Positions 1-64,000 of a stretch of DNA of 64,000 bases are shown one piece after another; within the stretch, counting starts at the first letter, position 1, and every line of letters starts with the position of its first letter. The notes beneath the pieces were generated by a model that saw only the letters and a program-made list of their open reading frames with translations, was not told the DNA's origin and made no database searches. This DNA comes from Microcaldota archaeon (lineage in GTDB: Archaea > Micrarchaeota > Micrarchaeia > Micrarchaeales > Micrarchaeaceae). The DNA lies in contig JAJZAJ010000001.1 of NCBI GenBank assembly GCA_021799475.1, positions 1 to 64,000 of the forward strand, in the 5' to 3' direction. The position numbers were made by a program, and so were the translations under genes.

Positions 1-38
1 ATACAATTGGGCGTTAAAGTTAGATAAAAGGTGAAAAA

Positions 39-179
39 ATGAAAGATCCTGTATGTAAAATGGATGTAGAAGAGACTTCCAAATTCAGGAGCAGCTATAA
101 GGGCAAAACCTATGTCTTTTGCTCCGCTGACTGCAAGCAGAACTTCGACAAGAAGCCAGAGAGCTATGTAAATAGTTAG
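39..179 (+). CDS. small YHS-domain metal-binding protein (46 aa)
   Basis: The 46-residue product is a complete stand-alone YHS domain. It has an N-terminal DPVCKMDV motif and a later CSADC pair, the usual cysteine pattern of these copper-associated domains. It starts at ATG 39 after GGTGA with a four-base spacer, the start register seen for many genes here. The stop lies two bases before the next gene, so it forms an operon with the small zinc protein and the copper ATPase. The ATPase carries its own N-terminal YHS domain, so this protein may pass copper to it. That role is inferred from the neighbours and was not seen directly. Confidence 0.8.
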   Translation: MKDPVCKMDVEETSKFRSSYKGKTYVFCSADCKQNFDKKPESYVNS

Positions 180-181
180 CC

Positions 182-325
182 ATGACAGAGTACAAATGCA
201 CCATATGCGGTTTGCATTACAGGAGCAGACGATTGGCTGTTGAGTGCCGCAAATGGTACTCTGCGCATGACAGCTGCAATCTGAGCGTTGCAAGGCACTC
301 TATCGAAGCCAGCAAAAAGAGATGA
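182..325 (+). CDS. small cysteine/histidine protein of copper operon (47 aa)
   Basis: This 47-residue protein has a CTICG motif near the N-terminus, then HxxxxC-type and C/H residues further on, consistent with a small zinc-finger-like or metal-binding fold. It sits between the YHS protein and the copper ATPase and overlaps the ATPase start at ATGA. The tight coupling suggests a joint role in metal sensing or delivery. I do not recognise a named family with certainty. It is too short for a confident homology call by eye. Confidence 0.6.
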
Positions 326-2403
326 TATTTATGGCAACAGACCCCGTATGCGGCATGTATGTTGATGAAAAAAACTCTACATTGGCTACTGAAAGAGAAG
401 GCAAGAAGTACTATTTCTGCAGTACAAACTGCAAGCTTCAGTTCGAGAGGCCCGAGAGGGAACTCGGGAACCTGAGAATCGCATTGATGATTTCATGGCC
501 CCTTACTATCATAGTTGCAATACTTACTTACGTTCTGCACCTTGGCTTTGGCAACTACATAATGCTGGTTCTGGCGAGTATAGTGCAGTTCTATGCTGGG
601 CAGAGGTTCTATGCTGGCATAGCAGATGCAATAAAGAACAAGTCTGCCAACATGGATACGTTGATTGCGATAGGCACAAGCACAGCATGGGCCTATAGTA
701 CTGTGGTTACGCTTTTGCCATCACTCTTCCCTGCTGGAGGGATATATTTCGACACCTCAACAATAATAGTCTCCTTGATACTCACTGGAACATACATGCA
801 GAGGCTCGCAGAATCAAAGGCGTCTACTGCTGTTTCTGCACTGATCGCCCTGCAGCCTAAGGTAGCGCACAGAATTGAAGGTGGCAAGGTTGTTGACACC
901 GCCATAGAGCAAATCAAGAAGGGAGACATGCTCCTTGTGAAGCCTGGAGAGAAGATACCTACTGATTCTGCTGTTGTGGAAGGGGAAAGCTCAGTTGACG
1001 AGTCTATGATTACTGGCGAGAGCATGCCTGTTACCAAGAGAGCAGGCGACAAGGTGATGGGCGGCACCATCAATGCCACAAGCTCCCTGAAAGTCAGGGC
1101 TGCCAAGGTTGGAGAGGATACTGCGCTATCGCAGATAATAAAAATCGTTCAGGATGCGGCCTCAAGCAAAGTTCCCATACAGAAACTGGCAGACAGGGTC
1201 GCATCGTATTTTGTACCTATAGTAGTGCTTGTCGGAATCCTGGCTTCGCTGTCCTGGTACTTCATAGGAGGAGTAAGTGCGAATGTCTCTATACTCATAT
1301 TCGTAAGCGTTCTGATAATAGCATGCCCGTGTGCCCTTGGCATAGCAACACCTGCAGCATTGCTTGTCTCTTCTGGCAGGGCTGCAAAGGAAGGGATACT
1401 GGTAAAGAGCGGAGAAAGCCTGCAGAAAGCTAGCAAGATCAACGCATTGGTATTGGATAAAACAGGTACGCTCACAAAGGGAAAGCCAGAGGTCACGGAC
1501 ATAGTTGCAGTTTCTAGATACAAGGAGAAAGAGATACTAAGACTTGCAGCCACAGCCGAGACGAACTCGGAGCACGTAATCGGGAAGGCGATACTAGCAA
1601 AGGCCGATTGGCTCGGCATAAAGGCTGAATTCCCCAAGAAGTTTACCTACAAACAGGGCAGCGGCATAATGGCACTTGATAAGAATGGCAGAAGGATAGT
1701 TGTCGGAAACAGGGATCTATTCGATAATAAGCAAATTGGCAATATGGAGAAACAACTGCAGAGGCTAGAGTCTGGAGGCAAAACCACGCTAATTGTTGGC
1801 GTCGGGGGCAAGATTATAGGGCTGATAGCGCTGGCAGACGTCATCAAGGAAGACAGCAAGAAGGCGATAAACGCTTTCAAAAGTTCAGGTTACGAGATAT
1901 GGCTGATAACTGGCGACAACGAAAGGGTGGCAAATGCCGTAGCAAAGCAGCTAGGCATAAGCAACGTGATCCCACAGGCAAAGCCCAAGGACAAGATGGA
2001 CAAGATAGCGCAGCTGCAGAAGGAGGGAAAGGTTGTTGCGATGGTCGGAGACGGCATAAATGATGCACCTGCGCTGACAAAAGCCGATGTTGGTATAGCC
2101 ATTGGTGCTGGCACGGATGTTGCGCTTCAGGCTGGCAGCATAGTCTTGATAAAGAACAGCATCTACGATGCATTCATCGCCATACAGCTGGGCAGGAGGA
2201 CAATGGGCAAGATAAGGCAGAACCTCTTCTGGGCATTCGCATATAACATAGTCCTGATTCCTGTAGCTGCTGGCGTGCTAATACCGTTCTTCACGGTAAG
2301 TGTCTACAGCGTTTTACCGCTATTGGCCGCCTTTGCCATGGCTTTTAGCTCTGTGACTGTAGTTTCCAACTCCTTGCTGCTGGCGAGGTTCAAGGTATCG
2401 TAA
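322..2403 (+). CDS. copA: copper-translocating P1B-type ATPase with N-terminal YHS domain
   Basis: This P-type ATPase exports copper across the membrane. A YHS domain (DPVCGM, residues about 7-40) takes the place of the usual CxxC metal-binding domains. Further motifs are TGES near residue 231, the CPC membrane motif at 335-337, the phosphorylation motif DKTGT at 379 and GDGIND near 577. The YN pair at 641-642 and M-x-x-S-S at 673-677 together mark the Cu(I)-type P1B-1 class. The HP-loop motif reads SEHV instead of SEHP (His418-Val419), which is unusual. The start could be ATG 322, overlapping the upstream stop, or ATG 331. The ATPase is the last gene of the copper operon. Confidence 0.93.
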
Positions 2404-2674
2404 CACGTACGCACGCCCAGGCGCCCACGCCCCTTAATTTAAATAATATAAATGAATTTAAACAATTTATATCTCTATAAGTTCATTTAAATGAATGTAT
2501 AAGTGGTATACACACTTATATGCGAAAATAGGGCGGAAATCGATGGTATAAAAATCCTCTTTGTCGGAGATGCGCCTGACGCACATCTTGTGCTTCGGGC
2601 GATGGCATTCAAGTATGACTCCAGTTTCACAAGCTAAATGTTTTTAAACAGAAGTTTCCTTTATATTATAGATC
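2404..2674. other. AT-rich intergenic region with two inverted repeats
   Basis: No convincing gene lies here. The region holds a perfect 14-bp palindrome (TTCATTTAAATGAA, 2482-2495). Directly after it comes an 8-bp inverted repeat (TATAAGTG 2498-2505 with CACTTATA 2513-2520). Then follows the first copy of a conserved hairpin, annotated separately. A 44-codon frame opens at GTG 2503 but matches no family I recognise. The palindromes could terminate the copper operon or bind a regulator of the next gene. Confidence 0.6.
2560..2604 (+). ncRNA. conserved hairpin element, copy 1
   Basis: A conserved box (TTGTCGGAGATG) is followed by a hairpin with 5' arm 2574-2583, a 7-nt loop and 3' arm 2591-2600. 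A second copy lies at 4815-4858, on the other side of the secreted-protein gene. Within the hairpin the differences fall in the loop or preserve pairing, and one turns a C-U mismatch into a U-A pair. A TATA-like run (TATAAAAA, 2547-2554) precedes it. It could be a small RNA or an RNA element. Its strand is inferred. Confidence 0.5.
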
Positions 2675-4780
2675 ATGATGTTTCGTCTCAATTTTGGTTT
2701 ATTGCCAGCATTATTGATTGTCTTTACATTGTCAATTTCCAGCATCTCCCATGCACAACAAGCGTCTTTCACAGTAACCGCAGTGAATCCAATAGTATAT
2801 ACAAACACTTCCACGCAAAATGCACGGTTCTATTTTAACATAACAAATACTGGAACAACACTTGATTACATTACCATTCAGAGAAGCCAGATGGACATCT
2901 CCGGCCCATTGGGAAGCGGCGAGGCGCTGGGCATCGCGTCCCCCGAATTCGGAAGATCTGTGGGGCCTGGGGATGCAGGTCAGATGATGGTCATAGTGCA
3001 GTGGACAGGGTTCCAGAATTCGCAGGCCGGGCCTGTGCAGCTCGGTAATTATACTGTATCTGTACCATTTAAATCCGAAGCAACTGGAGCAATACAGACT
3101 GTAGATGTAAAAGTAGTAGCCAATGATAACACAGGCATGAATGAACAAGATACAAACATAAACATAACCCCTGCTGAGCATTCGGTAGGTGATGTTTCAA
3201 TAACACAGTATAACATATCGGATTCTATCTGGACGCTTGGCGGATCTAGCAACCTAAGCGTCATGGCCACGGCACCGATGAATCACGGCGGCGGAGCAAC
3301 GAAAGGAATGAGTACAGGCGAAATAACCACTGGCGGGGCATTCTATGGCATATCCAACGGCAGGGTAAACTGGAATTATAACTTTTCTAGCCTGTCGCAA
3401 TTTGTTACAGCGAGCAATGCGTCACAATGGCAGGCAACCGACACTTATATCAGCGTATCTAATGACGGCAAATACGCAGCAGGGATGGACTGGAACGGGT
3501 GGCTGTACTTATTCAACGCAACAAGCGGCAAGGTGCTTTGGTCAACGAACAGGAGCCAGGATGTCAATCCGCTCTACCCGCAAAATAGCAAATTGGGCAT
3601 AGGCTTTCTGACAAGCGGGGCAACAGCATTCAGCCCTGATGACAGGCTCGTCGCAGCTGCGGGCAGCAATGGGAATCTTGTAATGTTCAATACCACGACA
3701 GGGCGGGCACTTTGGTCAAAGCCTTTCTCTGCGGAGATAAGGGCGCTGGCTTTCACCGGCAATGGCAATCTAGCGGTCGGCTCCGGAGACTGGCATTTGT
3801 ACCTTTTGAATGCAACTACCGGCGCTACCGTATGGGCAGCAAACGATTATTTCTGGCCGTTCTTCTTTATTGCAATCAACCAGAATTCATCACTAATAGG
3901 CACTGGTGGAAAGGACAGCGAATTTAATGTATGGAACTTGAGTACGGGCCAGTTGAAGTTTCATGAGAACTATACCGGCGCAAGCACAGGATTTGTATCG
4001 GGTGGAGGAATCGCAAACGATGGCAGCTTCATGGTAAGTATGTGGAGTGGGGGCAACGGAGTGTTCTACTACAACAAATACGGGCAATTGCTCTGGAAGC
4101 ACAGTATAAACGGGGCTGTCGCTGCCATGACGCAGGATGGCAATTACACGCTAGTGTCAGGGTACAATCCGGTTTCCAACGAAAATTACATCTATCTTCT
4201 TGACAGCACTGGCTCAGTAATCTGGAACTACACTCCAAACACGCAAACCTCGTGCCTGTCAACCATAAGCCCATTCCCAAGGGTGCAGCCTAAGTTCGTT
4301 AGGCTTTATGAAACATCAAACCACAGAACTCTCATCGGCGCCGTTGCATGCATAGGCGGCACAGTATTCTACCTAAAAATACCGATATACAATACCCCTC
4401 CCTCGACACCTAACCCAAACAACAACGGTGGCTTGGGATTCGGGAATGGAAACGCACAATCGCAATCTCCTCAGCCGAACGGCGGCCAGCATAATAGCAG
4501 CAATGGGACTCTTCCTCCATGCACACAGAACTGCGCTATCGGAGGCGATAACGGAACTCAGGTAAGTCCACCGCGGCCGGCAAACGGAACAGCGCCAACA
4601 AGTGTGCCTGGCGGGCAACCCAATCCGCAACCCACGATTCAACAGAACGTATCTACGATTCCACAATCGTCCATCCAACCGACAAGCACAGCAAACCAGT
4701 CGAATTCGGTTAATGGTGGTTCTGGCAGCATAATATCAGACATAATAAACGCCATAATAAAATTCTTTTCAAGCTTATAG
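2675..4780 (+). CDS. secreted beta-propeller (PQQ/WD40-like) repeat protein
   Basis: The 701-residue protein starts with a hydrophobic signal peptide that probably ends at SHA/QQ near residue 27. An immunoglobulin-like or adhesion-type N-terminal part follows. Residues about 195-590 contain repeated blade-like units with the pattern 'LFNATSGKVLWS', typical of PQQ or WD40-like outer beta-propellers. The C-terminal 130 residues are rich in Pro, Asn, Ser, Thr and Gln. They end in a short hydrophobic helix (IISDIINAIIKFF) that could anchor the protein. Many N-x-S/T sites suggest glycosylation outside the cell. The gene stands alone between two copies of the conserved hairpin. The ligand is unknown. 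Confidence 0.75.
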   Translation: MMFRLNFGLLPALLIVFTLSISSISHAQQASFTVTAVNPIVYTNTSTQNARFYFNITNTGTTLDYITIQRSQMDISGPLGSGEALGIASPEFGRSVGPGDAGQMMVIVQWTGFQNSQAGPVQLGNYTVSVPFKSEATGAIQTVDVKVVANDNTGMNEQDTNINITPAEHSVGDVSITQYNISDSIWTLGGSSNLSVMATAPMNHGGGATKGMSTGEITTGGAFYGISNGRVNWNYNFSSLSQFVTASNASQWQATDTYISVSNDGKYAAGMDWNGWLYLFNATSGKVLWSTNRSQDVNPLYPQNSKLGIGFLTSGATAFSPDDRLVAAAGSNGNLVMFNTTTGRALWSKPFSAEIRALAFTGNGNLAVGSGDWHLYLLNATTGATVWAANDYFWPFFFIAINQNSSLIGTGGKDSEFNVWNLSTGQLKFHENYTGASTGFVSGGGIANDGSFMVSMWSGGNGVFYYNKYGQLLWKHSINGAVAAMTQDGNYTLVSGYNPVSNENYIYLLDSTGSVIWNYTPNTQTSCLSTISPFPRVQPKFVRLYETSNHRTLIGAVACIGGTVFYLKIPIYNTPPSTPNPNNNGGLGFGNGNAQSQSPQPNGGQHNSSNGTLPPCTQNCAIGGDNGTQVSPPRPANGTAPTSVPGGQPNPQPTIQQNVSTIPQSSIQPTSTANQSNSVNGGSGSIISDIINAIIKFFSSL

Positions 4781-4814
4781 TCAAGTTAGACAAAATTGAT
4801 AGTATTTAAAACTT

Positions 4815-4858
4815 CCTTGTCGGAGATGTGCCTGATGCGTATCTTCTGCATCGGGCGG
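4815..4858 (+). ncRNA. conserved hairpin element, copy 2
   Basis: Second copy of the element at 2560-2604. The box TTGTCGGAGATG is identical. The stem (4830-4839 with 4847-4856) forms ten base pairs around a 7-nt loop, so it pairs more fully than copy 1. A TTTAAAA run (4805-4811) precedes it at roughly promoter distance. It lies 35 bases after the stop of the secreted protein. It could serve as a 3' processing or terminator element or as a separate small RNA. Confidence 0.5.
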
Positions 4859-4921
4859 TCAAGTTTTTCGAGAGAAAGTTATTATCCATGAAATGAGGAA
4901 TATTAATCGGACTGAATATTT

Positions 4922-4974
4922 ATGTACATCATAATGTACATAAAGTTTATAAATATGTACATCCCAATGTACAT
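4922..4974 (+). promoter_or_regulatory. promoter with four ATGTACAT palindromes around the TATA box
   Basis: Four perfect copies of the palindrome ATGTACAT lie at 4922-4929, 4934-4941, 4955-4962 and 4967-4974. They form two pairs with 12-bp periodicity. The pairs flank a TATA box (TTTATAAA, 4946-4953). The start codon follows at 4984, so the mRNA is probably leaderless. The symmetric layout suggests a dimeric repressor that occludes TBP/TFB binding. Confidence 0.75.
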
Positions 4975-4983
4975 AAGATTAAT

Positions 4984-6252
4984 ATGGAGAGATCAAAGCT
5001 GGAGGAGTTCAACCAATGGTGGCTAAGTGGCAGGGTAGACCCAGATCTTGCACTTCCGTTCAAGCGCGATAATTATGCTGAAATCTCCAAAGCTATTGCA
5101 AACCGTTTTGTTATAGCCCTAGTTGGGCTTAGAAGGACTGGTAAGAGCACAACGATGTACCAGATCATCGATGCACTTTTGAAGCAGAATGTGGATGGGG
5201 CAAACCTGCTATTTTTCTCGTTCGACGAAGAAACGGCAGGGCTTGGTGAGGTCATAGACTTATACAGGGATATCCATGGAAAGGATTTCCGATCCGAAAG
5301 AGTTTACGTCTTTCTTGACGAAGTCCAAAAGTGTGCCGGATGGGAGAACGAACTTAAAAAGTACTACGACCTTTATCCAAAAATTAAATTTATAGTAAGC
5401 GGCTCAGAATCACTGTTCATTAGAAAAAAGACAAAAGAAACATTGGCTGGCAGGCTTTTTGAATTCACATTTGCTACGTTCAGTTTTGGTGAGTATCTGA
5501 GGTTTAATAGTATTGGGGAAAAGGAGGGCAGATATGAGACAAAAATAAGGCCACTGTTCATTAATTTTCTGGAAAAAGGCGGTTTTCCTGAGTCTTTTTC
5601 CATGACAAGCGATAAAGAATTCAAAGAATATATCAGAGCGCTTGTGGTGGACAAGATCCTATATAAGGACATACCGAAAACATTCGGGATAGACGATCCA
5701 GATTTGTTAAGGGCGCTTCTTGAGACAATTGCAACCAACCCTGGGATCTACATAGATTACCTATCGCTTAGCAGACAGTTTGGAAAGGACAGACGTGTCA
5801 TAAAATCGTATATTTCATATCTAGAGCAAAGTTTCCTTATACGCATTCTCAACAACTATAGGAAAAATAACGTAAGCAGCCTCAGAAAGAGAAAACGCGC
5901 GTATCCCGTAGACAGTGCGCTAATACGCCTTTACAAACCAACATTTGACAGGAGCTTCTTTGGAAGGATTGTGGAATCCGTTGCAATCAATGCTTCCTCC
6001 GCTTCTTATTTCTGGAGGAATGGCATAGAGGTAGACATGATACGAGATGGAGTGCCGATTGAGGTAAAATACCAGGAACAGATAAACAGGGGTGATTTCA
6101 AAGCCATCAGTGAGTTTGCCTCAAAATTCGGAGCGAAGGAGGGAATAATAGTTACAAAGAGCGATGATAGAGTTGCAAAAGCAGGCAACGTAAGGATAAA
6201 AATGATACCTGCATGGAAATGGCTCTTACAGCAAAAAGCTGTTAACCAGTAG
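4984..6252 (+). CDS. archaeal AAA+ ATPase with DUF4143-type C-terminal domain
   Basis: The 422-residue protein has a Walker A motif (GLRRTGKST, residues 48-56), a Walker B motif (VFLDEVQ, Asp112-Glu113) and a sensor region with SGSES. The C-terminal half (FLEKGGFPES and a late nuclease-like EVKY segment) matches the archaeal ATPase/DUF4143 family. Such ATPases are often mobile or accessory genes of unknown biological role. The promoter has four palindromic operator sites. The last four codons and the stop fall inside the 3' part of a tRNA-Asn, so the gene appears to have been placed against a tRNA attachment site. Confidence 0.85.
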   Translation: MERSKLEEFNQWWLSGRVDPDLALPFKRDNYAEISKAIANRFVIALVGLRRTGKSTTMYQIIDALLKQNVDGANLLFFSFDEETAGLGEVIDLYRDIHGKDFRSERVYVFLDEVQKCAGWENELKKYYDLYPKIKFIVSGSESLFIRKKTKETLAGRLFEFTFATFSFGEYLRFNSIGEKEGRYETKIRPLFINFLEKGGFPESFSMTSDKEFKEYIRALVVDKILYKDIPKTFGIDDPDLLRALLETIATNPGIYIDYLSLSRQFGKDRRVIKSYISYLEQSFLIRILNNYRKNNVSSLRKRKRAYPVDSALIRLYKPTFDRSFFGRIVESVAINASSASYFWRNGIEVDMIRDGVPIEVKYQEQINRGDFKAISEFASKFGAKEGIIVTKSDDRVAKAGNVRIKMIPAWKWLLQQKAVNQ

Positions 6253-6280
6253 GTCGCAGGTTCGATCCCTGCTTTGGGCG
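6239..6280 (+). tRNA. 3' portion of tRNA-Asn (GUU), 5' half absent
   Basis: The segment reads as the anticodon loop CTGTTAA, 3' anticodon strand CCAGT, variable loop AGGTC, T arm GCAGG-TTCGATC-CCTGC, acceptor strand TTTGGGC and discriminator G. No matching 5' half (GCCCAAA...) lies upstream, where the ATPase gene runs into it. This is what an integration site (att) left by recombination in a tRNA-Asn gene looks like. A trans-spliced tRNA half is a less likely alternative. Confidence 0.75.
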
Positions 6281-6446
6281 ATGCGCTTCTGGTATGACCC
6301 CCGCTCAGCTTGCCGTGCATGGTCTGTATCAGCACAGCTATGAATATCCATCTATAGCACAATGTCACGTCGATGACAAACGATACCTAATGCCTGCAAC
6401 CCTGCTGGAACTATAGATTATTAATATTTCAAGAAGTAATACAACC

Positions 6447-7625
6447 ATGAAGACGCCTCGATGGATGAATAGAGAAGTGCTTCTTATCTCTTTCTCGGCT
6501 TTCTTTGCAGACCTGGGCTACCAGACAGTGATAGCCATATTCCCCATATTCCTGGTTCTTGTGTTAGGCGCTTCTCCTAGCACTTATGGGCTTGCTACCG
6601 CATTGGCCTTTGGGGTAGGATCCGTATTTGGGTATATTGGAGGCATCCTTGGCGATAAATTTAGCTACAAGAAGATAGCCATCCTCGGAAACCTCTTTGT
6701 GCCACTGCTCTCCCTTGTCGGGCTTGCAGTCAGCCCAACGGTAGCCATAGTCCTTTTCGCGTCTGGCTGGTGGGCAAGAAACTTCAGGAGCCCCCCGCGG
6801 AGGAGCATGCTGGTCTCCGCGTCAGCTCCGAAAGACAGGGGCAAGGCCTTCGGCTTCCTTCATGCCTTAGACATAGGCGGGGGAATGCTGTCGATCATAG
6901 TCCTTGTGGCTGTCCTGTTAAGCGGTATTTCATACAGCACCGCCATCCTTATCACAGCAGTACCTATACTATTCTCCACTGTGCTCCTATTATTCACAAG
7001 AGATCCAAGCCGTAAGCGCAGCACACTCCGTTCTACAAATGGCAGCGGCATTGTCGGAGGAAACGCTGCGCGTTCTGCATACTTCGGCATACTAGTTGCA
7101 ACCATGCTGTACGGCTTTAGCTACTACAGCTTGGGCTTTCCGATACTAACTATAGCAGAGAAGTCGTCAAGCATTGCGGGAATAGGCTCATATGCATTAT
7201 ATCTAGGAGTCTCTGCGGTTGCTGGATATTACATAGGCTCAAGAAAACTTAACAAGATAAAGGCTCTGGGCACTATGGGATACATACTTTCCGGCATAGG
7301 CACGCTTGGCCTTGGATTGGCATATCTTCTCGGCCAGGGAATTGCGGTATTCTACCTGATGGTAGCCATTATCGGAATCTCACTTGGGGCAATAGAAACG
7401 CTAGAACCCACTATAGTGTCACTTATTAGAAATAGGAGCAGCATGGGCAACGGCATGGGTGCGCTCACTGCATCAAGAAGCTTCGGAGTGTTTGCAGCAA
7501 ACATCATAATGGGCTTTTTATATATAGTAAATCCGTTCTACTCATATACATATGCGGGACTTGTATCCGTTGCTGCAGGGTGCATAATTATATACTACGG
7601 GAGAGGATTTCACAATAGACAATGA
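6447..7625 (+). CDS. MFS-family transporter
   Basis: The 392-residue protein consists of about twelve hydrophobic segments. It has the typical MFS loop between segments 2 and 3 (GGILGDKFSYKK) and a basic cytoplasmic stretch after segment 4 (NFRSPPRRSM). It probably moves a small solute or drug across the membrane, but the substrate cannot be read from the sequence. A TATA-like run (TTATTAATATTT) precedes the start. The gene stands alone. Confidence 0.8.
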   Translation: MKTPRWMNREVLLISFSAFFADLGYQTVIAIFPIFLVLVLGASPSTYGLATALAFGVGSVFGYIGGILGDKFSYKKIAILGNLFVPLLSLVGLAVSPTVAIVLFASGWWARNFRSPPRRSMLVSASAPKDRGKAFGFLHALDIGGGMLSIIVLVAVLLSGISYSTAILITAVPILFSTVLLLFTRDPSRKRSTLRSTNGSGIVGGNAARSAYFGILVATMLYGFSYYSLGFPILTIAEKSSSIAGIGSYALYLGVSAVAGYYIGSRKLNKIKALGTMGYILSGIGTLGLGLAYLLGQGIAVFYLMVAIIGISLGAIETLEPTIVSLIRNRSSMGNGMGALTASRSFGVFAANIIMGFLYIVNPFYSYTYAGLVSVAAGCIIIYYGRGFHNRQ

Positions 7626-7676
7626 CTTCGGACAATCGGGGGCGACGCAAAACACGTAATAATATTGCAATGCCGT

Positions 7677-7772
7677 ATGTCTTTGGACTGCCGTGACAAA
7701 AACAGGAGCCGCAATAGGATAATTGCGATAGTCTTGGTCTTAATAGCCATTGCATACTCTAAACAGCGGTAA
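7677..7772 (+). CDS. possible 31-aa single-membrane-segment microprotein
   Basis: An ATG-initiated frame encodes 31 residues: a basic, polar N-terminus (RDKNRSRNR) followed by a hydrophobic stretch (IIAIVLVLIAIAY) and SKQR. The arrangement fits a tiny one-helix membrane protein. There is no clear ribosome site and no homologue I recognise, so this may be a chance frame. Confidence 0.3.
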   Translation: MSLDCRDKNRSRNRIIAIVLVLIAIAYSKQR

Positions 7773-7828
7773 ACCTCTATAGCCTGGGAGTATTTAAAGC
7801 TGATTCGCGTATAGATTAAAGTGAGTTA

Positions 7829-8008
7829 ATGGTAGACGTAGAGTTTGAGTTCACAGCCGACGGTCCGATTCTGGTCAAGATGGACGGGAAGGTAGAATAC
7901 GCCCTGTGCAGATGCGGCCATTCTACAAAGAAGCCTTTCTGCAGCGGCGCGCATAAGGATTCCGGATTCAAGGCAGAAGCATCGAAGCTTAGCCTCAAGA
8001 AGAGTTAG
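7829..8008 (+). CDS. CDGSH-type iron-sulfur protein
   Basis: The 59-residue protein carries the CDGSH signature C-x-C-x2-[ST]-x3-P-F-C-x-G-x-H (CRCGHSTKKPFCSGAH), which binds a [2Fe-2S] cluster through three Cys and one His. Single-domain versions are common in archaea and probably act in redox or iron-sulfur transfer. The start ATG 7829 follows GTGAG. A TATA-like TATTTAAAG lies about 40 bases upstream. The gene is monocistronic. Confidence 0.9.
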   Translation: MVDVEFEFTADGPILVKMDGKVEYALCRCGHSTKKPFCSGAHKDSGFKAEASKLSLKKS

Positions 8009-8044
8009 ATACGCATATAGCAGTCGCATCTTGCGCTAATTATA

Positions 8045-8902
8045 TCACAGCTTCTTGACGAAATTAGATATGATTCCGGCAGCTTTGCTTTCCCGTTCGT
8101 AGTACCTATGCGCAGCACCCTTCACTATGTGCGGCTCGAAAAGCCTAGAATTCGTCTTTTCTGCCATGACCCTGAGATGGTATTCCGCAAATTTTTCATC
8201 GCCTCCGAACATCGCGAGTATTGGAATCTTTATCTTGCCGAATTCATTCATATTTCCTTTATAGTTGAACAGCCTTGCTTCTACGTTTCTGAGGTCAGCG
8301 ACAGATAGGAATCGTTGTGGCGTGTCGCCATTTGTAAAATCCAGTTGATACCCGTGGCCACTTTTCACCAATTTCTTTGCCGCTGCCACCGTCGAATCGA
8401 ACTTCCTGCCGAGTATGCGGTCTTTCCAGATATTGTAATCATCGCCTGCGGATATAAGGATGAGACCCACAACCCTCTTGTCGTTTTCCTTATATTGATA
8501 ATAGGCGACCTTCTGGCCGCCTGTGCTATGGCCGCAGAGCACGAATTTTTTAAAGCCGAGCCTGCTTAAACGGGCGAGCGCGCCTTTGATGTCTAATATA
8601 GTGTCTTCAAATCTTTCAAACTCGACACCTCCCCTGAACCTTACCTTGTCCCTTCCGAAGCCCTTTGTGAGATCGGTAACTACATCATGGCCTCTCGTGT
8701 TGATGGTGAATATTGAGAGCCCTCTTTTGCTCAGCTCTTCAGCCAACCCGATTGCAGGGGCATGGTAGAAGTTTCCGCCCCACTCGTGCACATAGACTAT
8801 GCACGTGCTGTTTTTCTTTGGACCGGACAGAAAGCCTTCCAGTAGGATGTTGTCACTGGCCCTGAATTGTAGCAATTCGCCTTTTACTGAGCAGTCTGGC
8901 AT
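8045..8902 (-). CDS. alpha/beta hydrolase
   Basis: This 285-residue protein has the alpha/beta hydrolase fold. An oxyanion strand motif (VHEWGGN) lies near residue 39 and the nucleophile elbow GHSTGG has Ser126. A late Asp (FGGDEKF) and a His (GAAHRYY) complete the triad. It resembles cytosolic esterase or lipase-like proteins of the DUF1749 type. The substrate is unknown. It is transcribed alone on the minus strand. Confidence 0.82.
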   Translation of the reverse strand: MPDCSVKGELLQFRASDNILLEGFLSGPKKNSTCIVYVHEWGGNFYHAPAIGLAEELSKRGLSIFTINTRGHDVVTDLTKGFGRDKVRFRGGVEFERFEDTILDIKGALARLSRLGFKKFVLCGHSTGGQKVAYYQYKENDKRVVGLILISAGDDYNIWKDRILGRKFDSTVAAAKKLVKSGHGYQLDFTNGDTPQRFLSVADLRNVEARLFNYKGNMNEFGKIKIPILAMFGGDEKFAEYHLRVMAEKTNSRLFEPHIVKGAAHRYYERESKAAGIISNFVKKL

Positions 8903-9169
8903 AGTAAATCAGCATAACTTTTCATAGCATAACAATAAATAGAATGCGTAAGCTGAGGCTCCTGTACTAGTAAGCTGCCTTCTATATATGCTATCTTACT
9001 GGAATGTCGTATAAAACTTATCCGCCTGCTTCTGGAGTTACAAGCATATACTTCCACATTCAGCGACTTTAAGATTGCCGCGCTCATCAAGGAGGCAATA
9101 GGCCCAGTGTGACAGCATAGGCTTTTACGCAATATATTTATACATTAGCTGCCAATGAGGTGCGATTGG

Positions 9170-9460
9170 ATGGCAGAGTTGCTGGTTCAGTGCAGTGTTG
9201 CGCCAGGAGTTTTCTCCACTGAATTTCTGATAAGCATAAAGAGAGCAGATGGTTCGCTATCCTTCACATACCTTGACAGTAACCTAGTGCAGGTTAAGCG
9301 TACTCCCGCACGCGGAGAGAAGGAAGAGGGTAAAGTTGCTGTAGACTTGCTTGCCGTAAAAGGTGAGAATGCCACAATAAGGCTCCGCGGCACGGATGGA
9401 ATGTTTGAAAGCGCAGGATTAATCGTCCGCAAGAGTAGTCTCCTGCGCGGCAAAGCCTGA
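9170..9460 (+). CDS. conserved-looking hypothetical protein (about 96 aa)
   Basis: I do not recognise this family. The predicted protein is soluble, rich in beta-branched residues and charged turns, and has no Cys pair or membrane segment. ATG 9170 is preferred over ATG 9155, because GAGGTG lies eight bases before it and a TATA box (TATTTATAC, 9134-9142) lies about 30 bases upstream. The 250 bases before it, up to the hydrolase gene, hold no other supported feature. Confidence 0.5.
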   Translation: MAELLVQCSVAPGVFSTEFLISIKRADGSLSFTYLDSNLVQVKRTPARGEKEEGKVAVDLLAVKGENATIRLRGTDGMFESAGLIVRKSSLLRGKA

Positions 9461-9573
9461 CATGACCAACATTCGCGCCTCTACCTTACCCGTGCGCCGT
9501 TTTGTAGCAAAGGTAACATGGAGCAAGGCAATGCATAAATGCAGGTTCCTTACAATCATACTAAAGTGGTTGA

Positions 9574-10170
9574 ATGCAGAACCTATTGACAATCGGGGAG
9601 AAGGCTCCGGAGATAAGGACAAAGGCGTGGTTTCCGAAAGACGGAAGAATCAAGGAGTTCACCCTCTCTGGACAGAAGGGAAAGTGGGTGATCGTGACAT
9701 TCTACCCTGGAGACTTCACATTCGTGTGCGCGACCGACATCGAGGCATTCACGGCTGTGCATGAGGATTTCGAAAAGAACGGCGCCGAAATCATCGCTAT
9801 AAGCACCGACAGCGTCTACTCGCATAAGGCATGGAGTGACAGTTCACCAAGGGTTAAGCAGAGCACGATCCCGCTTTTGGAGGACTTCAACAAGAGGATT
9901 TCCAGAGAATACGGCTTCATGAATGAGGAAAGCGGAGCGGCGAGGAGGGGCACGGTCATCATAGACCCAGATGGAGTTCTGCAGTATTTCTCAATACACA
10001 ATGATGCATTGGGAAAGGATGTTGATCATATTTTCACTGCGTTTATGGGCCTGAAGTATGTCAGGGACACCCGTGCCGCGGAGGGGCATATCTGTGCTAT
10101 ACCTGCCAACTGGAAGCTCGGGAAGCGCGCACTGGATATCGATATCGTCAACGACATCGGCAAGCTCTGA
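9574..10170 (+). CDS. 2-Cys peroxiredoxin (AhpC/Prx1 type)
   Basis: This peroxiredoxin reduces hydrogen peroxide and organic peroxides. The peroxidatic Cys52 sits in TFVCATD. The C-terminal resolving Cys174 lies in HICAIPANW, equivalent to the VCPANW motif of typical 2-Cys enzymes. Its length of 198 residues is normal for the AhpC group. No thioredoxin reductase or AhpF partner lies nearby. With the nickel SOD at 24.7 kb it forms part of the oxidative stress defence. Confidence 0.92.
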   Translation: MQNLLTIGEKAPEIRTKAWFPKDGRIKEFTLSGQKGKWVIVTFYPGDFTFVCATDIEAFTAVHEDFEKNGAEIIAISTDSVYSHKAWSDSSPRVKQSTIPLLEDFNKRISREYGFMNEESGAARRGTVIIDPDGVLQYFSIHNDALGKDVDHIFTAFMGLKYVRDTRAAEGHICAIPANWKLGKRALDIDIVNDIGKL

Positions 10171-10350
10171 TGACAGAGAAAGTAGAACCCGCCGCTCTTC
10201 CGTCGCATTGATTTCACCCGCGGGCTCAACATCCAAATCAATATGTTGCATTCGGCGCCTGAGTCTACATTGAACTTGTGGTCTCTATAGTCTCTCAGAA
10301 AGGAATTACACCATTACTTGCCGGAGGATCATTAGGACTGCATCTTGGTC

Positions 10351-11217
10351 TCACGGCACAGTTGTTATATTGGCCGGCACATTCCTGTTAACCGATGTGG
10401 CTACTATGTTTATTGCGGACAGCTGGTTATCCGACCATATTATGGATTCCGTGTCATTTAGCATAGTGTAGTAGGTGAATGAAATGCATTCGGCTAGCCC
10501 AATGTTCGCCTGTATCTGGTTTTGCCCGTTGCCGTACGTGACTATTCCGTTGCCTATTATCATGTCACACGGGATACCGATCCTCTGTCTCATGCCTATG
10601 AACTTGAATTTCAGGCCGTTCTGGTTTGGACTGAAGGAATAACTGAGATTAAGCAGCGTGTTGCTGTTAGAAACCGGGCTTGACACACAGGTGTAGTTGT
10701 TTGGTGGAGAAGGCACTGGCTCGCGGCACACATATTCCGTCTTGTTGCCTACCAATATAGAGACAAGGTTCTCCTTCGTCGTGATATTCTGCGGCAGGAT
10801 GGTGCTCGCGGTTGATTCCGTCATCCTAATGTCATTTCCGGATTTCAAGAAGTTCGTAGTAAACTCATTATATGTGGATGTGGGGCCGGAACTGCCTCCA
10901 TTATATGTATTTAGGTAATTGCCTATAGATGTAATGTTCAGCTTCGTGTTATTCCTGAGGCCTTGTGACATGATGTTTGTGAGCGCTGAACCGTTTAGCG
11001 TCCCGGATGCGAACGCAGCCGCTATAGAGTCGTTCGGATATTGCTGCGTACCGGGCTGGGACGCCTGACCGCCGTATGACACGAAAATCCATACCGCTGC
11101 TATCGCTGCGACTATAATAACAGCGACAGAAAGCAGCATCCATGGAGGATGCGCTGCTCCGGATGACATGCCTTTCGCGATTCTAGAGTTGTTGACGTTG
11201 TTCAGTAAATCCACCAT
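10351..11217 (-). CDS. membrane-anchored extracellular hypothetical protein
   Basis: The 288-residue protein has a short cytoplasmic N-terminus and one transmembrane helix (residues about 29-47). A Ser/Thr/Asn-rich outer domain follows, with many N-x-S/T sites and several Cys that could form disulfides. No known domain is visible. It resembles the protein at 41515-42120 in layout (one N-terminal helix and a polar outer domain), though the sequences are not obviously related. A minus-strand TATA (ATATATTTTC) precedes the start. Confidence 0.6.
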   Translation of the reverse strand: MVDLLNNVNNSRIAKGMSSGAAHPPWMLLSVAVIIVAAIAAVWIFVSYGGQASQPGTQQYPNDSIAAAFASGTLNGSALTNIMSQGLRNNTKLNITSIGNYLNTYNGGSSGPTSTYNEFTTNFLKSGNDIRMTESTASTILPQNITTKENLVSILVGNKTEYVCREPVPSPPNNYTCVSSPVSNSNTLLNLSYSFSPNQNGLKFKFIGMRQRIGIPCDMIIGNGIVTYGNGQNQIQANIGLAECISFTYYTMLNDTESIIWSDNQLSAINIVATSVNRNVPANITTVP

Positions 11218-11328
11218 GATTTATTTGTAGAGCGTATTGAAAATATATAAATGTGACCTATTGAAGAGCGCATAGTGTAAAAGCATCGATGGCTCACGCT
11301 ACGCTCTTCGATCATTACACAGACAGGC

Positions 11329-11469
11329 TCAGCCCCCTATCTTGAACATCTTAGTTCCGCAGACTCCGCAGGTGCCAGTCTTCGCCTTCTTTCCATTCTT
11401 CATGGTCACCTCCTTCGCATCCTTCATGTCCCTCTTGGCCTTGCACTTAACGCAATACGCTTCTACCAT
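11329..11469 (-). CDS. DUF5679-type zinc-ribbon protein (46 aa)
   Basis: The 46-residue product has two Cys pairs (YCVKC near the start and CGVCG near the end) around a basic middle with the pattern KEVTMKNGKKA. This is the hallmark of the small DUF5679 zinc ribbons found across archaea. The function is unknown; a nucleic-acid-binding role is suspected. It is too short for most ORF callers. The start is ATG at 11469 after GGCGAG. Confidence 0.8.
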   Translation of the reverse strand: MVEAYCVKCKAKRDMKDAKEVTMKNGKKAKTGTCGVCGTKMFKIGG

Positions 11470-11570
11470 ATTCTCGCCTTTGTACATGTATTATAGATAC
11501 TGCTCTATATAAAAACATTGCTGCGGAGGCTCTCTATCGTCCCGCCTGTCGAACCTGAGCAATAATGCCA

Positions 11571-12083
11571 TTAAACATTCAGTGCGCGGGCAATGCGCCT
11601 GAATTCCCTTATCCTGACAATAGCGGCCCCCCTTATAGGGAAACTTGCGACAAACACTTTTGCATTCCCGATATCCTCTTGGAAGCCGAGCCTGAAATCG
11701 TTTTTACCGGAAAATCTGGCATAGGTAACCTTTCCTATGAAGCATACGATTTTCGGCTTATTCCGGGATATGATGCCCGCTATCTTCCTTACGCCTTTCT
11801 TCTCTTCCCCTTTTTCAAGTAGACTAGTATCCCTTGTCGGTCTCTCTATGATATTGATGAAATTATAGTTGTATTTCTGCATGAACTTTTCCTCGTAAAA
11901 CTTCTTTAAATTCCCGTCCTCCCGTAAATCATCTATTTTTTCATTTATGAGGCCGGACCTGTTGAGCAGGTACCATAGAGTTTTGTTGTTCGAGAAAGGG
12001 ACGCCTCTCCGGTAAGAGCCGTTATGCGGATTTATCCCTACAAAAAGTATCAGGGGTTTATAGGAAATTTTATATTTTATCAT
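11571..12083 (-). CDS. uracil-DNA glycosylase superfamily protein (Mug/TDG-like)
   Basis: The 170-residue protein has a GINP motif near residue 17 and a downstream PFSNN stretch, like the active-site region of mismatch-specific glycosylases. A strand (IVCFIGK) and a late SFPIRGAA segment stand where the family has its leucine-loop motif. It may remove uracil or thymine from mispairs with G. The start lies 74 bases from the divergent ABC ATPase gene, so the two share a promoter region. Confidence 0.6.
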   Translation of the reverse strand: MIKYKISYKPLILFVGINPHNGSYRRGVPFSNNKTLWYLLNRSGLINEKIDDLREDGNLKKFYEEKFMQKYNYNFINIIERPTRDTSLLEKGEEKKGVRKIAGIISRNKPKIVCFIGKVTYARFSGKNDFRLGFQEDIGNAKVFVASFPIRGAAIVRIREFRRIARALNV

Positions 12084-12157
12084 CTTGCTCTGGGTTCAAT
12101 TTTCGTGATAAGAATAAATAACCTGCAGTCTGATATTCCTGATAGTATTAAGCACGC

Positions 12158-13141
12158 TTGGTGAGTCTTACGAATGTGATAGAAACGCATGAGCTTACGA
12201 AGAGGTTTGGGGAGCTCGTTGCTGTAAACAGGATCAACCTGAAGATTGAAGAAGGAGAGATATTCGGGCTTCTGGGCCCCAACGGCGCGGGAAAAACGAC
12301 TACGCTGTCTATGCTTGCCACACTGCTTCCGCCTACCGAAGGTAGCGCAGAAGTCAACAGGTTCGATGTGGTCAGACAGTCTTCGCAGGTAAGGCACAGC
12401 ATAGGCTTCGTATTCCAGGATCCGAGTTCCGACGACCTGCTGACGGGAAAGGAAAACCTTTACCTGCATGCGCTCATGTACGGAGTCGAGATGAAGAATA
12501 TCGAGAGAAAGATCGCAGAGGTACTGAAGCTCGTAGACCTGACTGACAGGCAAAATGAAAGGATGAAAAATTATTCTGGAGGGATGAGGAGAAGGCTGGA
12601 GCTGGCAAGGGGGCTTTTGCACGAACCCAAAATCCTGTTTCTGGATGAGCCCACTCTTGGACTGGATCCGCAGACCAGAGTGCATCTTTGGGGGTACATA
12701 AAGAAATTATCTAAGGAGAAAAAGGTAACTGTGATAATAACAACGCATTATATGGAGGAGGCGGATGAGCTCTGCGACAGGGTTGCGATAATCGACCATG
12801 GCAAGATAGTCGCGATGGATACGCCGATGAACCTAAAGAGGAATCTCGGTGGGGATGTGGTGCGCATTAAGGTAAAAAAGCCAAATATGGCAGCTGTCAA
12901 GAAGCTTAAGTACGTGAAACATGCAAAGCGGGAAGGCGATTCGGTGATATTGACGGTGAATGATGCAGGTTCTCACTTACAGGAGATATTGGGCAAGCTC
13001 GGCAAAATAGAGAGCGTCGAGTCGAGGTCGCCGACATTGAACGACGTATTCATGCATTACACCGGCAGCGGGATACGCGATGCTGACGCTGAAGGAGGGT
13101 ACTTCGAAAGGATTATACATTCGCAGGCCAACAACAGATAA
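12158..13141 (+). CDS. ABC transporter ATP-binding protein (DrrA-like)
   Basis: This nucleotide-binding subunit has Walker A (GPNGAGKTT, residues 40-48), the signature YSGGMRRR (Ser140) and Walker B (LFLDEPT, Asp163-Glu164). A C-terminal 80-residue domain is typical of the daunorubicin-resistance/ABC-2 export group. The start is uncertain: TTG 12158, GTG 12161 or GTG 12176, the last just before the conserved ETHELTKRFG strand. It is followed 15 bases later by its permease. Confidence 0.92.
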   Translation: MVSLTNVIETHELTKRFGELVAVNRINLKIEEGEIFGLLGPNGAGKTTTLSMLATLLPPTEGSAEVNRFDVVRQSSQVRHSIGFVFQDPSSDDLLTGKENLYLHALMYGVEMKNIERKIAEVLKLVDLTDRQNERMKNYSGGMRRRLELARGLLHEPKILFLDEPTLGLDPQTRVHLWGYIKKLSKEKKVTVIITTHYMEEADELCDRVAIIDHGKIVAMDTPMNLKRNLGGDVVRIKVKKPNMAAVKKLKYVKHAKREGDSVILTVNDAGSHLQEILGKLGKIESVESRSPTLNDVFMHYTGSGIRDADAEGGYFERIIHSQANNR

Positions 13142-13156
13142 CAAAAATGTGATGAT

Positions 13157-13921
13157 ATGAGCGAACTCAGCGGACTCTATGCCCTTTGGTACAGGGAGTT
13201 CAAGGTGTTCCTCAGGGAACGCTCCAGAATAGTCTCTTCGCTGGTGCAGCCATTGATGTGGCTGGTAATATTCGGCGGTGGGCTTAGCTCCAGCATCCTG
13301 CTTACCGGAGTTCCATCAGGCATAAACTACCAGTCCTTCATATTCCCTGGAATAATGTGCATGACGGTGCTGTTTGGCTCGTTATTCTTTGGGTTGTACA
13401 TAATAATGGACAAAAGGGTTGATTTCCTTAAGGAGGTGCTTGTTGCTCCGCTTGGCAGGACCACGATATTCTTCGGCAAGGTTCTTGGAGGGAGCACTGA
13501 TGGCTTCATACAGGTCATTATACTATTGATTCTCGGGACTTTCCTGTTCAATATCCATCTGACGCTTTATTCTCTCGTAATAACGCTTATAGTAGTCGCT
13601 TTGCTCCTGATTTCGATAACAAGCCTTGGGCTTACGATAGGCGCGCTGATGAGCAGCCCAGAAGGGTTTGGGCTCATAACCAGTTTTGTCATATTCCCCC
13701 TGTTCTTCCTGAGCGGCGCGCTCTTTCCGATAAAGAATCTCCCGAGCTGGCTGTATGTCTTCGTTTCGATAAATCCGGTTTCCTATGCAGTTGACGCCCT
13801 GCGCACCGTGATACTGGGAGTCGGCAGCTTCGGGCTTGCGAAAGACCTTGCTGTTCTCGTGGTCTTCGCTCTCGTCATGCTTTTCATAGGCACCGAGGCG
13901 TTCAAAAGAATGAAGTTTTAA
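13157..13921 (+). CDS. ABC-2 type transporter permease
   Basis: The 254-residue membrane subunit has six hydrophobic segments and the family's conserved tail region (FFLSGALFPIKNLP and NPVSYAVDALR). Together with the upstream ATPase it forms an exporter of the DrrAB/ABC-2 type, perhaps for a drug, lipid or polysaccharide. The start ATG follows GTGAT with a three-base spacer. Confidence 0.92.
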   Translation: MSELSGLYALWYREFKVFLRERSRIVSSLVQPLMWLVIFGGGLSSSILLTGVPSGINYQSFIFPGIMCMTVLFGSLFFGLYIIMDKRVDFLKEVLVAPLGRTTIFFGKVLGGSTDGFIQVIILLILGTFLFNIHLTLYSLVITLIVVALLLISITSLGLTIGALMSSPEGFGLITSFVIFPLFFLSGALFPIKNLPSWLYVFVSINPVSYAVDALRTVILGVGSFGLAKDLAVLVVFALVMLFIGTEAFKRMKF

Positions 13922-13929
13922 ACCGATAG

Positions 13930-13943
13930 CGGGAACTTTCCCG
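13930..13943 (+). terminator. inverted repeat after ABC permease
   Basis: A perfect 6-bp inverted repeat (CGGGAA-CT-TTCCCG) lies eight bases after the permease stop, inside a wider ACCG...CGGT context. No T-run follows, so it may be a processing or transcript-stability element rather than a classical terminator. Confidence 0.35.
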
Positions 13944-14074
13944 GTAGCGAGATAAAAATAATGGTAGAAACAAAGATATATAAACGAAAAAAGACAGATA
14001 GGCATGAAATCCATATTGAAACAGGCACCATCCCAAGTAATGGCGCGCTCATATGGATATAGTGCTTCTGCAGT

Positions 14075-14149
14075 GGACCCGTAACTCAGGTTGGCTAGAG
14101 TGGAAGGCTTTTAACCTTCAAGTCGTGGGTTCAAATCCCACCGGGTCCG
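14075..14149 (+). tRNA. tRNA-Lys (UUU)
   Basis: A full cloverleaf can be drawn: acceptor GGACCCG with CGGGTCC, anticodon stem GAAGG/CCTTC with loop CTTTTAA (anticodon TTT), T arm GTGGG-TTCAAAT-CCCAC and discriminator G. No CCA is encoded. A TATA-like TATGGATATAG lies about 20 bases upstream. Confidence 0.95.
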
Positions 14150-14186
14150 CTTAAATAAATTTGTTGGAGAAAGAAACGGTTATTGT

Positions 14187-14285
14187 GCCAAGGTGGCGGA
14201 ATCTGGTAACGCGCGTGCCTGGAATTTTATATGCTCGAAAGCACGTGTCCTTCGGGACTTTAGGGTTCAAATCCCTACCTTGGCG
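14187..14285 (+). tRNA. tRNA-Ser (GGA) with a short intron
   Basis: The acceptor is GCCAAGG/CCTTGGC with discriminator G. A long variable arm (GTCC-TTCG-GGAC) marks a class II tRNA. The anticodon stem is CGTGC/GCACG. The mature loop CTGGAAA (anticodon GGA) is obtained only if 15 nt (14225-14239) are removed between positions 37 and 38, the usual archaeal intron site. G as discriminator fits serine rather than leucine. Confidence 0.85.
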
Positions 14286-14574
14286 TTTATGTTAGGCAGA
14301 AAACGCAGTACAAAAGTAACAGCATTCAGAGCTTGGAAGAGAGGGTTTGCATCATCAGCCGATAAAATGCATCTCTCCGGTTCTTCGGTGCAATGTTTTT
14401 GGGAGCTGAAACCGCGGGAAGAATCGCGGCTTTTGGACTCTGCGCAGATAACACACAACCGGCACATGAAAATAAAGCTTTAAATACCTTAAATAAAGAG
14501 GGATAACGATTATTCTACATCAGCAGGACAATCACTGACAGGCTAATCCTGAAGGCAGTTAATCCTGCTAAAAG
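14286..14574. other. spacer between tRNA-Ser and uS13 with promoter
   Basis: A 64-codon frame runs through here but has no recognisable protein features. A CCGCG/CGCGG hairpin lies near 14411-14428. A TATA box (CTTTAAATACC, 14478-14488) stands about 90 bases before the uS13 start and probably drives the ribosomal protein operon. Nothing else can be supported. Confidence 0.4.
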
Positions 14575-15243
14575 GTGCATGAATTGGCAGATGCTAAAGA
14601 ATCAAAAGAGGTAAAGGAGCAGGGCAAAAAAGACGAGCCTAAAAAGGCAGCTCCTGCAGGAGGCCACGCACACGAGAAGAAAGAAAAAGACCAGCACCAG
14701 AAAAGCACCACCTCTATAATCAGGATTTCCGGAAAAGACATAAACGGGGAGCTCAGCATCACGAGGGCACTGGATCAGATAAAGGGCGTCGGCAGCAGCA
14801 TGGCATATGCGCTGTCGGTAGCCATAGAACAAAAGCTTAACATCCCGAGGAACACGCAGATGCTGACGCTATCGGAGCAGCAGATCGAAAGCATCGAGGA
14901 TATTATCAAGAGCCCTGCAGACTACGGAATACCTACTTATCTGCTGAACAGGAATAAAGATATGGAAACGGGCAAGAACATACATGTTGTAAGCAACGAC
15001 CTCATATTTGCGACAAGGCAGGACATAAACAAGGACGTTACGATACAGGTGTGGAGAGGATACAGGCACCAGTATGGGCAAAAGGTCCGTGGCCAGCATA
15101 CAAGGACTAAGGGAAGAACGGGCAGGACCATTGGAGTTATGAAGAAATCTGCCGTACCTGGTAAACCAGCAGCAGCTGGAGGCACAGCCCAAGCAGAAGG
15201 AAAGAAGGAGTCGAAGCCAGCAGCAGCGGCTGCGGCGAAATGA
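14575..15243 (+). CDS. rps13: 30S ribosomal protein S13 (uS13) with long tails
   Basis: The core (residues about 45-195) matches uS13, with the helix-two-turn-helix region GVGSSMAYAL and the C-terminal GQHTRTKGRTG that contacts the 30S head. The protein has an unusually long Lys/Glu-rich N-terminal extension (about 40 residues) and an Ala/Lys-rich C-terminal tail. The start is uncertain. GTG 14575 is one option, but TTG 14584 lies seven bases after AGGTG and may be the true start. It is the first gene of the uS13-uS4-uS11 operon. Confidence 0.93.
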   Translation: MHELADAKESKEVKEQGKKDEPKKAAPAGGHAHEKKEKDQHQKSTTSIIRISGKDINGELSITRALDQIKGVGSSMAYALSVAIEQKLNIPRNTQMLTLSEQQIESIEDIIKSPADYGIPTYLLNRNKDMETGKNIHVVSNDLIFATRQDINKDVTIQVWRGYRHQYGQKVRGQHTRTKGRTGRTIGVMKKSAVPGKPAAAGGTAQAEGKKESKPAAAAAAK

Positions 15244-15251
15244 GTGATTGA

Positions 15252-15815
15252 ATGGGCGCACCGAAAAGAAATAGAAGAACTTATGATAAGCCAAAGGAGA
15301 TATGGAACCTGCAGAGGATCAACACAGACAATGCTTTGAGGGAGGAATTCGGCCTTAGAAGCATGAGGGAGCTCTGGAAAGCACAGACGGAGATAAGCAG
15401 GATAAGAGGAAATGTAAGGGCGCTCCTGTCAGGTGCAGGCACTGCGCAGGGAGTGAAGGAGAGGATGCTTGACAGGCTTTCGAGATTCGGCATCGCTAGC
15501 AGAAACGCAACACTCGATGACCTGCTCGATCTAAAGGAAAACGCGCTTCTTGCCAGAAGGCTTCAATCCGTTGTCTTTAAGAAAGGCCTTGCGAAGACTC
15601 CGAAGCAGGCAAGGCAGCTCATAGTGCATGGCCACATATCGGTAAAAGGCAGGCGCGTCAATGTGCCGAGCTATCTCGTTTCTATAGATGAAGAGGCGCA
15701 TGTAGGATATTACAAACCAATAGACATAGGCATGAAAAACGTTTCTGCCGCCGGAGCTGAACATGATGCGCCTGGCGCAGAGGAAAGCACGCCTGCGCAG
15801 GAAAAGGATAAGTGA
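15252..15815 (+). CDS. rps4: 30S ribosomal protein S4 (uS4)
   Basis: The 187-residue protein shows the archaeal uS4 pattern: an N-terminal [11 protein letters not shown] segment and an S4 RNA-binding domain around [21 protein letters not shown] (split here as [10 protein letters not shown] and HGHISVKG). It binds 16S rRNA early in small-subunit assembly. GTGAT three bases before ATG 15252 is a clear ribosome site. It overlaps the uS11 reading region by a few bases. Confidence 0.96.
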
Positions 15816-15820
15816 GCGTA

Positions 15821-16333
15821 ATGGGAGGAAACAAGGGAGGGAAGGTTAAAAAGACGAAGGAGACTCCGGCCGGAGCGGCTGTGCAGAAGAAGAAGGAAAT
15901 AGTCTCATATGAAGCCAAAGCAATGGAAGAGATGAAAGCGAAACCCCGTCCTGAAAGATGGGCGAATGCGCACGTCTATTCCTCAAAGAACGACACCATA
16001 ATAACGCTGACAGACCTGAGCGGGGCTGAGACCATAGCGGTGGGCAGCGGCGGCATGATGGTCACCAATGACTCGCAGGAGGGCAGCGCTTATGCAGCGA
16101 TGCAGGCAGCATATAGAGTAGCGGCCGCGGCGAAGGAGAAAGGAATAACCGTAATCAATATACTTGTAAGGGCGCCTGGAGGCCATGGCTCAAAGACTCC
16201 GGGATCTGGAGCGCAGGCCGTCGTGAGAGTGCTTGCAAGGTCCGGCCTGAGAGTAAACAGGATAGCGGATGTGACGCCGATACCGACAGACAGCACAAGA
16301 AGACCTGGAGGAAAGAGAGGAAGGAGAGTATAA
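15821..16333 (+). CDS. rps11: 30S ribosomal protein S11 (uS11)
   Basis: This platform protein of the small subunit shows the conserved segments [25 protein letters not shown] and the C-terminal [15 protein letters not shown] with basic tail. ATG 15821 is chosen over GTG 15812, since GTGA lies five bases before it. It carries a roughly 40-residue Lys/Ala/Gly-rich N-terminal extension. In most archaea rpoD, L18e, L13 and S9 follow; here the cluster stops. Confidence 0.96.
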
Positions 16334-16448
16334 GCTGTAAGCAAGCGACAATAGCATATCCTATCTGAGGTCGGTAAACAGCTTTCTTTTGGCACATCCC
16401 GTTCTGTTCTCCATCATTCCATGAGAGCTAGGTCCTTTTGATTTTTGA

Positions 16449-16934
16449 CTATCCCCTCAGCCTCGCGCTGAACGGCTTGATGAACGCCACAAATGACACT
16501 CCATTCATGATGTACGCCCTTCCGCCCTTCCATCTGGTGTGGAAGCCCAGCTTCTCCATCAGCAGCGCATCGTCCTTCTTCAGTCCCTTTATGTAATACT
16601 CCCTTGTGCCGCTGCCTCCGGCAACGTCGAATATCCCTGCAAAATAGCTTGCAGAATAGCCGTTCTTGTACTTGAATATCACGGCTTTGCGTTCCAATGC
16701 CCTGTCAAAGAGCTTCTTCAGCTTCGAGTTATAGAAATATGACAGCGTTCCGTGCTCCGTCTCTTCCGTAAGTATACGGTTTGGCTCCACCCCGTACTTA
16801 TCCATGACAAGCTTCAGGAACTTCGCCGATACAGCTTCCTCCTTAGAGATTACACCTATAGCATCGCATTCGCTGTAGGAGTAGATGCCGAGCATGTACG
16901 CGACATCGGGACTGAGCTTCAGCTTCTTTGACAT
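16449..16934 (-). CDS. stand-alone LAGLIDADG-like domain protein
   Basis: The 161-residue protein has two segments shaped like LAGLIDADG helices: AYMLGIYSYSECD (residues 12-24) and YFAGIFDVAGGS (97-108, Asp103). Homing endonucleases use one acidic residue from each helix. Here the first helix ends in Ser/Glu/Cys, so catalysis may be lost or altered. It is not inserted in another gene. It may be a domesticated DNA- or RNA-binding relative with a regulatory role. Confidence 0.55.
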   Translation of the reverse strand: MSKKLKLSPDVAYMLGIYSYSECDAIGVISKEEAVSAKFLKLVMDKYGVEPNRILTEETEHGTLSYFYNSKLKKLFDRALERKAVIFKYKNGYSASYFAGIFDVAGGSGTREYYIKGLKKDDALLMEKLGFHTRWKGGRAYIMNGVSFVAFIKPFSARLRG

Positions 16935-16983
16935 GAGCTTATTTGCCAGATATCTTATTTAATCTTAATGTAAAATACGCATC

Positions 16984-17106
16984 AATGATAAGGAAAATGA
17001 CTACGCAGAGGTGACAAAGGCGGCTTACAATAAAGTTGCCAGATGGTATGCCGAGCATCATGACCCTCATCTTTGGGATAGTGAATTTGACATATTAGAC
17101 GCATAT
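16984..17106 (+). pseudogene. truncated SAM-dependent methyltransferase fragment
   Basis: An open frame without a proper start encodes a segment with YNKVARWYAEHHD and a following FDILDAYL. This is the usual N-terminal helix of small class I methyltransferases. The frame runs into the right end of a transposon remnant at 17107 and stops 20 bases later. No SAM-binding glycine motif follows. The gene was probably disrupted or deleted on insertion. Confidence 0.45.
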
Positions 17107-17235
17107 TTGACATCCTCTCCCAACTGAAGGTTGGGAGATTCCCCTGCATCATGGATTCCAATCCTTTGCGCAGTGTATGTTTTCAATTCGTCGACAACCG
17201 CCTCCATTTGAGGTCTTATACTATCTCCCTGAACG
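17107..17235 (-). mobile_element. IS605-family remnant: TnpB C-terminus and right-end hairpin
   Basis: Read on the minus strand, the segment encodes RPQMEAVVDELKTYTAQR and then GIHDAGESPNLQLGED. This resembles the variable C-terminal tail of archaeal TnpB (OrfB) proteins. It overlaps an 8-bp hairpin (CTCCCAAC 17117-17124 with GTTGGGAG 17130-17137) and ends with GATGTCAA, like IS605-family right ends, where TCAA is the cleavage motif. The rest of TnpB is missing. The remnant reaches into the 3' end of the adjacent antitoxin gene. Confidence 0.6.
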
Positions 17236-17835
17236 TGACTTCGGGAGCTTCACTCCCTTCATTTTACCGACCTCCGCCAGCACCCTCTCCCTGAACTTTG
17301 GTTTGTACCTCTTGAGGTATCTATTAAGATTTTTTATATTCATTGACTTGATCAGGCCGGGCCATAGCTCGTCCCTTATGCCGTTGTCGAAGTATATCAT
17401 GTCTATGATTGTCTTCTCTATGTCTGATACAGGTATCCAAAAATCCCCGTATTTGACAAGACTGTAGCCAAAGAAATGCTCTTTTCGCACCCTATAAACC
17501 ACATAGTTCCTTCCTTTGAATTGCCTAACTCCCATCCTTACGTTCCTAGCGGTCAGCACAAGAGGATTTGTGCCTTGTAACGATAAACGCCTTATCCTTA
17601 ATGCATCCTCAAGGCCGTAGTAGAAAGGCTGGAATGCAAATCCGACCACCGTAACATCATCATGGAAAGTATAGATGCCCCTAGTTATCCTTGCTATCTC
17701 ACCTTTTGATAGCAGTAGGTGCAGAAGCCTCTTGGAATACTTCTTGCCTACGCCCATCGTTCTCAGCTCGCTTGCCTTGAAAACGGGAAAACTCGGGTTT
17801 GCAAACCGTTTCCTTATGTCCTTTACATGTTTCAT
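17221..17835 (-). CDS. AbiEi-type antitoxin / transcriptional regulator
   Basis: The 204-residue protein has an N-terminal winged helix of the AbiEi family, with KYSKRLLHLLLSKGEIARI followed by GIYTFHDD. The C-terminal antitoxin domain follows. In type IV systems this protein represses the operon and counteracts the AbiEii nucleotidyltransferase. It overlaps the toxin stop at ATGA (17832-17835), with the toxin gene first, the reverse of many AbiE operons. Its last codons border the TnpB remnant and may be altered. Confidence 0.75.
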   Translation of the reverse strand: MKHVKDIRKRFANPSFPVFKASELRTMGVGKKYSKRLLHLLLSKGEIARITRGIYTFHDDVTVVGFAFQPFYYGLEDALRIRRLSLQGTNPLVLTARNVRMGVRQFKGRNYVVYRVRKEHFFGYSLVKYGDFWIPVSDIEKTIIDMIYFDNGIRDELWPGLIKSMNIKNLNRYLKRYKPKFRERVLAEVGKMKGVKLPKSRSGR

Positions 17836-18491
17836 TTTAACTTACCACTCATATAGTCCACCATGTCGTTAAATGAAGGGATAACGCCGCTGAGAATGAT
17901 TCCCTCGATGCCTCCTTTTCCTTCGAGTGGAGGTTCTATCGCCTTGAGGAAGCGCTTCAGGCATTTTTCCATCCCTTTGTCACCCTCTATTCTGCCAAAA
18001 AGCTGGTATATGTCGTACAGGTCACGTAAGTAGTGCCTGCTTTGGTATGCGTGTATTTTCTCCAAAATAAAGCTCTGTGGTGTCAAAGTGCGGATGCTCA
18101 GCATAGTGCCGTCCACCCTTTCGTAAGGCAAGCTCACAAAAGCGGTTTTCTTCTTTGATGGAGCTATCTCCACTTTCATGTCCACGTTTCCATCCGAAAC
18201 CGTCACAAATACTGCCAAACCTATATGCACTATCTCTTTTAGTAGCATTCCTTTCTTCGCTATCTCCCCTGTTATGTTTTCCCAAAGAAGTCTGGATTCT
18301 TTCTTGGAGCTTATGTAGCCAGCTATGTCATAGGAAAACCTGTTGCCTCCATAACATCTCCAGATCGCAGTGCCACCGTGCATGATAAACTCAGTATCGA
18401 ACGAATATATCATTTCTATGAATCTGTCCTGAAGCTCCGCTAGTGCTTTGAACTCAGGCCTGTTTAGCTTGGTAATTAAAGGTTCTGCCAT
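17832..18491 (-). CDS. AbiEii-type nucleotidyltransferase toxin with altered DxD
   Basis: The protein shows the family motif HGGTAIWRCYGGNRFS, but the catalytic acidic pair normally read as S-x-D-[IL]-D is here S-Y-D-I-A. The second Asp is replaced by Ala (residue 57 from ATG 18491). A later acidic strand (GNVDMKVEIAPS) is present. Related enzymes transfer nucleotides to tRNA acceptor ends. ATG 18491 after GGTGCCGGT is preferred over ATG 18512, which lies near the expected transcription start. The frame is intact. Confidence 0.75.
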   Translation of the reverse strand: MAEPLITKLNRPEFKALAELQDRFIEMIYSFDTEFIMHGGTAIWRCYGGNRFSYDIAGYISSKKESRLLWENITGEIAKKGMLLKEIVHIGLAVFVTVSDGNVDMKVEIAPSKKKTAFVSLPYERVDGTMLSIRTLTPQSFILEKIHAYQSRHYLRDLYDIYQLFGRIEGDKGMEKCLKRFLKAIEPPLEGKGGIEGIILSGVIPSFNDMVDYMSGKLK

Positions 18492-18512
18492 ACCGGCACC
18501 GATTGAACACAT

Positions 18513-18540
18513 ATATATTGCACAAGCAATATTTATACCT
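18513..18540 (-). promoter_or_regulatory. AbiE promoter with inverted repeat operator
   Basis: On the minus strand a TATA box (TATAAATA, 18532-18539) is followed by a perfect 7-bp inverted repeat, ATATTGC (18515-18521) with GCAATAT (18526-18532). The repeat lies between the TATA box and the likely transcription start near 18510. This is a good position for autorepression by the AbiEi protein. Confidence 0.65.
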
Positions 18541-18718
18541 ATGGTACAATATATTGTTACTTAGGTACTTATATTTTATTTCAACATATGACAAACACGC
18601 AGCGCTCACGCAGGGATGAAATAAAAAAGAAAAAGGATGATAGTCTTGAGGTATTAATGCGAGGAAAAAACGCATTAGCTTTCCGATGCACACTGTACCT
18701 TAAACTTGAAAAGTTTTT

Positions 18719-20202
18719 AGGTGATCTATCCGCAGGTTCCCCTACGGATACCTTGTTATGCCTTAGCCCTCCTCACAGAACTTTAATTCGAAAGCATCAA
18801 AAGACGCTGCCTCATTAAAGCCCCACTTGGGTGACTTGGCAGGCGGTGTGTGCAAGGAGCAGGGACAGATTCACCGCACGATGGTGACATGCGATTACTA
18901 GGGATTCCAGCTTCATGAGGGTGAGTTGCAACCCTCAATCCGAACCTGGGTTGGTTTTAGGGGATTGGCTTCGCCTTTCGGCGTTGCAGCCCATTGTGCC
19001 AACCTTTGTATGTCACGTGTAGCCCGGGAGATTCAGAGCATACTGACGTACCGTCGCCCCTTCCTTCCTCCTCTTTAAACAGAGGCGGTCTCGGCAGAGT
19101 GCCCCGTTCTTCGCAGAACAGGTAGCAACTGCCAACAGAGGTCTCGCTCGTTACCGGACTTAACCGGACAGTTCACACCACGAGCTGACGATCGCCATGC
19201 ACTACCTCTCGGCTCGTCAGGCAAGATCTTTAGTCTGGCCTTCACACTGCCGTCGCTCCCGGTAATATTCCCGACGTATTATTCAATTAAACCGCAACAT
19301 CCACCCCTTGTGTGCTCCCCCGCCAATTGCTTTAAGTTTTAACCTTGCGGCCGTACTCCCCAGGCGGCAGACTTAACACTTTCGCTACGGTACTGCAAAC
19401 GTTCAAGACATTTGCAACACCAGAGTCTGCATAATTTACTGCTAGGGCTACTCGGGTATCTAATCCGATTCGTTCTCCTAGCCTTCGCTCCTCACTGTCG
19501 GATGCGTTCTGGTAAGGCGCCTTCGCCACCGTTGGTCCTCATAAGATTACAGGATTTTACCCCTCCCTCATGAGTACCCCTTACCTCACCCGCTCCCTAG
19601 CCTACAGGTATCTCATGCACGCATTGACGTTGAGCGCCAATATTTCACATGAGACGGTGTAAGCCAGCTACGAGCGCTTTAAGCCCAATAATCGTGGATA
19701 CCACTTGTGCCGCCGGTATTACCGTGGCGGCTGGCACCGGTCTTGCCCGGCACTTATTCGCCAAGCTTGCTATACTTGGCAAAAGGTTCACCGAAGTGAA
19801 CCACTCGGATTCCCCCCATCACACTTACGTGCATTGTGGAGTTTGCGCGCCTGCTGCACGCCGTAGCGCTAGGGCCCTTGTCTCAGTGCCCTTCTGGGGG
19901 CCTATACTCTCATATCCCCTACTGGTTATAGGTATGGTGGGCCGTTACCCCGCCATCTGCCTGATCAGGTGCAGTCCCATCGTAAAGCAGTAATGCTCCA
20001 ATTTACAACTTTTTCAACTATGGCTCCTTCCAGATGCCATAGCCTATGTGGGATTAACCACAGTTTCCCGTGGGTGTCCCCCTCTTTACGGTAGGTTGAC
20101 TACATGTTACTCAGCCGTACGCCGCCGTATCAAGTGATACAGCTGACTTGCATGGCTGTCGAAATCCGATAGCGGTATCCTCCAGCAGCATCGACTGGAG
20201 TC
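18719..20202 (-). rRNA. rrs: 16S ribosomal RNA
   Basis: About 1.48 kb of archaeal 16S rRNA lies on the minus strand. The 5' end aligns at CCAGTCGATGCTGCTGGAGG and the 3' end at GTAGGGGAACCTGCGGAT and AGATCACCT. The tail continues as AAAAAC instead of CCT, so the usual anti-Shine-Dalgarno CCUCC is absent. The bases just past CACCT can fold into a hairpin (18698-18721) that pairs CCU with AGG. No 23S, 5S or tRNA-Ala gene follows in the window. Confidence 0.97.
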
Positions 20203-20416
20203 GATGTTCCGGAAAAGCTGCTTCTAATTCTTAAAAGCTGATTGTGCGTTTATTTCCTCTTTGCACTCCTCAAGACTATATCCAATTCCAAGCAGGAATT
20301 TTCACTACTCGCACCGAACGGTGGGAGTTCCTAAGCTCGTTCTGCTCACCCCGATGGAAAACCATCAGGAAACATAAGAATAGGCAACACTATTTTACAG
20401 AGTAAAGTATTTATAG
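20203..20416 (-). promoter_or_regulatory. 16S rRNA promoter and leader
   Basis: A minus-strand TATA box (TATAAATAC, about 20407-20415) gives a predicted start near 20385 and a leader of about 180 nt before the mature 16S end. The leader holds two short hairpins (CACCG-AA-CGGTG and GATGG-AAAA-CCATC) that may belong to the precursor processing structure. Confidence 0.6.
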
Positions 20417-20429
20417 ATTGTGATGGAGT

Positions 20430-20520
20430 TGCGATGGCATTTCGGTGCCGGGTCCTAAAATTACCATGATGAATAGGCCGTCATCGGAAAACATCGGGTG
20501 AATTTTTTGTGTTTTTTGTG
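20430..20520 (+). ncRNA. possible small RNA between 16S and rhodanese genes
   Basis: A plus-strand TATA-like run (TTTATAGA, 20409-20416) is followed by about 70 bases with small hairpins (GGCA-TTTCGG-TGCC and GATGA/TCATC), a box-C-like ATGATGA, then T-rich tracts (20501-20525) like an archaeal terminator. No box D is visible, so it is not a clear C/D guide. A separate perfect hairpin (ACGGGCT-AAAG-AGCCCGT) lies near 20553-20572. Confidence 0.3.
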
Positions 20521-20616
20521 TTTTCTATTACTCCACCATATTCGATGCACTACGACGGGCTAAAGAGCCCGTGAAAAAGCTTTAAATATAGGGTGCTTCT
20601 ATATAGCGGCGATAAA

Positions 20617-20937
20617 ATGGAAAATCAGGCTGGAGAGATAGGGGTAGAGCAGGCACTCGCTCTCGTAAATTCCGGAAAATCGATTTTTGTCTGGATAGGC
20701 GGTTGGTCAACCATGCCGCTTGCCGACCTGCTCGAGATAGACGGCAACAAGGTAATCGAGGCAAACCCATTTGACCTCATAGAAAATTATCCTGAAGAGC
20801 TCAAGGGATATGATAAGCCTATCTTCGTCTGCCACCACGGGGTAGCATCATACGAGATAATCAATGAACTCAAGGAGAAGGGGATAGAGGGTTATAGCCT
20901 TGCCGGAGGGATAGAGGAGATAAAGAGGAGACGCTGA
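20617..20937 (+). CDS. rhodanese-like domain protein
   Basis: The 106-residue protein is a single rhodanese domain. The expected catalytic Cys lies in FVCHHGVASYEI, followed by GYSLAGGIEEI. It may handle persulfide sulfur for tRNA thiolation or cofactor synthesis. ATG 20617 is favoured because a TATA box (TTTAAATATA, 20581-20590) lies about 30 bases upstream, giving a leaderless mRNA. Confidence 0.85.
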   Translation: MENQAGEIGVEQALALVNSGKSIFVWIGGWSTMPLADLLEIDGNKVIEANPFDLIENYPEELKGYDKPIFVCHHGVASYEIINELKEKGIEGYSLAGGIEEIKRRR

Positions 20938-21035
20938 ATTATTCAACGCCTTTGCGAAGGATATGTTTTCTGTTCCTCGGCAAAAGCCTTCTCTTGAAGC
21001 CTTATGCCGTCTCCCCGGATGTAGCTCCTCGTGTC

Positions 21036-21548
21036 CTATGATTCTTTCATTGCTCTGTCAATCATAAGTCTGAACCATGGTGCATATTTTTCAGGGATTA
21101 TTTCCATTTCTTCCTTGATTTCTTTAAGACTCATCCATTTCCAGTCCATTACCTCGCTCGTATTTATTCTTGGTTCTCCGTCATAATTGCCGAACAGGAC
21201 GTGGTCGTATTCATATTCCGTGAGTCCGCTGCCTACATCTGCCTTGTATATGAATGTGAATGCTTCGCGCATATCGCAGTCGAATCCCATCTCTTCCTTC
21301 AGCCTGCGATGTCCTGTAGCAATGACGCTCTCCCCAGGCATAGGGTGGCTGCATGTCGTATTGGCCCACAGTCCTGCGGCGTGGTACTTTGTCAATGCCC
21401 TGCGCTGCAGCATAACTCCTCCTTTTGAATTGAATACGAGTACAGAAATAGCGCGGTGGAGTTTGCCGCCGTTCTGGTGCGCCTTGAGTTTCTCTTCCCT
21501 GTCCAACTCCCTGTCTTTCTCATCGACCAGGACTACCATTTGCTCCAT
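21036..21548 (-). CDS. idi: isopentenyl-diphosphate delta-isomerase, type I
   Basis: This NUDIX-fold enzyme interconverts IPP and DMAPP for isoprenoid lipid synthesis. The catalytic Cys66 lies in NTTCSHP and the acidic pair in TEYEYDHV (Glu111, Glu113). The NUDIX-like helix RRLKEEMG is present. Most archaea use the unrelated type II enzyme, so the type I form is notable. It follows DUF99 and the prenyl synthase on the same strand with gaps of under 40 bases, which makes a lipid operon. Confidence 0.92.
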   Translation of the reverse strand: MEQMVVLVDEKDRELDREEKLKAHQNGGKLHRAISVLVFNSKGGVMLQRRALTKYHAAGLWANTTCSHPMPGESVIATGHRRLKEEMGFDCDMREAFTFIYKADVGSGLTEYEYDHVLFGNYDGEPRINTSEVMDWKWMSLKEIKEEMEIIPEKYAPWFRLMIDRAMKES

Positions 21549-21585
21549 TCAATCAGTCTATCGCATGCCATTGCCATATCTGCGC

Positions 21586-22140
21586 TCATATCCTGCCTTT
21601 CGATTCCCCTGTAGATACGCCTCTAGCTATAATATGCGCAAGTCGCAGCAGTTTAACTGCAGATGTGATTATATTCCTTACTCCAACATCGTCAAGGGAC
21701 GACTGCACATAAAATCCGCTGCTCCTGTTTTGATCCATCTTCCTGAATCTGTCGAGCAGAATCATACGCTCCTCGACACCTACCCCTTTAATCTTGGAAT
21801 GATGCTTCAGGGCAGCCGCGAGTTTTGCCGGGTGCGGCTTCGTTCTTGTCAACGACAAAAACTTGGTGCCCGTATGGTTTTCCAGTTTTACGGTATCTAT
21901 AAGGTTCAGTCCGGCAAGAGCGATTCCGTTCGTTGCTATGACCCTTATCTGCTCGCCGAACCTTGTGTTCCTGAGCATCCTTATTATTTTACTGGTAGCA
22001 TCTGTGCCGTCCACGGAGACCCTTGAGGATAGCACGCCTTCTACTATGCCATCCCTGCCTACTATACCTATCAAGAGAGTAGTCCGCCTGTGCTGTATCG
22101 GCGCTGTCGCGAGAGCCAGTATACGAACGCCGCTTTTCAT
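21586..22140 (-). CDS. DUF99 family protein (endonuclease V-like)
   Basis: The 184-residue protein follows the archaeal DUF99 pattern: an N-terminal strand RILALATAP where the family has a DD-containing strand, LLIGIVGRDG, and a central ATNGIALAGLNLID strand-helix. The fold is related to endonuclease V (RNase H-like). The biological role is not established. It lies between the genes for prenyl synthase and IDI. Confidence 0.78.
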   Translation of the reverse strand: MKSGVRILALATAPIQHRRTTLLIGIVGRDGIVEGVLSSRVSVDGTDATSKIIRMLRNTRFGEQIRVIATNGIALAGLNLIDTVKLENHTGTKFLSLTRTKPHPAKLAAALKHHSKIKGVGVEERMILLDRFRKMDQNRSSGFYVQSSLDDVGVRNIITSAVKLLRLAHIIARGVSTGESKGRI

Positions 22141-22171
22141 GGTGGTCGTTTCACATCTTTGCTATAAGAGC

Positions 22172-23224
22172 CTATTTGTCCCTTTTGTAGAGCGCGTGCA
22201 TTGCACCTTGCAGTAGCTCCGTATATTCGTTTTTCGGGAAACTCTGCTTGTATTTCTCTATCAGTGCGTCGGCGCTTTTGCCGCGCTCATCGACTATACT
22301 CTTTGCATATTCTAATCCTTTATACTTGAGCACCATCTCCTCGATGAACTTTATTTCCTCTTCGGTCTTCTCCTGTCTCTTCTTTTTGTATATAGCGTCT
22401 AGCTCCATCTTCTCTTTAGGTGTTGCATTCCTGTAAGCATGCAGTACCATTAGGGTTAGCTTTCCCTCGTATAGGTCCCCCAGCCGCTTTTTCCCAAAAT
22501 GTTTTTCGTCGGCTGTCATGTCAAGTATATCATCCATTATCTGGAATGCTATGCCTACCTGCGTGCCGATCTCTTTGAGCATTTCAAGTGTCTTATCGTC
22601 GCCATGCCCCGCCGCTATCGCCCCGAGCTGCATCGGCCCGAATATCGTGTAGAAGCACGTCTTGCTGTCGACTATCCTGTAATAGAGCTCTTCGCTGGCC
22701 TGCTTTAAGTCTTTGGTATCGTGTATGAAGTGGTTCTCTATATACTGTCCCTCCACAGTGTACACGAGCATTTCATAGAACTTGTCGTAAAGCCTGTTAC
22801 CGTTTTCGCCTTTCGCAATAGCATAGTCCTTAAGCATCTTCCACATAGCCATCTGCCCGGAATTAGTCGCATTGAATGAATGCACCCAGCCGTAAATCTT
22901 CTGCACTGCAGGAAGCCCCCTTCTGAGTTCTGAGTCATCCTCTATGTCATCCTGCATCAGTATCCAATCTTCTGACAGCTGCTGAGCAGCAGCAGGCAGA
23001 TACAGGTCTTCCGGCTTTGCACCGTACATAAGCCCGGTAAGCATCAGGAGCCCGGGCCTTGCATACTTGCCCTGCCTCTCTATGTAGTCACGCATTATCT
23101 TGTAGTGCGCTACAGGCTCTTTGAGTTGCACGTATCTGCCTATCATGTCATATATCGGCTTCCTGTGGAGCTCTATGAACTCTTTGAAAGTCAGCTGCTT
23201 CGTTGCATTTTCCAGTTTGGACAT
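22172..23224 (-). CDS. polyprenyl (geranylgeranyl-type) diphosphate synthase
   Basis: This trans-prenyltransferase builds the isoprenoid chains of ether lipids. The first Asp-rich motif is DDIEDD (residues 92-97) followed by RRG; the second is DDILD. The protein is about 350 residues, near the family norm. ATG 23224 is chosen because GGTGT stands four bases before it, matching the window's start register; ATG 23227 is also possible. It opens the operon with DUF99 and idi. Confidence 0.93.
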   Translation of the reverse strand: MSKLENATKQLTFKEFIELHRKPIYDMIGRYVQLKEPVAHYKIMRDYIERQGKYARPGLLMLTGLMYGAKPEDLYLPAAAQQLSEDWILMQDDIEDDSELRRGLPAVQKIYGWVHSFNATNSGQMAMWKMLKDYAIAKGENGNRLYDKFYEMLVYTVEGQYIENHFIHDTKDLKQASEELYYRIVDSKTCFYTIFGPMQLGAIAAGHGDDKTLEMLKEIGTQVGIAFQIMDDILDMTADEKHFGKKRLGDLYEGKLTLMVLHAYRNATPKEKMELDAIYKKKRQEKTEEEIKFIEEMVLKYKGLEYAKSIVDERGKSADALIEKYKQSFPKNEYTELLQGAMHALYKRDK

Positions 23225-23376
23225 CATTACACCTCGTCTGATTATAAAATAACGCATTTATTAAGCATGCGCCAGCCCACGACTATATCCAAACCCCGTG
23301 TTAGGCAGCTGCGGCAAAGCGCAAAGTCAGTAAAACATCTGGATATGAAATGGCTAGAAAGAAAGAAGAAAGAGAT

Positions 23377-24264
23377 TCAGAATAGATACAGCAGCACGTT
23401 TCCGACAAGCAGCGAAACTACCACGCCGATTAGTATCGGCAATGCCATCGGCATCGCACTCCTGTATACCGGCAGCTTCCTTTTAGGGATCTTCTTTTTC
23501 ATCTCCGTTATCATCGCAGTGCTCACCAGTTTGTTAAAACCTTTCACTTTCTTCTTGATCTCGGTTATCTCCCCCTTACGCATCAGGTTAAACGCGAGTA
23601 TGTCCTGGTCTTCCAATTGACGGGGCACCAGGAAGCTGATCATTGATCCGGTTATTGCTTTTTCAAATAACATTGTAACCATTGAGCTTACCATGATAAT
23701 TGCGATCAGCAGGAGCAGAGCTGCACCGGCGTGCATAACTAACGCGAGAAACAGGATGAACGCGACGTATGCCGCGGTTATGAAAATGGCTTTAGGCAGC
23801 TCTTTATGCGAAACATATGAGATTAATGGTTTCTTCAGAATCATCCACGCTCTCGGCAGATAATATACAGGAATTAGTATCAGCGCAGCTATGCCGCTGC
23901 TTATGAATACCGAGACTATGAATGGTATGTTGTACTGATACCCTGCATGTACAAGAAGAGGTATTCCCTGTACGGGCAGGAATAGCGATATCGCCGCGAA
24001 TTCTATCACGTCAGCGGCGCCCAGCTGCCCTGACTTATACATCAGGTAGCCTATCGCAAGTATTATTATGGCAATCAGACCGCTCTCTTCGATTACAGGC
24101 ACACTGCCCGTCGAGAGCGTGAAAAGCGCTGCCAATACAAGTGTGCCGTATGCGAACACAGTAGGCACATTTCTATTATTGAACAGGTCAAACAGCGCAT
24201 AAACAATGATCATGGCGGTCATTGCGATTATCGCTGATGTATCTGTATTGAGAACGAACATCAA
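23377..24264 (-). CDS. prepilin/preflagellin peptidase, A24 family
   Basis: This membrane aspartyl protease has about eight hydrophobic segments. The two catalytic Asp residues are Asp26 in YALFDLFNNRNVP and Asp85 in GQLGAADVIEF. The second sits in GAAD where most relatives have GxGD. The enzyme would cleave the class III signal peptides of the pilin-like proteins at 44.7, 49.6, 52.3, 53.2 and 56.9 kb. It lies alone upstream of the prenyl synthase gene. Confidence 0.88.
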   Translation of the reverse strand: MMFVLNTDTSAIIAMTAMIIVYALFDLFNNRNVPTVFAYGTLVLAALFTLSTGSVPVIEESGLIAIIILAIGYLMYKSGQLGAADVIEFAAISLFLPVQGIPLLVHAGYQYNIPFIVSVFISSGIAALILIPVYYLPRAWMILKKPLISYVSHKELPKAIFITAAYVAFILFLALVMHAGAALLLLIAIIMVSSMVTMLFEKAITGSMISFLVPRQLEDQDILAFNLMRKGEITEIKKKVKGFNKLVSTAMITEMKKKIPKRKLPVYRSAMPMALPILIGVVVSLLVGNVLLYLF

Positions 24265-24389
24265 ATCAACTTTATACCGTGCAACATAAGAAGCGAAGTA
24301 TTAATAGTATTATAGATTTATACCTTGCACTTCATTCCCGTGCTATATAAAACATATTGTTTTCCCGCTATGAGCTATTAGCTATTAGA

Positions 24390-24656
24390 TTACAACTTGA
24401 ATATAACCTTTCCGATTATTTCCTCTTTACCCACTACAAAGTCCTTGCTTTCCTGCTTGTTATCACCGGAAATGTAGTATCTCGCTCCTTCTGTTTTTGA
24501 AATCCTTTTTACCAGCAGCATGCCGCTTCCTTTCGCAACAACAACATCGTTGGCTTTGCATTTTGACCATCTGCTCACTATTATATAATCCCCGTCATTC
24601 AGAGATGGAAACATGCTCTGCTCCCTTACTTTCATTATTGAAATGGGAAAGCGCAA
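24390..24656 (-). CDS. sodX: S26-type peptidase, probable Ni-SOD maturation protease
   Basis: The 88-residue protein has the signal-peptidase-like Ser motif EQSMFPSLNDGD and a Lys in MLLVKRIS, the Ser/Lys dyad of S26/S24 enzymes. It has no membrane anchor. It lies three bases after sodN, the usual place for the protease that trims the nickel SOD propeptide. The start is TTG 24656 or ATG 24635. Confidence 0.85.
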   Translation of the reverse strand: MRFPISIMKVREQSMFPSLNDGDYIIVSRWSKCKANDVVVAKGSGMLLVKRISKTEGARYYISGDNKQESKDFVVGKEEIIGKVIFKL

Positions 24657-24659
24657 TGC

Positions 24660-25157
24660 TCACACCTTAGGGTATACTATTTCAGCTTCTGTCGGATAAA
24701 ATGACTTTGCCCTTTTTACCTCTACGTTCTTTGTTTTCCAGAACCATTCTGAAAACTGCAGAACTTTCGCAAGAAGCGCCCTGGCAGTATCTATGCTCGT
24801 GTCCTGCCTCGCTTTTGAAGCGGCCTTCATGATGTCAAAAACTAGCTGGTGCACCTCCTGCGTCGCCATCTCTGGCTTTGCGTAATCCCCCCATATTACC
24901 CTGACTTCGTGTTTCACGAGCTCTGCATGCTGCTCCTTGACCTGCACATACCTTATCATCTTGTTCCTCCCTTCTTGTGACATGTCATTTGATTTCGCAA
25001 GATCGGCTATCAGCATGTCCATCCTGAGGACAGTATGTGCTGCAACCTGCGCGAGATGCGGATCGTATATCCCGCACGGAATGTCGCAGTGGGCATGTGC
25101 TTCCTCGAAATGCAGTATTCTATCCGCTTTTTCCATTATGACTCTTGTTATTCCCAT
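24660..25157 (-). CDS. sodN: nickel-dependent superoxide dismutase
   Basis: This enzyme converts superoxide to oxygen and peroxide. The nickel hook HCDIPCGIY (His23, Cys24, Cys28) follows a 22-residue propeptide. After cleavage His23 becomes the N-terminus and ligates nickel with the two Cys. The remaining 140 residues form the four-helix bundle. ATG 25157 is favoured over TTG 25172, as a minus-strand TATA lies at 25185-25194. Ni-SOD is best known from actinobacteria and cyanobacteria, so an archaeal copy with its protease suggests transfer. Confidence 0.93.
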   Translation of the reverse strand: MGITRVIMEKADRILHFEEAHAHCDIPCGIYDPHLAQVAAHTVLRMDMLIADLAKSNDMSQEGRNKMIRYVQVKEQHAELVKHEVRVIWGDYAKPEMATQEVHQLVFDIMKAASKARQDTSIDTARALLAKVLQFSEWFWKTKNVEVKRAKSFYPTEAEIVYPKV

Positions 25158-25183
25158 CTTATCCCCGTTCAATTTGCCATGAA

Positions 25184-25236
25184 AGCTTTATAATATTTGA
25201 CAGCAATCTCCTAATATCAAAGTACAGATTTGTACT
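25184..25236. promoter_or_regulatory. divergent sodN/leuS promoter with inverted repeat
   Basis: One AT-rich core (CTTTATAATATTT, 25184-25196) can serve as TATA box in both directions, for sodN on the minus strand and leuS on the plus strand. On the leuS side lies an inverted repeat, AGTACA (25221-25226) with TGTACT (25231-25236). It would be in the mRNA leader as a hairpin or act as an operator. Confidence 0.5.
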
Positions 25237-25250
25237 CTGGCGCTGATTTC

Positions 25251-28076
25251 ATGATCAACTATAAGGAAATAGAGCAGAAATGGCAAAAGGCCTGGCAAGA
25301 CGCAAAGGCGTATGAGCCCGAGGTAAGCGACAAAGAATCTCTTATGGTCTTTGCAGCGGAGCCGTATCTGGATATGCCTCAGCACGTTGGACATCTGAGA
25401 ACGTACGGCACTGCGGATGTTTACGCTAGATACATGCGGATGAAAGGCATGAACGTCCTGTACCCTATGTGTTTCCATGCTACCGGCACTCCGGTGCTTG
25501 CGATAGCAAAAAGGTTGCAGAACAATGACGAGTCTCTTATCAAGAGACTGAAGGCATTCCATGTCTCTGATAAAGATATAGAGAAGATGAAGGACCCTTC
25601 ATACATAGCAGAGTACTTCAGGAACGAGATGAAGTCTAGCATGCAGGCGGCAGGTTACGGTATAGACTGGAGGCGTGAGTTCGTGTCAATTGATCCGATA
25701 TTCATGAAGATGGTGGAGTGGCAGTTCCTGAGATTGAAAGACAAAGGATATCTAAAACAGGGCAGGCATCCGGTGGGCTGGTGCACGAAGGACAATAGCG
25801 CAGTCGGCCAGCATGATACAAGGCACGATGTGCAGCCGGAGCTTGAGGCGCTTGTCGCCGTAAAGTTCAAGGACGCTTATTCCGATATATATTTCGCGTG
25901 CGCTACCTACCGACCGGAAACGGTATATGGCGTCACAAACATATTCGTTGGTGAAAATGTCGAGTATGTCGTAGCCAGCGTAAACGGAGTAATGATGTAT
26001 CTGTCGAAGGACGCTGCAACAGCTATGAGCTATCAGGCAAGCATAAAGATAGAAAGGGATATTTCAGTTAAAGACCTTCTTTCAAAGAGGGCGATAAATC
26101 CGGTAACGAAAGAGGAAGTGCCGATATTCCCGGGGTATTTCGTGAAATCCGATGTAGGTACAGGTATAGTCATGTCCGTACCTTCGCATGCTCCTTTCGA
26201 CTACATAGCGCTTCAGAGGCTAAGCACCTCTGGAGTGAAGGTGCCGATGCCGCCATACAAGAAACTCATATCTGTAGAAGGAGACAGTAGTGATGAGATT
26301 CCTGCCCTTGCATACCTGAACGCGTTGAAAGCAGGCATAAACTCCGCAGATGACATAATTGAATCGGCAACAAAACAGATATATAACGATGAGTCGAGAC
26401 GCGGAGTCATGCTTGTGGGGAAATACCAGGGAAGGAAGGAGACTGAGGCAAGAGAGGGGATAAAAAAAGATTTGTTATCTGGCGGAGATGCTTTTGAGGT
26501 ATATCAGATAGCAAATGAGGAGCCTGTGTTCTGCAGATGCGGTACAAGGATAGTTGTCAAGATTGTCGAGGACCAGTGGTTCATCAATTATGGGGACAAG
26601 GACTGGAAGAACGGCGTGCACACGGCGCTATCCAAGATTTCAATATACCCGCGGAAGCTCACGCAGGCTTATGTGAATACGGTGGACTGGCTCGACATGC
26701 GCGCCGCAGAGAGGGCGCAGGGGCTTGGCACAAAATTCCCGTTCAACCAGAGCCATGTCATAGAATCGTTGTCAGATTCGACTATATACATGAGCTTCTT
26801 CACTTATGTTAATGTGCTCAAGTCGGCATCAGTATCTCCAGAGCAGCTCAAACCGGAATTTTTTGATTACGTGATAAATTCCATAGGCAGCGCCGATGCA
26901 GTATCAAGCACGACCGGCATCGACATAATGGTAATAAAGGGATGCAAGGAGTCTTTTGATTATTGGTATCGCAGAACGTCGAGCCATTCAGGGCCTGACC
27001 TCGTCAATAACCATCTTACAATGTATCTGTTCAACCATGTTGCATTATTCCCGGAAAAGTTATGGCCGAAACAGATAGTGACAAACGGCTTCATAAATTA
27101 TGAGGGGGAGAAGATGAGCAAGAGCATAGGATCGGTGGTGCCGCTGTCAGACGGAGTTGCAAAGTTCGGGGCAGACCCGCTGCGTCTTGCTGAAATAACA
27201 GCAGCGGAGATAGATACCGATACGGAATTCTCACTTGAATCGGTTAACGGCGTCATCTCCAGGAATGAATTCCTGTACAACGCGCTGCTTGACATAGACT
27301 CGCTCAAAGGCACGGAGCTGGAGCCCATAGATTACTGGCTCTACAGCAGGATGAACAGGAAGATAGAGGAAGCGACGGAGCATATGGACAGGCTGGAGCT
27401 GAAGAGCGCGTATATTGAGGCGTATTTCAATTCGATAGTAGAGCTGAAGTATTATTTGGAGAGAGGCGGACACAATCAGATGGCCATGCGCGATTATCTT
27501 GAATCGGTAACGCTTATGATAGCGCCGATTATGCCGCATCTTGCGGAGGAATTTTGGCATGCTTTGGGAAAGAGCACGCTGGCTGCAAAGGAAAGGTGGC
27601 CGACCGCAGACAGAAGCATGATAAATGAGAAGATAGAGCATATCTACGCTATGATAGATACTGTGGTTTCGGACATCGCGCAGACGATAGAGCTCACTTC
27701 TAAGATTGATGCAAACAAGGGAAAGAGCCCGAAATCCATAAAGATCATCATCGCAGACGACTGGAAGAGGAGCGCTTACAATGCGTTATCTAAGACGCAT
27801 AAGATAGATGAGGCGATGCGCGACCCTTCGGTATCAGGCGTAAACAAGGAGGTGCTGGGAAAGTTCCTGTCGCAGTTCATGAAGAGGATCAATTCTCTTT
27901 CTCCCCTTCCGGAAATCAAGAACGACGAGGTGTTTATCGGATTTGCAGGCTCAAGGGCTTTCCTGTCAAAAAGATTTGGAGTACCCACAGAGATCGAGCT
28001 TGAAGGGACTTCGAAGTCGCCAAGAGCGTCCAGGGCGCTCCCGGACAGGCCTTCTCTAGAGATAATATGGGGTTAA
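25251..28076 (+). CDS. leuS: leucyl-tRNA synthetase
   Basis: This class I enzyme charges tRNA-Leu. The HIGH motif reads HVGH (residues 45-48) and the KMSKS motif is intact (621-625). The 941-residue length and the C-terminal region fit the archaeal LeuRS type, with the editing domain inserted in the catalytic core. ATG 25251 (MINYKEIEQKW) is chosen over TTG 25230 as it matches where the family begins. Confidence 0.97.
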   Translation: MINYKEIEQKWQKAWQDAKAYEPEVSDKESLMVFAAEPYLDMPQHVGHLRTYGTADVYARYMRMKGMNVLYPMCFHATGTPVLAIAKRLQNNDESLIKRLKAFHVSDKDIEKMKDPSYIAEYFRNEMKSSMQAAGYGIDWRREFVSIDPIFMKMVEWQFLRLKDKGYLKQGRHPVGWCTKDNSAVGQHDTRHDVQPELEALVAVKFKDAYSDIYFACATYRPETVYGVTNIFVGENVEYVVASVNGVMMYLSKDAATAMSYQASIKIERDISVKDLLSKRAINPVTKEEVPIFPGYFVKSDVGTGIVMSVPSHAPFDYIALQRLSTSGVKVPMPPYKKLISVEGDSSDEIPALAYLNALKAGINSADDIIESATKQIYNDESRRGVMLVGKYQGRKETEAREGIKKDLLSGGDAFEVYQIANEEPVFCRCGTRIVVKIVEDQWFINYGDKDWKNGVHTALSKISIYPRKLTQAYVNTVDWLDMRAAERAQGLGTKFPFNQSHVIESLSDSTIYMSFFTYVNVLKSASVSPEQLKPEFFDYVINSIGSADAVSSTTGIDIMVIKGCKESFDYWYRRTSSHSGPDLVNNHLTMYLFNHVALFPEKLWPKQIVTNGFINYEGEKMSKSIGSVVPLSDGVAKFGADPLRLAEITAAEIDTDTEFSLESVNGVISRNEFLYNALLDIDSLKGTELEPIDYWLYSRMNRKIEEATEHMDRLELKSAYIEAYFNSIVELKYYLERGGHNQMAMRDYLESVTLMIAPIMPHLAEEFWHALGKSTLAAKERWPTADRSMINEKIEHIYAMIDTVVSDIAQTIELTSKIDANKGKSPKSIKIIIADDWKRSAYNALSKTHKIDEAMRDPSVSGVNKEVLGKFLSQFMKRINSLSPLPEIKNDEVFIGFAGSRAFLSKRFGVPTEIELEGTSKSPRASRALPDRPSLEIIWG

Positions 28077-28123
28077 TCCTTATCAGTATTGAAATAGGAA
28101 AATAGGAGGAATGTGGTTTTTGA

Positions 28124-28774
28124 ATGGGGCTTATGAACAAATACGGTCTGTTCGTATTTGACTGGGACGGAACGCTGAGCAGCGTCAAGCTGCTGAGGAA
28201 AATAAACGAAAGGATAAACCCGTTCTGGCAGTACAAGAAAAACACGCAGGGCAGGCTCGTTAATAAGAGAGATATGGATTTCAGCAAGCTCACGGAGAAA
28301 GTTAGGAGAAGCATGAGAAGGAAGAGCGCTGAGAACATGTTTTTCGCACCGTTTCTTGATTTCTCCATTTACCTTATCAGGCCAAAACTTCACAACGACG
28401 CGATAGAGGTGCTCAAAGAGTTGAAAAAGAACGGCAAAGGAGTAGTGCTGCTTACCAACGGAGCATCGTGGAGGATTGTCAAAGAGCTGAAGCTTCTTAA
28501 AGTATACGACTATTTTGACCTTATCATAAGCGCGCAGGACCTGAAGATACTGAAACCAAACCCGTTGGGGCTGAACATTGCAATATCGCTTATGAAATAC
28601 GATAAGCGCAGGGCGATATACATAGGCGACATGGTCGATGATGTGCTTATGGCCAAATATGCGAATGTAAAATCATGCGCCGTTTCGTGCGGTTTCGACA
28701 ACTACAGGAAGCTCAGGAGCATAAAGCCGGATTATCTTTTCAGGAGCATAGAAGACCTAAAAAAATCCCTCTGA
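28124..28774 (+). CDS. HAD-family hydrolase
   Basis: The 216-residue protein shows HAD motif I FDWDGT, motif II VLLTNGAS, a later Lys before PNPLG (motif III) and motif IV GDMVDDVLMA. It is probably a small-molecule phosphatase of the phosphoglycolate phosphatase type. The specific substrate is not evident. It lies 47 bases after leuS. The start may be ATG 28124 or ATG 28133. Confidence 0.85.
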   Translation: MGLMNKYGLFVFDWDGTLSSVKLLRKINERINPFWQYKKNTQGRLVNKRDMDFSKLTEKVRRSMRRKSAENMFFAPFLDFSIYLIRPKLHNDAIEVLKELKKNGKGVVLLTNGASWRIVKELKLLKVYDYFDLIISAQDLKILKPNPLGLNIAISLMKYDKRRAIYIGDMVDDVLMAKYANVKSCAVSCGFDNYRKLRSIKPDYLFRSIEDLKKSL

Positions 28775-28883
28775 TTATAGCTGTCTCTCCGATACACAGC
28801 AAGGTATTTAAATCTCAAAAACAGATTAACTACAAGGCTCGGTTTAGTCTGTTTTATCGACGGCAAATCACAGGAGGGTGTTG

Positions 28884-30794
28884 ATGGGAGATAGTGATTA
28901 CAGCGCAAAGGATATAGTCGTGCTTTCGGGCACGCAGGGAGTCAGAAAAAGGCCCGCTATGTATATAGGAAGCACAGGCAGCACCGGCTTCCTGCATCTG
29001 CTATATGAAGTGCTCGACAATGCGATAGACGAAGCGATCGCAGGATACTGCGATACGGTCACGATCAAGCTCATAAGAGAGGACGGAATAGACGTCTGCG
29101 AGCTATCCGACAATGGGAGGGGGATACCAGTAGACCCTATACAGAAAATAGGGAAGCCTGCGCTCGAGGTCATAATGACATCGCTCCACTCGGGAGGAAA
29201 ATTCGAGAACAAGGCCTATAAGGTTTCTGGGGGCTTGCATGGAGTTGGTCTAACTGTAGTGAATTCCCTCTCAGAATATACGGAAGTGGTGGTGAAGAGG
29301 GACGGGAAAGTGTACAGGATGCGCTTCAGCAGAGGAGCGGTTAGTTCGCCGCTTGAAGTAATAGGAGATACGAGTGAAAATGGAACCTCAATAAAGTTCA
29401 AGCCCGATACGGAGATATTCTCTGTAAGAAATTTCGACACCGTGATGCTGACAGAGAGGCTCAGGGACCTTTCATACCTTAACCCGGGCGTCAGGATAAC
29501 GCTAATCGATGCAAGAGAAGAGCCAGGAAAGACCTATGAGTATTATTCTAAGAACGGCATGCAGGATTTCCTTAATTACATGAAGAGGGACAAGCAGGAG
29601 CTCAGCAAACAGATTATCATTTCGAAACAGGTGGATGGCCTTAAGCTTGACCTTGCAATGCAGTACGTAAACAGTTACAGCGAGGAATTGCTTTCTTTTG
29701 TAAATAAGATAAAGACAAGCGAAGGCGGGATGCATGTTACAGGATTCCACGGTGCGCTTACGAGAGCAATAAGCAACTATGTGCAGAAGAATCCGAAAAA
29801 ACTGGGGAAGCATTCTGCAGCATTGGAGGGGGAGGACACAAGAGAGGGGCTTGTTGCTATAATATCTGTGCTTATGCAGAACCCTGAGTTCGAAGGACAG
29901 ACAAAACAGAAGCTGGGCAATGTGGCCGTGAAGGCGTTTGTCGAAAACGTAGTCTATCATGAGGTTTCTAGATACATGGAGGAGAACCCGCAGGATGCTG
30001 TGGCGATACTCGATAAGGTATATACTGCGGCAGAAGCAAGGGAGTCCGCAAGGAAAGCGAGGGAGCTTGCACGGAGGAAGAGCATGTTTGACGGGCCGGT
30101 CCTCCCGGGGAAACTGGCTGACTGCACAGAAAGCGATCCCGAGAAAGCAGAGATATTCATAGTAGAGGGCGAGAGCGCCGCAGGGAGCAGCAAGCAGGCA
30201 AGAGACAGGTTCTTCCAGGCGATCCTGCCTCTTAGGGGCAAGATATTGAACATAGAGAAAGCTACCGAGGACAAGATATTCAGCAACGCGACGCTGCATA
30301 CCATGGTTACCGCATTCGGCGCCGGGATAAAGGATAACATGAACCCCGAGGAAGTGCGATACAAGAAGATAATAATACTCACCGATGCGGATGTGGACGG
30401 CAGCCACATAAGGACTTTGCTGCTGACGTTCTTCTACAGGTACATGAGGCAGCTGGTTGAGAGAGGCTATGTCTATATAGGACAGCCCCCGCTCTTCAAG
30501 ATAAGTAGGGGAAGGGAGACGAAGTATGCATACTCCGACCAGCAGCTCGAAACCATAATGAAAGGATATGACGGCAAAGCGACAGTGCAAAGATACAAGG
30601 GGCTTGGAGAAATGAACCCTGAACAGCTCTGGGAAACCACGATGGACCCAAAGGTCAGGGTGTTGAGGAAGATAAAGATCGGAGATGCAGAACTTGCAAA
30701 CACGATGTTCACGATATTGATGGGACTTGATGTGGAGCAGAGGCGCCATTTCATAGAGGAGCACAGCAGTGAAGTGAATTTCCTTGATGTGTGA
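28884..30794 (+). CDS. gyrB: DNA gyrase subunit B
   Basis: This is the ATPase subunit of bacterial-type gyrase, which introduces negative supercoils. The GHKL fold is seen in EVLDNAIDEA and GRGIPVD. The TOPRIM domain has VEGESAAGSSKQ and DADVDGSHI. The length of 636 residues equals the short GyrB form without large insertions. ATG 28884 follows a GGAGGGTG ribosome site. A TATA box (TATTTAAATC) lies near 28804. It is followed by a GNAT gene and gyrA. Confidence 0.97.
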   Translation: MGDSDYSAKDIVVLSGTQGVRKRPAMYIGSTGSTGFLHLLYEVLDNAIDEAIAGYCDTVTIKLIREDGIDVCELSDNGRGIPVDPIQKIGKPALEVIMTSLHSGGKFENKAYKVSGGLHGVGLTVVNSLSEYTEVVVKRDGKVYRMRFSRGAVSSPLEVIGDTSENGTSIKFKPDTEIFSVRNFDTVMLTERLRDLSYLNPGVRITLIDAREEPGKTYEYYSKNGMQDFLNYMKRDKQELSKQIIISKQVDGLKLDLAMQYVNSYSEELLSFVNKIKTSEGGMHVTGFHGALTRAISNYVQKNPKKLGKHSAALEGEDTREGLVAIISVLMQNPEFEGQTKQKLGNVAVKAFVENVVYHEVSRYMEENPQDAVAILDKVYTAAEARESARKARELARRKSMFDGPVLPGKLADCTESDPEKAEIFIVEGESAAGSSKQARDRFFQAILPLRGKILNIEKATEDKIFSNATLHTMVTAFGAGIKDNMNPEEVRYKKIIILTDADVDGSHIRTLLLTFFYRYMRQLVERGYVYIGQPPLFKISRGRETKYAYSDQQLETIMKGYDGKATVQRYKGLGEMNPEQLWETTMDPKVRVLRKIKIGDAELANTMFTILMGLDVEQRRHFIEEHSSEVNFLDV

Positions 30795-30799
30795 TTACT

Positions 30800-31339
30800 A
30801 TGGTTTCAAAAAAGGCAAAGTTTATGATTAGAAAGATGAAAATTGACGATCTGCTTAGCGAGGTTAGGCAGGTACGCTCCTTCTACAGCGAGCGTAAACA
30901 TAATCCTGATTTTGGTTATAGTTTCGCAAAGAAAAAACCAAGCGAATGGGATCTTTTGCAAAACTTGCAATGGCGCAACAAAGGGCTTGAGAATGGGGAT
31001 ATGATAGGTTCGGTGGCAGAAGCCGATGGCAAATTCATAGGTCAATGCTCGCTATTTTGCCTTTGGCCAAAGTCAGAGATGGATCACGTCGGGGAGCTAG
31101 ACATAGCTGTCAATGAGGAGTATAGGAGAATGGGCGTTGGCGCTGCACTGCTTAAAGATGTACTGAAGCGGAACAAGGGCAGGTTCAAAGTGATACAGAC
31201 GTACGTTTTCACGAATAATGAAGGATCCATAAAGCTGATGAAGAAATTCGGATTCAGAACTGTTGGGATAGTGCCAAAAATGACAAGAAGAAACGGTAGA
31301 TACTTTGATGATTACGTTATGTACCTCGATTTGAGTTGA
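30800..31339 (+). CDS. GNAT-family N-acetyltransferase between gyrB and gyrA
   Basis: The 179-residue protein has the GNAT acetyl-CoA motif (NEEYRRMGVGAALL) and a typical C-terminal FTNNEGSIKLMKKFGF with EVGI-like ending. It acetylates a protein or small molecule. ATG 30800 follows GTGAT with a four-base spacer, and the GTGAT itself overlaps the gyrB stop. It is co-transcribed with both gyrase genes, with gyrA only six bases downstream. Confidence 0.88.
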   Translation: MVSKKAKFMIRKMKIDDLLSEVRQVRSFYSERKHNPDFGYSFAKKKPSEWDLLQNLQWRNKGLENGDMIGSVAEADGKFIGQCSLFCLWPKSEMDHVGELDIAVNEEYRRMGVGAALLKDVLKRNKGRFKVIQTYVFTNNEGSIKLMKKFGFRTVGIVPKMTRRNGRYFDDYVMYLDLS

Positions 31340-31345
31340 TAAAAC

Positions 31346-33850
31346 ATGGCAGAGATTATTGATTCGCTGATTGAGAAAGAGATGCAGAACAGCTACATCG
31401 ACTATGCGATGAGCGTAATCATAGGCAGGGCGCTGCCCGACGCAAGGGACGGGCTCAAGCCAGCACAGAGGAGGATACTCTGGGCGATGTACGGTCTAAG
31501 CAACTTCCATGACCAGCCTACGAAGAAGAGCGCCAGAATTGTCGGAGAGGTCTTGGGAAAATACCACCCACACGGAGACATCGCGGCATACGAAACGCTA
31601 GTTAGGATGGCTCAGGACTTTTCATTAAACCATACCTTGGTGCAAGGTCAGGGGAATTTCGGAAGCGTCGATGGAGACGCCGCAGCAAGCGCACGATATA
31701 CCGAGGTGAGATTGAACAGGCTTGCAGAAGAAATGCTGCAGGATCTTGACAAGAAGGCAGTGCCATTTGTCCCGAATTTCGACAATACCGAAACGGAACC
31801 GCTGATACTTCCGGCAAAGGTACCTAACCTTCTGCTCAATGGAGCAGCGGGCATTGCAGTCGGAGTAGCTACCAATATACTTCCGCATAATCTTAGGGAG
31901 GTGTGCGATGCGGTAACTGCTTATGTCGACAACAAGGAGATAACACCGCAGGAGCTGCTCCAATACATCAAAGGTCCGGACCTGCCTACAGGAGGCATCA
32001 TATTCCATACGGGCAACCTAACATCATCATACCTAGGCGGCAGGGGAAGCTGCATAATCAGGGGAAAGACGGTGATAGAGGAGAACAAGGGCAAGAGCAG
32101 CATCATCATTACAGAGATACCATACATGGTGAACAAGGCCAGCATGGTGGAGAAGATCGCGGAGCTGGTAAGGGACAAGAGGATATCGGGGATAACGAAC
32201 CTCAGGGACGAGAGCGGAAAAGAGGGGATACGTATAGTGATAGACCTCAGGAAGGACGTGACTCCAGAAGCTATACTCAACACGCTCTACAAGCATACGC
32301 AACTGCAAGTATCGACGCCGATAATGAATATCGCAGTGGTCGGCAACAGCCTTATCACGTTCAACATAAAACAGTTCATCAAGACATTCGTCGATCACAG
32401 GGTAGAGGTGATAAAGAACAGGACGAAATATGACCTCGGTGTAGCAACGGACAGGCTGCACATAGTGCAGGGGCTGCTCACAGCAATACACGATATCGAC
32501 AGCGCGGTTGCGATAATCAGGAAGGCTTCCGATAGCAAGGAAGCCAAGGCAGCGCTCATCGCAGGATTTTCGCTGAGCGAGAAGCAAGCAAGCGCGATAC
32601 TCGACATGAAGCTGGCGAAGCTCACAAGCCTCGAGAGCAGTGCGCTTGAAACTGAAGGCAAGGAACTCGGTGAGAGCATCAAGTATTACAGCGACATCCT
32701 TGGCAGCGAGCAGAAGATATACCAGATAATCAAAGATGAGACGAAGGATATACGGGACAAGTACGGAAGGGACAGAAGGACTGTCATCGACTACTCCACA
32801 AAAGTAGAGGAGATAGAGAACGAGGATCTCATACAGGACGAGGATGTTACAGTCATACTGACCAACAACAACTATATGAAGAGGCTGCCGACGAAGCTCT
32901 ACAAGGCGCAGGGACGCGGAGGGAAGGGCGTCATTGCGATACAGCTGAGGGAGAACGACTATGTGCGCCAGATAGTCTCATGCATGTCGAAGGACTATCT
33001 GCTTGCCTTGACGAGCAAAGGAAGGGCGTACTGGCTGAAAGCGTACCAGGTTCCTGAAGAAGGTAAGTACAGCCTCGGAAAAGCTGCTGTCAACCTTATA
33101 AGTCTTGCGGAAGGGGAAAAGGTAGAGATGCTCATCAACACAAGGAGCTTCGAGAATAAGTTCCTGACCTTCATAACAGCTAAAGGGAAGATAAAGAGGC
33201 TCAGGGCGGAGAAGTTTGCAAAGCCGAGATCCTCCGGCATAATCGCGATGCCGCTGCTCGACGATGACTCGATTGCTGACGTATGCATATCAGATGGAAG
33301 TTCAAACTTGTTCATAGCGACGAAACTCGGCAAGGCTCTGCGCTTTGAAGAGAAAGACCTTAGGCCTATGAGCAGGATATCCCATGGTGTTAGAGGCATA
33401 AGGCTATCGCAGAACGACGAGGTCGTCAACGTGCTATCGGCGAAAGAGAGCGATATGGTGGCCACGATAACAGAGAACGGCTCTGGCAAGATAACAGAAC
33501 TCAGCAGATACAGGCTGCAGCATAGGGGAGGCAAGGGAGTCATTAACCTGAGAGTCAGGGACAAAACAGGAGGAGTAGTAAAATCCCTTAAGGTAAACCA
33601 TAATGATTATATCCTGATAGTAAATTCGGCCGGGCTCTCTATCCAGTTCCCGGTTACTGAGATAAGGGTGACAGGGAGGGGTGCATCTGGAGTCAGGCTG
33701 ATGAAAGTGGAGAAAGGAGCAGTAGTCGTAGATGCGCAGATAATAAGCAGGGAGGAAGCAGTATCTGTGCCGAAAGGCACCCTAACGCAGGACCCGAGCA
33801 TAGACCCTGACAATGGACAGGTCGAGATGGGAGAGACTGGCGCCGCATGA
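31346..33850 (+). CDS. gyrA: DNA gyrase subunit A
   Basis: This is the DNA-cleaving subunit, with catalytic Tyr118 in [10 protein letters not shown]. The C-terminal beta-pinwheel has a GyrA-box-like QHRGGKG and a second GRGGKG, which supports true gyrase rather than topoisomerase IV activity. The protein is 834 residues long. The gene ends the gyrB-GNAT-gyrA operon. Archaeal gyrases are considered bacterial acquisitions that are now native in several lineages. Confidence 0.97.
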
Positions 33851-33910
33851 ATATTTTGTAAATGAAACCGCAGAGCGGCATTAAAGCCTTTCTCTGCTTA
33901 ATCAGTATGG

Positions 33911-34432
33911 GTGGATGGGTTGCTTGCAGTCCTAGCTGTCGGAAACAATGCTTACGAGAGCAATAAAGACTTATGCATGGCGGCGCGTGCATTCGGTGCA
34001 TCCAGCGTTACTATAGCCGGAAGGAGAAACAGCAGGCTTATCAGAGAGTGCAAAGCTATCAGCAGCAAGTGGGGAGGGAATTTTGAAGTCGATTTCACGA
34101 AAGATTGGAAAAGATTCGTAGCAAAGAAAAAGACCTATAAGGTCGTCTACCTGACAAGGTTCGGTGTCCCTATAAACAGGGAGATACACAACCTAAAGAC
34201 ATACAAGAATATACTGCTCATAGTCACACTGTCGGAATCGATAAAGGATGTACTGAAGATATCAGACTTCAATGTGAGCATAACTGCGCAGCCGCACAGC
34301 TCCTCTGCTGCAGTCGCCATCTTCCTTCATTCTTTTTACGAGGGCAGGGAGCTGGCCATGCATTTCGAGAACGCGAAGTACAGGGTAGTGCCATCAGAAG
34401 GAGAAATCCACATTGAAAAGCTGAAAGGATAA
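33911..34432 (+). CDS. tRNA (cytidine-56) 2'-O-methyltransferase, Trm56 family
   Basis: This SPOUT-fold protein resembles archaeal aTrm56: RAFGASSVTIAG near the start and a C-terminal NVSITAQPHSSSAAVAIFL with FENAKYRVVPSEG. It would methylate the ribose of C56 in the T loop. The N-terminal LRLGHR motif of the family reads AVGNN, which is atypical. The start is GTG 33911 or TTG 33920, the latter behind GGTGG. Confidence 0.75.
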   Translation: MDGLLAVLAVGNNAYESNKDLCMAARAFGASSVTIAGRRNSRLIRECKAISSKWGGNFEVDFTKDWKRFVAKKKTYKVVYLTRFGVPINREIHNLKTYKNILLIVTLSESIKDVLKISDFNVSITAQPHSSSAAVAIFLHSFYEGRELAMHFENAKYRVVPSEGEIHIEKLKG

Positions 34433-34451
34433 TACATCCATATTCATAACT

Positions 34452-34490
34452 GCTGTGTGAAAACACAGCCAACTAAAGCTTTATAAATAT
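34452..34490 (+). promoter_or_regulatory. psmA operon promoter preceded by perfect hairpin
   Basis: A perfect 7-bp hairpin with a GAAA tetraloop (GCTGTGT-GAAA-ACACAGC, 34452-34469) lies just after the Trm56 gene. Ten bases later stands a TATA box (CTTTATAAATA, 34479-34489). The predicted start near 34512 leaves a leader of about 105 nt that contains a second hairpin (ATTGGC/GCCCAAT near 34552-34571). Confidence 0.55.
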
Positions 34491-34616
34491 GCATAAAGCA
34501 ATATAGCATAATTAGAGATAGCAAGAGGACAGGATTGCTCATTATATCTTTATTGGCGTGTTTAGCCCAATAAAAGACAGTTTATGTGAAGATTAAACAT
34601 TCGTATTGGTGAAATT

Positions 34617-35318
34617 ATGTATCCAAGCACCGGACAACAGGCTTATGACAGGGGAGTGATGTTCAGCCCTGACGGCAGGCTATACCAGGTAGACTATGCA
34701 AGAGAGGCCGTAAGAAGGGGAGCTACATCCATAGGGATAGTAGCGCTCGATTCTGTGGTGCTTCTTGCACACAAGAACTTGAATGAACAGCTCGCTATAC
34801 CAAACACAGTTCAAAAAATATTCAAAATCGACGCGAGCATAGGAGTGACATACAGCGGAATGGTGTCCGACGCGTTGCATCTTGTAGATGTAATGAGAAG
34901 CAGGACTCAGTCGCACAGGATGATTTATGACGAAACCGAGTCCGTAGAGTCAATAACCAGGGAAGTCGCATCAGAACTGCAGCTTGCGACACAGTACGGG
35001 GGAGTCAGGCCTTACGGTGTTTCTGTGCTAATCGGAGGTTATGACAAAGGCCCAAAACTCTACGAGATAGATGCAGGAGGCCCTTTCCTTGGGTATAAGG
35101 CAGATGCGATAGGCGCGGGAAAGAAGATAGCTGAAGAGATACTTGTAAGGGATTACAAAGACGGCATGGACTTGGAAGACGCGATAGCGCTCGGCCTTGC
35201 ATGCCTTAAGAAGGTCAGTGAAAAAAAGCTTGTTGAGGACAACCTTGATATTTCAACCATCACGAAGGATGAAGGATTCAGGATGTTCCAGAGCGATGAG
35301 ATAGCGAAACATCTCTGA
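34617..35318 (+). CDS. psmA: proteasome subunit alpha
   Basis: The 233-residue protein has the alpha-type N-terminal extension ([19 protein letters not shown]) that gates the 20S core, and the Ntn fold without the catalytic Thr of beta subunits. A ribosome site GGTGA lies four bases before ATG. It opens the classic archaeal cluster psmA-SBDS-rrp4-rrp41-rrp42-eL43. No beta subunit is seen in the window. Confidence 0.97.
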
Positions 35319-35353
35319 ATTCCGCTTCTTCTCAACAGCCCTTGCGTGATTCA

Positions 35354-36037
35354 ATGTCGAAAACAGTAACAGCAAAATACCGCCATGATGGACAGGATTT
35401 CGAGATATTGGTAGATTCTGAAATGGCATATGAGTATATAAACGGGAAAAGGAGCGACGTGCTGAGCGTGCTGATGGCGGAAGAGATATTCAAGGATGCC
35501 AACAGGGGAGAGCAGCAGAGCGAAGAGAAGCTGAAGAAATCATTCGGCACAACCGACATAGCGAAGATCGCTGATGTAATACTGAAGAAGGGGGACGTCC
35601 CTATCACGACAGAACAGCGGAATAAGATGATGGAGGACAAAAGGAAGCAGATAATAGAGGTTATAGCAAGGAACAGCATAGACCCGAGGACGAATGCGCC
35701 GAATCCTCCGCTGAGGATCGAGAATGCGATGAAGGAAGCGAAGGTATCGATAGACCCGTTCAAGAATGTAACGGAGCAGGTCGATGTGATAGTAAAGAAG
35801 CTCAGCGTCGTCCTGCCTTTGAAATTCACAACGGCAAAAATAGACGTTGTGCTTCCGGCCGATTGCGCGAACAGATGCTACGGTATGCTCAAGCAGTACG
35901 GGCTCAAGAAGGAGAATTGGATGGACAACGGCAGCTTGCATGCAGAGCTGGAATTTCCCGCGGGACTGCAGTCTGAATTCTTCGACAAGATAAACAAGGC
36001 AACGCAGGGCAGGGTTACGATAAAGATAATGACATGA
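35354..36037 (+). CDS. ribosome maturation factor SBDS/Sdo1
   Basis: The 227-residue protein matches the three-domain SBDS family. The N-terminal FYSH domain contains [14 protein letters not shown], the helical middle [14 protein letters not shown], and the C-terminal ferredoxin-like domain [15 protein letters not shown]. It helps release anti-association factors from the large subunit. ATG 35354 is preferred over TTG 35342. The position after psmA is conserved in archaea. Confidence 0.96.
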
Positions 36038-36139
36038 AAGCGGAAAGATGGATTATATTAAAAAATTTGGAATTTTAATTCTGAATTATTAGATCATAGA
36101 TCATAATTAGATCATTAGAACAAGAGGCAAGGAGATAAC

Positions 36140-36910
36140 ATGAAGACAATAGTGATGCCGGGAGATGTGATAGAGCAGACGGCTGAGAGGATAGAGAATA
36201 CTTACTCCGAGAATGGAAAATTGTACTCGAAGATAATTGGGCTTTACGACAGCGAAAAGGGCTCGCTGGTGTCTCTCGAAGGAATCTGGTCTCCGAGGGT
36301 CGGGGATAATGTCGTCGGAATAATAAAGAGCGCGAGGAATGCAGTCTACGAAGTCGATCTGTCTTTCTTCCTGAGGAGCATACTTGTAGGGAGCAAATAC
36401 GACAGGCATATACACAAACCAGGAGATGTCATAGAGGCAACAATAAAAGATGTAGAGGACAGGAAGACTGTTGTTCTTACGGCGGAGCGCGTGCTCCACG
36501 GCGGAACGGTGCTGAACGTAAAGCCGACAAAGGTCCCAAGGATAATAGGCAAGGCCAATACCATGGTGAAGCAGATATCCGATATGACGAGGTGCAACAT
36601 CATCGTTGGAAAGAATGGAATAGTTTGGATAAAAGGAGGGAATGTTGCGCTTGCGACTGCCGCGATAAGGCAGATAGAGGACGAAGCGCATACGTCTGGG
36701 CTCACGGAACGGATAAAGAAGATGCTTGAAGACGGAGGAGGCAGCATGCCGGAACCTGTGCAGGAGGCAGATAAATACGGAAATGCAGAGACACCAGATA
36801 ATGATATGAGGCGGAACGGCCCTCATGGCAGTTATAACAAAGATAGGAATGCTGAAGTGAAGGGATATACCGCAGCTTCGGACAATACTGATATTGAAAT
36901 TGAAAAGTGA
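36140..36910 (+). CDS. rrp4: exosome complex RNA-binding protein Rrp4
   Basis: This cap subunit of the archaeal exosome has an N-terminal domain starting MPGDVIE, an S1 domain (HKPGDVIEATIKDVED) and a KH domain (GKNGIVWIKGG with preceding RIIGK). The C-terminal 50 residues are polar and low in complexity. AAGGAGATAAC precedes the ATG. The three exosome genes lie in the usual order, and the complex degrades or tails RNA from the 3' end. Confidence 0.95.
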   Translation: MKTIVMPGDVIEQTAERIENTYSENGKLYSKIIGLYDSEKGSLVSLEGIWSPRVGDNVVGIIKSARNAVYEVDLSFFLRSILVGSKYDRHIHKPGDVIEATIKDVEDRKTVVLTAERVLHGGTVLNVKPTKVPRIIGKANTMVKQISDMTRCNIIVGKNGIVWIKGGNVALATAAIRQIEDEAHTSGLTERIKKMLEDGGGSMPEPVQEADKYGNAETPDNDMRRNGPHGSYNKDRNAEVKGYTAASDNTDIEIEK

Positions 36911-36914
36911 TTTT

Positions 36915-37664
36915 ATGGCATCGAAAGCAGATAGACCAGAGCTTATAATAAAAGGAAAAAGGCTTGACGGACGGGCATTCAATGAGCTGCGGCCGATAAA
37001 GATAGAGGCTGGAGTCCTGAAGAACGCAGCGGGCTCTGCCAGGCTGGAATGGGGCGACAACAGGGTGCTCGCAGCGGTATTCGGACCGATTGAGTGCCAG
37101 CCTAAGCATACTTCCGACCCGGCAAAGGCAGTCATAAAGTGCAAGTACTCTATGGCTCCGTTCTCGAGCATAGGGGAGCACGGAAGGACAGGACCGAACA
37201 GGAGAGCGATAGAGATATCGAAAGTGACAAAGGAAGCTTTCGAGAATGTCGTTTTCCTTAATGAGTACCCCGGCAGTGAGATAGACATATTCATAGAGGT
37301 GCTGCAGAGCGATGGAGGGACAAGATGCGCGGGAATTACAGCGGCGGCAGTGGCGATGGCGAATGCCGGGATACATATGAAGGATGTAATGTATGCCGTA
37401 TCTGCCGGAAAGGTGGGCAACGAGATGCTGCTCGATTTCAACATGATAGAGGATAACTATTCTGATAGCGACATGCCTATGGCGATATCTCCGAAGGACA
37501 ATAGCGTGCTTTTGCTGCAGATGGATGGGAACAACAGCAAGGAGGAGCTTAAGAAGGGTATGGAAATGGTACTTGAAGCGGGAAAGAAGATATCAAAAAT
37601 ACAGAGAGACGCTCTGCTTGAGGTGTACAGGAAGGCAGAAGCAAATGCGGAAAAGGGTGTATGA
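36915..37664 (+). CDS. rrp41: exosome complex exonuclease Rrp41
   Basis: This is the catalytic RNase PH subunit. RLDGRAFNELRPI opens the fold, phosphate- and RNA-binding basic residues lie in GRTGPNRRAIEI, and the active-site acidic strand is in LLDFNMIEDNYSDSDMP. GTGAT three bases before ATG 36915 fixes the start. It pairs with Rrp42, which follows directly. Confidence 0.96.
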   Translation: MASKADRPELIIKGKRLDGRAFNELRPIKIEAGVLKNAAGSARLEWGDNRVLAAVFGPIECQPKHTSDPAKAVIKCKYSMAPFSSIGEHGRTGPNRRAIEISKVTKEAFENVVFLNEYPGSEIDIFIEVLQSDGGTRCAGITAAAVAMANAGIHMKDVMYAVSAGKVGNEMLLDFNMIEDNYSDSDMPMAISPKDNSVLLLQMDGNNSKEELKKGMEMVLEAGKKISKIQRDALLEVYRKAEANAEKGV

Positions 37665-38447
37665 ATGGAACCGATGGATGAAGTAAAGACTTATTACATA
37701 AAGGAGCTTCTGGCAAGGGGCAAGAGAGAGGATAACAGAGGAATGTTTGATTTCCGGCAGATAAGGATAAAGAGAGGCGTCATACAGCACGCTGAAGGTT
37801 CTGCCCAGGTCGAGCTTGGAGGCACAGTGGTATTGGCAGGGGTGAAGCTGCAGATAGAGGAGCCGATGGAGGACACGCCGAAGCAGGGCAACCTGATGGT
37901 CGCCGCGGAGCTTTTGCCGCTTGCCCATGCTGACTTTGAATCGGGTCCGCCGAGCCCGGAATCGATAGAGCTGTCAAGAGTGGTTGATAGAGGCATAAGG
38001 GCAGCAGAGTGCATAGATTTGGAGAGCCTGTTCATAGAAGAGGGAAAGGCATGGACTGCGTTCATAGACCTGTACATACTGAACCATGACGGCAACCTGC
38101 TAGATGCCAGCTCTATTGCTGCGATGGCTGCCATAATGGACACGAAGATGCCAAGATATGATGCTGAAAAGAAGGTTGCGGACTATACCGTGAAGACCGA
38201 ACCGCTCAAGGTGAAGAACATAGTCGTGTCTACGACATTCGGCAAGGTCGGCAGCACAATAGTGCTCGATACCAATATGCATGAAGAGAACAGCATGGAT
38301 ACAAGGCTCACGATAGAGACTGATGGGAAAGCCGTAAGGGCTATTCAGAAGGGGCTTCATGGCAGCTTCAGCGTGAAGGAGATAGAAAGCCTTGTAGATG
38401 TTGCCTTTAATAAATATAATGAAGTAAAATCTATTCTGGAGCATTGA
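37665..38447 (+). CDS. rrp42: exosome complex component Rrp42
   Basis: This is the non-catalytic RNase PH-fold partner of Rrp41. Segments such as REDNRGMFDFRQI, EGSAQVELGGT and PPSPESIELSRVVDRGIRAAE are characteristic. The ATG comes right after the rrp41 stop. Rrp41 and Rrp42 form the hexameric ring beneath the Rrp4 cap. Confidence 0.96.
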   Translation: MEPMDEVKTYYIKELLARGKREDNRGMFDFRQIRIKRGVIQHAEGSAQVELGGTVVLAGVKLQIEEPMEDTPKQGNLMVAAELLPLAHADFESGPPSPESIELSRVVDRGIRAAECIDLESLFIEEGKAWTAFIDLYILNHDGNLLDASSIAAMAAIMDTKMPRYDAEKKVADYTVKTEPLKVKNIVVSTTFGKVGSTIVLDTNMHEENSMDTRLTIETDGKAVRAIQKGLHGSFSVKEIESLVDVAFNKYNEVKSILEH

Positions 38448-38455
38448 GTGATACC

Positions 38456-38695
38456 ATGGCGCAGGACAGCATTAGATATGGAGTGACGATAAGGAAGAGA
38501 GTCAAGGCAATCAAGGATAAGAAGCGCGACAGCTATAAATGCGGCGCGTGTGGAAAAACCACTGTGAAGAGAGTAAGCACGAGCATATGGCGCTGCAGGC
38601 ACTGCAATGCGACCTATGCAGGAGGGGCATTCACTCTTACGACGCAGGAAGGGGAAGTTGCCAGGAGGCTGATCGAAGGGATAGCCAAGAGATGA
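38456..38695 (+). CDS. rpl37ae: 50S ribosomal protein L37Ae (eL43)
   Basis: The 79-residue protein has the zinc-binding pattern C-G-A-C-G-K and C-R-H-C-N separated by about 14 residues, and the typical start RYGVTIRKRVKAI. It binds the large subunit near the exit region. GTGAT three bases before ATG 38456 sets the start. It sits in its normal place after rrp42. Confidence 0.95.
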   Translation: MAQDSIRYGVTIRKRVKAIKDKKRDSYKCGACGKTTVKRVSTSIWRCRHCNATYAGGAFTLTTQEGEVARRLIEGIAKR

Positions 38696-38716
38696 AAAAG
38701 CAAAAAGTGGAAAAAA

Positions 38717-39088
38717 ATGGCAAACAATGGAGTCAAGATAAGCTTCGATCCGATAAAGGAGGTCGTAATACACGAATTCGTCCAGCTTGATATGGATGAC
38801 CTGCTCAGGGAGCGTGTCACTCCGGCGGGAACGCTGCCGTTGCTCTGGTGCGATGGCATGCTCTACAGCTTCCAGTCCATGCCAATGACAAGGGATATAA
38901 TCAAGGACTACTTGATGGGCAAGATCCACTGGGCAGAGGTCCATTATACAAAGATGGACAGATACCAGCAGGTAATGAACCTGAATGACGAGCACTTCGG
39001 GAGCGGTGAGATGAAGATAAGAGTGATAGACACGACTAAGTCGCAGCTGCACAAGTCGTTCGTGAAGTGGCTAAAAGGAAACATATGA
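38717..39088 (+). CDS. hypothetical protein in exosome operon (123 aa)
   Basis: I do not recognise this family. The 123-residue protein is soluble, with a motif LLRERVTPAGTLPLLW and a C-terminal basic stretch (SQLHKSFVKWLKG). It lies between eL43 and rpoP in an operon of RNA-processing and ribosomal genes, so a role in RNA metabolism or translation can be inferred. It may be DPANN-specific. Confidence 0.6.
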   Translation: MANNGVKISFDPIKEVVIHEFVQLDMDDLLRERVTPAGTLPLLWCDGMLYSFQSMPMTRDIIKDYLMGKIHWAEVHYTKMDRYQQVMNLNDEHFGSGEMKIRVIDTTKSQLHKSFVKWLKGNI

Positions 39089-39168
39089 GATACAGATTAT
39101 TCGGTGGGCAGAAGAGATACGGATAAAATAAATGAAGAAAAGATTATTGTTATTTATAGAGTGATATT

Positions 39169-39300
39169 ATGCCTTATGTATGTTCGCATTGTGGGAAGAG
39201 GATAAAACAGTTCGATGGATTCATAAGATGCGTCTACTGCGGGAGCAGGGTGCTCACAAAGGAGAGACCAGGCATCGCAAAGGAGGTTTCGACGGATTGA
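39169..39300 (+). CDS. rpoP: RNA polymerase subunit P (Rpb12-like)
   Basis: The 43-residue protein has the short zinc-ribbon pattern YVCSHCGK near the start and RCVYCGSRVL in the middle, which defines RpoP/Rpc10. GTGAT lies three bases before ATG 39169. The position next to eL43 is conserved in archaea. It was found by reading the gap, as the frame is short. Confidence 0.93.
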   Translation: MPYVCSHCGKRIKQFDGFIRCVYCGSRVLTKERPGIAKEVSTD

Positions 39301-39370
39301 TGCCGTTTATGCGTATCCTTCTCTGGCTTCTGCCTGCCTTTTGATATCCTTGATATCCATTTGTGATACC

Positions 39371-39748
39371 ATGAAGGAAGCCGTCATAGATACCAGCTCG
39401 ATAATATTTGGACTGGGCAATGGCAGGGACATCTTTGACTCCGTCAAAAATCGCTTCCCGGGTTTCAGAATACTTATATCGGAAGGCGTGCTCAGGGAGC
39501 TGGATGGGATAGCACACGGAACCGGAAAACGGGGGGAATGTGCAAAAACAGCCATCGAACTGATAAAGAGAAAGTATAAAAACATTAAAGTTGATGATAA
39601 TACCGGCAACGTGGACGAGTGGATACTCGCCAAATCGCTGGCTTGCGCCGAATGCGTGTTTGTGACGAATGATACTGCGCTTTACAGGAAGGTGAATGCC
39701 CACGGCGCTATGTGCTTCAAGCTCGCCAGGAATGGCCTGCTGAGATGA
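39371..39748 (+). CDS. PIN-domain nuclease (Fcf1/VapC9-like)
   Basis: The 125-residue protein begins with the PIN strand AVIDTSSIIFG, where Asp7 is a metal ligand. Later acidic positions lie in GVLRELDGIA and VTNDTALYR. Archaeal single-domain PIN proteins beside rpoE relate to the rRNA-processing nuclease Fcf1/Utp24, so pre-rRNA cleavage is a plausible role. GTGAT three bases before ATG 39371 gives the start. Confidence 0.85.
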   Translation: MKEAVIDTSSIIFGLGNGRDIFDSVKNRFPGFRILISEGVLRELDGIAHGTGKRGECAKTAIELIKRKYKNIKVDDNTGNVDEWILAKSLACAECVFVTNDTALYRKVNAHGAMCFKLARNGLLR

Positions 39749-39784
39749 ATGTGAATTTACTACTGGATTTTTATCGGTGAAATT

Positions 39785-40378
39785 TTGTACTATATATACA
39801 AGGTAAACGACGCTTTTAAGCTGCCTCCGGAGCATTTTGGGGATGAATTGGAAAGCATAGCGATGGATATCCTGCAAAGGAAATATGAGGGGTTGATAGA
39901 CAAGGATATCGGCGTCGTTGTGTCCGTCTTCGACGTAAAGAACATCAGCGACGGGGAGATATATCCAGGGGATCCGGCAACGCATCATACAGCGGATTTC
40001 AGCATGCTTGCATTTATGCCGCAGGTGGACGAAATCATCTCGGGCGAAGTCAGTGAGCTTGCGGAATTTGGTGCTTTTGTCAGGATAGGCCCGATGGAAG
40101 GGCTTGTGCACGTATCGCAGATAGCAAATGATTTCCTCTCTCTCGATAGAAAGACAGGAGCTTTCGTTTCCAGGAAGACAGGAAAAAGCCTCAAGAAGGG
40201 CGATAGCATTCTTGCAAAGATAACCACAGTAAGCATGAGGAAAAGCGTCAAGGACTCGAAAATCGCATTGACGATGAAGCCGGAAGGGCTTGGTAAGCCT
40301 GAATGGATAGTGTCAGACGCGAGGAGGAACAGGGATGAGAAGAAGGGAAGCAAGCGGGGCGGAAGATCCAAGAGGTGA
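39785..40378 (+). CDS. rpoE1: RNA polymerase subunit E' (Rpb7)
   Basis: The 197-residue protein has the Rpb7 RNP-like tip domain and an S1 domain (SGEVSELAEFGAFVRIGP and GLVHVSQI). With Rpb4 it forms the polymerase stalk. It starts at TTG 39785, with GGTGA four bases before it in the same register as ATG genes, which makes TTG initiation credible. It is followed by spt4. Confidence 0.95.
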   Translation: MYYIYKVNDAFKLPPEHFGDELESIAMDILQRKYEGLIDKDIGVVVSVFDVKNISDGEIYPGDPATHHTADFSMLAFMPQVDEIISGEVSELAEFGAFVRIGPMEGLVHVSQIANDFLSLDRKTGAFVSRKTGKSLKKGDSILAKITTVSMRKSVKDSKIALTMKPEGLGKPEWIVSDARRNRDEKKGSKRGGRSKR

Positions 40379-40382
40379 ATGA

Positions 40383-40574
40383 ATGGAAGGAAAAGTGTGT
40401 AGAAACTGCAGGATAATAATATCCCATGGCGAAAAATGCCCTATCTGCGGAGAGGGCAATCTGACTGCAAAATGGTCCGGTTACGTGATAGTCCTGAATG
40501 CGGAGAAATCAGATATAGCGAAGAAGCTCAACCTGAAAGTCAACAGCACATTCGCCCTTAGCATAAAGCAGTAA
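40383..40574 (+). CDS. spt4: transcription elongation factor Spt4 (RpoE'')
   Basis: The 63-residue protein has two Cys pairs (VCRNCRI and CPICGEG) forming the zinc ribbon of Spt4, and the conserved SGYVIVLNAEKSDIAKKL tail. It pairs with Spt5 to promote elongation. Its ATG lies four bases after the rpoE1 stop, as in most archaea. Confidence 0.93.
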   Translation: MEGKVCRNCRIIISHGEKCPICGEGNLTAKWSGYVIVLNAEKSDIAKKLNLKVNSTFALSIKQ

Positions 40575-40598
40575 AACGAATCACGTTATCAGGCACTA

Positions 40599-41288
40599 TC
40601 AGGCTTTCTGCATATCTTTTCTTGCGTACTCCTCTTTCACTTCGATGCTCTTCATTTTCCCGAAATAGTTGAAGATAGATGCGACCAGGCTCGTTTTCCC
40701 GACAAAGTAGTCAGCGTTCTTTATCACGCTGTCGTTGAATGACAGCTCTACTTTTTCAGGCATGACATTTATCGCTGATGGTGAGACTCCGGTGCTCTTC
40801 GCAAGCGCCTCTATCTTCTCCTTGTCATTTGTAAGCTGTCTCTGGACAATGACGTCATAGATTATTTCCTTTCCTGCAAAAGGATGATTTGCATCCACGA
40901 CCACCCTGCCTGGACTTACGCTCCTTACTGTGGCAGTCATGCTGTCGAGCTCTACCTGCATGCCCGGATACGGGTCTATATCCCTGCTCTTGAATTCCGA
41001 TAGCGGCATCACTCTCATAAGTTCTTCGGATCTCTGTCCAAATGCATCTTCTGGCTTGAGAGTGAATCTTTTTGTGTCCTTCTCTTTCATATTCCGCAGC
41101 TCGCGATCCAATCCTTTTATCAGGCCGCTAGAGCCGATGACCATAAGCACAGGGCCGTATTTCATCTTTTCGTTATATATATTCGCGTCCTTTGCCTTTT
41201 TCTCTTGTGTGGTTGCAAGTATCGTTCCGCTTGCCGCATCGAACACACTGTAATCTACCTCGAGAAAATCCCCTTCTTTGAAAGTCAT
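40599..41288 (-). CDS. FKBP-type peptidyl-prolyl isomerase (SlyD-like)
   Basis: The 229-residue protein has the FKBP core with an inserted flap (QEKKAKDANIY), GSSGLIKGLDREL, and the chaperone-type IF region ending NHPFAGK. A C-terminal domain of about 80 residues follows, as in long archaeal FKBPs. ATG 41288 (MTFKEGDFLEV) is chosen. An upstream in-frame stretch to 41447 overlaps a strong RNA hairpin and does not look like protein. It assists folding at prolines. Confidence 0.92.
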   Translation of the reverse strand: MTFKEGDFLEVDYSVFDAASGTILATTQEKKAKDANIYNEKMKYGPVLMVIGSSGLIKGLDRELRNMKEKDTKRFTLKPEDAFGQRSEELMRVMPLSEFKSRDIDPYPGMQVELDSMTATVRSVSPGRVVVDANHPFAGKEIIYDVIVQRQLTNDKEKIEALAKSTGVSPSAINVMPEKVELSFNDSVIKNADYFVGKTSLVASIFNYFGKMKSIEVKEEYARKDMQKA

Positions 41289-41346
41289 TTTATTACCGGT
41301 CCCGCATAAGCGGGCTGTGTATGCTGAGCCGTTAATGTTTATATTC

Positions 41347-41397
41347 ATTCCGCTCCCATGGCTTGTGACATCCGCCCTGCCATGAACAGAGCGGAAT
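41347..41397 (-). promoter_or_regulatory. long inverted repeat in FKBP leader
   Basis: An outer 9-bp repeat (ATTCCGCTC 41347-41355 with GAGCGGAAT 41389-41397) encloses an inner 6-bp repeat (CATGGC with GCCATG). A smaller CCCGC/GCGGG hairpin lies nearer the gene (about 41303-41316). A TATA on the minus strand (CCTATAAAGG, about 41457-41466) puts these in a 150-nt leader. They may form a regulatory RNA structure or a separate small RNA. Confidence 0.5.
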
Positions 41398-41514
41398 CTA
41401 CCGTACCAGTTAAAGCTCAAATAGCGTAAGCATAATGGAAGAAGCATTTACCGCAGCCTTTATAGGTTTTTACGTTATAACTTCCTGGTAGGCACTGTTC
41501 CTTCTGGTGTTCGT

Positions 41515-42120
41515 TTGGACGATAAAAGGCGGAAAGAGATCATATTCTTCATGGGCTCGGTACTGGTAGCAGTAATATTCCTGACTTCTTATGTGGCTTT
41601 CGGAGGAATAAGCACCTCTACAGCAACGACTACGCAACAGGCCAACCAATCCACTTTCTTTGCGATAGGCGCTGCAAATGCCATAGTTGTAGGATATTCC
41701 GATGCTGCTGGAATTACGCTCTCTGACCCGGCATACAGTTCCGAAGTGTCAAACTCGCTCAACATTCTTTCCTCCAATGGCATACTGACCAATGTAGTTG
41801 AGCTGAACAGCACATATTCAGAGGTCTTTTTCCAGAATACTAGCAAGTACAATGCGTATGACCTGCAGCAGTACATATACAATTCGATAATGTCCAACAC
41901 TATTGCCGTGGTCAATGCCACAACCCTGGTATCGCTGCCTAGAAGCCTGGTAATGTCTATCGCGGCGCAAAAGTTCACCATAAGCATACCGAAAAGCAAC
42001 TACTCGCTGCAGGTGAGTCCGCTTGTGGCGGAAGGGACATTAATACCGGTGAATATACATGCGCTTGTCACGCAGGGCGGCACGATATACGAAGGCCAGA
42101 TAACGCTGACCAAGAGATAA
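41515..42120 (+). CDS. membrane-anchored hypothetical protein
   Basis: The 201-residue protein has a short basic N-terminus, one transmembrane helix (residues about 9-30) and a Ser/Thr/Asn-rich outer domain. No known domain is visible. It starts at TTG 41515 (MDDKRRKE). A plus-strand TATA (TTTATAGG) lies about 55 bases upstream. It is 10 bases before gltX, so the two may be co-transcribed. Confidence 0.6.
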   Translation: MDDKRRKEIIFFMGSVLVAVIFLTSYVAFGGISTSTATTTQQANQSTFFAIGAANAIVVGYSDAAGITLSDPAYSSEVSNSLNILSSNGILTNVVELNSTYSEVFFQNTSKYNAYDLQQYIYNSIMSNTIAVVNATTLVSLPRSLVMSIAAQKFTISIPKSNYSLQVSPLVAEGTLIPVNIHALVTQGGTIYEGQITLTKR

Positions 42121-42130
42121 CGGTGCACGC

Positions 42131-43855
42131 ATGAGCATACCGGAAACAGTAAAAGACGCAATAAGGAAATACGCGATAAAGAATGCGTTCGATTACGGTA
42201 AAGCGGATGACGGCAGCGTTATCGGAAAGGTAATCGCAGTTTCGAAAAGCGTTCCGATGGCAGAGCTGAAGATAGAGGTGCACGCAGCAGTATCAGATAT
42301 AAACAAGATGGATAGAGCGCAGCTGGAGAAAGAGTATTCGGCATTCAGCAATGAGTTTAAAGAAAAGGCGATGGAGACAGCAAAAAGGACAGAGAGACCG
42401 AACCTGAGCATAGAAGGTGCAGAGATGGGAAAGGTTGTGACGAGGCTTCCTCCTGCCCCGACTGGGTACATGCACATAGGTCATGTGAAGCAGGCAATAT
42501 TGAGCTCGGAAGTCGCAAGGATTTATAACGGGAAATTCTACAGGTATTTCGATGATACCGATCCTGAGAAATGCGCGCAGGAGTTCGTTGACGCCATGAT
42601 GCGAGACCATGAATGGCTCGGGCTCAAATTTGACAAGACATATTACGCCAGCGATTTCATAGAGGATACATACAAGTACGCAAGGCAGATGATTAATAAA
42701 GGGATGGCATACGCGTGCCTCTGCAGCAGGGAAACAATGAAGGACAAGAGATTCAACAGACAGGAATGCGAACATCGCGGATATGATGCGGATAGGAACG
42801 CAAAGCTCTTTGAGGATATGCTTGCTGGCAGATTCAATGAAGGAGAGATAACCCTGAGATTCAAAGGAGATATGAAATCAGACAACACCGCGATGAGGGA
42901 CCCTGTCATTATGAGGATATCGGAATCCCGGCATTACCGCCTAGGCGATAAATACAGAGTATGGCCGACCTATGATTTCAATACACCTGTAGTAGACTCG
43001 CTGCAGGGAGTTACGGACGTGATACGGAGCAAGGAGTACGAACTCAGGGATGAGCTGGCAGCCAGTATATTAGCTGCGCTTGGATTAAGAATGCCGCGCA
43101 TGCATCTTGAAAGCAGGCTGAACGTAAAAGGAAACATAACGCAGAAGAGGGAAATAAGGAAGCTTGTGGAGGAAAAGGCGATCAGCGGCTGGGATGACCC
43201 GAGGCTTATGACTATAATGGCATTGAGGAGGCGCGGAATCATGCCAGAGGCGATAAGGAACTTCGCACTGAGGCTCGGCATGACGAAGACGGACAGCACT
43301 GTTCCGTTTGATATGCTAATTGCGGAGAATAGGAAAGTAATAGATCCTATAGCAAAACATCTTTTCTTCGTTTCGGATCCTGTCAAGCTCAGTGTTGACG
43401 GCATTGGAGAAAGACACGTCAAATTGCCTTTGCATCCGCATGGAAAGGATGGGTTCCGTGATTACACGATAGGCAATTACTTGTACATAGACGGCAAGGA
43501 TTCCGGAAACCTCGTACCCGGCGAAGTGATACGGCTTAAAGACCTTGTTGATATCAGGATCATCGAAGTTGGTGATTCTGAGGGCTTAGCGGTAACGGTA
43601 GAAAATGATGAGATAAGGGATAAGACAGTGCAGTGGGTGCCTGAGAGCAGCCATATCCAGTGTTCCGTAATTGTGCCCGGAGACCTTGTCGACGCTGACG
43701 GAAATGTGAATGGGGACAGTCTGCGCATAGTCTATGGTAAAGCGGAAGGGCATACGGCAGATATAAAGAAAGGAGAGATAGTGCAGTTTGAGAGGTTTGG
43801 CTACTGCATTCTTGACGATGAGAAGAAGATGCAGTTCATCTTCATATCAAGGTAA
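42131..43855 (+). CDS. gltX: glutamyl-tRNA synthetase, archaeal type
   Basis: This class I enzyme has the HIGH motif in PTGYMHIGHVKQA and the archaeal/eukaryotic anticodon-binding beta-barrels at the C-terminus, as in GlnRS. The second signature loop, usually [ML]SKRK, reads ITQKRE in the segment before GWDDPR, which is unusual. In many archaea this enzyme also charges tRNA-Gln for the amidotransferase route. Its 3' end overlaps the convergent gene by nine bases. Confidence 0.95.
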   Translation: MSIPETVKDAIRKYAIKNAFDYGKADDGSVIGKVIAVSKSVPMAELKIEVHAAVSDINKMDRAQLEKEYSAFSNEFKEKAMETAKRTERPNLSIEGAEMGKVVTRLPPAPTGYMHIGHVKQAILSSEVARIYNGKFYRYFDDTDPEKCAQEFVDAMMRDHEWLGLKFDKTYYASDFIEDTYKYARQMINKGMAYACLCSRETMKDKRFNRQECEHRGYDADRNAKLFEDMLAGRFNEGEITLRFKGDMKSDNTAMRDPVIMRISESRHYRLGDKYRVWPTYDFNTPVVDSLQGVTDVIRSKEYELRDELAASILAALGLRMPRMHLESRLNVKGNITQKREIRKLVEEKAISGWDDPRLMTIMALRRRGIMPEAIRNFALRLGMTKTDSTVPFDMLIAENRKVIDPIAKHLFFVSDPVKLSVDGIGERHVKLPLHPHGKDGFRDYTIGNYLYIDGKDSGNLVPGEVIRLKDLVDIRIIEVGDSEGLAVTVENDEIRDKTVQWVPESSHIQCSVIVPGDLVDADGNVNGDSLRIVYGKAEGHTADIKKGEIVQFERFGYCILDDEKKMQFIFISR

Positions 43856-44692
43856 TCTGTCGTATTCCATGATTGCGTTGTTGAGCGCGGAAAGGCTATC
43901 TCTCTTTACAAGCCCCTCTAGGGCCGATGCTATCTCTTTTGCTGCTCTCGGATTCCCAAGCTTCAGGGCAGCCAGAGCAGCATAAAAAGCAGCATTTATG
44001 CTGAATGTTTCTCTCCTTAGCAGCATGTCTGCTGACGCAAGCGAATTCTCATAGTCCCCGATGCTCGAATAGAATACCATATCCGCATACCGGCTGATAA
44101 ACTGGCTGCCTCTTTTCTGCATAAACCCCTTGATCCTATTTGCTGACCTAAACTTGCTGAGTTTTATATAACACATAAAGGCAGCGTGTTCAGCTACTGG
44201 AGTATAATCGCCTGCCTTGAAAGACTTCTCGCACATTACCGAAGCATGGTTCAGGATCCTCTTTGCCTCAGACATCAGCTTGCTGGCATGCTCACGCAGT
44301 TTTGCATTTTCTTCCATGAACCCCATCCTGTCGTAACGGATGCTGGCAACCTCACGGTTTGAGTATGAGATATGCATCAGCGCATATTGATAATGAAACT
44401 GTGGTTCATTGTAATCCACGATTATCTTGCTGTATTCCTGCAACGCTCCTTCGTAATCGCCCGTCTCTGCCAAATCACTTGCCTCTTGTACCCTCTGCAT
44501 TAGTTCCTTGCCAGAAGCTCTTGACGCCCTGACGCTGTCGAAAAGGATATTTTCGCAGTTAGAACAGAAGCATGGATCGGTTATAGTTACGGTTTCGGCT
44601 CCACAATACTCGCATTGCACTCTCCTGTTGATGCTTACCTCTTTGAGCATCGCCGTATATCTTTTGGTATCTATTGTTTTCATCCTGAGCAC
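43847..44692 (-). CDS. zinc-ribbon and TPR-like helical protein
   Basis: The 281-residue protein has an N-terminal zinc ribbon (CEYCG and CFCSNC) followed by helical repeats with TPR character (AETGDYEGALQEYSKII and SSIGDYENSLASADMLL). It probably works as a protein-interaction scaffold. No specific family is recognised. It starts directly at the end of the downstream-read pilin gene (stop 44693), so it is likely co-transcribed with it. Confidence 0.6.
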   Translation of the reverse strand: MLRMKTIDTKRYTAMLKEVSINRRVQCEYCGAETVTITDPCFCSNCENILFDSVRASRASGKELMQRVQEASDLAETGDYEGALQEYSKIIVDYNEPQFHYQYALMHISYSNREVASIRYDRMGFMEENAKLREHASKLMSEAKRILNHASVMCEKSFKAGDYTPVAEHAAFMCYIKLSKFRSANRIKGFMQKRGSQFISRYADMVFYSSIGDYENSLASADMLLRRETFSINAAFYAALAALKLGNPRAAKEIASALEGLVKRDSLSALNNAIMEYDRLP

Positions 44693-45559
44693 CTATGGCG
44701 TGTATTGTGAATTCCAGCTGCCGTTGAATATGACATTTGTGACCTGACCATTATGATTGTTTCCGGAGTAATCCTGCGCGTTGCCATTGAGCGGCCACCA
44801 CCCCATTATGTTCTGTATATTTGCAGGGGCACCTCCTATCCCCTCCCTGTAAAGCGCCATGACTTCATTACTGGACAAAGATACATTGTAGAGTTGGACA
44901 TTGGCCATAGAACCGGAAAAGTAATTGCAGCACCCGCTTGCACCTTGCCCTAATATCACAGATGCCGAATAGACATAATTCAGGCTGCCGCTTTCACTGT
45001 TTTGTGCTATCTCCGTTCCATTGATATATGTTTTGATTATGCTGTTGCCTGTGGACGGGTTGTAAGATACGGTTCCAACAAGATTGTACCAATGGCTATC
45101 TGAAGTCGCGAGTGAAATGCAGGAAGTAGCGCTTGAAATTTGGAAGCAGAAACCGGCAGTTCCGATCTCATATGATAATGCACCGTAGCCAGCATGCCCA
45201 TGAGACAGTAAAGATTGCGTTGGCGATGTTGGGATATTACTGAATTCCCATACCGACACTGTGAGGTTATTAGGTCTCAGAGGTCCGTTGCCTGTCCCTT
45301 GATCTTGTATTGTGATTATGCTGTTGCCATTAAACTGCGCAACATACTGAGGCAGCTGCCCCTGGCATTCTCCTTCAAGGGACATCTGGCCTCCCAGACG
45401 CACAATCTGACATGCGCCCGGAGGTGCCTTTGGAGCAAGAGCGCTGCCTGAGAAGACACCCAACTGGAACAGCACTCCCAGAACAACCGCGATGATGAGT
45501 ATCGCCCATCCGTACGTCATCAGGTATTCCATCGCGCTTTGCGCTCTCACTTTCAACAT
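44693..45559 (-). CDS. class III signal-peptide pilin with LamG-like domain (pilin A)
   Basis: The N-terminus RAQSAMEYLMTYGWAIL is a class III (type IV pilin-like) signal, cleaved before Gln, followed by a hydrophobic assembly helix. A Gly/Cys-rich stalk leads to a LamG/concanavalin-like domain with a conserved end block (ALYREGIGGAP, WWPLNGNAQDYSGNN). The first 85 residues are almost the same as in the pilin at 49602, while the LamG module differs. It would be exported, cut by the A24 peptidase and built into a surface filament. Confidence 0.85.
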   Translation of the reverse strand: MLKVRAQSAMEYLMTYGWAILIIAVVLGVLFQLGVFSGSALAPKAPPGACQIVRLGGQMSLEGECQGQLPQYVAQFNGNSIITIQDQGTGNGPLRPNNLTVSVWEFSNIPTSPTQSLLSHGHAGYGALSYEIGTAGFCFQISSATSCISLATSDSHWYNLVGTVSYNPSTGNSIIKTYINGTEIAQNSESGSLNYVYSASVILGQGASGCCNYFSGSMANVQLYNVSLSSNEVMALYREGIGGAPANIQNIMGWWPLNGNAQDYSGNNHNGQVTNVIFNGSWNSQYTP

Positions 45560-45590
45560 ATGGATAGATGTGCTGCAAAACAATAAAAAC

Positions 45591-46028
45591 TCATATATGC
45601 GCCTTTATGCTGTCCACACTTTCGACACTTATCCATGCTGACATAATCCCGAAGCCCCTCTTATCTATGTTGAACGGTTTTATACTCTGCGGATCCTTCA
45701 GATGGATCAGCATACAGTATCGCTTGCGCTTGAACTCTTTGGTATAATGGTCTACCTTTCCCTTTTCGATGCCGTCTTCCTTGTACATTCTCTTGAGCAG
45801 AGCACGCACCTTCTCAGGAGTCAGCCCTTCGAACCGCTCCACCTTTGAGACAACCGCTTTTATCGTGACCGGATCTCCGGATTCCTTGAAATAGACTATT
45901 TCCCCCTCCTTGAGAGTTTTCCAAGGCGCTCTCCTTGTAGCATACCATCTCGATTCTATCCTCTTGTCTCCCGAAAGTATCTTCTTCGTCAGACCCCACG
46001 ATTTTCTCATTATTGCTATATGTTCCAT
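45591..46028 (-). CDS. ASCH/PUA-like domain protein
   Basis: The 145-residue protein shows the ASCH pattern: an early helix SWGLTKKILSGDKRIESR followed by GEIVYFKESG. ASCH domains adopt a PUA-like fold and bind RNA or act on nucleosides. Its role here is unknown. ATG 46028 lies close to the divergent XPF-type nuclease gene, so the two share a promoter region. Confidence 0.78.
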   Translation of the reverse strand: MEHIAIMRKSWGLTKKILSGDKRIESRWYATRRAPWKTLKEGEIVYFKESGDPVTIKAVVSKVERFEGLTPEKVRALLKRMYKEDGIEKGKVDHYTKEFKRKRYCMLIHLKDPQSIKPFNIDKRGFGIMSAWISVESVDSIKAHI

Positions 46029-46089
46029 CACGCATCAGCACTTCTTTATGACGCAACATTATTATAGTTTGAAAGTGGCAAATACGCCT

Positions 46090-46755
46090 ATGGAAAACAT
46101 CAAGGTTATAGTAGACAGCAGGGAGCGGAACCAGGAGCTGATTTTCCGGTTGGAAGAAACGGGATGCTCACTTATCATAGAAACACTTGATATCGGGGAC
46201 TATCTGTTGTCTGATAGGATAGCAGTGGAAAGGAAGACAGTATCAGATTTTGAAGGTTCGATAATGGATGGAAGGCTTTTCGATCAGCTTGAGAGAATAA
46301 AGAGGTCATTCGAGTCGCCGATCCTCCTAATAGAAGGCAGCAGGAAGGAGTTCAGGTTAGGCAAAAACGTCATACTCGGAACAATAGCCTCCATCTATAC
46401 GGATTTTAACATACTGGTAGTTAGGACGGCGGGACCGAAAGAAAGCGCAGACATTATGGCAAGGATAGCAAACAGAGAACAGCATGAGAAGGTAAGGAGC
46501 CCATCACCAAAGGCAGGAGCAAGGGCAGTCACACACGAAGGATTCCAGATGAACGTTATAGGAAACATACCGGGTGTCGGTCCAAAGCTTGCCGAATCCC
46601 TGCTGAAAAGATTCGGGAGCATCAGGAACATTGCGAATGCGACTGTCGAGGAGCTTATGGCCATTGAAAAGATAGGGGAGAAGAAAGCGCTACAGATTCA
46701 CCGGACATTGAACCTCTCGTACAACGTGCAAGAAGAGAAAGAGCTAGTTTCCTAA
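46090..46755 (+). CDS. XPF/ERCC4-type structure-specific endonuclease
   Basis: The 221-residue protein has the nuclease signature ERKTVSD (residues 47-53) with an upstream metal site (DSRER, GDYLL). The C-terminal half is a tandem helix-hairpin-helix domain (IPGVGPKLAESLL, IEKIGEKKALQI). It cuts branched DNA during repair and fork processing, like the nuclease half of Hef. No helicase domain is attached. ATG 46090 fits a leaderless start after a TATA near 46060. Confidence 0.93.
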   Translation: MENIKVIVDSRERNQELIFRLEETGCSLIIETLDIGDYLLSDRIAVERKTVSDFEGSIMDGRLFDQLERIKRSFESPILLIEGSRKEFRLGKNVILGTIASIYTDFNILVVRTAGPKESADIMARIANREQHEKVRSPSPKAGARAVTHEGFQMNVIGNIPGVGPKLAESLLKRFGSIRNIANATVEELMAIEKIGEKKALQIHRTLNLSYNVQEEKELVS

Positions 46756-47199
46756 CCTGGCCTCTGCCATTTCCCGGAGTACTTTTATGTCATCATCAAA
46801 GCCTCTAAATTCCTCGACATCTTTGAAGAGCTTCCTTGCTGAAGAGTAGGACTCTTCGCAGTCGGCGAAAACAATGAACTTTTTCGTATTCTTTATTCCG
46901 AGCTTGCGGATCGCTTCGCTTATCTGTGTTGTCATGCTTGCAAAGAGCAGCATCTCGGTAGCTATAGTTTTAGACACATTAGATTTATCCTGGAAAGAAA
47001 CACGTGCATTTACATAGGCACCCAATATATGCAGCCTGCTATTTATGTTGTTTGCATCGAAAAGCTGCACAGTATGACCGGCATCATTTAACGCTATTAT
47101 TTTCTTGACTAGCTCTTCCTTACTCAAATCGGACGAAGCGAGCCTGATCACGCAGTCCGATGTGTCAGGAAATGTAGGAAACGCTGTCATTGAAATCAT
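46744..47199 (-). CDS. KEOPS subunit Cgi121-like protein
   Basis: The 151-residue protein has the pattern SKTIATEMLLFASMTTQISEAIRKLGI (here split as ATEMLLFASMTTQI and EAIRKLGI), close to the conserved core of Cgi121. That protein helps Kae1/Bud32 make the t6A tRNA modification and binds the tRNA CCA end. The other KEOPS genes are not in the window. It overlaps the end of the XPF gene in a convergent arrangement. Confidence 0.65.
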   Translation of the reverse strand: MISMTAFPTFPDTSDCVIRLASSDLSKEELVKKIIALNDAGHTVQLFDANNINSRLHILGAYVNARVSFQDKSNVSKTIATEMLLFASMTTQISEAIRKLGIKNTKKFIVFADCEESYSSARKLFKDVEEFRGFDDDIKVLREMAEARLGN

Positions 47200-47562
47200 T
47201 TAGTTTCTTGTATCAGCATGCTGTTTTTCTATATCCGTGAGCTTCTGGGCAAAATTGATTCTAGCAAGCTCAGCAACCGACGATGTGCCGCTGATTACGC
47301 TCCTCTGCTCGCTGGTGCTTATCTCTGAAACTTCTTCCCTTAAAAGTTCTGCAAAGACGGGAGCTATCTTCCTGCTCTCCTCCAGGGAATCGATTCTCCT
47401 TAAAAGCATCCTGTCATGCTGGTTGAACAATATGTATCTGCTTACAGTTGTAAGGATACTTATGTGATTTCTCCGTATCTTGTAAGGATAATCTGGAACT
47501 GTTCCTCCATCATTAGATTTCTCTGAACCTTTATTCTCTATTTTATTATGAAGGTATAGCAC
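47200..47562 (-). CDS. hypothetical helical protein
   Basis: The 120-residue protein is mainly helical and charged, with no Cys pair or membrane segment. I do not recognise it. Its stop directly abuts the Cgi121-like start, so they are probably co-transcribed. The first 30 residues are polar and may not be translated; the true start may be internal. Confidence 0.5.
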   Translation of the reverse strand: MLYLHNKIENKGSEKSNDGGTVPDYPYKIRRNHISILTTVSRYILFNQHDRMLLRRIDSLEESRKIAPVFAELLREEVSEISTSEQRSVISGTSSVAELARINFAQKLTDIEKQHADTRN

Positions 47563-47598
47563 TTAATCACGCATGTATGGAGCATAGAATGTTTATAT

Positions 47599-47919
47599 TT
47601 ATTTTGGCTCCTCGTTGGATTCTTCTTTTCTCCTTATCGCTTTTATACCTGCGCCAAGGATTCCAAAAGTCTCCTTTTTTCTCTTTTCTGTGCCCTCTAT
47701 AGTGGCCCAGCTGATATATACCATCCCATTATTGATTAGGGCATCAAGGTCTTTGATTACGGCTAATACGTCAGCATTAAGACGTTCTGCCAAGAATTCT
47801 GGAGTCACTACCCCGTTGACAGATGAATCCGGAACATTGCAGAACTTTGCAATTTCCAAAACCCGCAACAGCGACAGCTGACTTTCACTCAACTCCGGCT
47901 CAGTTACAGTTTGCTGCAT
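47599..47919 (-). CDS. hypothetical protein, possible winged-helix
   Basis: The 106-residue protein contains a stretch with winged-helix character (TPEFLAERLNADVLAVIKDL followed by GMVYISW). The C-terminus is charged. A DNA-binding or adaptor role is plausible but not shown. It heads a short minus-strand run with the next two genes. TATATTTA-like sequences precede it. Confidence 0.5.
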   Translation of the reverse strand: MQQTVTEPELSESQLSLLRVLEIAKFCNVPDSSVNGVVTPEFLAERLNADVLAVIKDLDALINNGMVYISWATIEGTEKRKKETFGILGAGIKAIRRKEESNEEPK

Positions 47920-48007
47920 AATAACACAAAAAAGCAGTGTTTCATATAATATTTATACTTGCTTGGCATCAGGCTTTGCCCGATAAAGATACATGCCCAG
48001 GATGGCA

Positions 48008-48535
48008 CTATGCAAGAATTTTATATTCGCATGCTCTAAAGTTATTTCCTGATAAGTAATTTATCAGGTTTGCTATCAGCTGTTCGAGGAGAGACACGTT
48101 GAAGAACTGCAGGCTACTTGTGTCGTCGCACATTACCATCTCTCTTACCTGGTTGAAATTTATCGTGTAGGTATAGTTGAACTGCGGCACTTTTACAGTT
48201 CCTGTATCAGACGTATAGTTTATTGTAAGATTCTCTGTTGTTATCCCACCGGTAGTATTTGACACATTTACCAATGCTATGATCTTCGAGTCGTTCAGGT
48301 CTATCCTGTAGCCATAGGATTGACACGGTCCAGGATTAGCCATGGAATTAATTATATAGACAACCAGACTCTCATTGATATGTGCATAGGGACGCGGGAC
48401 TATGCACAACAGCGACAGTTTCGGGATTCCGGGGGTTGATTGTGCTGCAGTTCCTTGCACCGCTATTATAGATGAAATTACGGTTGCCAGGATCATAATC
48501 CTAAGTGCCACATATCCAATATCTATCGTATCCAT
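48008..48535 (-). CDS. secreted or membrane-anchored hypothetical protein
   Basis: The 175-residue protein starts with a hydrophobic segment ending in GTAAQS, consistent with a signal peptide cut near residue 32. The remainder is rich in Asn/Ser/Thr with several N-x-S/T sites and four Cys. It probably lies outside the cell. It follows the membrane-bound regulator gene by 70 bases and may be under its control. No family is recognised. Confidence 0.55.
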   Translation of the reverse strand: MDTIDIGYVALRIMILATVISSIIAVQGTAAQSTPGIPKLSLLCIVPRPYAHINESLVVYIINSMANPGPCQSYGYRIDLNDSKIIALVNVSNTTGGITTENLTINYTSDTGTVKVPQFNYTYTINFNQVREMVMCDDTSSLQFFNVSLLEQLIANLINYLSGNNFRACEYKILA

Positions 48536-48605
48536 TTACTCTCCCATTAATCATCAAATTCTATGTTTTTCCTGAATTTTCTCATATTTGCATTATTGCT
48601 AGTCA

Positions 48606-49124
48606 TTATGCTCTCCTTTGGCGCCACCTGTCTTCTGATAGATTCTCTGCATTCCTGTGCATCCTTAACAGTAGAGAAATCGCATATAGCGCAGCGACAA
48701 CCGATACCGTGCTGAAGAAACCTATTGCTATCCATAATCCGAGCGGCAAAGCAGGAATCTGCTGGGTTGTACCTATACTAATCTGACTGATAGAAGATGC
48801 CGGTACCTGCATAGAGGGAACCGAATACAGGTAGTAGGAAATGGACGAAGCGATTATTATAACAAGGAGTGCGCCGCCAAGCCTGTACTGGAATTGCGTT
48901 GTTGCAGCTGCGGGTTTCTCCATTTCAGCTATTTCATAGTGCCTGACTCTCCTGAAGAAGCTATTGTCAGCCGCCCTTATCTTGCCCATGCTCTCCAATT
49001 CTGATATATGCTGGCTTATTGTAGATTTCGCCAGCCCGAGCTCCCCGGCAAGCTCCGTGGTAGTGCGCTTTCGCTCCTTTAACAACATGATTATGTGCTC
49101 TTTCGTTTCCATGGTCTTGCTCAT
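48606..49124 (-). CDS. membrane-bound HTH transcriptional regulator
   Basis: The 172-residue protein has an N-terminal winged HTH (TTTELAGELGLAKSTISQHI) of the ArsR/MarR-like type. Two transmembrane helices follow (about 83-103 and 128-150), with a short polar loop outside. One-component membrane regulators of this kind can sense surface or membrane signals. It lies upstream of the secreted protein and 480 bases from the pilin cluster, so it is a candidate regulator of surface structures. Confidence 0.75.
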   Translation of the reverse strand: MSKTMETKEHIIMLLKERKRTTTELAGELGLAKSTISQHISELESMGKIRAADNSFFRRVRHYEIAEMEKPAAATTQFQYRLGGALLVIIIASSISYYLYSVPSMQVPASSISQISIGTTQQIPALPLGLWIAIGFFSTVSVVAALYAISLLLRMHRNAENLSEDRWRQRRA

Positions 49125-49601
49125 GTGCTCCTCATCGTTTAAATTGGTATAACATAACTTTTTGATAGAACCTGCATTGCCATTCTACATCCATTGTATC
49201 GCTCTGTACAATAAGATAGAGCATTATGTGATATAAAAAGATTGAGTGAGCGTTCGGTTTTTGTTCGGTTCGCTATTCCGCTTGCTGTTCAATGGAACAA
49301 AGAACAAAGAACAAAGAATGAAGTTTAACATTATCCTTTCAAATCCTCCATGATTATTCGGATATAAAAATATCTTTATTACGAAATGCTTGGTGCTGAT
49401 GCGGATTTCTTCCCTGCGGACAACAGGATGCTACAAAACTCATCCAAGTAAGCTATACATAAGCGATTTCAGCATAAGCGCATGGAGCGTTATAAAGGCA
49501 AAAAGATAAAAAATACAGAAATTTTAATTGATGCTTACAGAAAAACATCCGAATCTGCGATTAGCATAGATTTTTATTGTTGCTATGATTAGGAATAACG
49601 T
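49125..49601. other. long intergenic region upstream of pilin cluster
   Basis: This 477-base region separates the divergent regulator and pilin genes. It holds three tandem copies of GAACAAA (49295-49315), a TTGTA/TACAA inverted pair (49195-49216), an AT-rich stretch (GATATAAAAATAT, about 49361) and possible promoters near 49495 (GTTATAAAGG). No convincing gene is present. It may carry regulatory sites for both directions. Confidence 0.5.
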
Positions 49602-50498
49602 ATGATTAAGATGGATAGAACATACACATACAAGACCTTGAGACACGCGAAATCACAGTCAGCGATGGAGTATCTGATGACATACGGATGGGCCATCCTC
49701 ATCATTGCGGTTGTTCTGGGAGTGCTGTTCCAATTAGGTGTCTTCTCAGGCAGCGCGCTGACGCCGAAGGCGGCTCCGGGAGCATGCCAGGTGGTGCGGC
49801 TGGGAGGACAAGTGTCTCTCGAAGGAGAGTGTCAGGGTCAGTTGCCGGAATACACCGGGCAGTTCAGCAACGGTTTTCTTAAGACCAGTGATGCGGGTTA
49901 TCCATCTGGTACTTCTGCTGAAATAAGCATGTTCGCATGGATAAATCCTGCCTCGTCTTGTGCCGGCACAAATTTTGAAGCTTTTCAGGGCTATGGCTCA
50001 ACAAGCCAGTTTGGAAATGCTATATATATAGCACTAAGCAATTGCGAACTCGGAGCGCAGCTCTTTGGCCTGCAGAATATAGGTCCGGCATCATTCGACG
50101 TGCAGCCCGGTGCCTGGTCTTTTGTAGGTTATACATTGAGTGGAGCAACGATGACTTTCTATCTAAACAACAAGATATCGAGCCCTTCAACATTTTCTAC
50201 GACACCCAATATCCAGACCGGCGGCGGCTATAATTATCTTTCATACTTCCCGTTGCAGAACTATTTTGATGGAGGGATGAGCAACATACAGATATACAAC
50301 ACTACATTATCTTCTAATGAAGTAGAAGCATTATACCAAGAAGGAATCGGCGGCGCTCCGATACGTCCGCAGAACCTCGTTGGATGGTGGCCCATTAACG
50401 GCAATGCACAGGATTACTCGGGAAACAACAATAACGGGCAGATCAGCGGAGGAGTAAGCTTCAACGGCACATGGCAGGCAGGATATACTCCACCGTAA
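49602..50498 (+). CDS. class III signal-peptide pilin with LamG-like domain (pilin B)
   Basis: The 298-residue protein has the cleavage core QSAMEYLMTYGWAIL near residue 20 and a hydrophobic assembly helix. The stalk is nearly identical to pilin A, and the LamG-like domain is different. It ends with the shared block EALYQEGIGGAP and WWPINGNAQDYSGNN. The start may be ATG 49602 or ATG 49611. It is followed three bases later by a flippase gene, which suggests that glycan export and pilus display are linked. Confidence 0.85.
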   Translation: MIKMDRTYTYKTLRHAKSQSAMEYLMTYGWAILIIAVVLGVLFQLGVFSGSALTPKAAPGACQVVRLGGQVSLEGECQGQLPEYTGQFSNGFLKTSDAGYPSGTSAEISMFAWINPASSCAGTNFEAFQGYGSTSQFGNAIYIALSNCELGAQLFGLQNIGPASFDVQPGAWSFVGYTLSGATMTFYLNNKISSPSTFSTTPNIQTGGGYNYLSYFPLQNYFDGGMSNIQIYNTTLSSNEVEALYQEGIGGAPIRPQNLVGWWPINGNAQDYSGNNNNGQISGGVSFNGTWQAGYTPP

Positions 50499-50501
50499 AA
50501 A

Positions 50502-52103
50502 ATGATAACCATGCAGGGTAGCATAGAAAGCAACAGTATAGAAGAGACAGCATCTGAGCTTGGCGCCAGGACAGCCAATATGGCAGCATCATTGATAGTC
50601 GCAAAGTTTCTTTCGTTCCTAGTTCTCGGAGTATCATTTATCGTAATAGCAAGGCTGCTGCAACCAACCGTTTATGGATATTATACTCTTGCGATTGCAG
50701 TGTCAGGCTTCTTCGGGTCCTTCGCTGACTTCGGAATAGGTATTGCCCTAACCAAGTTCATCTCAGAATACAAAGCAAAAAAGAACACTGGCGCCATAGC
50801 CTCGGTGCTTTCAGACGGCTTCACTGTCTTGGTAATCGGCGGACTGGTGTTCACACTGCTCTCCATCGCATTCAGCTGGTGGACCGCGCAGAACGTAATG
50901 CACAACATATCTTTCGCATATCTTATACAGGTCGCTTCGCTCACCATAGTGCTGAGCATGCTATATGGTTCTTCCACTTCGGCGCTTATAGGTTTCGGAA
51001 AAGGGAAGCTTGTAGCTCTCTCTACCGCTTCATCCATGGTAGTGCAGTCTGTCGCCAGCATAGCCCTGGCAGTCATCGGATTTGGCGCATTCGCACCGGC
51101 TTTCGGCCTGGTTCTTGGATACCTGTTCGGCTTCCTGCTGTCACTCTACCTTATACGCACCGAGATGAGAGTCCTGAAGACACGCATCGTCAAGCCAACA
51201 ACGGATGGAATAAAGAAGCTCCTCCTGTTCTCCACTCCATTGGCATTCGTAAACCTGCTGGGTTCGGTCACTTCGAATTTCGCGACCATATTCCTTGGGT
51301 TGTTTGTAGTATCCGCAGTGATAGGTAACTATGGTCTTGCCTCAAGAGTAGGCGGACTGATAGATGTTGGCATAGGATCAGTAGCAACCGCACTGCTCCC
51401 CGCATTCTCTGTTACGCTTTCCGGAAGCAAGTCGAAGACCGATACCGCTCACTTCTACAATGTCGCACTCCACTCGGCCGTAGTGTTCCTTGCTCCTATG
51501 ATATTCTTCATAGCAGTTATGGCAAAGCCTATAGTATATACAGTATTTGGCGGAACATATACTCTAGCCCCTCTCTACATACAAATAATGTCCCTGGGAC
51601 TCCTTGTAGGCATAGCCGGTGCGTATACCAACATGCTGCTTATAAGCGGCAATCTCGTCAAGTCTGTTCTGAAATATAATATAATAATCTCAGCAATACA
51701 GACAGCGCTGATATTCCTGCTAGTGCCTGTCTTAGGAGGTCTGGGCCTTGCAATAGTCATGCTTTTCGTAACACAACTTCTGAATACGCTGATATTTGTA
51801 AGAAAGGCGGTAAAGGCCTTCAATGTAAAACTCTGGACAGGCAAGATATTCAGAGCTACGGTAGCCAACATCGCCGCAGTATCTATTATTTATCCGTTAC
51901 GGCTTGCGTTGGGCGGAAACTACGTATTCCTTCTCGCGATATCCGCTATTCTCTATGTCTTAATATACCCGATAATCCTTGGAATCTTGAAAGGGATATC
52001 GCACGAGGATCTGGAACGGCTTGTCAGGATCACAGGAAAAATGCCCCTTTTCAACAGGATCGTTCCTCTGGCATCGCAATATACCGGGATCTTTATACGC
52101 TAA
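50502..52103 (+). CDS. Wzx-like polysaccharide flippase (MVF/MATE-fold)
   Basis: The 533-residue membrane protein has about 14 hydrophobic segments and the N-terminal pattern of oligosaccharide flippases (AKFLSFLVLGVSFIVIARLL, GYYTLAIAVSGFF). It would flip lipid-linked sugars across the membrane for surface glycosylation. It lies between pilins B and C and probably provides glycans for them. The substrate is unknown. Confidence 0.88.
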   Translation: MITMQGSIESNSIEETASELGARTANMAASLIVAKFLSFLVLGVSFIVIARLLQPTVYGYYTLAIAVSGFFGSFADFGIGIALTKFISEYKAKKNTGAIASVLSDGFTVLVIGGLVFTLLSIAFSWWTAQNVMHNISFAYLIQVASLTIVLSMLYGSSTSALIGFGKGKLVALSTASSMVVQSVASIALAVIGFGAFAPAFGLVLGYLFGFLLSLYLIRTEMRVLKTRIVKPTTDGIKKLLLFSTPLAFVNLLGSVTSNFATIFLGLFVVSAVIGNYGLASRVGGLIDVGIGSVATALLPAFSVTLSGSKSKTDTAHFYNVALHSAVVFLAPMIFFIAVMAKPIVYTVFGGTYTLAPLYIQIMSLGLLVGIAGAYTNMLLISGNLVKSVLKYNIIISAIQTALIFLLVPVLGGLGLAIVMLFVTQLLNTLIFVRKAVKAFNVKLWTGKIFRATVANIAAVSIIYPLRLALGGNYVFLLAISAILYVLIYPIILGILKGISHEDLERLVRITGKMPLFNRIVPLASQYTGIFIR

Positions 52104-52261
52104 ACCAATAGCATTCGTATCTTCCTTTCTGCAAACATGCATGGCACCTTAGCCATCTATCGAACGGGCATACCTGGATTTTCTCTTTTTGCAGATGCAT
52201 CGAAATGCCCATAGCTTTATTATTGTATTTTGTTATCTAATCTGTGAGATTCGGTGCTACA

Positions 52262-53119
52262 ATGAAAATGAAAAGATCGCAGTCCGCAATGGAATACCTA
52301 ATGACTTACGGGTGGGCGATACTTATCCTTGTTGTTGCCCTGAGCGCATTCTTGATGCTCGGTGTCTTCAACTACGGGTCTTTCACACAGAAAGCTCTTC
52401 CGGGCACATGTTCAATATTCCGGCCTCATGGACCAGGCACTTCCTCGCTCATACAAACGCAAGGAGTATGCACGGGACTGCAGCCGCAGTACGTCGCATA
52501 CCTGAACGGGAGCCAATACCTAAACCTTCCGGTAACGCCGGCCTATTCTACGCTGACTCTTTCGGCATGGGCAAACCTGAACAGTTCTGACCTCGCCAAT
52601 AGGCAGGATATCCTGAATACCGCGGGGGACTTCCTGAATACGCAGGGAGGCAGGCTCTGTTTTTGGGTTTCGGGTGTAAACAGCGCGTATGTATGCAGCC
52701 CTGCCGGAATTTCGTCAGGAAAATGGTACATGCTGACTGCGACATACAACGGAATAGCAGAGGGCATATATGTCAACGGGACTCTTGTCTATTCTTATTA
52801 CCTCAGCGGCACTCCGACCGGTGCGGTAGAATCTGGTAACATAGGGGCATGCTACCATTATTGCGGCGGAATCGGATATGTTGACGGATATATCGCAAAC
52901 GTCCAGTATTATAAGACAGCGCTCTCGTCAAATGAGATAAAATCCATGTATATAGACGGGATAGGCGGAGACCCGATATCTCTGCAGAACATTGTCGCAT
53001 GGTGGCCTCTAAACGACAACGGCAACGACTATTCCGGAAACAACTACAACGCAACGGAAGTCGCTGCGAACGCGGTGCAGTACACTACAAACTGGCAAAG
53101 CGGATATTCCCAGACATAG
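52262..53119 (+). CDS. class III signal-peptide pilin with LamG-like domain (pilin C)
   Basis: The protein begins KMKRSQSAMEYLMTYGWAIL, followed by a helix and a short stalk. Its C-terminal 217 residues (LamG-like) are identical to those of pilin D except for the last residue. The final block has MYIDGIGGDP and WWPLNDNGNDYSGNN. ATG 52262 is chosen over GTG 52244. The gene lies in tandem with pilin D and the ATPase. Confidence 0.85.
   Translation: MKMKRSQSAMEYLMTYGWAILILVVALSAFLMLGVFNYGSFTQKALPGTCSIFRPHGPGTSSLIQTQGVCTGLQPQYVAYLNGSQYLNLPVTPAYSTLTLSAWANLNSSDLANRQDILNTAGDFLNTQGGRLCFWVSGVNSAYVCSPAGISSGKWYMLTATYNGIAEGIYVNGTLVYSYYLSGTPTGAVESGNIGACYHYCGGIGYVDGYIANVQYYKTALSSNEIKSMYIDGIGGDPISLQNIVAWWPLNDNGNDYSGNNYNATEVAANAVQYTTNWQSGYSQT
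52463..53113 (+). repeat. 651-bp LamG cassette, copy 1
   Basis: This segment equals 53391-54041 at an offset of 928 bases, with a single internal difference that I can see (G53074 against A54002). It starts abruptly in GGAGTATGCACGGG and ends within four codons of the stop. The sequence before it differs strongly between the two genes. Confidence 0.93.
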
Positions 53120-53156
53120 CCGAAGAGTTTAAATCATTTGTTTGTGCTTATCATCC

Positions 53157-54047
53157 ATGCAGGGATCGGGTGATATTTTAAGAAACAGGTACAGGACTAG
53201 AAGAGCGCAAAGCGCAATGGAGTATCTGATGACCTATGGGTGGGCGATACTTCTTATAACCGTGGTCCTGATAGCCCTGTTTGAGACAGGAGTATTCAAC
53301 TATAATAACCTAGTGCAAAAATCGCTGCCCGGAAGCTGTTGGGTGTATAGGCCAAATGGGCCTGGGAGCGTAATAGATATATCGATATCTGGAGTATGCA
53401 CGGGACTGCAGCCGCAGTACGTCGCATACCTGAACGGGAGCCAATACCTAAACCTTCCGGTAACGCCGGCCTATTCTACGCTGACTCTTTCGGCATGGGC
53501 AAACCTGAACAGTTCTGACCTCGCCAATAGGCAGGATATCCTGAATACCGCGGGGGACTTCCTGAATACGCAGGGAGGCAGGCTCTGTTTTTGGGTTTCG
53601 GGTGTAAACAGCGCGTATGTATGCAGCCCTGCCGGAATTTCGTCAGGAAAATGGTACATGCTGACTGCGACATACAACGGAATAGCAGAGGGCATATATG
53701 TCAACGGGACTCTTGTCTATTCTTATTACCTCAGCGGCACTCCGACCGGTGCGGTAGAATCTGGTAACATAGGGGCATGCTACCATTATTGCGGCGGAAT
53801 CGGATATGTTGACGGATATATCGCAAACGTCCAGTATTATAAGACAGCGCTCTCGTCAAATGAGATAAAATCCATGTATATAGACGGGATAGGCGGAGAC
53901 CCGATATCTCTGCAGAACATTGTCGCATGGTGGCCTCTAAACGACAACGGCAACGACTATTCCGGAAACAACTACAACGCAACGGAAGTCGCTGCGAACG
54001 CAGTGCAGTACACTACAAACTGGCAAAGCGGATATTCCCAGCCGTAG
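53157..54047 (+). CDS. class III signal-peptide pilin with LamG-like domain (pilin D)
   Basis: The protein has a longer basic leader (RNRYRTRRAQSAMEYL) and its own assembly helix (ILLITVVLIALFETGVFNY), distinct from pilin C. The LamG-like C-terminus is the same as in C. A TATA box (GTTTAAATC, 53127-53135) before ATG 53157 gives it its own leaderless promoter. The ATPase gene follows 60 bases later. Confidence 0.85.
   Translation: MQGSGDILRNRYRTRRAQSAMEYLMTYGWAILLITVVLIALFETGVFNYNNLVQKSLPGSCWVYRPNGPGSVIDISISGVCTGLQPQYVAYLNGSQYLNLPVTPAYSTLTLSAWANLNSSDLANRQDILNTAGDFLNTQGGRLCFWVSGVNSAYVCSPAGISSGKWYMLTATYNGIAEGIYVNGTLVYSYYLSGTPTGAVESGNIGACYHYCGGIGYVDGYIANVQYYKTALSSNEIKSMYIDGIGGDPISLQNIVAWWPLNDNGNDYSGNNYNATEVAANAVQYTTNWQSGYSQP
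53391..54041 (+). repeat. 651-bp LamG cassette, copy 2
   Basis: Second copy of the segment at 52463-53113. Near-perfect identity over this length beside divergent flanks points to recent gene conversion or duplication of the cassette alone, rather than to functional constraint on synonymous sites. Confidence 0.93.
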
Positions 54048-54107
54048 ATACGGCAAGCGTAGCGCCATGGTTTATAGCTTTTCCTTACATATCCTTGTGT
54101 GACAATC

Positions 54108-55424
54108 ATGGACGAAAGAATGCGTGCCATAGAGAACAGCGTACTCAAACAGCTTGAGGGCTCTTTCGTAAACATTACCGATGAAGTGAAGCGCAGGAGC
54201 ATGATTACATATGCTGCCAAGACCATCGCACCAAGCATAAGCGGGGAAGAGATAAACGCACTTATCAAAGATATCAATGAACTCGGTGGCATTGCACGAT
54301 ATATTTCCGACCAGAATGTCGAGGACGTAATGATCAACAATACTGCGAGCACTTTCATATTCGACTCTGACGGCACATCAAAACAGGTTGATGTAAAGTA
54401 TGAGACAAAAGAGGATCTCGAGCTGCTTGTCGGAAAGCTGAAGCTCTACGCTACGAACAAATCCGCTAACGGGAATATAATGGACGTGCATCTTCCAACC
54501 GGTAGCAGGGCCAACATAGTGACATCGCCTCTGGGCCCTGACGTCACGATAAGGAATTTCAGGAGCAAGCCCCTGAGCATAATAGATTTGATAAACTCCG
54601 GTGAGCTTGATTACCATATGGCTGCAAGGCTGTGGCTTTATGTGGATGGATTCAGGATAAGGCCGGCGAACATGCTTATAGGAGGGGTTCCGGCAGCAGG
54701 GAAAACTACGCTGCTCAATGCAATGTTCTCTTTCTTCAGGCCGGAGCAGAGAGTCATTACAATAGAGGACACGTATGAACTAAATACGGAGCACCAGGAG
54801 AATGTAGCAAAACTAGAGACGAGCGGAGACCTAACACTGCAGGACCTGGTAAAAAACGCGCTAAGGATGAGACCCGACTTGATAGTGATAGGAGAAGTAA
54901 GAGGCAGCGAGGCCAATGATCTGATAGCGGCAATGAATGTGGGTAAGATCTGCATGGGAACGATACATGCTTCTTCGACGAGAGATATAGTAAACAGGCT
55001 CGAACATTCACCAATGAACGTACCGCAGGATATAATACCTGTGATAGATGCGCTGCTGGTGATGGCTCCGGTGTTCCAGAACGGCGTGATGTCGAGGAAG
55101 ATAGTGCAGATGTCCGAGATATCAGGCATAGAGACGCAGATACTGCTGTCAGATCTTTACAGATATGACTACAAGACGCACCAGGCTGCGCCGATACTAC
55201 CAAGCGTAACCTACCGTGACCTGCTTTCAAAGATCCTCGGGGTTGTTCCATCAGATATACTGGCGGAAGAAGCAGTAAGGGCAAGAATCCTAGAGCAGAT
55301 GAACAGGCTGGGGAAGAGGAGCACACCTGATATCAGCGAAGTAGTCAAGGAGTACTATTATACTCCAGAAGCGCTGCTCAAGAAGATAGGGCTCGGAAAC
55401 GTAAGCCCGATAATAAGAGTATGA
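54108..55424 (+). CDS. type IV pilus / archaellum-type assembly ATPase (PilT/VirB11 family)
   Basis: The 438-residue secretion ATPase has Walker A (GGVPAAGKTT, residues 192-201), the Asp box (VITIEDTYELN), Walker B (LIVIGEVRGSEA) and His box (GTIHASSTRD). It powers insertion of pilin subunits. The start is ATG 54108 or GTG 54099, and a TATA (TTTATAGC) lies about 35 bases upstream. The polytopic platform protein (TadC/FlaJ type) that such ATPases need is not found in the window. Confidence 0.9.
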   Translation: MDERMRAIENSVLKQLEGSFVNITDEVKRRSMITYAAKTIAPSISGEEINALIKDINELGGIARYISDQNVEDVMINNTASTFIFDSDGTSKQVDVKYETKEDLELLVGKLKLYATNKSANGNIMDVHLPTGSRANIVTSPLGPDVTIRNFRSKPLSIIDLINSGELDYHMAARLWLYVDGFRIRPANMLIGGVPAAGKTTLLNAMFSFFRPEQRVITIEDTYELNTEHQENVAKLETSGDLTLQDLVKNALRMRPDLIVIGEVRGSEANDLIAAMNVGKICMGTIHASSTRDIVNRLEHSPMNVPQDIIPVIDALLVMAPVFQNGVMSRKIVQMSEISGIETQILLSDLYRYDYKTHQAAPILPSVTYRDLLSKILGVVPSDILAEEAVRARILEQMNRLGKRSTPDISEVVKEYYYTPEALLKKIGLGNVSPIIRV

Positions 55425-55511
55425 ATGATATGGATATGAAACCGGATGTGGAACAGGCGGACAGCTGCTTTGTCTATACGGCCGTTTCATGAAAATGCTT
55501 TTCATGCATCA

Positions 55512-56774
55512 TCAATACCAGCCTCTTGCTTTCATCGCCTTCGCGACCCTGTCTACCGCTATGATGTATGCTGCGGTCCTCGGGCTTATCTTCACACCTT
55601 TATCGGAGTAGCTCTTCCTCATTGCCATCGTATCCCTGAAGGATTTGGTTATTATGGTGTCGAGCTTATTGTAGAAATCTTCTGTTGTCCAGTAGTAAGC
55701 GCTGAGGTTCTGCACCCATTCGAAATAGCTGCCTATTACCCCTCCGGAATTAACCAGGAAATCCGGCAGGTCAAGCACCCCTTTCTCATGCAGTATGTCA
55801 TTTGCTTCAGGAGTAACAGGACCGTTGGCCAATTCAAGCAGCAGTTTAGTGTTTATCTTGTCGGCGTTGTCCGCCCTTACCTGATTCTCTATCGCTGCCG
55901 GAATCAGTATATCGCATTTCAGTTCCAGCAGTTGCTCGTTTGTCAGCTTTTCTGCTCCTTTGTATTTCTGCACATTGCCGCTTGCTTTGGCTTCCATGAG
56001 CTTTTTCTCGTCCAAGCCTTTGGGGTCGTATATCGCACCCTTGCTGTCGCTTATAGCCACTACCTTTGCACCGAATAGCTTCTTTGACAGAGTGTATGCG
56101 TACATTCCGGCATTGCCTGCACCCTGCACTACTATCTTCGCATTCTTCAGGTTTATTTTCAGCATCTTCGCCGCTTCCCTCATGACGAACAGACCTCCCA
56201 TAGCAGTAGAATCCTTCCTTCCTTCAGACCCCCATACTTCAACAGGTTTGCCCGTTATCGTGCTGAAAGCGTCGTGCCTGACTATATTGGAGTATTCATC
56301 CATCATCCACGCCATTATCTGCGGAGTTGTATATACGTCCGGCGCAGGTATGTCCTTATCAGGTCCTATGTATGTGCCGAGCGCCCTTATGTACGCCCTC
56401 GACAGCAGCTCTATATCCCTCTCGTTCATAAGCTTCGTATCGCAGATTATTCCTCCCTTGGCTCCGCCGAAGGGCACATCAGCAAGCGAACACTTCCACG
56501 TCATCCATGCTGAAAGGGCTTTTACCGTGTCAAGGTTTTCCTGTGGGTGGAACCTTATTCCTCCTTTTGTAGGCCCACGCGCATGGTTATATTGGACACG
56601 GAACCCTGTAAACACCTGCGTCTTGCCGCTGCTCATCTTTACCGGTATATTCAATACCAAGGTCCTCATCGGCTCCCTAAGTATCTGGTGAGCCTGCCTA
56701 TCGAGCTTCATCACTTCCGCTGCTTTATCGAGTTGCTGCTGTGCTATCTTGAAAGGGTTCAGTTCCTCCGCCAT
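55512..56774 (-). CDS. gdhA: glutamate dehydrogenase
   Basis: This enzyme interconverts glutamate and 2-oxoglutarate plus ammonia. Active-site segments are GGIRFHP and PFGGAKGG (catalytic Lys), DIPAPDVYT, and the Rossmann motif VVQGAGNAGMYA. The 420-residue length fits the hexameric type. ATG 56774 (MAEELNPF) is likely. A palindromic operator lies just upstream. It stands between pilin genes but faces the other way. Confidence 0.96.
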   Translation of the reverse strand: MAEELNPFKIAQQQLDKAAEVMKLDRQAHQILREPMRTLVLNIPVKMSSGKTQVFTGFRVQYNHARGPTKGGIRFHPQENLDTVKALSAWMTWKCSLADVPFGGAKGGIICDTKLMNERDIELLSRAYIRALGTYIGPDKDIPAPDVYTTPQIMAWMMDEYSNIVRHDAFSTITGKPVEVWGSEGRKDSTAMGGLFVMREAAKMLKINLKNAKIVVQGAGNAGMYAYTLSKKLFGAKVVAISDSKGAIYDPKGLDEKKLMEAKASGNVQKYKGAEKLTNEQLLELKCDILIPAAIENQVRADNADKINTKLLLELANGPVTPEANDILHEKGVLDLPDFLVNSGGVIGSYFEWVQNLSAYYWTTEDFYNKLDTIITKSFRDTMAMRKSYSDKGVKISPRTAAYIIAVDRVAKAMKARGWY

Positions 56775-56790
56775 ATCTATCATCTCTATA

Positions 56791-56830
56791 GTTTACGTTT
56801 ACACCGTAAACAGCCAACGTTAATAAAGGT
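56791..56830 (-). promoter_or_regulatory. gdhA promoter with GTTTAC palindrome
   Basis: A palindrome GTTTAC-ACC-GTAAAC (56797-56811) is preceded by an extra GTTTAC (56791-56796). On the minus strand a TATA-like TTTATTAA lies at about 56820-56828, so the palindrome falls between the TATA box and the gene. A repressor bound here would block initiation. The regulator is not identified. Confidence 0.6.
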
Positions 56831-56925
56831 TGTCTCGTTTTTCTTGTGTAGGCTTGCTGTTATTGCCTAAGTAGATACGTTTAAATACATTACTTTTGTA
56901 TAGGATAGAGAAATAAGGTGTAACC

Positions 56926-57471
56926 ATGTTCGGAAATTTGAAGAAAATGAGAGCGCAAAGCGCAATGGAATACCTCATGACCTACGGATGGGCTATTTTG
57001 ATCATAGCGGTGGTCTTGGGTGTGTTGTTCTCCCTGGGAATCTTTTCAGGGAACAACCTGCTTGGCACTGCCTGTATAGCATATCAGGGATACTACTGTG
57101 CCAACCCGATATTGGGCTCGGGAGGAACGCTGACGGTAACATTGGGACAGAACTTCGGCACCAATTACGGAAGTTCTTCTGATCCAGTTATATTCAGCTG
57201 CGGCAACCAGACGAGCACGCCAAACAATGCAGGATTCATGTCCTCTGGAACTGACAATGTAATACCTGGAGGTGAGCTGGCTTCAGGCCAGACTATGTCT
57301 ATCGACATGATATGCGCAGGGACGGGAGCGCTTGGAACGGTATCCGCGCTAGGAGCATCAGGTTCAATACCGATAGGCAGCGCCTTTACGGGAGCCATAT
57401 GGATTAACTACCAGACAGGCGGCGCGAATGTAGTCGGAAAAGTCGCTTCGGTTTCAGTAAAGGTATCCTAA
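56926..57471 (+). CDS. class III signal-peptide pilin, short form (pilin E)
   Basis: The 181-residue protein has the leader KKMRAQSAMEYLMTYGWAIL and an assembly helix close to pilin A and B. It carries a small Gly/Ser/Thr-rich beta domain instead of a LamG module. It resembles a classical major pilin in size. A TATA box (GTTTAAATAC, about 56879) and GGTGTAACC before the ATG suggest good expression, and a long T-rich terminator follows. Confidence 0.85.
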   Translation: MFGNLKKMRAQSAMEYLMTYGWAILIIAVVLGVLFSLGIFSGNNLLGTACIAYQGYYCANPILGSGGTLTVTLGQNFGTNYGSSSDPVIFSCGNQTSTPNNAGFMSSGTDNVIPGGELASGQTMSIDMICAGTGALGTVSALGASGSIPIGSAFTGAIWINYQTGGANVVGKVASVSVKVS

Positions 57472-57484
57472 AATTATAGGATAT

Positions 57485-57517
57485 CTTTTTTATTTTTTAT
57501 TTTCTTTTTCTTTTCTA
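57485..57517 (+). terminator. T-rich terminator after pilin E
   Basis: Runs of T broken by single A or C (TTTTTTATTTTTTATTTTC and on) start 14 bases after the stop. This fits the intrinsic termination signals of archaea. Confidence 0.7.
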
Positions 57518-57592
57518 TCTTCTTGGTGCAGCGGGAGCATTAATGTTGAATGCTGATGAAGTACGTTAATCGCTGCGGCCGTGGCTATAGAA

Positions 57593-58513
57593 TCAGGCAG
57601 TGCTTTTCATTTCGGACTTGAGTCTTAGCACCTCCATAAGCTCATTTGGGCTAAGCAGAGGTTTTCTTGTCCTGTCCACGTCGTCTATTGCTATCCTCGG
57701 GCATGCAGTATTGACGAATGCATCGAATTCGAGCATGTTGTCAAGGCTTGTGAAATCGAACGTGTTTGCCACCAGGATGCCTGCCGAGAGCCCGGCGGAT
57801 TCCACCCTCTTCTTTATGATAGTCGCAAGGTTCAGGTTATGCTGGCCGTTCTTCGTGCTGGCAAGAACACCGATTCTCTTCGCATCTATAGACCTCATTA
57901 TCCTGCCTCTGCTCCTTTTCCTGTAAATCTCACGGAATTGGTCGATGAACCGCACACTGTTCTGGAACGGCTCGATGGCCAGAAAGGGTTTTTTTGTTGA
58001 CAGCAGGGCGCCAAGTGGATGGAACATCCCTCCTCCAAAATATACGTGCACATCCACGATCCCGTCTACCGATGCTGCACTGCCTATATCGCATCCGAGT
58101 ATCTGGCCAGGCTGCTTTGCAAAGCCATAGGGTTTGCCAACAATGACTTTCTTGCCATTCTTCTCGTAGAACCGCTTTACGAAGTCAAGCTGGTGGATAT
58201 GCTGTATCGTGGTGCACAGGCCCAATGTATTTAAACCATCAAGATGCCCAAGTGATTCTTCCAGTATGGCGACAGGAGCATCGATGAAGTACGGTATATA
58301 CTCGACATTGAAGTCAACCTTATGGAACTCCGCATGCCCGAAATGGATGAGCTTGTCTGCTTTTATGTTCCTTGCTTCGTCCAATGCCAGGTCGCAGGCA
58401 CCGAATGTAGGGCTTGCAGATATGAATACTTCATGGCCTTCCCTCTCCAATACCTGCGCGTGTTCAAGAGCTTTCTGTTTAAGTCCTTCCGGGAACTGCA
58501 AAAGTATTCTCAT
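57593..58513 (-). CDS. dph2: diphthamide biosynthesis enzyme Dph2
   Basis: This non-classical radical SAM enzyme starts diphthamide synthesis on elongation factor 2. Three widely spaced Cys that bind the [4Fe-4S] cluster are visible: Cys40 (TFGACDLA), Cys141 (ILGCDIG) and Cys271 (VNTACPRI). The length of 306 residues is near the archaeal norm. It is transcribed alone. Confidence 0.93.
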   Translation of the reverse strand: MRILLQFPEGLKQKALEHAQVLEREGHEVFISASPTFGACDLALDEARNIKADKLIHFGHAEFHKVDFNVEYIPYFIDAPVAILEESLGHLDGLNTLGLCTTIQHIHQLDFVKRFYEKNGKKVIVGKPYGFAKQPGQILGCDIGSAASVDGIVDVHVYFGGGMFHPLGALLSTKKPFLAIEPFQNSVRFIDQFREIYRKRSRGRIMRSIDAKRIGVLASTKNGQHNLNLATIIKKRVESAGLSAGILVANTFDFTSLDNMLEFDAFVNTACPRIAIDDVDRTRKPLLSPNELMEVLRLKSEMKSTA

Positions 58514-58681
58514 ATAGCAACACGTACCGAATTTGCATCAATGTACAATCATGGCCAGATTCATTTGGCATGTATCTAAATGTATGATCTGTAATGCAGG
58601 GGGAAAATTAAAATGAAATGACGAAATATATGATATTATGAATGAAAGCGGAAGATTGATTACCGGATAGGACAAAAGGCT

Positions 58682-59203
58682 TTACTGCACTTTTACCTTG
58701 TAGGTTCCCGGCAGCTTCCCCTGCGCTCTCTTGAGCGCATGTACAGCTATATTCCTGTTCTCTTTCATAGTCTTTAGCTCAAACAGAGGCTGGCCAGACT
58801 TTAACCTTGCTGCTACCGACACAGGTCTTCCAAATGCAAGGGACATTCCTCTAGAGATTCTGTCTGCTCCCGCTCCGACTGCCATCTTATGCTCCCTTAT
58901 GACGTTATGAGGGAAGACGAGGAGTTTTAGGGAATAGTTGGCGACCGTTATCGATGTTTCAAGATACTGGTTTGCCACCCTCCTTGCGGCTTCAAGCGCA
59001 TTTGACCTTATCTGCAGCGGCATCTCCGTAGTAAGGCTAAGAGTGAGATCGTACTTGTCACTTATCGTTCCCATATTGAATGCCTGCAGTGCGGTGTGAG
59101 GGAGCGCCCTTATATAGTTCTTCCTCGGCTTCTTTACCGAGTACCTTGCCCATGCCTGCGAATTCGGCATCCTGCATGTCCTTCCCGGACGTAGTCTTAC
59201 CAT
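58682..59203 (-). CDS. rpl10e: 50S ribosomal protein L10e (uL16)
   Basis: The 173-residue protein shows the archaeal/eukaryotic uL16 pattern: RLRPGRTCR at the start, then FNMGT, and a basic loop near HKMAVGAGADRISRGM that approaches the peptidyl transferase centre. ATG 59203 (MVRLRPG) is the start. It lies divergently from ftsZ with a 170-base gap. Confidence 0.95.
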   Translation of the reverse strand: MVRLRPGRTCRMPNSQAWARYSVKKPRKNYIRALPHTALQAFNMGTISDKYDLTLSLTTEMPLQIRSNALEAARRVANQYLETSITVANYSLKLLVFPHNVIREHKMAVGAGADRISRGMSLAFGRPVSVAARLKSGQPLFELKTMKENRNIAVHALKRAQGKLPGTYKVKVQ

Positions 59204-59370
59204 TGTTAACACTTCTTTTAAGTTAAAGATAAAAGCTGCCGTAAAACAAAGAAAAAGACAGCATTACCTATTTGCCGTCTGCATATAAAAATATATCGGA
59301 AGAGCCTCCTTCCCTATGCCTTTTCTATATTCTATTTATATCTTGCTTTACAATAGATACCGGTGACCAG

Positions 59371-60396
59371 ATGGATATTGTCGACAGCGTTCTTGCACCG
59401 AATGAGGACTACGACCTTTTCCGTGCCAGGATAGCGGTATGCGGCTGCGGAGGAGGAGGCAGCAACACCATCCAGAGGCTGTCCAGGCTTGGCGTGAAGG
59501 GTGCGACGCTTATCGCGATAAACACCGACGGAACACATCTAAAGACCATGGATATGGGTATTAAAAAGATACTCATAGGGGCGCAACTGACCCGCGGACT
59601 CGGGGCTGGCGGATTTCCTGAGATAGGTACAAAGGCAGCGATATATTCGAAAACAGAGATAGAAGATGCTATAAGGGATTACAACCTCGTATTCCTGACA
59701 GCAGGCATGGGGGGAGGAACAGGCACAGGGAGCGCGCCGGTGGTCGCACAGATAGCAAAGGAGCAGGGGGCAATAACTCTCGGGATAGTCACTTTCCCAT
59801 TCGCTCTTGAGAGAGTAAGGCTCGATACTGCAAAGAAGGGCATAGAAGAGCTTAGGAAGTATGTAGACACACTGATAGTCATAGACAACGAAAGGCTTGT
59901 GAAGCTTTACCCTAATCTTGCAATAGACCAGGCATTCAAGCTTGCAGACGAAATCACTTCAAGGGCCGTCAGGGGGATAACGGAAACGATAAATACGCCG
60001 AGCCTGATAAATCTCGATTTTGCCGATGTGAAGATGATAATGCATGGGGGCGGGCTCGCGATGATAAGCATAGGGGAAGGAAGAGGGAGCAGCAAGGTAT
60101 CTGATGCGATAAGCGACGTTTTCAGGAACAAGCTCCTCGATGTGAATTATGAGAACGCGAATTCTGTACTTGTCCATATAACAGGAGGAGAGGACATGAC
60201 ACTGGGAGAGGCCAACACCATAGGATCAGACATAGCCAACAGAGTCTCATCTACCGCTAACGTCGTATGGGGCGCAAGGATAGATCCTGAATATAATGGC
60301 AAAATTGAGATAATAGCGATATTTACAGGGATAGAAAGCCCATGGATTATCGGGAAACCGGAACCGAAGGATGCTATGGGCTTGGATTCGCTGTGA
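59371..60396 (+). CDS. ftsZ: cell division protein FtsZ
   Basis: This tubulin-like GTPase forms the division ring. The signature GGGTGTGSA (residues 114-122) and the N-terminal nucleotide-binding [10 protein letters not shown] are intact. NTD in [10 protein letters not shown] and the T7 loop NLDFADVK are present. The 341-residue protein lacks a long C-terminal tail. ATG 59371 follows GGTGA, with TATA (TATTTATATC) about 30 bases upstream. Confidence 0.97.
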
Positions 60397-60464
60397 CAAC
60401 GCGGATAATGCGCCAGACTTGCTTGGTCAGCATCCCGGTATGCTTTATTTCTGTGTAATGCTTC

Positions 60465-62756
60465 TCATAGCTCATTTACGGTTGTCGGCGCATTTACGGA
60501 TTTGTCCCTGTCTAACTGGTATATCCTTGCCGAGCTTATCTGCTTGAGCTCCTCATCGTGGGTTATTATGAATATCTGCTCCACTACCTCGGGCAATGTG
60601 TTTCCCAACACATCAATAAGTTTCGATATTCCGGCAGCGTCGAGGTTGTGCGTCGGCTCGTCCAATATCAGCCATTTCAGATTAGGAACTATCACCATCG
60701 CGAGCGCGATCCTCATGGCAAGGCTCGCGACGCTGCGCTCTCCGCCGCTTGCGATAGTCTCTATGGACATCCATTCTCCGCTGCCTACCTGTGCCTCGAG
60801 CAGATAGTCGTCCTTTCCAGCAGACAGCCGCAGGGCAGGATAATCTCCATAAGGATATATGTTGGGCCAGATCCCCTGCAGGAGTCCGTTGACGCTACCA
60901 ACGAGCCGGTTGCGCAGAGATGCCTCCGTATCGACAAGCGCCGCCTTGAATTTGCTCAGGTTCGCCGCTAAATTCCTCCTTTTTACTATCCTCTCTTTGA
61001 CCGCATCGAAATTCGCTATCTGTTTAGCCCTGTCTTCTATATCGGAATCCATCTTCGACAGGTATTTCGCATTTCCGGCTATCTTAGCCATTATATCGCT
61101 AAGCGCCGAGTTGTGCGCCATAAGCACCGACTGCATGGAGTCTACCGATTTGTCATCCGCCTTTATTGCAGCAGCCTGCTCTTTGAAACGCTCCAGCTCC
61201 GCTTTCGCTAAACTTATGTCTTTATCGTATGCCCCTTTCCTCTTCGCCTTTTCATGCTTCTCTCTTGCCGCATCAAACACCGACTTGGAACGCTCCGTCT
61301 CCTTCTCTTTCTCTTTCATCCTGATTTCCGTGCTCTTTAGCTCTTCAGAGCGGCGCTCCAGCTCCGCAACCCCCTCGCTCAGCTCTTTGTCTATGTTTTT
61401 ATAGTCCTCCAGTTTTGCAAATGAGAGCGAAACCTTTGCCTCAAGCTCTCTGAGTTTCTTGACCTCCGATTCTTTCTCTCTTACCGACTTCGAGGCAACC
61501 TCATATTCATTTTTCAGCTTCTCCGACATCTGTTCCCGTGCTGTCAGAAGGGATATCCTCATCTTTTCATCCATATCCCTTTCGCATACCGGGCATTTGC
61601 TCACATGTTTCCTGAGCTCTCCTATCCATTCCTCAGCTTCCCCGCGCTTCGCTTTAAGCTCCGCGTGCTTTTTTATCAGTTCATCGAGCCGCTTGGTTTC
61701 ATCGGCAAGAGCGTTTCTTATCTGATCCTGCTTGTTCGACCCTATATCAGAAAGGAGCTTCTCCTTTTCTATTTTCTTCCTCTCGCACTGCCTTTTCGCA
61801 CTCTCCGCCTGCGCATGCCGTCTCGTAATATCCGAATGCGTGCGCTGCAGCTCTTTTAGGTCTTTTACGTTTTTCTCCATCTCTGCCCTTAGCTTCTCGA
61901 CTTGCGCAGAAAGCTCCTCTTCGCTCTCTGTAATGCTCTTTAGCTTTTCCACCTCGGTCCTGAGAGTAGATATCCGGGACTCACGTACTTTTGCCTCCTC
62001 CTCCAGTTTTCTTTTCCTCTGCAATTCGGATTTCATTTTCTCGAGGCGTGATGACGCATCGTGTATTTTTTCACTTATTTCCTTTGCCTGGCGCTCTATG
62101 GCTTCCTGCTCTCCAAAAAGCCTCTTTCTCTCTTCAGACATCGACTTTAACTGCTCCTTCAGAGCATCGATATCAAAATTTGACAGGGCGTCCTCTTCAG
62201 ACTGCACCATCGACTTCAGGCTGTTGATTAAACTGGTAACATTCTCCTCAGCCATGGCGAATTGGTCAAGCCCAAGCATCCTGTCTATATCTTTCTTCCT
62301 CTCTCCTTTGCTCAGCTCGAGGAAATAATCAAGGCGGTTCTGCTCCGCATATATCGCCCTGCAGAAAGTATCATAATCGAGCTTCAGCTGCGCCTCTATC
62401 TCCTCGGTCACCTTGGACGGCTGTGACTGCAGGTATTCACCGTTCTTTTCCAATGTCGATGAGCTACCACCATTGCCTATCCTCCTTCTCACGACATAAG
62501 TATCATCGCCGAGCTTGAACTCCAGTTTCACTTCTGCGTTTTCTGACTGCACAGGCATGCTGGTTATTATATTTGACAAAGAGATGCGCTTGCTGTTCAA
62601 TGCCGGAAACGTGCCGAACAGGGCAAAAGATATCGCATCCATTACCGAGCTCTTTCCCGCACCCATCAGGCCTATAAGTACGTTGACGCCTTTCTGGAAA
62701 TGGAGGGTCGTGCTCCTGTGCGTCTTCCAGTTGGTCATCTCAATCGAAGTAATCAA
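60465..62756 (-). CDS. rad50: DNA double-strand break repair ATPase Rad50
   Basis: This SMC-like ATPase has Walker A (GLMGAGKSS), two long coiled coils, a zinc hook (CPVCERDM, near residue 385), the signature ASGGERSVASLA and Walker B (LKWLILDEPTHNLD). The 763 residues make it shorter than many Rad50 proteins, mostly in the coils. Its Mre11 partner is not in the window. It is convergent with ftsZ. Confidence 0.95.
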   Translation of the reverse strand: MITSIEMTNWKTHRSTTLHFQKGVNVLIGLMGAGKSSVMDAISFALFGTFPALNSKRISLSNIITSMPVQSENAEVKLEFKLGDDTYVVRRRIGNGGSSSTLEKNGEYLQSQPSKVTEEIEAQLKLDYDTFCRAIYAEQNRLDYFLELSKGERKKDIDRMLGLDQFAMAEENVTSLINSLKSMVQSEEDALSNFDIDALKEQLKSMSEERKRLFGEQEAIERQAKEISEKIHDASSRLEKMKSELQRKRKLEEEAKVRESRISTLRTEVEKLKSITESEEELSAQVEKLRAEMEKNVKDLKELQRTHSDITRRHAQAESAKRQCERKKIEKEKLLSDIGSNKQDQIRNALADETKRLDELIKKHAELKAKRGEAEEWIGELRKHVSKCPVCERDMDEKMRISLLTAREQMSEKLKNEYEVASKSVREKESEVKKLRELEAKVSLSFAKLEDYKNIDKELSEGVAELERRSEELKSTEIRMKEKEKETERSKSVFDAAREKHEKAKRKGAYDKDISLAKAELERFKEQAAAIKADDKSVDSMQSVLMAHNSALSDIMAKIAGNAKYLSKMDSDIEDRAKQIANFDAVKERIVKRRNLAANLSKFKAALVDTEASLRNRLVGSVNGLLQGIWPNIYPYGDYPALRLSAGKDDYLLEAQVGSGEWMSIETIASGGERSVASLAMRIALAMVIVPNLKWLILDEPTHNLDAAGISKLIDVLGNTLPEVVEQIFIITHDEELKQISSARIYQLDRDKSVNAPTTVNEL

Positions 62757-62858
62757 AAAATCAGCCGTACAGATATATGCGCGGCTTTCTATTTAATCTT
62801 TATCTATTTTGCCTTGTTGCGCCGGGGATGAGCAACATGGTTCCATTGGCACTGCTTA

Positions 62859-63107
62859 TCAGAGCAGGCTCTCCTCATAGACCTCTACTTCGCTGACGCA
62901 TTCGAGCTTCCTTATCTTATCCTCTATCTGGGATGAGCTGTTTTCCGCATCGTTGAATTTGAACAGAGCCTTTATCATCTTTATTCCGAAGCCTATCTCC
63001 TCTGTCTGCATTCCGGCAGGGCTGAACTTCGCCTTTAGCTCCGCTACTGTCTTGTCGAACTCCCCGTCTTTGGGGTATATCTTGAAAACTACGGCCACCA
63101 TTGACAT
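62859..63107 (-). CDS. elongation factor 1-beta (aEF-1beta)
   Basis: The 82-residue protein is the guanine exchange domain for aEF-1alpha, with KIYPKDGEFD at the start and GIKMIKALFKF in the core. The start overlaps the upstream stop at TAATG. It pairs with a zinc-ribbon gene, a conserved neighbour in archaea. Confidence 0.92.
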   Translation of the reverse strand: MSMVAVVFKIYPKDGEFDKTVAELKAKFSPAGMQTEEIGFGIKMIKALFKFNDAENSSSQIEDKIRKLECVSEVEVYEESLL

Positions 63108-63277
63108 TATGGTCCCTCAAACGAGCAGGCCGTGCACTTGTATTTGTTGGTTATCTCCCTGCAGTGCCTGCATCTTATTATTATCCCTTCCCCGCATTTG
63201 GGGCATTTGAACTCCGTATATTGGTTGGTAAGCCTCCCGCATGAGACGCATACCTTGCCAGGTATAACTTCTGCCAT
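63107..63277 (-). CDS. zinc-ribbon RNA-binding protein (HVO_2753-like)
   Basis: The 56-residue protein has four Cys pairs (VCVSCG, KCPKCG, RCRHC, KCTAC), typical of the small archaeal double zinc ribbons implicated in translation. It lies just upstream of aEF-1beta with a one-base overlap. It is too short for a standard ORF cut-off. Confidence 0.85.
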   Translation of the reverse strand: MAEVIPGKVCVSCGRLTNQYTEFKCPKCGEGIIIRCRHCREITNKYKCTACSFEGP

Positions 63278-63457
63278 ATTATCATCTTTTGGTTTGCAGC
63301 TTGCAGCTAGTGGCTAGAGTGAGACGCATTCCCGTCCTTAATGGGGGCTTCTTCAGGCCGCAGATGGATATGTGAGCCATCTCCCGAAGCATTACTTCCT
63401 CTGTGTCCCATGACAGCTTTTACAAGCATGAGTAGTTTGTGCTTAATGAATAAAAAC

Positions 63458-63970
63458 TTATGCTTTTGGGCGCCGTCGTATAACAGTGCCCTTTAGCGCA
63501 TCATTGGCACGCATGAACAGTTCCTCTGTCTCAGTTTCGTCATATCTCCTAATCAGCAAGCATGCGGATCTCGGATTTGAAGCTATGGCCTTTAGATCAC
63601 GGGACCTGTTTCTGCATGCTACTATGATGTTCATAACATTTGCAGGTTCTGTGTTCATCTCCGCATCCATTCCTGCATCATGTTCCATAGATGCGATCAG
63701 CTTGGACGCGTTATGCTCTATGCTTGACAATATCTTTATAGCGGCATATGATTCAGTGTTGCCCTGCCTCAAACGCAGGAAGAGGCCTGTGCATATCGGA
63801 AATAGCTTAACGAGCACGGCCGCAGTGCTAGAAATATCATCCTTCTCAATGCTCTGTCTATTATCATTATCATCAAACCTCATCGTCGCATACGGGATTT
63901 CACGTACGGATTCCCTATCTCTAAGTGGCACGCCCTTAAATCCCCTAAATCTTACCTTGTTACGACGCAT
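63458..63970 (-). CDS. hypothetical protein
   Basis: The 170-residue protein has basic ends and a middle part with helical character (SYAAIKILSSIEHNASKLIASM). There is no recognisable motif. It may extend its family beyond the window only through its promoter, as the ATG lies at 63970. I cannot assign a function. Confidence 0.45.
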   Translation of the reverse strand: MRRNKVRFRGFKGVPLRDRESVREIPYATMRFDDNDNRQSIEKDDISSTAAVLVKLFPICTGLFLRLRQGNTESYAAIKILSSIEHNASKLIASMEHDAGMDAEMNTEPANVMNIIVACRNRSRDLKAIASNPRSACLLIRRYDETETEELFMRANDALKGTVIRRRPKA

Positions 63971-64000
63971 CGTATCACAACGAAATCCAGCTATATACCT

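Follow-up and report, generated by a model that had tools for sequence, protein, structure and literature searches.

The CCUCC core at the 3' end of 16S rRNA is near-universal and has been regarded as the invariant half of the Shine-Dalgarno (SD) language; it is usual for SD/anti-SD initiation, yet not strictly defining. In earlier surveys, loss of CCUCC goes together with loss of SD use (PMC6107228, PMC3522020). Genomes that have lost the anti-SD are found in Flavobacteria, hemotropic Mycoplasma and insect symbionts (Lim et al., PMC3522020), and in Nanopusillus, which is without both CCUCC and SD binding (PMC10783764). A 2018 survey reported that organisms without a standard anti-SD are generally without SDs; among the variant anti-SDs that it encountered, none had a variant SD as its perfect match (PMC6107228). 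Organisms that are without CCUCC but retain SD binding form category iii of a 2024 survey and are nearly all Thermoprotei, e.g., Acidilobus, Metallosphaera and Sulfolobus islandicus; left-shifted archaeal anti-SDs, such as those of Methanococci (AUCACCUC / GAGGUGAU), form its group 15 (PMC10783764). A shortened tail combined with SD use is thus known in Thermoprotei; for Micrarchaeota, we found no earlier report and no paper joining ‘Micrarchaeota’ and ‘Shine-Dalgarno’ in the literature searched, in which subscription journals were scarcely covered.

The stretch of DNA that we analyzed (64,000 nt, hereafter the window) carries a full-length 16S rRNA gene on the minus strand (18716..20201; Rfam RF01959 SSU_rRNA_archaea, 1398.4 bits, model positions 1-1478), whereas no 23S was found in these 64,000 nt. 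The gene ends in GGAUAGAUCACCU followed by AAAAAC, and is without CCUCC, as a sequence-only reading of this DNA had claimed. It is the single 16S copy of the genome (814 kb, three contigs, 95% complete), in which the window makes up bases 1-64000 of contig 3, and no CCUCC-bearing 16S, which that reading had named as one observation that would overturn it, was found at another locus. More specifically, the tail reads CUGCGGAUAGAUCACCU AAAAACUUUUC, with AAAAACUUUUCAAGUUU coming after CUGCGGAUAGAUCACCU, and at the usual place of the CCUCC core the window has CACCUAAAAAC. We delimited the tail GAUCACCU (18719..18726, minus strand) by its sequence, its conservation and a 5-mer scan (see below); it contains the pairing part, AUCACC (18725-18720, minus strand), and is followed by AAAAAC (18718-18713, minus strand), in the position of the CC of CCUCC-type relatives. 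In helix 45 (~18727-18755, minus strand), the closing pairs co-vary across the class (UAUCCG/CGGAUA, UAGCCG/CGGCUA and UAACCG/CGGUUA), the closing pair being U-A in the class and U-G in other prokaryotes. Since the helix closes with U-A, the free tail begins at GAUCACC.

The gene is flanked by the two arms of a 16S processing stem, a leader arm (AUAUAGUCUUGAGG-AGUGC-AAA-GAGGAAAU...; 20245..20281, minus strand) and a trailer arm (CCUC-GCAUU-AAUA-CCUCAAGACUAU; 18640..18676, minus strand), which cofold into a stem whose offset bulges flank a short helix, i.e., a bulge-helix-bulge-like structure. The trailer motif, CTCAAG/CTCGAG, recurs in 26 of 28 relatives. Excision at this stem implies that the mature 3' end of the 16S is cut later, and archaeal Nob1 makes this cut in vitro (PMC8339473). 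The zinc ribbon of Nob1 (PF08772) had no match in any genome searched, nor in any control, so that its absence carries no weight. A short hairpin (AAACTT...AAGTTT type; 18713-18699, minus strand) lies directly 3' of the tail. Stems of at least 5 pairs near the tail occur in 49 of 106 trailers from the order, against 30 expected from shuffles; such a hairpin is real in some lineages and not universal, and we rejected it as a part of the mature 16S.

We compared the tail across a sample of 295 genomes of the phylum, of which 161 belong to two families of the order of the window and 134 lie elsewhere, scoring as shortened any tail with CCTC-R, or CCT followed by A or T, at the CCTCC position. Within the order, CCTCC was found in 0 of 161 genomes and a shortened tail in 117; the remaining genomes presented neither pattern, as expected from incomplete genomes. 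Of the 134 genomes from other orders of the class, CCTCC is present in 84 and a shortened tail in eight. These eight fall into three families, two of which (f10 and f12) also hold CCTCC members, indicating that tail shortening arose more than once. CCT followed by A or T characterizes eight genomes of the order from six genera (the window's own, G000, as well as G008, G050, G066, G067, G078, G144 and G196), among them ARM-1, whose genome is complete. Nearly all records that share the 16S tail of the window carry the name Candidatus Micrarchaeota, Ca. Micrarchaeum A_DKE and ARM-1 included. In 110 aligned tails from the order, each base of GAUAGAUCACCU is nearly fixed and the base after it is C in 93%, followed by A or G and then by an A-rich stretch in which conservation fades, while CCUCC relatives of the same class have CCUCC and then AA. 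Most members of the order therefore end in ...GAUCACCUC, and several lineages, including that of the window, in ...GAUCACCU. Judging from the sequences, the shortening looks like a change of the last C to a purine (or its deletion), with some lineages having lost the preceding C as well. The loss of CCUCC is thus order-wide; the earlier premise that nearly all prokaryotes have CCUCC was fair, but the trait belongs to a whole order, and the gene sequence of Sulfolobales is similar.

Two further observations were made among the relatives. In one genome (G023; L006:3415), the 3' end of the 16S recurs ~460 bases downstream of the first copy, with the tail GATCACTCG, which lacks one C, and is again followed by the trailer motif, as if the end of the 16S had been partly duplicated. 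Several 16S genes of order relatives (L020-L028) span ~1950-2270 bases, compared to ~1486, probably owing to introns or large insertions.

We next turned to the start sites, calling genes by an in-frame hexamer (coding) score only, with no start motif used. This yielded 819 genes in the window's genome, and 379-427 genes in 400 kb of each of four comparison genomes: two of the order, G021 (tail CCUCA) and G027 (CCUCG), and two CCUCC relatives, G069 and G122. The top motifs upstream of the 819 starts were GTGA, GTGAT, GGTG and GGTGA, with sharp spacers of 4, 3, 5 and 4 bases, respectively. GTGA occurred in 193 upstream regions, 120 of these at spacer 4, with a matched window as background giving 25; the counts were 155 versus 23 for GGTG (92 at spacer 5) and 103 versus 9 for GTGAT (70 at spacer 3), the last bearing out the genome-wide enrichment that the sequence-only reading had predicted. 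These excesses are far larger than chance would give. In register, GTGA and GGTG were enriched ~22- to 26-fold over background. Counting genes with GGTG or GTGA at -14 to -3 gave ~260 of 819, compared to 23 in a control window, which means that roughly 29% of genes use the motif. When every 5-mer of the whole 16S was scanned for complements upstream of starts, ATCAC (z 28) and TCACC (z 26) scored highest, followed by CACCT (z 13.6); ACCTA was not enriched (z 1.1), and the windows past it were at background or weakly above. A motif complementary to the tail therefore stands at a fixed distance from the starts, as in other SD/anti-SD systems, and enrichment is strong where SD-losing genomes have none. 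The genome has no CCUCC and its upstream regions pair with the tail, the combination that defines category iii (PMC10783764).

The eleven pairs of motif and start listed earlier for the window are all present in the sequence, and nine of the starts were called independently by the coding-score caller; the other two, at 39 and 39169, belong to short ORFs (46 and 43 aa) that are not among its genes. On the plus strand, GTGAT stands at spacer 3 at 13149..13153 (start 13157, 254 aa), 15244..15248 (start 15252, 187 aa), 36907..36911 (start 36915, 249 aa), 38448..38452 (start 38456, 79 aa) and 39363..39367 (start 39371, 125 aa), and at spacer 4 at 30791..30795 (start 30800, 179 aa). GGTGA stands at spacer 4, likewise on the plus strand, at 34608..34612 (start 34617, 233 aa), 39776..39780 (TTG start 39785, 197 aa) and 59362..59366 (start 59371, 341 aa). 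An extra base claimed for the last of these is not there, as its GGTGA is followed by four bases and not five.

In the CCUCC relatives G069 and G122, GGTG peaked at spacer 5, GTGA at spacer 4 and GAGG at spacer 7. The equal GGTG and GTGA spacers place the anchor of the helix at the same point, with the 5' end of the motif cut back in the mRNA. Accordingly, of the earlier description of a shortened and shifted anti-SD, the shortening stood (in the 16S gene, across the order, and in motifs that stop at the encoded tail), while the shifted register was rejected. The CCUCC relatives extend the motif 5' to GAGG and GGAG, an extension that is gone in the window's genome; all that is missing is the A, G, G that would precede GGTG, i.e., the 5' half of the motif, and the helix is accordingly shorter, with its center nearer the start codon.

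This loss is graded. GA preceded GGTG at 49 of 189 sites in CCUCC genomes versus 18 of 274 in three order genomes (Fisher, 1e-8), the latter being the background level. GGAG in register was enriched 3.8- and 4.3-fold in the two CCUCC genomes and 1.2- and 2.0-fold in the two CCUC genomes, and stood at 0.9-fold in the window's genome (CCUA); the corresponding values for GAGG were 6.6- and 7.7-fold, 2.4- and 5.6-fold, and 1.7-fold (1.0-2.7), a borderline excess of 19 sites versus 11 expected. Pooled genes from 134 CCUC loci gave 1.2-fold (0.7-2.1) for GGAG and 2.9-fold (1.9-4.2) for GAGG. In line with these values, the ratio of GAGGT-N6-ATG to its reversed control was 1.25 in 66 order genomes versus 3.11 in 45 CCUCC genomes (p 1e-7), and 1.05 in three genomes from outside the order whose tails were shortened separately. 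The ratio for GTGAT-N3-ATG was 5.7, 5.2 and 3.9 in the same three sets, i.e., with no difference between the order and the CCUCC genomes. For GGAGG-N7-ATG across the phylum, the reversed-pattern control ignores coding bias, and we relied on position-resolved counts instead. By pattern counts, GAGGT enrichment is also absent in eleven CCUCC relatives, and two genomes with CCU tails (G067 and G078) have ratios near 2.5, on small counts, so that the link between tail and motif is imperfect in some genomes; for CCU-tail genomes other than the window's, the SD profiles are based on 40 genes (7 loci) and on pattern counts. In five CCUCC genomes of other orders (G060, G073, G074, G088 and G130), both GAGGT and GTGAT are little or not enriched before ATG, and these are perhaps mostly leaderless or non-SD lineages.

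Given the sequence of the gene and its spread among genomes, the motif found genome-wide and in register, and the disappearance of its extension, we propose, with a probability of about 85%, that the 16S of this order lost the 3' part of its anti-SD while SD-led initiation was kept, the 5' extension (A, G, G in the mRNA) lapsing stepwise with the tail. About three in ten genes carry GGTG and/or GTGA, which would pair with AUCACC in the register of the CCUCC relatives. The mature rRNA would end at or just past CCU(C), the SD helix with the remnant tail would form on the ribosome, and the tail presumably shrank first, with the mRNAs following. We also consider it rather probable that the whole order dropped CCUCC at the RNA level too, unedited, using AUCACC(U) for SD pairing, with leaders tracking the tail base by base.

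The main rival explanation is that the rRNA is edited, its tail being trimmed to CCU(C) and C added post-transcriptionally, which would restore a mature CCUCC. This happens in S. solfataricus, where the gene has CCTCA but 27 of 32 rRNA clones have CCUCC (PMC11698992). The encoded bases after CCU drift freely (in at least six genera), which is expected too if those bases get replaced. However, restoration would select GGAG and GAGG leaders as in the CCUCC relatives of the same class, which use both, and this is not the case: the start motifs track the encoded tail, GGAG being at background in the window's genome and in the pooled CCUC loci and GAGG nearly so in the former (0.9- and 1.7-fold, respectively), which argues against restoration. 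Two Sulfolobales-type genomes (L032 and L117), taken as a positive control for restoration, gave no GAGGT signal either (60 versus 108 and 43 versus 47 in controls), which is uninformative because most S. solfataricus mRNAs are leaderless (PMC11698992); in such genomes, counting patterns over the whole genome is by itself a weak proxy. Overall, we regard editing as unlikely. Far less probable is an error of assembly in the CCTA tail: the assembly is a single metagenome-derived one and the tail is one base off most relatives, but CCTA or CCTT recurs in the eight sampled genomes described above, complete ARM-1 included, and the start motifs of the window's genome fit CCU.

We give even less credence to GTGA(T) being a by-product of TGA stops, GTG codons or a transcription element. 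GTGA does contain TGA, and 24 of the 120 spacer-4 sites are the stop of an upstream gene, too few for stop codons to be the main cause; GGTG, which holds no stop codon, is equally enriched, 50 of the 120 sites precede leading genes and 43 lie within tight operons, a GTG at -8 and the start codon are in different frames, and no other stretch of the 16S is complementary to the motif to the degree that its 3' end is. Finally, it is scarcely credible that CCUCC comes from another 16S gene or from an exon joined by splicing. Although pre-16S in archaea is released at a bulge-helix-bulge stem, and such a stem is present here, the excision retains the bases right after the tail, so that CCUCC cannot be joined, and the genome, 95% complete, has one 16S only, in an order where the CCTCC pattern is found in 0 of 161 genomes.

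If the order indeed has no CCUCC at the RNA level, it offers a natural replay of SD/anti-SD co-evolution. SD use persists alongside a trimmed tail in this clade, sampled here by ~160 genomes, with steps graded through CCUCC, CCUC and CCU, such that comparative data can reveal which tail bases are needed, and at which spacing. For Micrarchaeota, gene callers tuned to GGAGG-type sites need a GGTGAT-type motif, and the case provides a sharp test of how widespread the S. solfataricus type of 16S end restoration is.

Compared with known systems, the order resembles the SD-abundant Thermoprotei in having a gene without CCUCC and mRNA leaders that pair with the 16S tail, but belongs to another phylum; their gene reads CCTCA, with a mature CCUCC in S. 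solfataricus, whereas here the tail can be cut down to CCU, and the extension of the SD has gone. With S. solfataricus 16S maturation it shares the CCTCA gene, found in many genomes of the order; there the RNA is restored to CCUCC (PMC11698992), while the start motifs here argue against restoration. As in anti-SD-losing genomes, CCUCC is absent from every 16S copy; in those genomes, however, the SD sequences are lost as well, whereas SD use here is strong. Like Methanococci, the order has pairing that reaches 5' of the CCUCC position into AUCA, with GGTGA-type SDs, but Methanococci retain CCUCC and the GAGG part, whereas the anti-SD here stops at CC or CCU.

Follow-up and report, generated by a model that had tools for sequence, protein, structure and literature searches.

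The window analyzed here is the 64,000-nucleotide stretch that forms bases 1-64000 of contig C3 in a Micrarchaeota genome (G000) of 814 kb, which is assembled in three contigs and 95.3% complete. It holds a tandem pair of LamG pilin genes, hereafter copy 1 and copy 2, located between a polysaccharide flippase gene and the gene of a pilus-type ATPase (Table 1). The ATG start listed for each copy is our choice, and the reading frames have alternative openings at GTG 52244 (copy 1) and TTG 53142 (copy 2). The ATPase gene starts 51 bp past copy 2, where its frame opens with GTG (an ATG follows at 54108), and its NCBIfam matches are FlaI/TadA-like and under the cut-offs of those models. A TTTAAA element is present at 53128, 29 bp ahead of the copy 2 ATG. 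A strict scan for TATA-like elements was positive for five of the 21 LamG pilins of the genome, copy 2 included and copy 1 not; the DNA upstream of copy 1 appears T-rich by eye.

Table 1. Features of the tandem pilin locus and of related genes in the window
Feature	Position	Strand	Evidence
Copy 1, type IV pilin gene with LamG domain (ConA-like lectin fold)	52262..53119	+	PF13385, 60.9 bits; open reading frame
Copy 2, LamG type IV pilin gene	53157..54047	+	PF13385, 61.0 bits; open reading frame
N-terminal module of copy 1: SQSAMEYL processing-site region, assembly helix, stalk linker	52277..52462	+	
Copy 2 N-terminal module (AQSAMEYL), dissimilar to that of copy 1 and to the others compared	53205..53390	+	
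Shared block in copy 1: complete LamG/pentraxin-like domain, almost to the stop codon	52463..53113	+	
Shared block in copy 2	53391..54041	+	
Third LamG pilin, with the usual N-terminal module of the genome	49602..50498	+	PF13385, 40.5 bits
Fourth LamG pilin of the window, N-terminal module near the usual type	44693..45559	-	
Pilin with the same N-terminal motif and without a LamG match	56926..57471	+	Open reading frame, motif, profile search
Type II/IV secretion ATPase of the pilus system	54099..55424	+	PF00437, 113.4 bits
Polysaccharide flippase, neighbor outside the cassette	50502..52103	+	PF01943, 101 bits

Two pilins with different stems and nearly the same head

Archaeal type IV pilins are recognized by a short basic leader, a Q at position +1 and an E at position +5 of the processing site, and a hydrophobic helix. 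Both genes carry this motif (KRSQSAMEYL in copy 1, RRAQSAMEYL in copy 2), and in each the short basic leader and the SQSAMEYL or AQSAMEYL sequence precede a hydrophobic helix, a linker containing a pair of conserved cysteines and, last, a LamG domain. Both frames are open and score over the PF13385 cut-off of 27.6 bits. The N-terminus of the pair matched no Pfam family, and the single NCBIfam match of the pair was far under its cut-off and lay away from the N-terminus. An AlphaFold2 model of copy 2 built from 57 sequences (pLDDT 88.1), which replaced an earlier model from four sequences (pLDDT 43.6), places the helix at residues 10-49, and structural matches to LamG/pentraxin-type domains cover residues 89-301, with 4dqa as the top match (Z 23.5, rmsd 2.5, 197 residues aligned). 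The remaining pilus machinery of the genome consists of the T2SSE gene beside copy 2, a T2SSF gene (platform protein) at C1:276111-277308 and a Peptidase_A24 gene (prepilin peptidase) at C3:23878-24225. By motif, profile and predicted fold, the pair most likely encodes tandem modular type IV pilins beside a pilus ATPase, in each of which an assembly helix and stalk are followed by a LamG/pentraxin-like head.

The initial annotation described a near-identical 651-bp LamG cassette in tandem, with a single difference, an abrupt boundary and dissimilar N-termini, and our comparison bears out each of these observations. At an offset of 928 bp, 52463-53113 and 53391-54041 differ only at 53074/54002, where the change is synonymous, and the resulting exact runs of 611 and 39 bp are the only exact direct repeats of at least 24 bp within the window. 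The match continues to the stop codon (53119/54047) with two further differences, at 53114 and 53116, both in the last sense codon. The pair agrees in 217 of the 219 codons of the block, stop included; the synonymous change occupies one of the other two, and a T-to-P replacement the last sense codon. To the left of 52463 the identity drops to 53% over 52244-52462, or to 56% over the 186-bp N-terminal modules, and to the right of the block only 22 of 100 bases match. The left breakpoint coincides with the GVC of the linker (residues 84-86). Since the structural matches begin at residue 89 and run to 301, the repeated unit is the whole LamG domain and its left edge a domain border, a correction to the earlier description. 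Partial alignments of the block, 69-82% identical, occur at 11 further places in the genome. No match to the opening 29 bases of the cassette came from a genome collection that may leave out this genome or very near ones.

Uniform ends and distinct heads across the pilin family

A search of the own genome with copy 1 returned 36 matches, and a script run over the fetched loci identified the pilin motif in 22 genes, of which 21 fall within the length range of LamG pilins; because one 409-aa pilin-type frame escaped the motif, the number of LamG pilins is at least 21. Most of these pilins share a usual, nearly invariant N-terminal module, SQSAMEYLMTYGWAILIIAVVLGVLFQLGVFSGSALTPKAAPGACQVVRLGGQ.SLEGECQGQLPQYV, behind which the paralogous heads have a median amino-acid identity of about 40%. 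For the 17 genes with this usual module, the median DNA identity is 83% in the N-module versus 50% in the remainder, and pilins of the genome have DNA runs of about 200-330 bp in common at 85-97%, several of which extend upstream of the gene. Four-fold sites agree at 57% in the N-modules versus 38% in the remainder, which indicates that the N-modules have been homogenized, though not freshly. Silent differences in the N-modules of the 17 genes are clustered, as the sum of squared run lengths was larger than in any of 500 permutations; the longest-run statistic was unremarkable (253 of 500 permutations). The pair reverses this pattern. Its N-modules are outliers, with a best DNA identity of 61% among the own-genome genes compared and 63% among 116 family genes, and the pair provides the sole near-identical LamG core among 231 own-genome pairs. 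The reverse arrangement was observed on contig C3, where the genes at 335238 and 349160, and likewise those at 262764 and 267609, have nearly the same upstream DNA and N-module and carry different heads.

Each of the 27 LamG matches in the genome falls within an open frame: 19 in motif-bearing pilin genes, one in the 409-aa frame, which also matches the pilin N end, and seven in large frames. These seven are found together in three large open frames (907, 751 and 1115 aa) at C1:264.9-275 kb (loci L051-L059), which adjoin LamG pilin genes. No silent LamG cassette was found in the own genome, of which 95% is represented, so that a few may be missed.

The genome also carries a single diversity-generating retroelement, located outside the window at G000:C1:51056-54493 (locus L206). 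Its 102-bp template (933-1034) differs from the variable repeat (427-528, within a 217-aa ORF) at 17 positions, all 17 of which are among the 27 adenines of the template; the chance of differences falling only on adenines is about 1e-12. The 217-aa target ORF matched no Pfam or NCBIfam family. The reverse transcriptase (L206:1041-2175) is split into two frames that meet near 1470 at a run of 11 G, a break that may stem from miscalled bases or from a slippery tract that switches the enzyme on and off.

To place the pair among its relatives, 125 pilin genes were collected by motif from some of the matches listed in 14 genomes, the own genome included; 116 of these, from 12 genomes, were kept by length (230-400 aa), and 114, from genomes with at least three genes, were used in an orthologue test. 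In the gene-rich relatives only part of the candidate pilins were scored, so gene counts there are lower bounds. In the ten genomes with pairs, median DNA identities ranged from 0.71 to 0.89 for the N-module, from 0.45 to 0.50 for the LamG core and from 0.69 to 0.90 for the C-tail, in which the last strands of the predicted LamG domain fall. LamG cores at least 95% alike were present in nine of 822 within-genome pairs, namely the window pair and eight pairs within about 21 kb of G021, a relative assembled as a single 952-kb contig. Eight of 743 pairs had one module at 95% or more while another was at 85% or less. A separate survey of 62 pilin genes in 30 assemblies (16 with two or more genes, some overlapping the genomes above) detected no near-identical LamG core and three pairs with common N parts.

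Module trees of the 116 genes placed the nearest neighbor within the same genome for 105 N-modules, 103 tails and 55 LamG cores, compared with about 13 for shuffled labels; when neighbors within 5 kb were left out, the counts were 100, 99 and 45. The LamG cores therefore show some genome specificity beyond chance as well, although far less than the ends. The LamG alignment is noisy (777 columns), which makes the LamG trees weak, and fast LamG evolution alone could blur such a tree. We therefore turned to orthologue-like LamG pairs defined by BLAST scores, which had to be reciprocal, to score at least 1.3 times any own-genome core and to reach at least 90 bits. Among the 20 pairs obtained, in which three genes appear in two pairs each, the N end was nearer to own-genome paralogues in all 20 (mean 0.85 versus 0.68) and the C end in 18 (0.77 versus 0.66). 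LamG identity was about 56-86% in seven of the pairs and 34-49% in the other 13. The seven closest pairs showed a paralogue-like N end in every case, one of them almost tied, and a paralogue-like C end in five; the C-end exceptions are two pairs between G021 and G067, in which the N ends are close (0.94 versus 0.94 and 0.84 versus 0.88) and the C ends go the opposite way. LamG and ATPase identities between genomes are 79 and 70% for G003-G012, 72 and 68% for G012-G013, 57 and 65% for G000-G012 and 59 and 64% for G000-G013, where G013 is of the same genus as the own genome. Because LamG identity is comparable with ATPase identity in these comparisons, the heads concerned behave as ordinary orthologues. 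Of the 114 genes, 81 had their best LamG-core match outside their own genome, a weakly informative count since most of the genes compared belong to other genomes. Together, these comparisons suggest that the ends of the pilins evolve in concert within each genome around older, distinct heads.

Clustering of silent differences in the N-modules was clear in G000, G016, G021, G028 and G075, weaker in G012 (10 of 300 permutations) and G093, and undetected in G003 (92 of 300) and G013 (116 of 300); in the tails, G016 (258 of 300) and G013 (57 of 300) gave no clustering. The N-module tree groups the two modules of the window pair with a support of 0.88 at a distance of 0.77 substitutions per site, a grouping that may reflect long-branch attraction, and the nearest single N-module to either copy comes from G091. 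The pair is the opposite of the family trend, with outlier N ends and the same heads, in a comparison based on one strain of the species.

Several pilins of G021 are mosaics. Between the genes at 583637 and 585611 there are 11 base differences, none of them beyond nt 171, and the other 684 nt are the same. Those at 592467 and 593398 are identical through nt 746 and then accumulate 40 differences in the tail, while the last 182 nt of 591533 and 592467 are identical behind different heads. The gene at 603606 equals 602669 except at 12 places, nine of which fall in an exact 80-bp tail stretch that it has in common with 593398, about 10 kb away. These mosaics look like recombination products, and their apparent borders lie near the junction of stalk and head and near the beginning of the tail, close to the border of the window pair. 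In the same region (G021:C1:583.6-591.5 kb; L114:5592-13487), four tandem units of 1974 bp each consist of a LamG pilin and a Polbeta/HepT-like nucleotidyltransferase pair of toxin-antitoxin type; units 2-4 are identical, and unit 1 departs from them at 16 bases, all at the start of the unit, in the upstream DNA and the pilin N-module. With matches at E up to 1e-100, the pilus ATPase is present in 38 of 41 genomes, the own genome among them, and at 29 ATPase loci of relatives taken with 1.5-kb flanks, a LamG pilin above 200 bits adjoins in two, G012 and G006. Synteny at the ATPase is therefore too poor for the state before the event to be read from relatives.

Origin of the shared head

The initial annotation proposed recent gene conversion or cassette duplication, and this proposal gains support from the sameness of the synonymous sites, the sharp break at the domain border and the resemblance to mosaics in the independent genome G021. 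We consider gene conversion of the lectin-type head between tandem modular pilins to be the probable explanation. The pair would be old tandem duplicates whose heads were still alike enough to recombine, and the DNA of one head would recently have been copied onto that of its neighbor by homologous recombination. The conversion tract would start at the stalk/head border and end within the last codons, replacing head and tail, with the outcome of a single lectin-type head on two different stems. The N-modules of the pair are too diverged to pair with each other, so recombination probably relied on heads that were alike beforehand, unless it took another route. Proline is the final residue in 104 of the 116 family genes, as it is in copy 2, whereas copy 1 has threonine there and may thus be the recipient; we infer that copy 2 was the donor, with the direction uncertain. 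Elsewhere in the family, recombination between paralogues may keep the parts that face the assembly machinery alike, while selection or a lack of homology would keep the heads apart.

A different sequence of events, in which a recent tandem duplication of the whole gene was followed by replacement of the N-terminal part in one copy with that of another pilin, would yield a similar pair. Exchange of this kind has parallels: N-modules and upstream DNA are common to genes with different heads (262764/267609 and 335238/349160), and 583637 and 585611 in G021 have an identical head with only the N part differing. Neither N-module of the pair has a close donor, however, given the best identities of 61 and 63% noted above among the genes compared; the DNA past the two genes is also unshared. 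We regard this course of events as unlikely. It is less likely still that one true cassette was placed twice during assembly or polishing. The genome is known from its three-contig assembly only and 651 bp is longer than a short read, but the two cassettes have unique and different flanks, both genes are open, and differences exist at 53074 and in the last codon. The similar pattern in G021 suggests that such pairs occur, though it also comes from an assembly only.

Three further mechanisms that might maintain or generate the LamG sequences have small probabilities. Programmed antigenic or phase variation, which would move LamG cassettes into an expression site, could account for the constant-variable-constant layout and for mosaics with junctions near the same module borders. 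Against it, every own-genome LamG match lies in an open frame and other genomes contain orthologue-like partners of some LamG cores; programmed variation of the heads is thus unsupported, and we consider it quite improbable. The suggestion in the initial annotation that such a mechanism could vary or homogenize an adhesin is borne out in part: the family recombines by module, but the uniform parts are mainly the gene ends, silent cassettes were not found and the retroelement template is unmatched at the pilin loci. Purifying selection on a functional fold would be compatible with two intact heads, but it would not keep synonymous sites the same, as the initial annotation argued and as the codon counts uphold (217 of 219 identical, with one synonymous change), and other own-genome paralogue heads have a median amino-acid identity near 40%. 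Strong purifying selection was accordingly rejected and is assigned a negligible probability. An equally negligible one is assigned to a diversity-generating retroelement acting on LamG. Although the genome carries one such element (C1:51.1-54.5 kb), its template is unrelated to LamG and matched neither the window nor any of 38 own-genome loci, pilin loci included, and the differences within the pair are not adenine-directed; this candidate was rejected as well.

Extending gene conversion in the pair to the family as a whole, we offer a more tentative proposal, which we hold to be possible rather than probable. Micrarchaeota may keep a combinatorial repertoire of lectin pilins in which the ends are homogenized per genome and the LamG heads stay distinct for long periods and are occasionally copied from stem to stem, thereby changing the lectin carried by each pilus subunit and the partner cell that is gripped. 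If true, uniform ends around old, different heads that are occasionally copied whole would constitute a specific origin of binding diversity that is open to experiment. A further caution is that stem, head and tail of these pilins need to be analyzed one by one, as gene trees and copy counts are otherwise misleading.

Relation to known systems

The pilE/pilS system of Neisseria is a pilin family with a conserved N-terminus and a variable C-terminal part, in which gene conversion draws upon silent partial cassettes without a start of their own. In contrast, no silent cassettes were found here, and the heads are whole domains in complete genes. Concerted evolution in multigene families renders the paralogues of one genome more alike than their orthologues. 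Unlike ordinary concerted evolution, the process in these pilins appears strongest at the two ends and largely spares the middle domain, with pairs like that of the window as exceptions. Among the open-license papers listed in literature searches, none reports that ends are homogenized around older heads or that heads are copied from one such pilin to another.

The means by which ultra-small archaea recognize and attach to their hosts have yet to be explained, and LamG proteins are proposed participants according to the relevant passages of the report on the ARMAN-2-related archaeon Mia14 (PMC5498576). Those passages describe a LamG expansion, with many LamG jelly-roll proteins of which some are linked to type IV pili loci, and propose a role in host contact; the likeness to the present family is evident, and the description there is without homogenized ends or head copying (PMC5498576). 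LamG proteins are likewise named as possible adhesins in the part of the Undinarchaeota report that treats them (PMC7414124), and a survey of archaeal type IV pili mentions paralogous pilins, its text yielding no LamG when searched (PMC4858521). A close parallel is bacterial. PilC of Streptococcus sanguinis is described, in the sections of the report concerned with it, as a modular pilin in which a ConA-like lectin module, shown to bind glycans, is grafted onto a type IV pilin N-terminus (PMC9934059). From the predicted fold and from this example, we infer that the LamG heads would bind glycans on a partner cell. The pilins described here differ from PilC, as portrayed in those sections, in that they are archaeal, about 290 aa long and present as at least 21 paralogues in one genome, with apparent head copying between tandem genes, and their glycan binding is putative. 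LamG expansions, some of them linked to pili loci, were thus known already, and what appears to be new, judged by the papers listed, is the module pattern with head copying.
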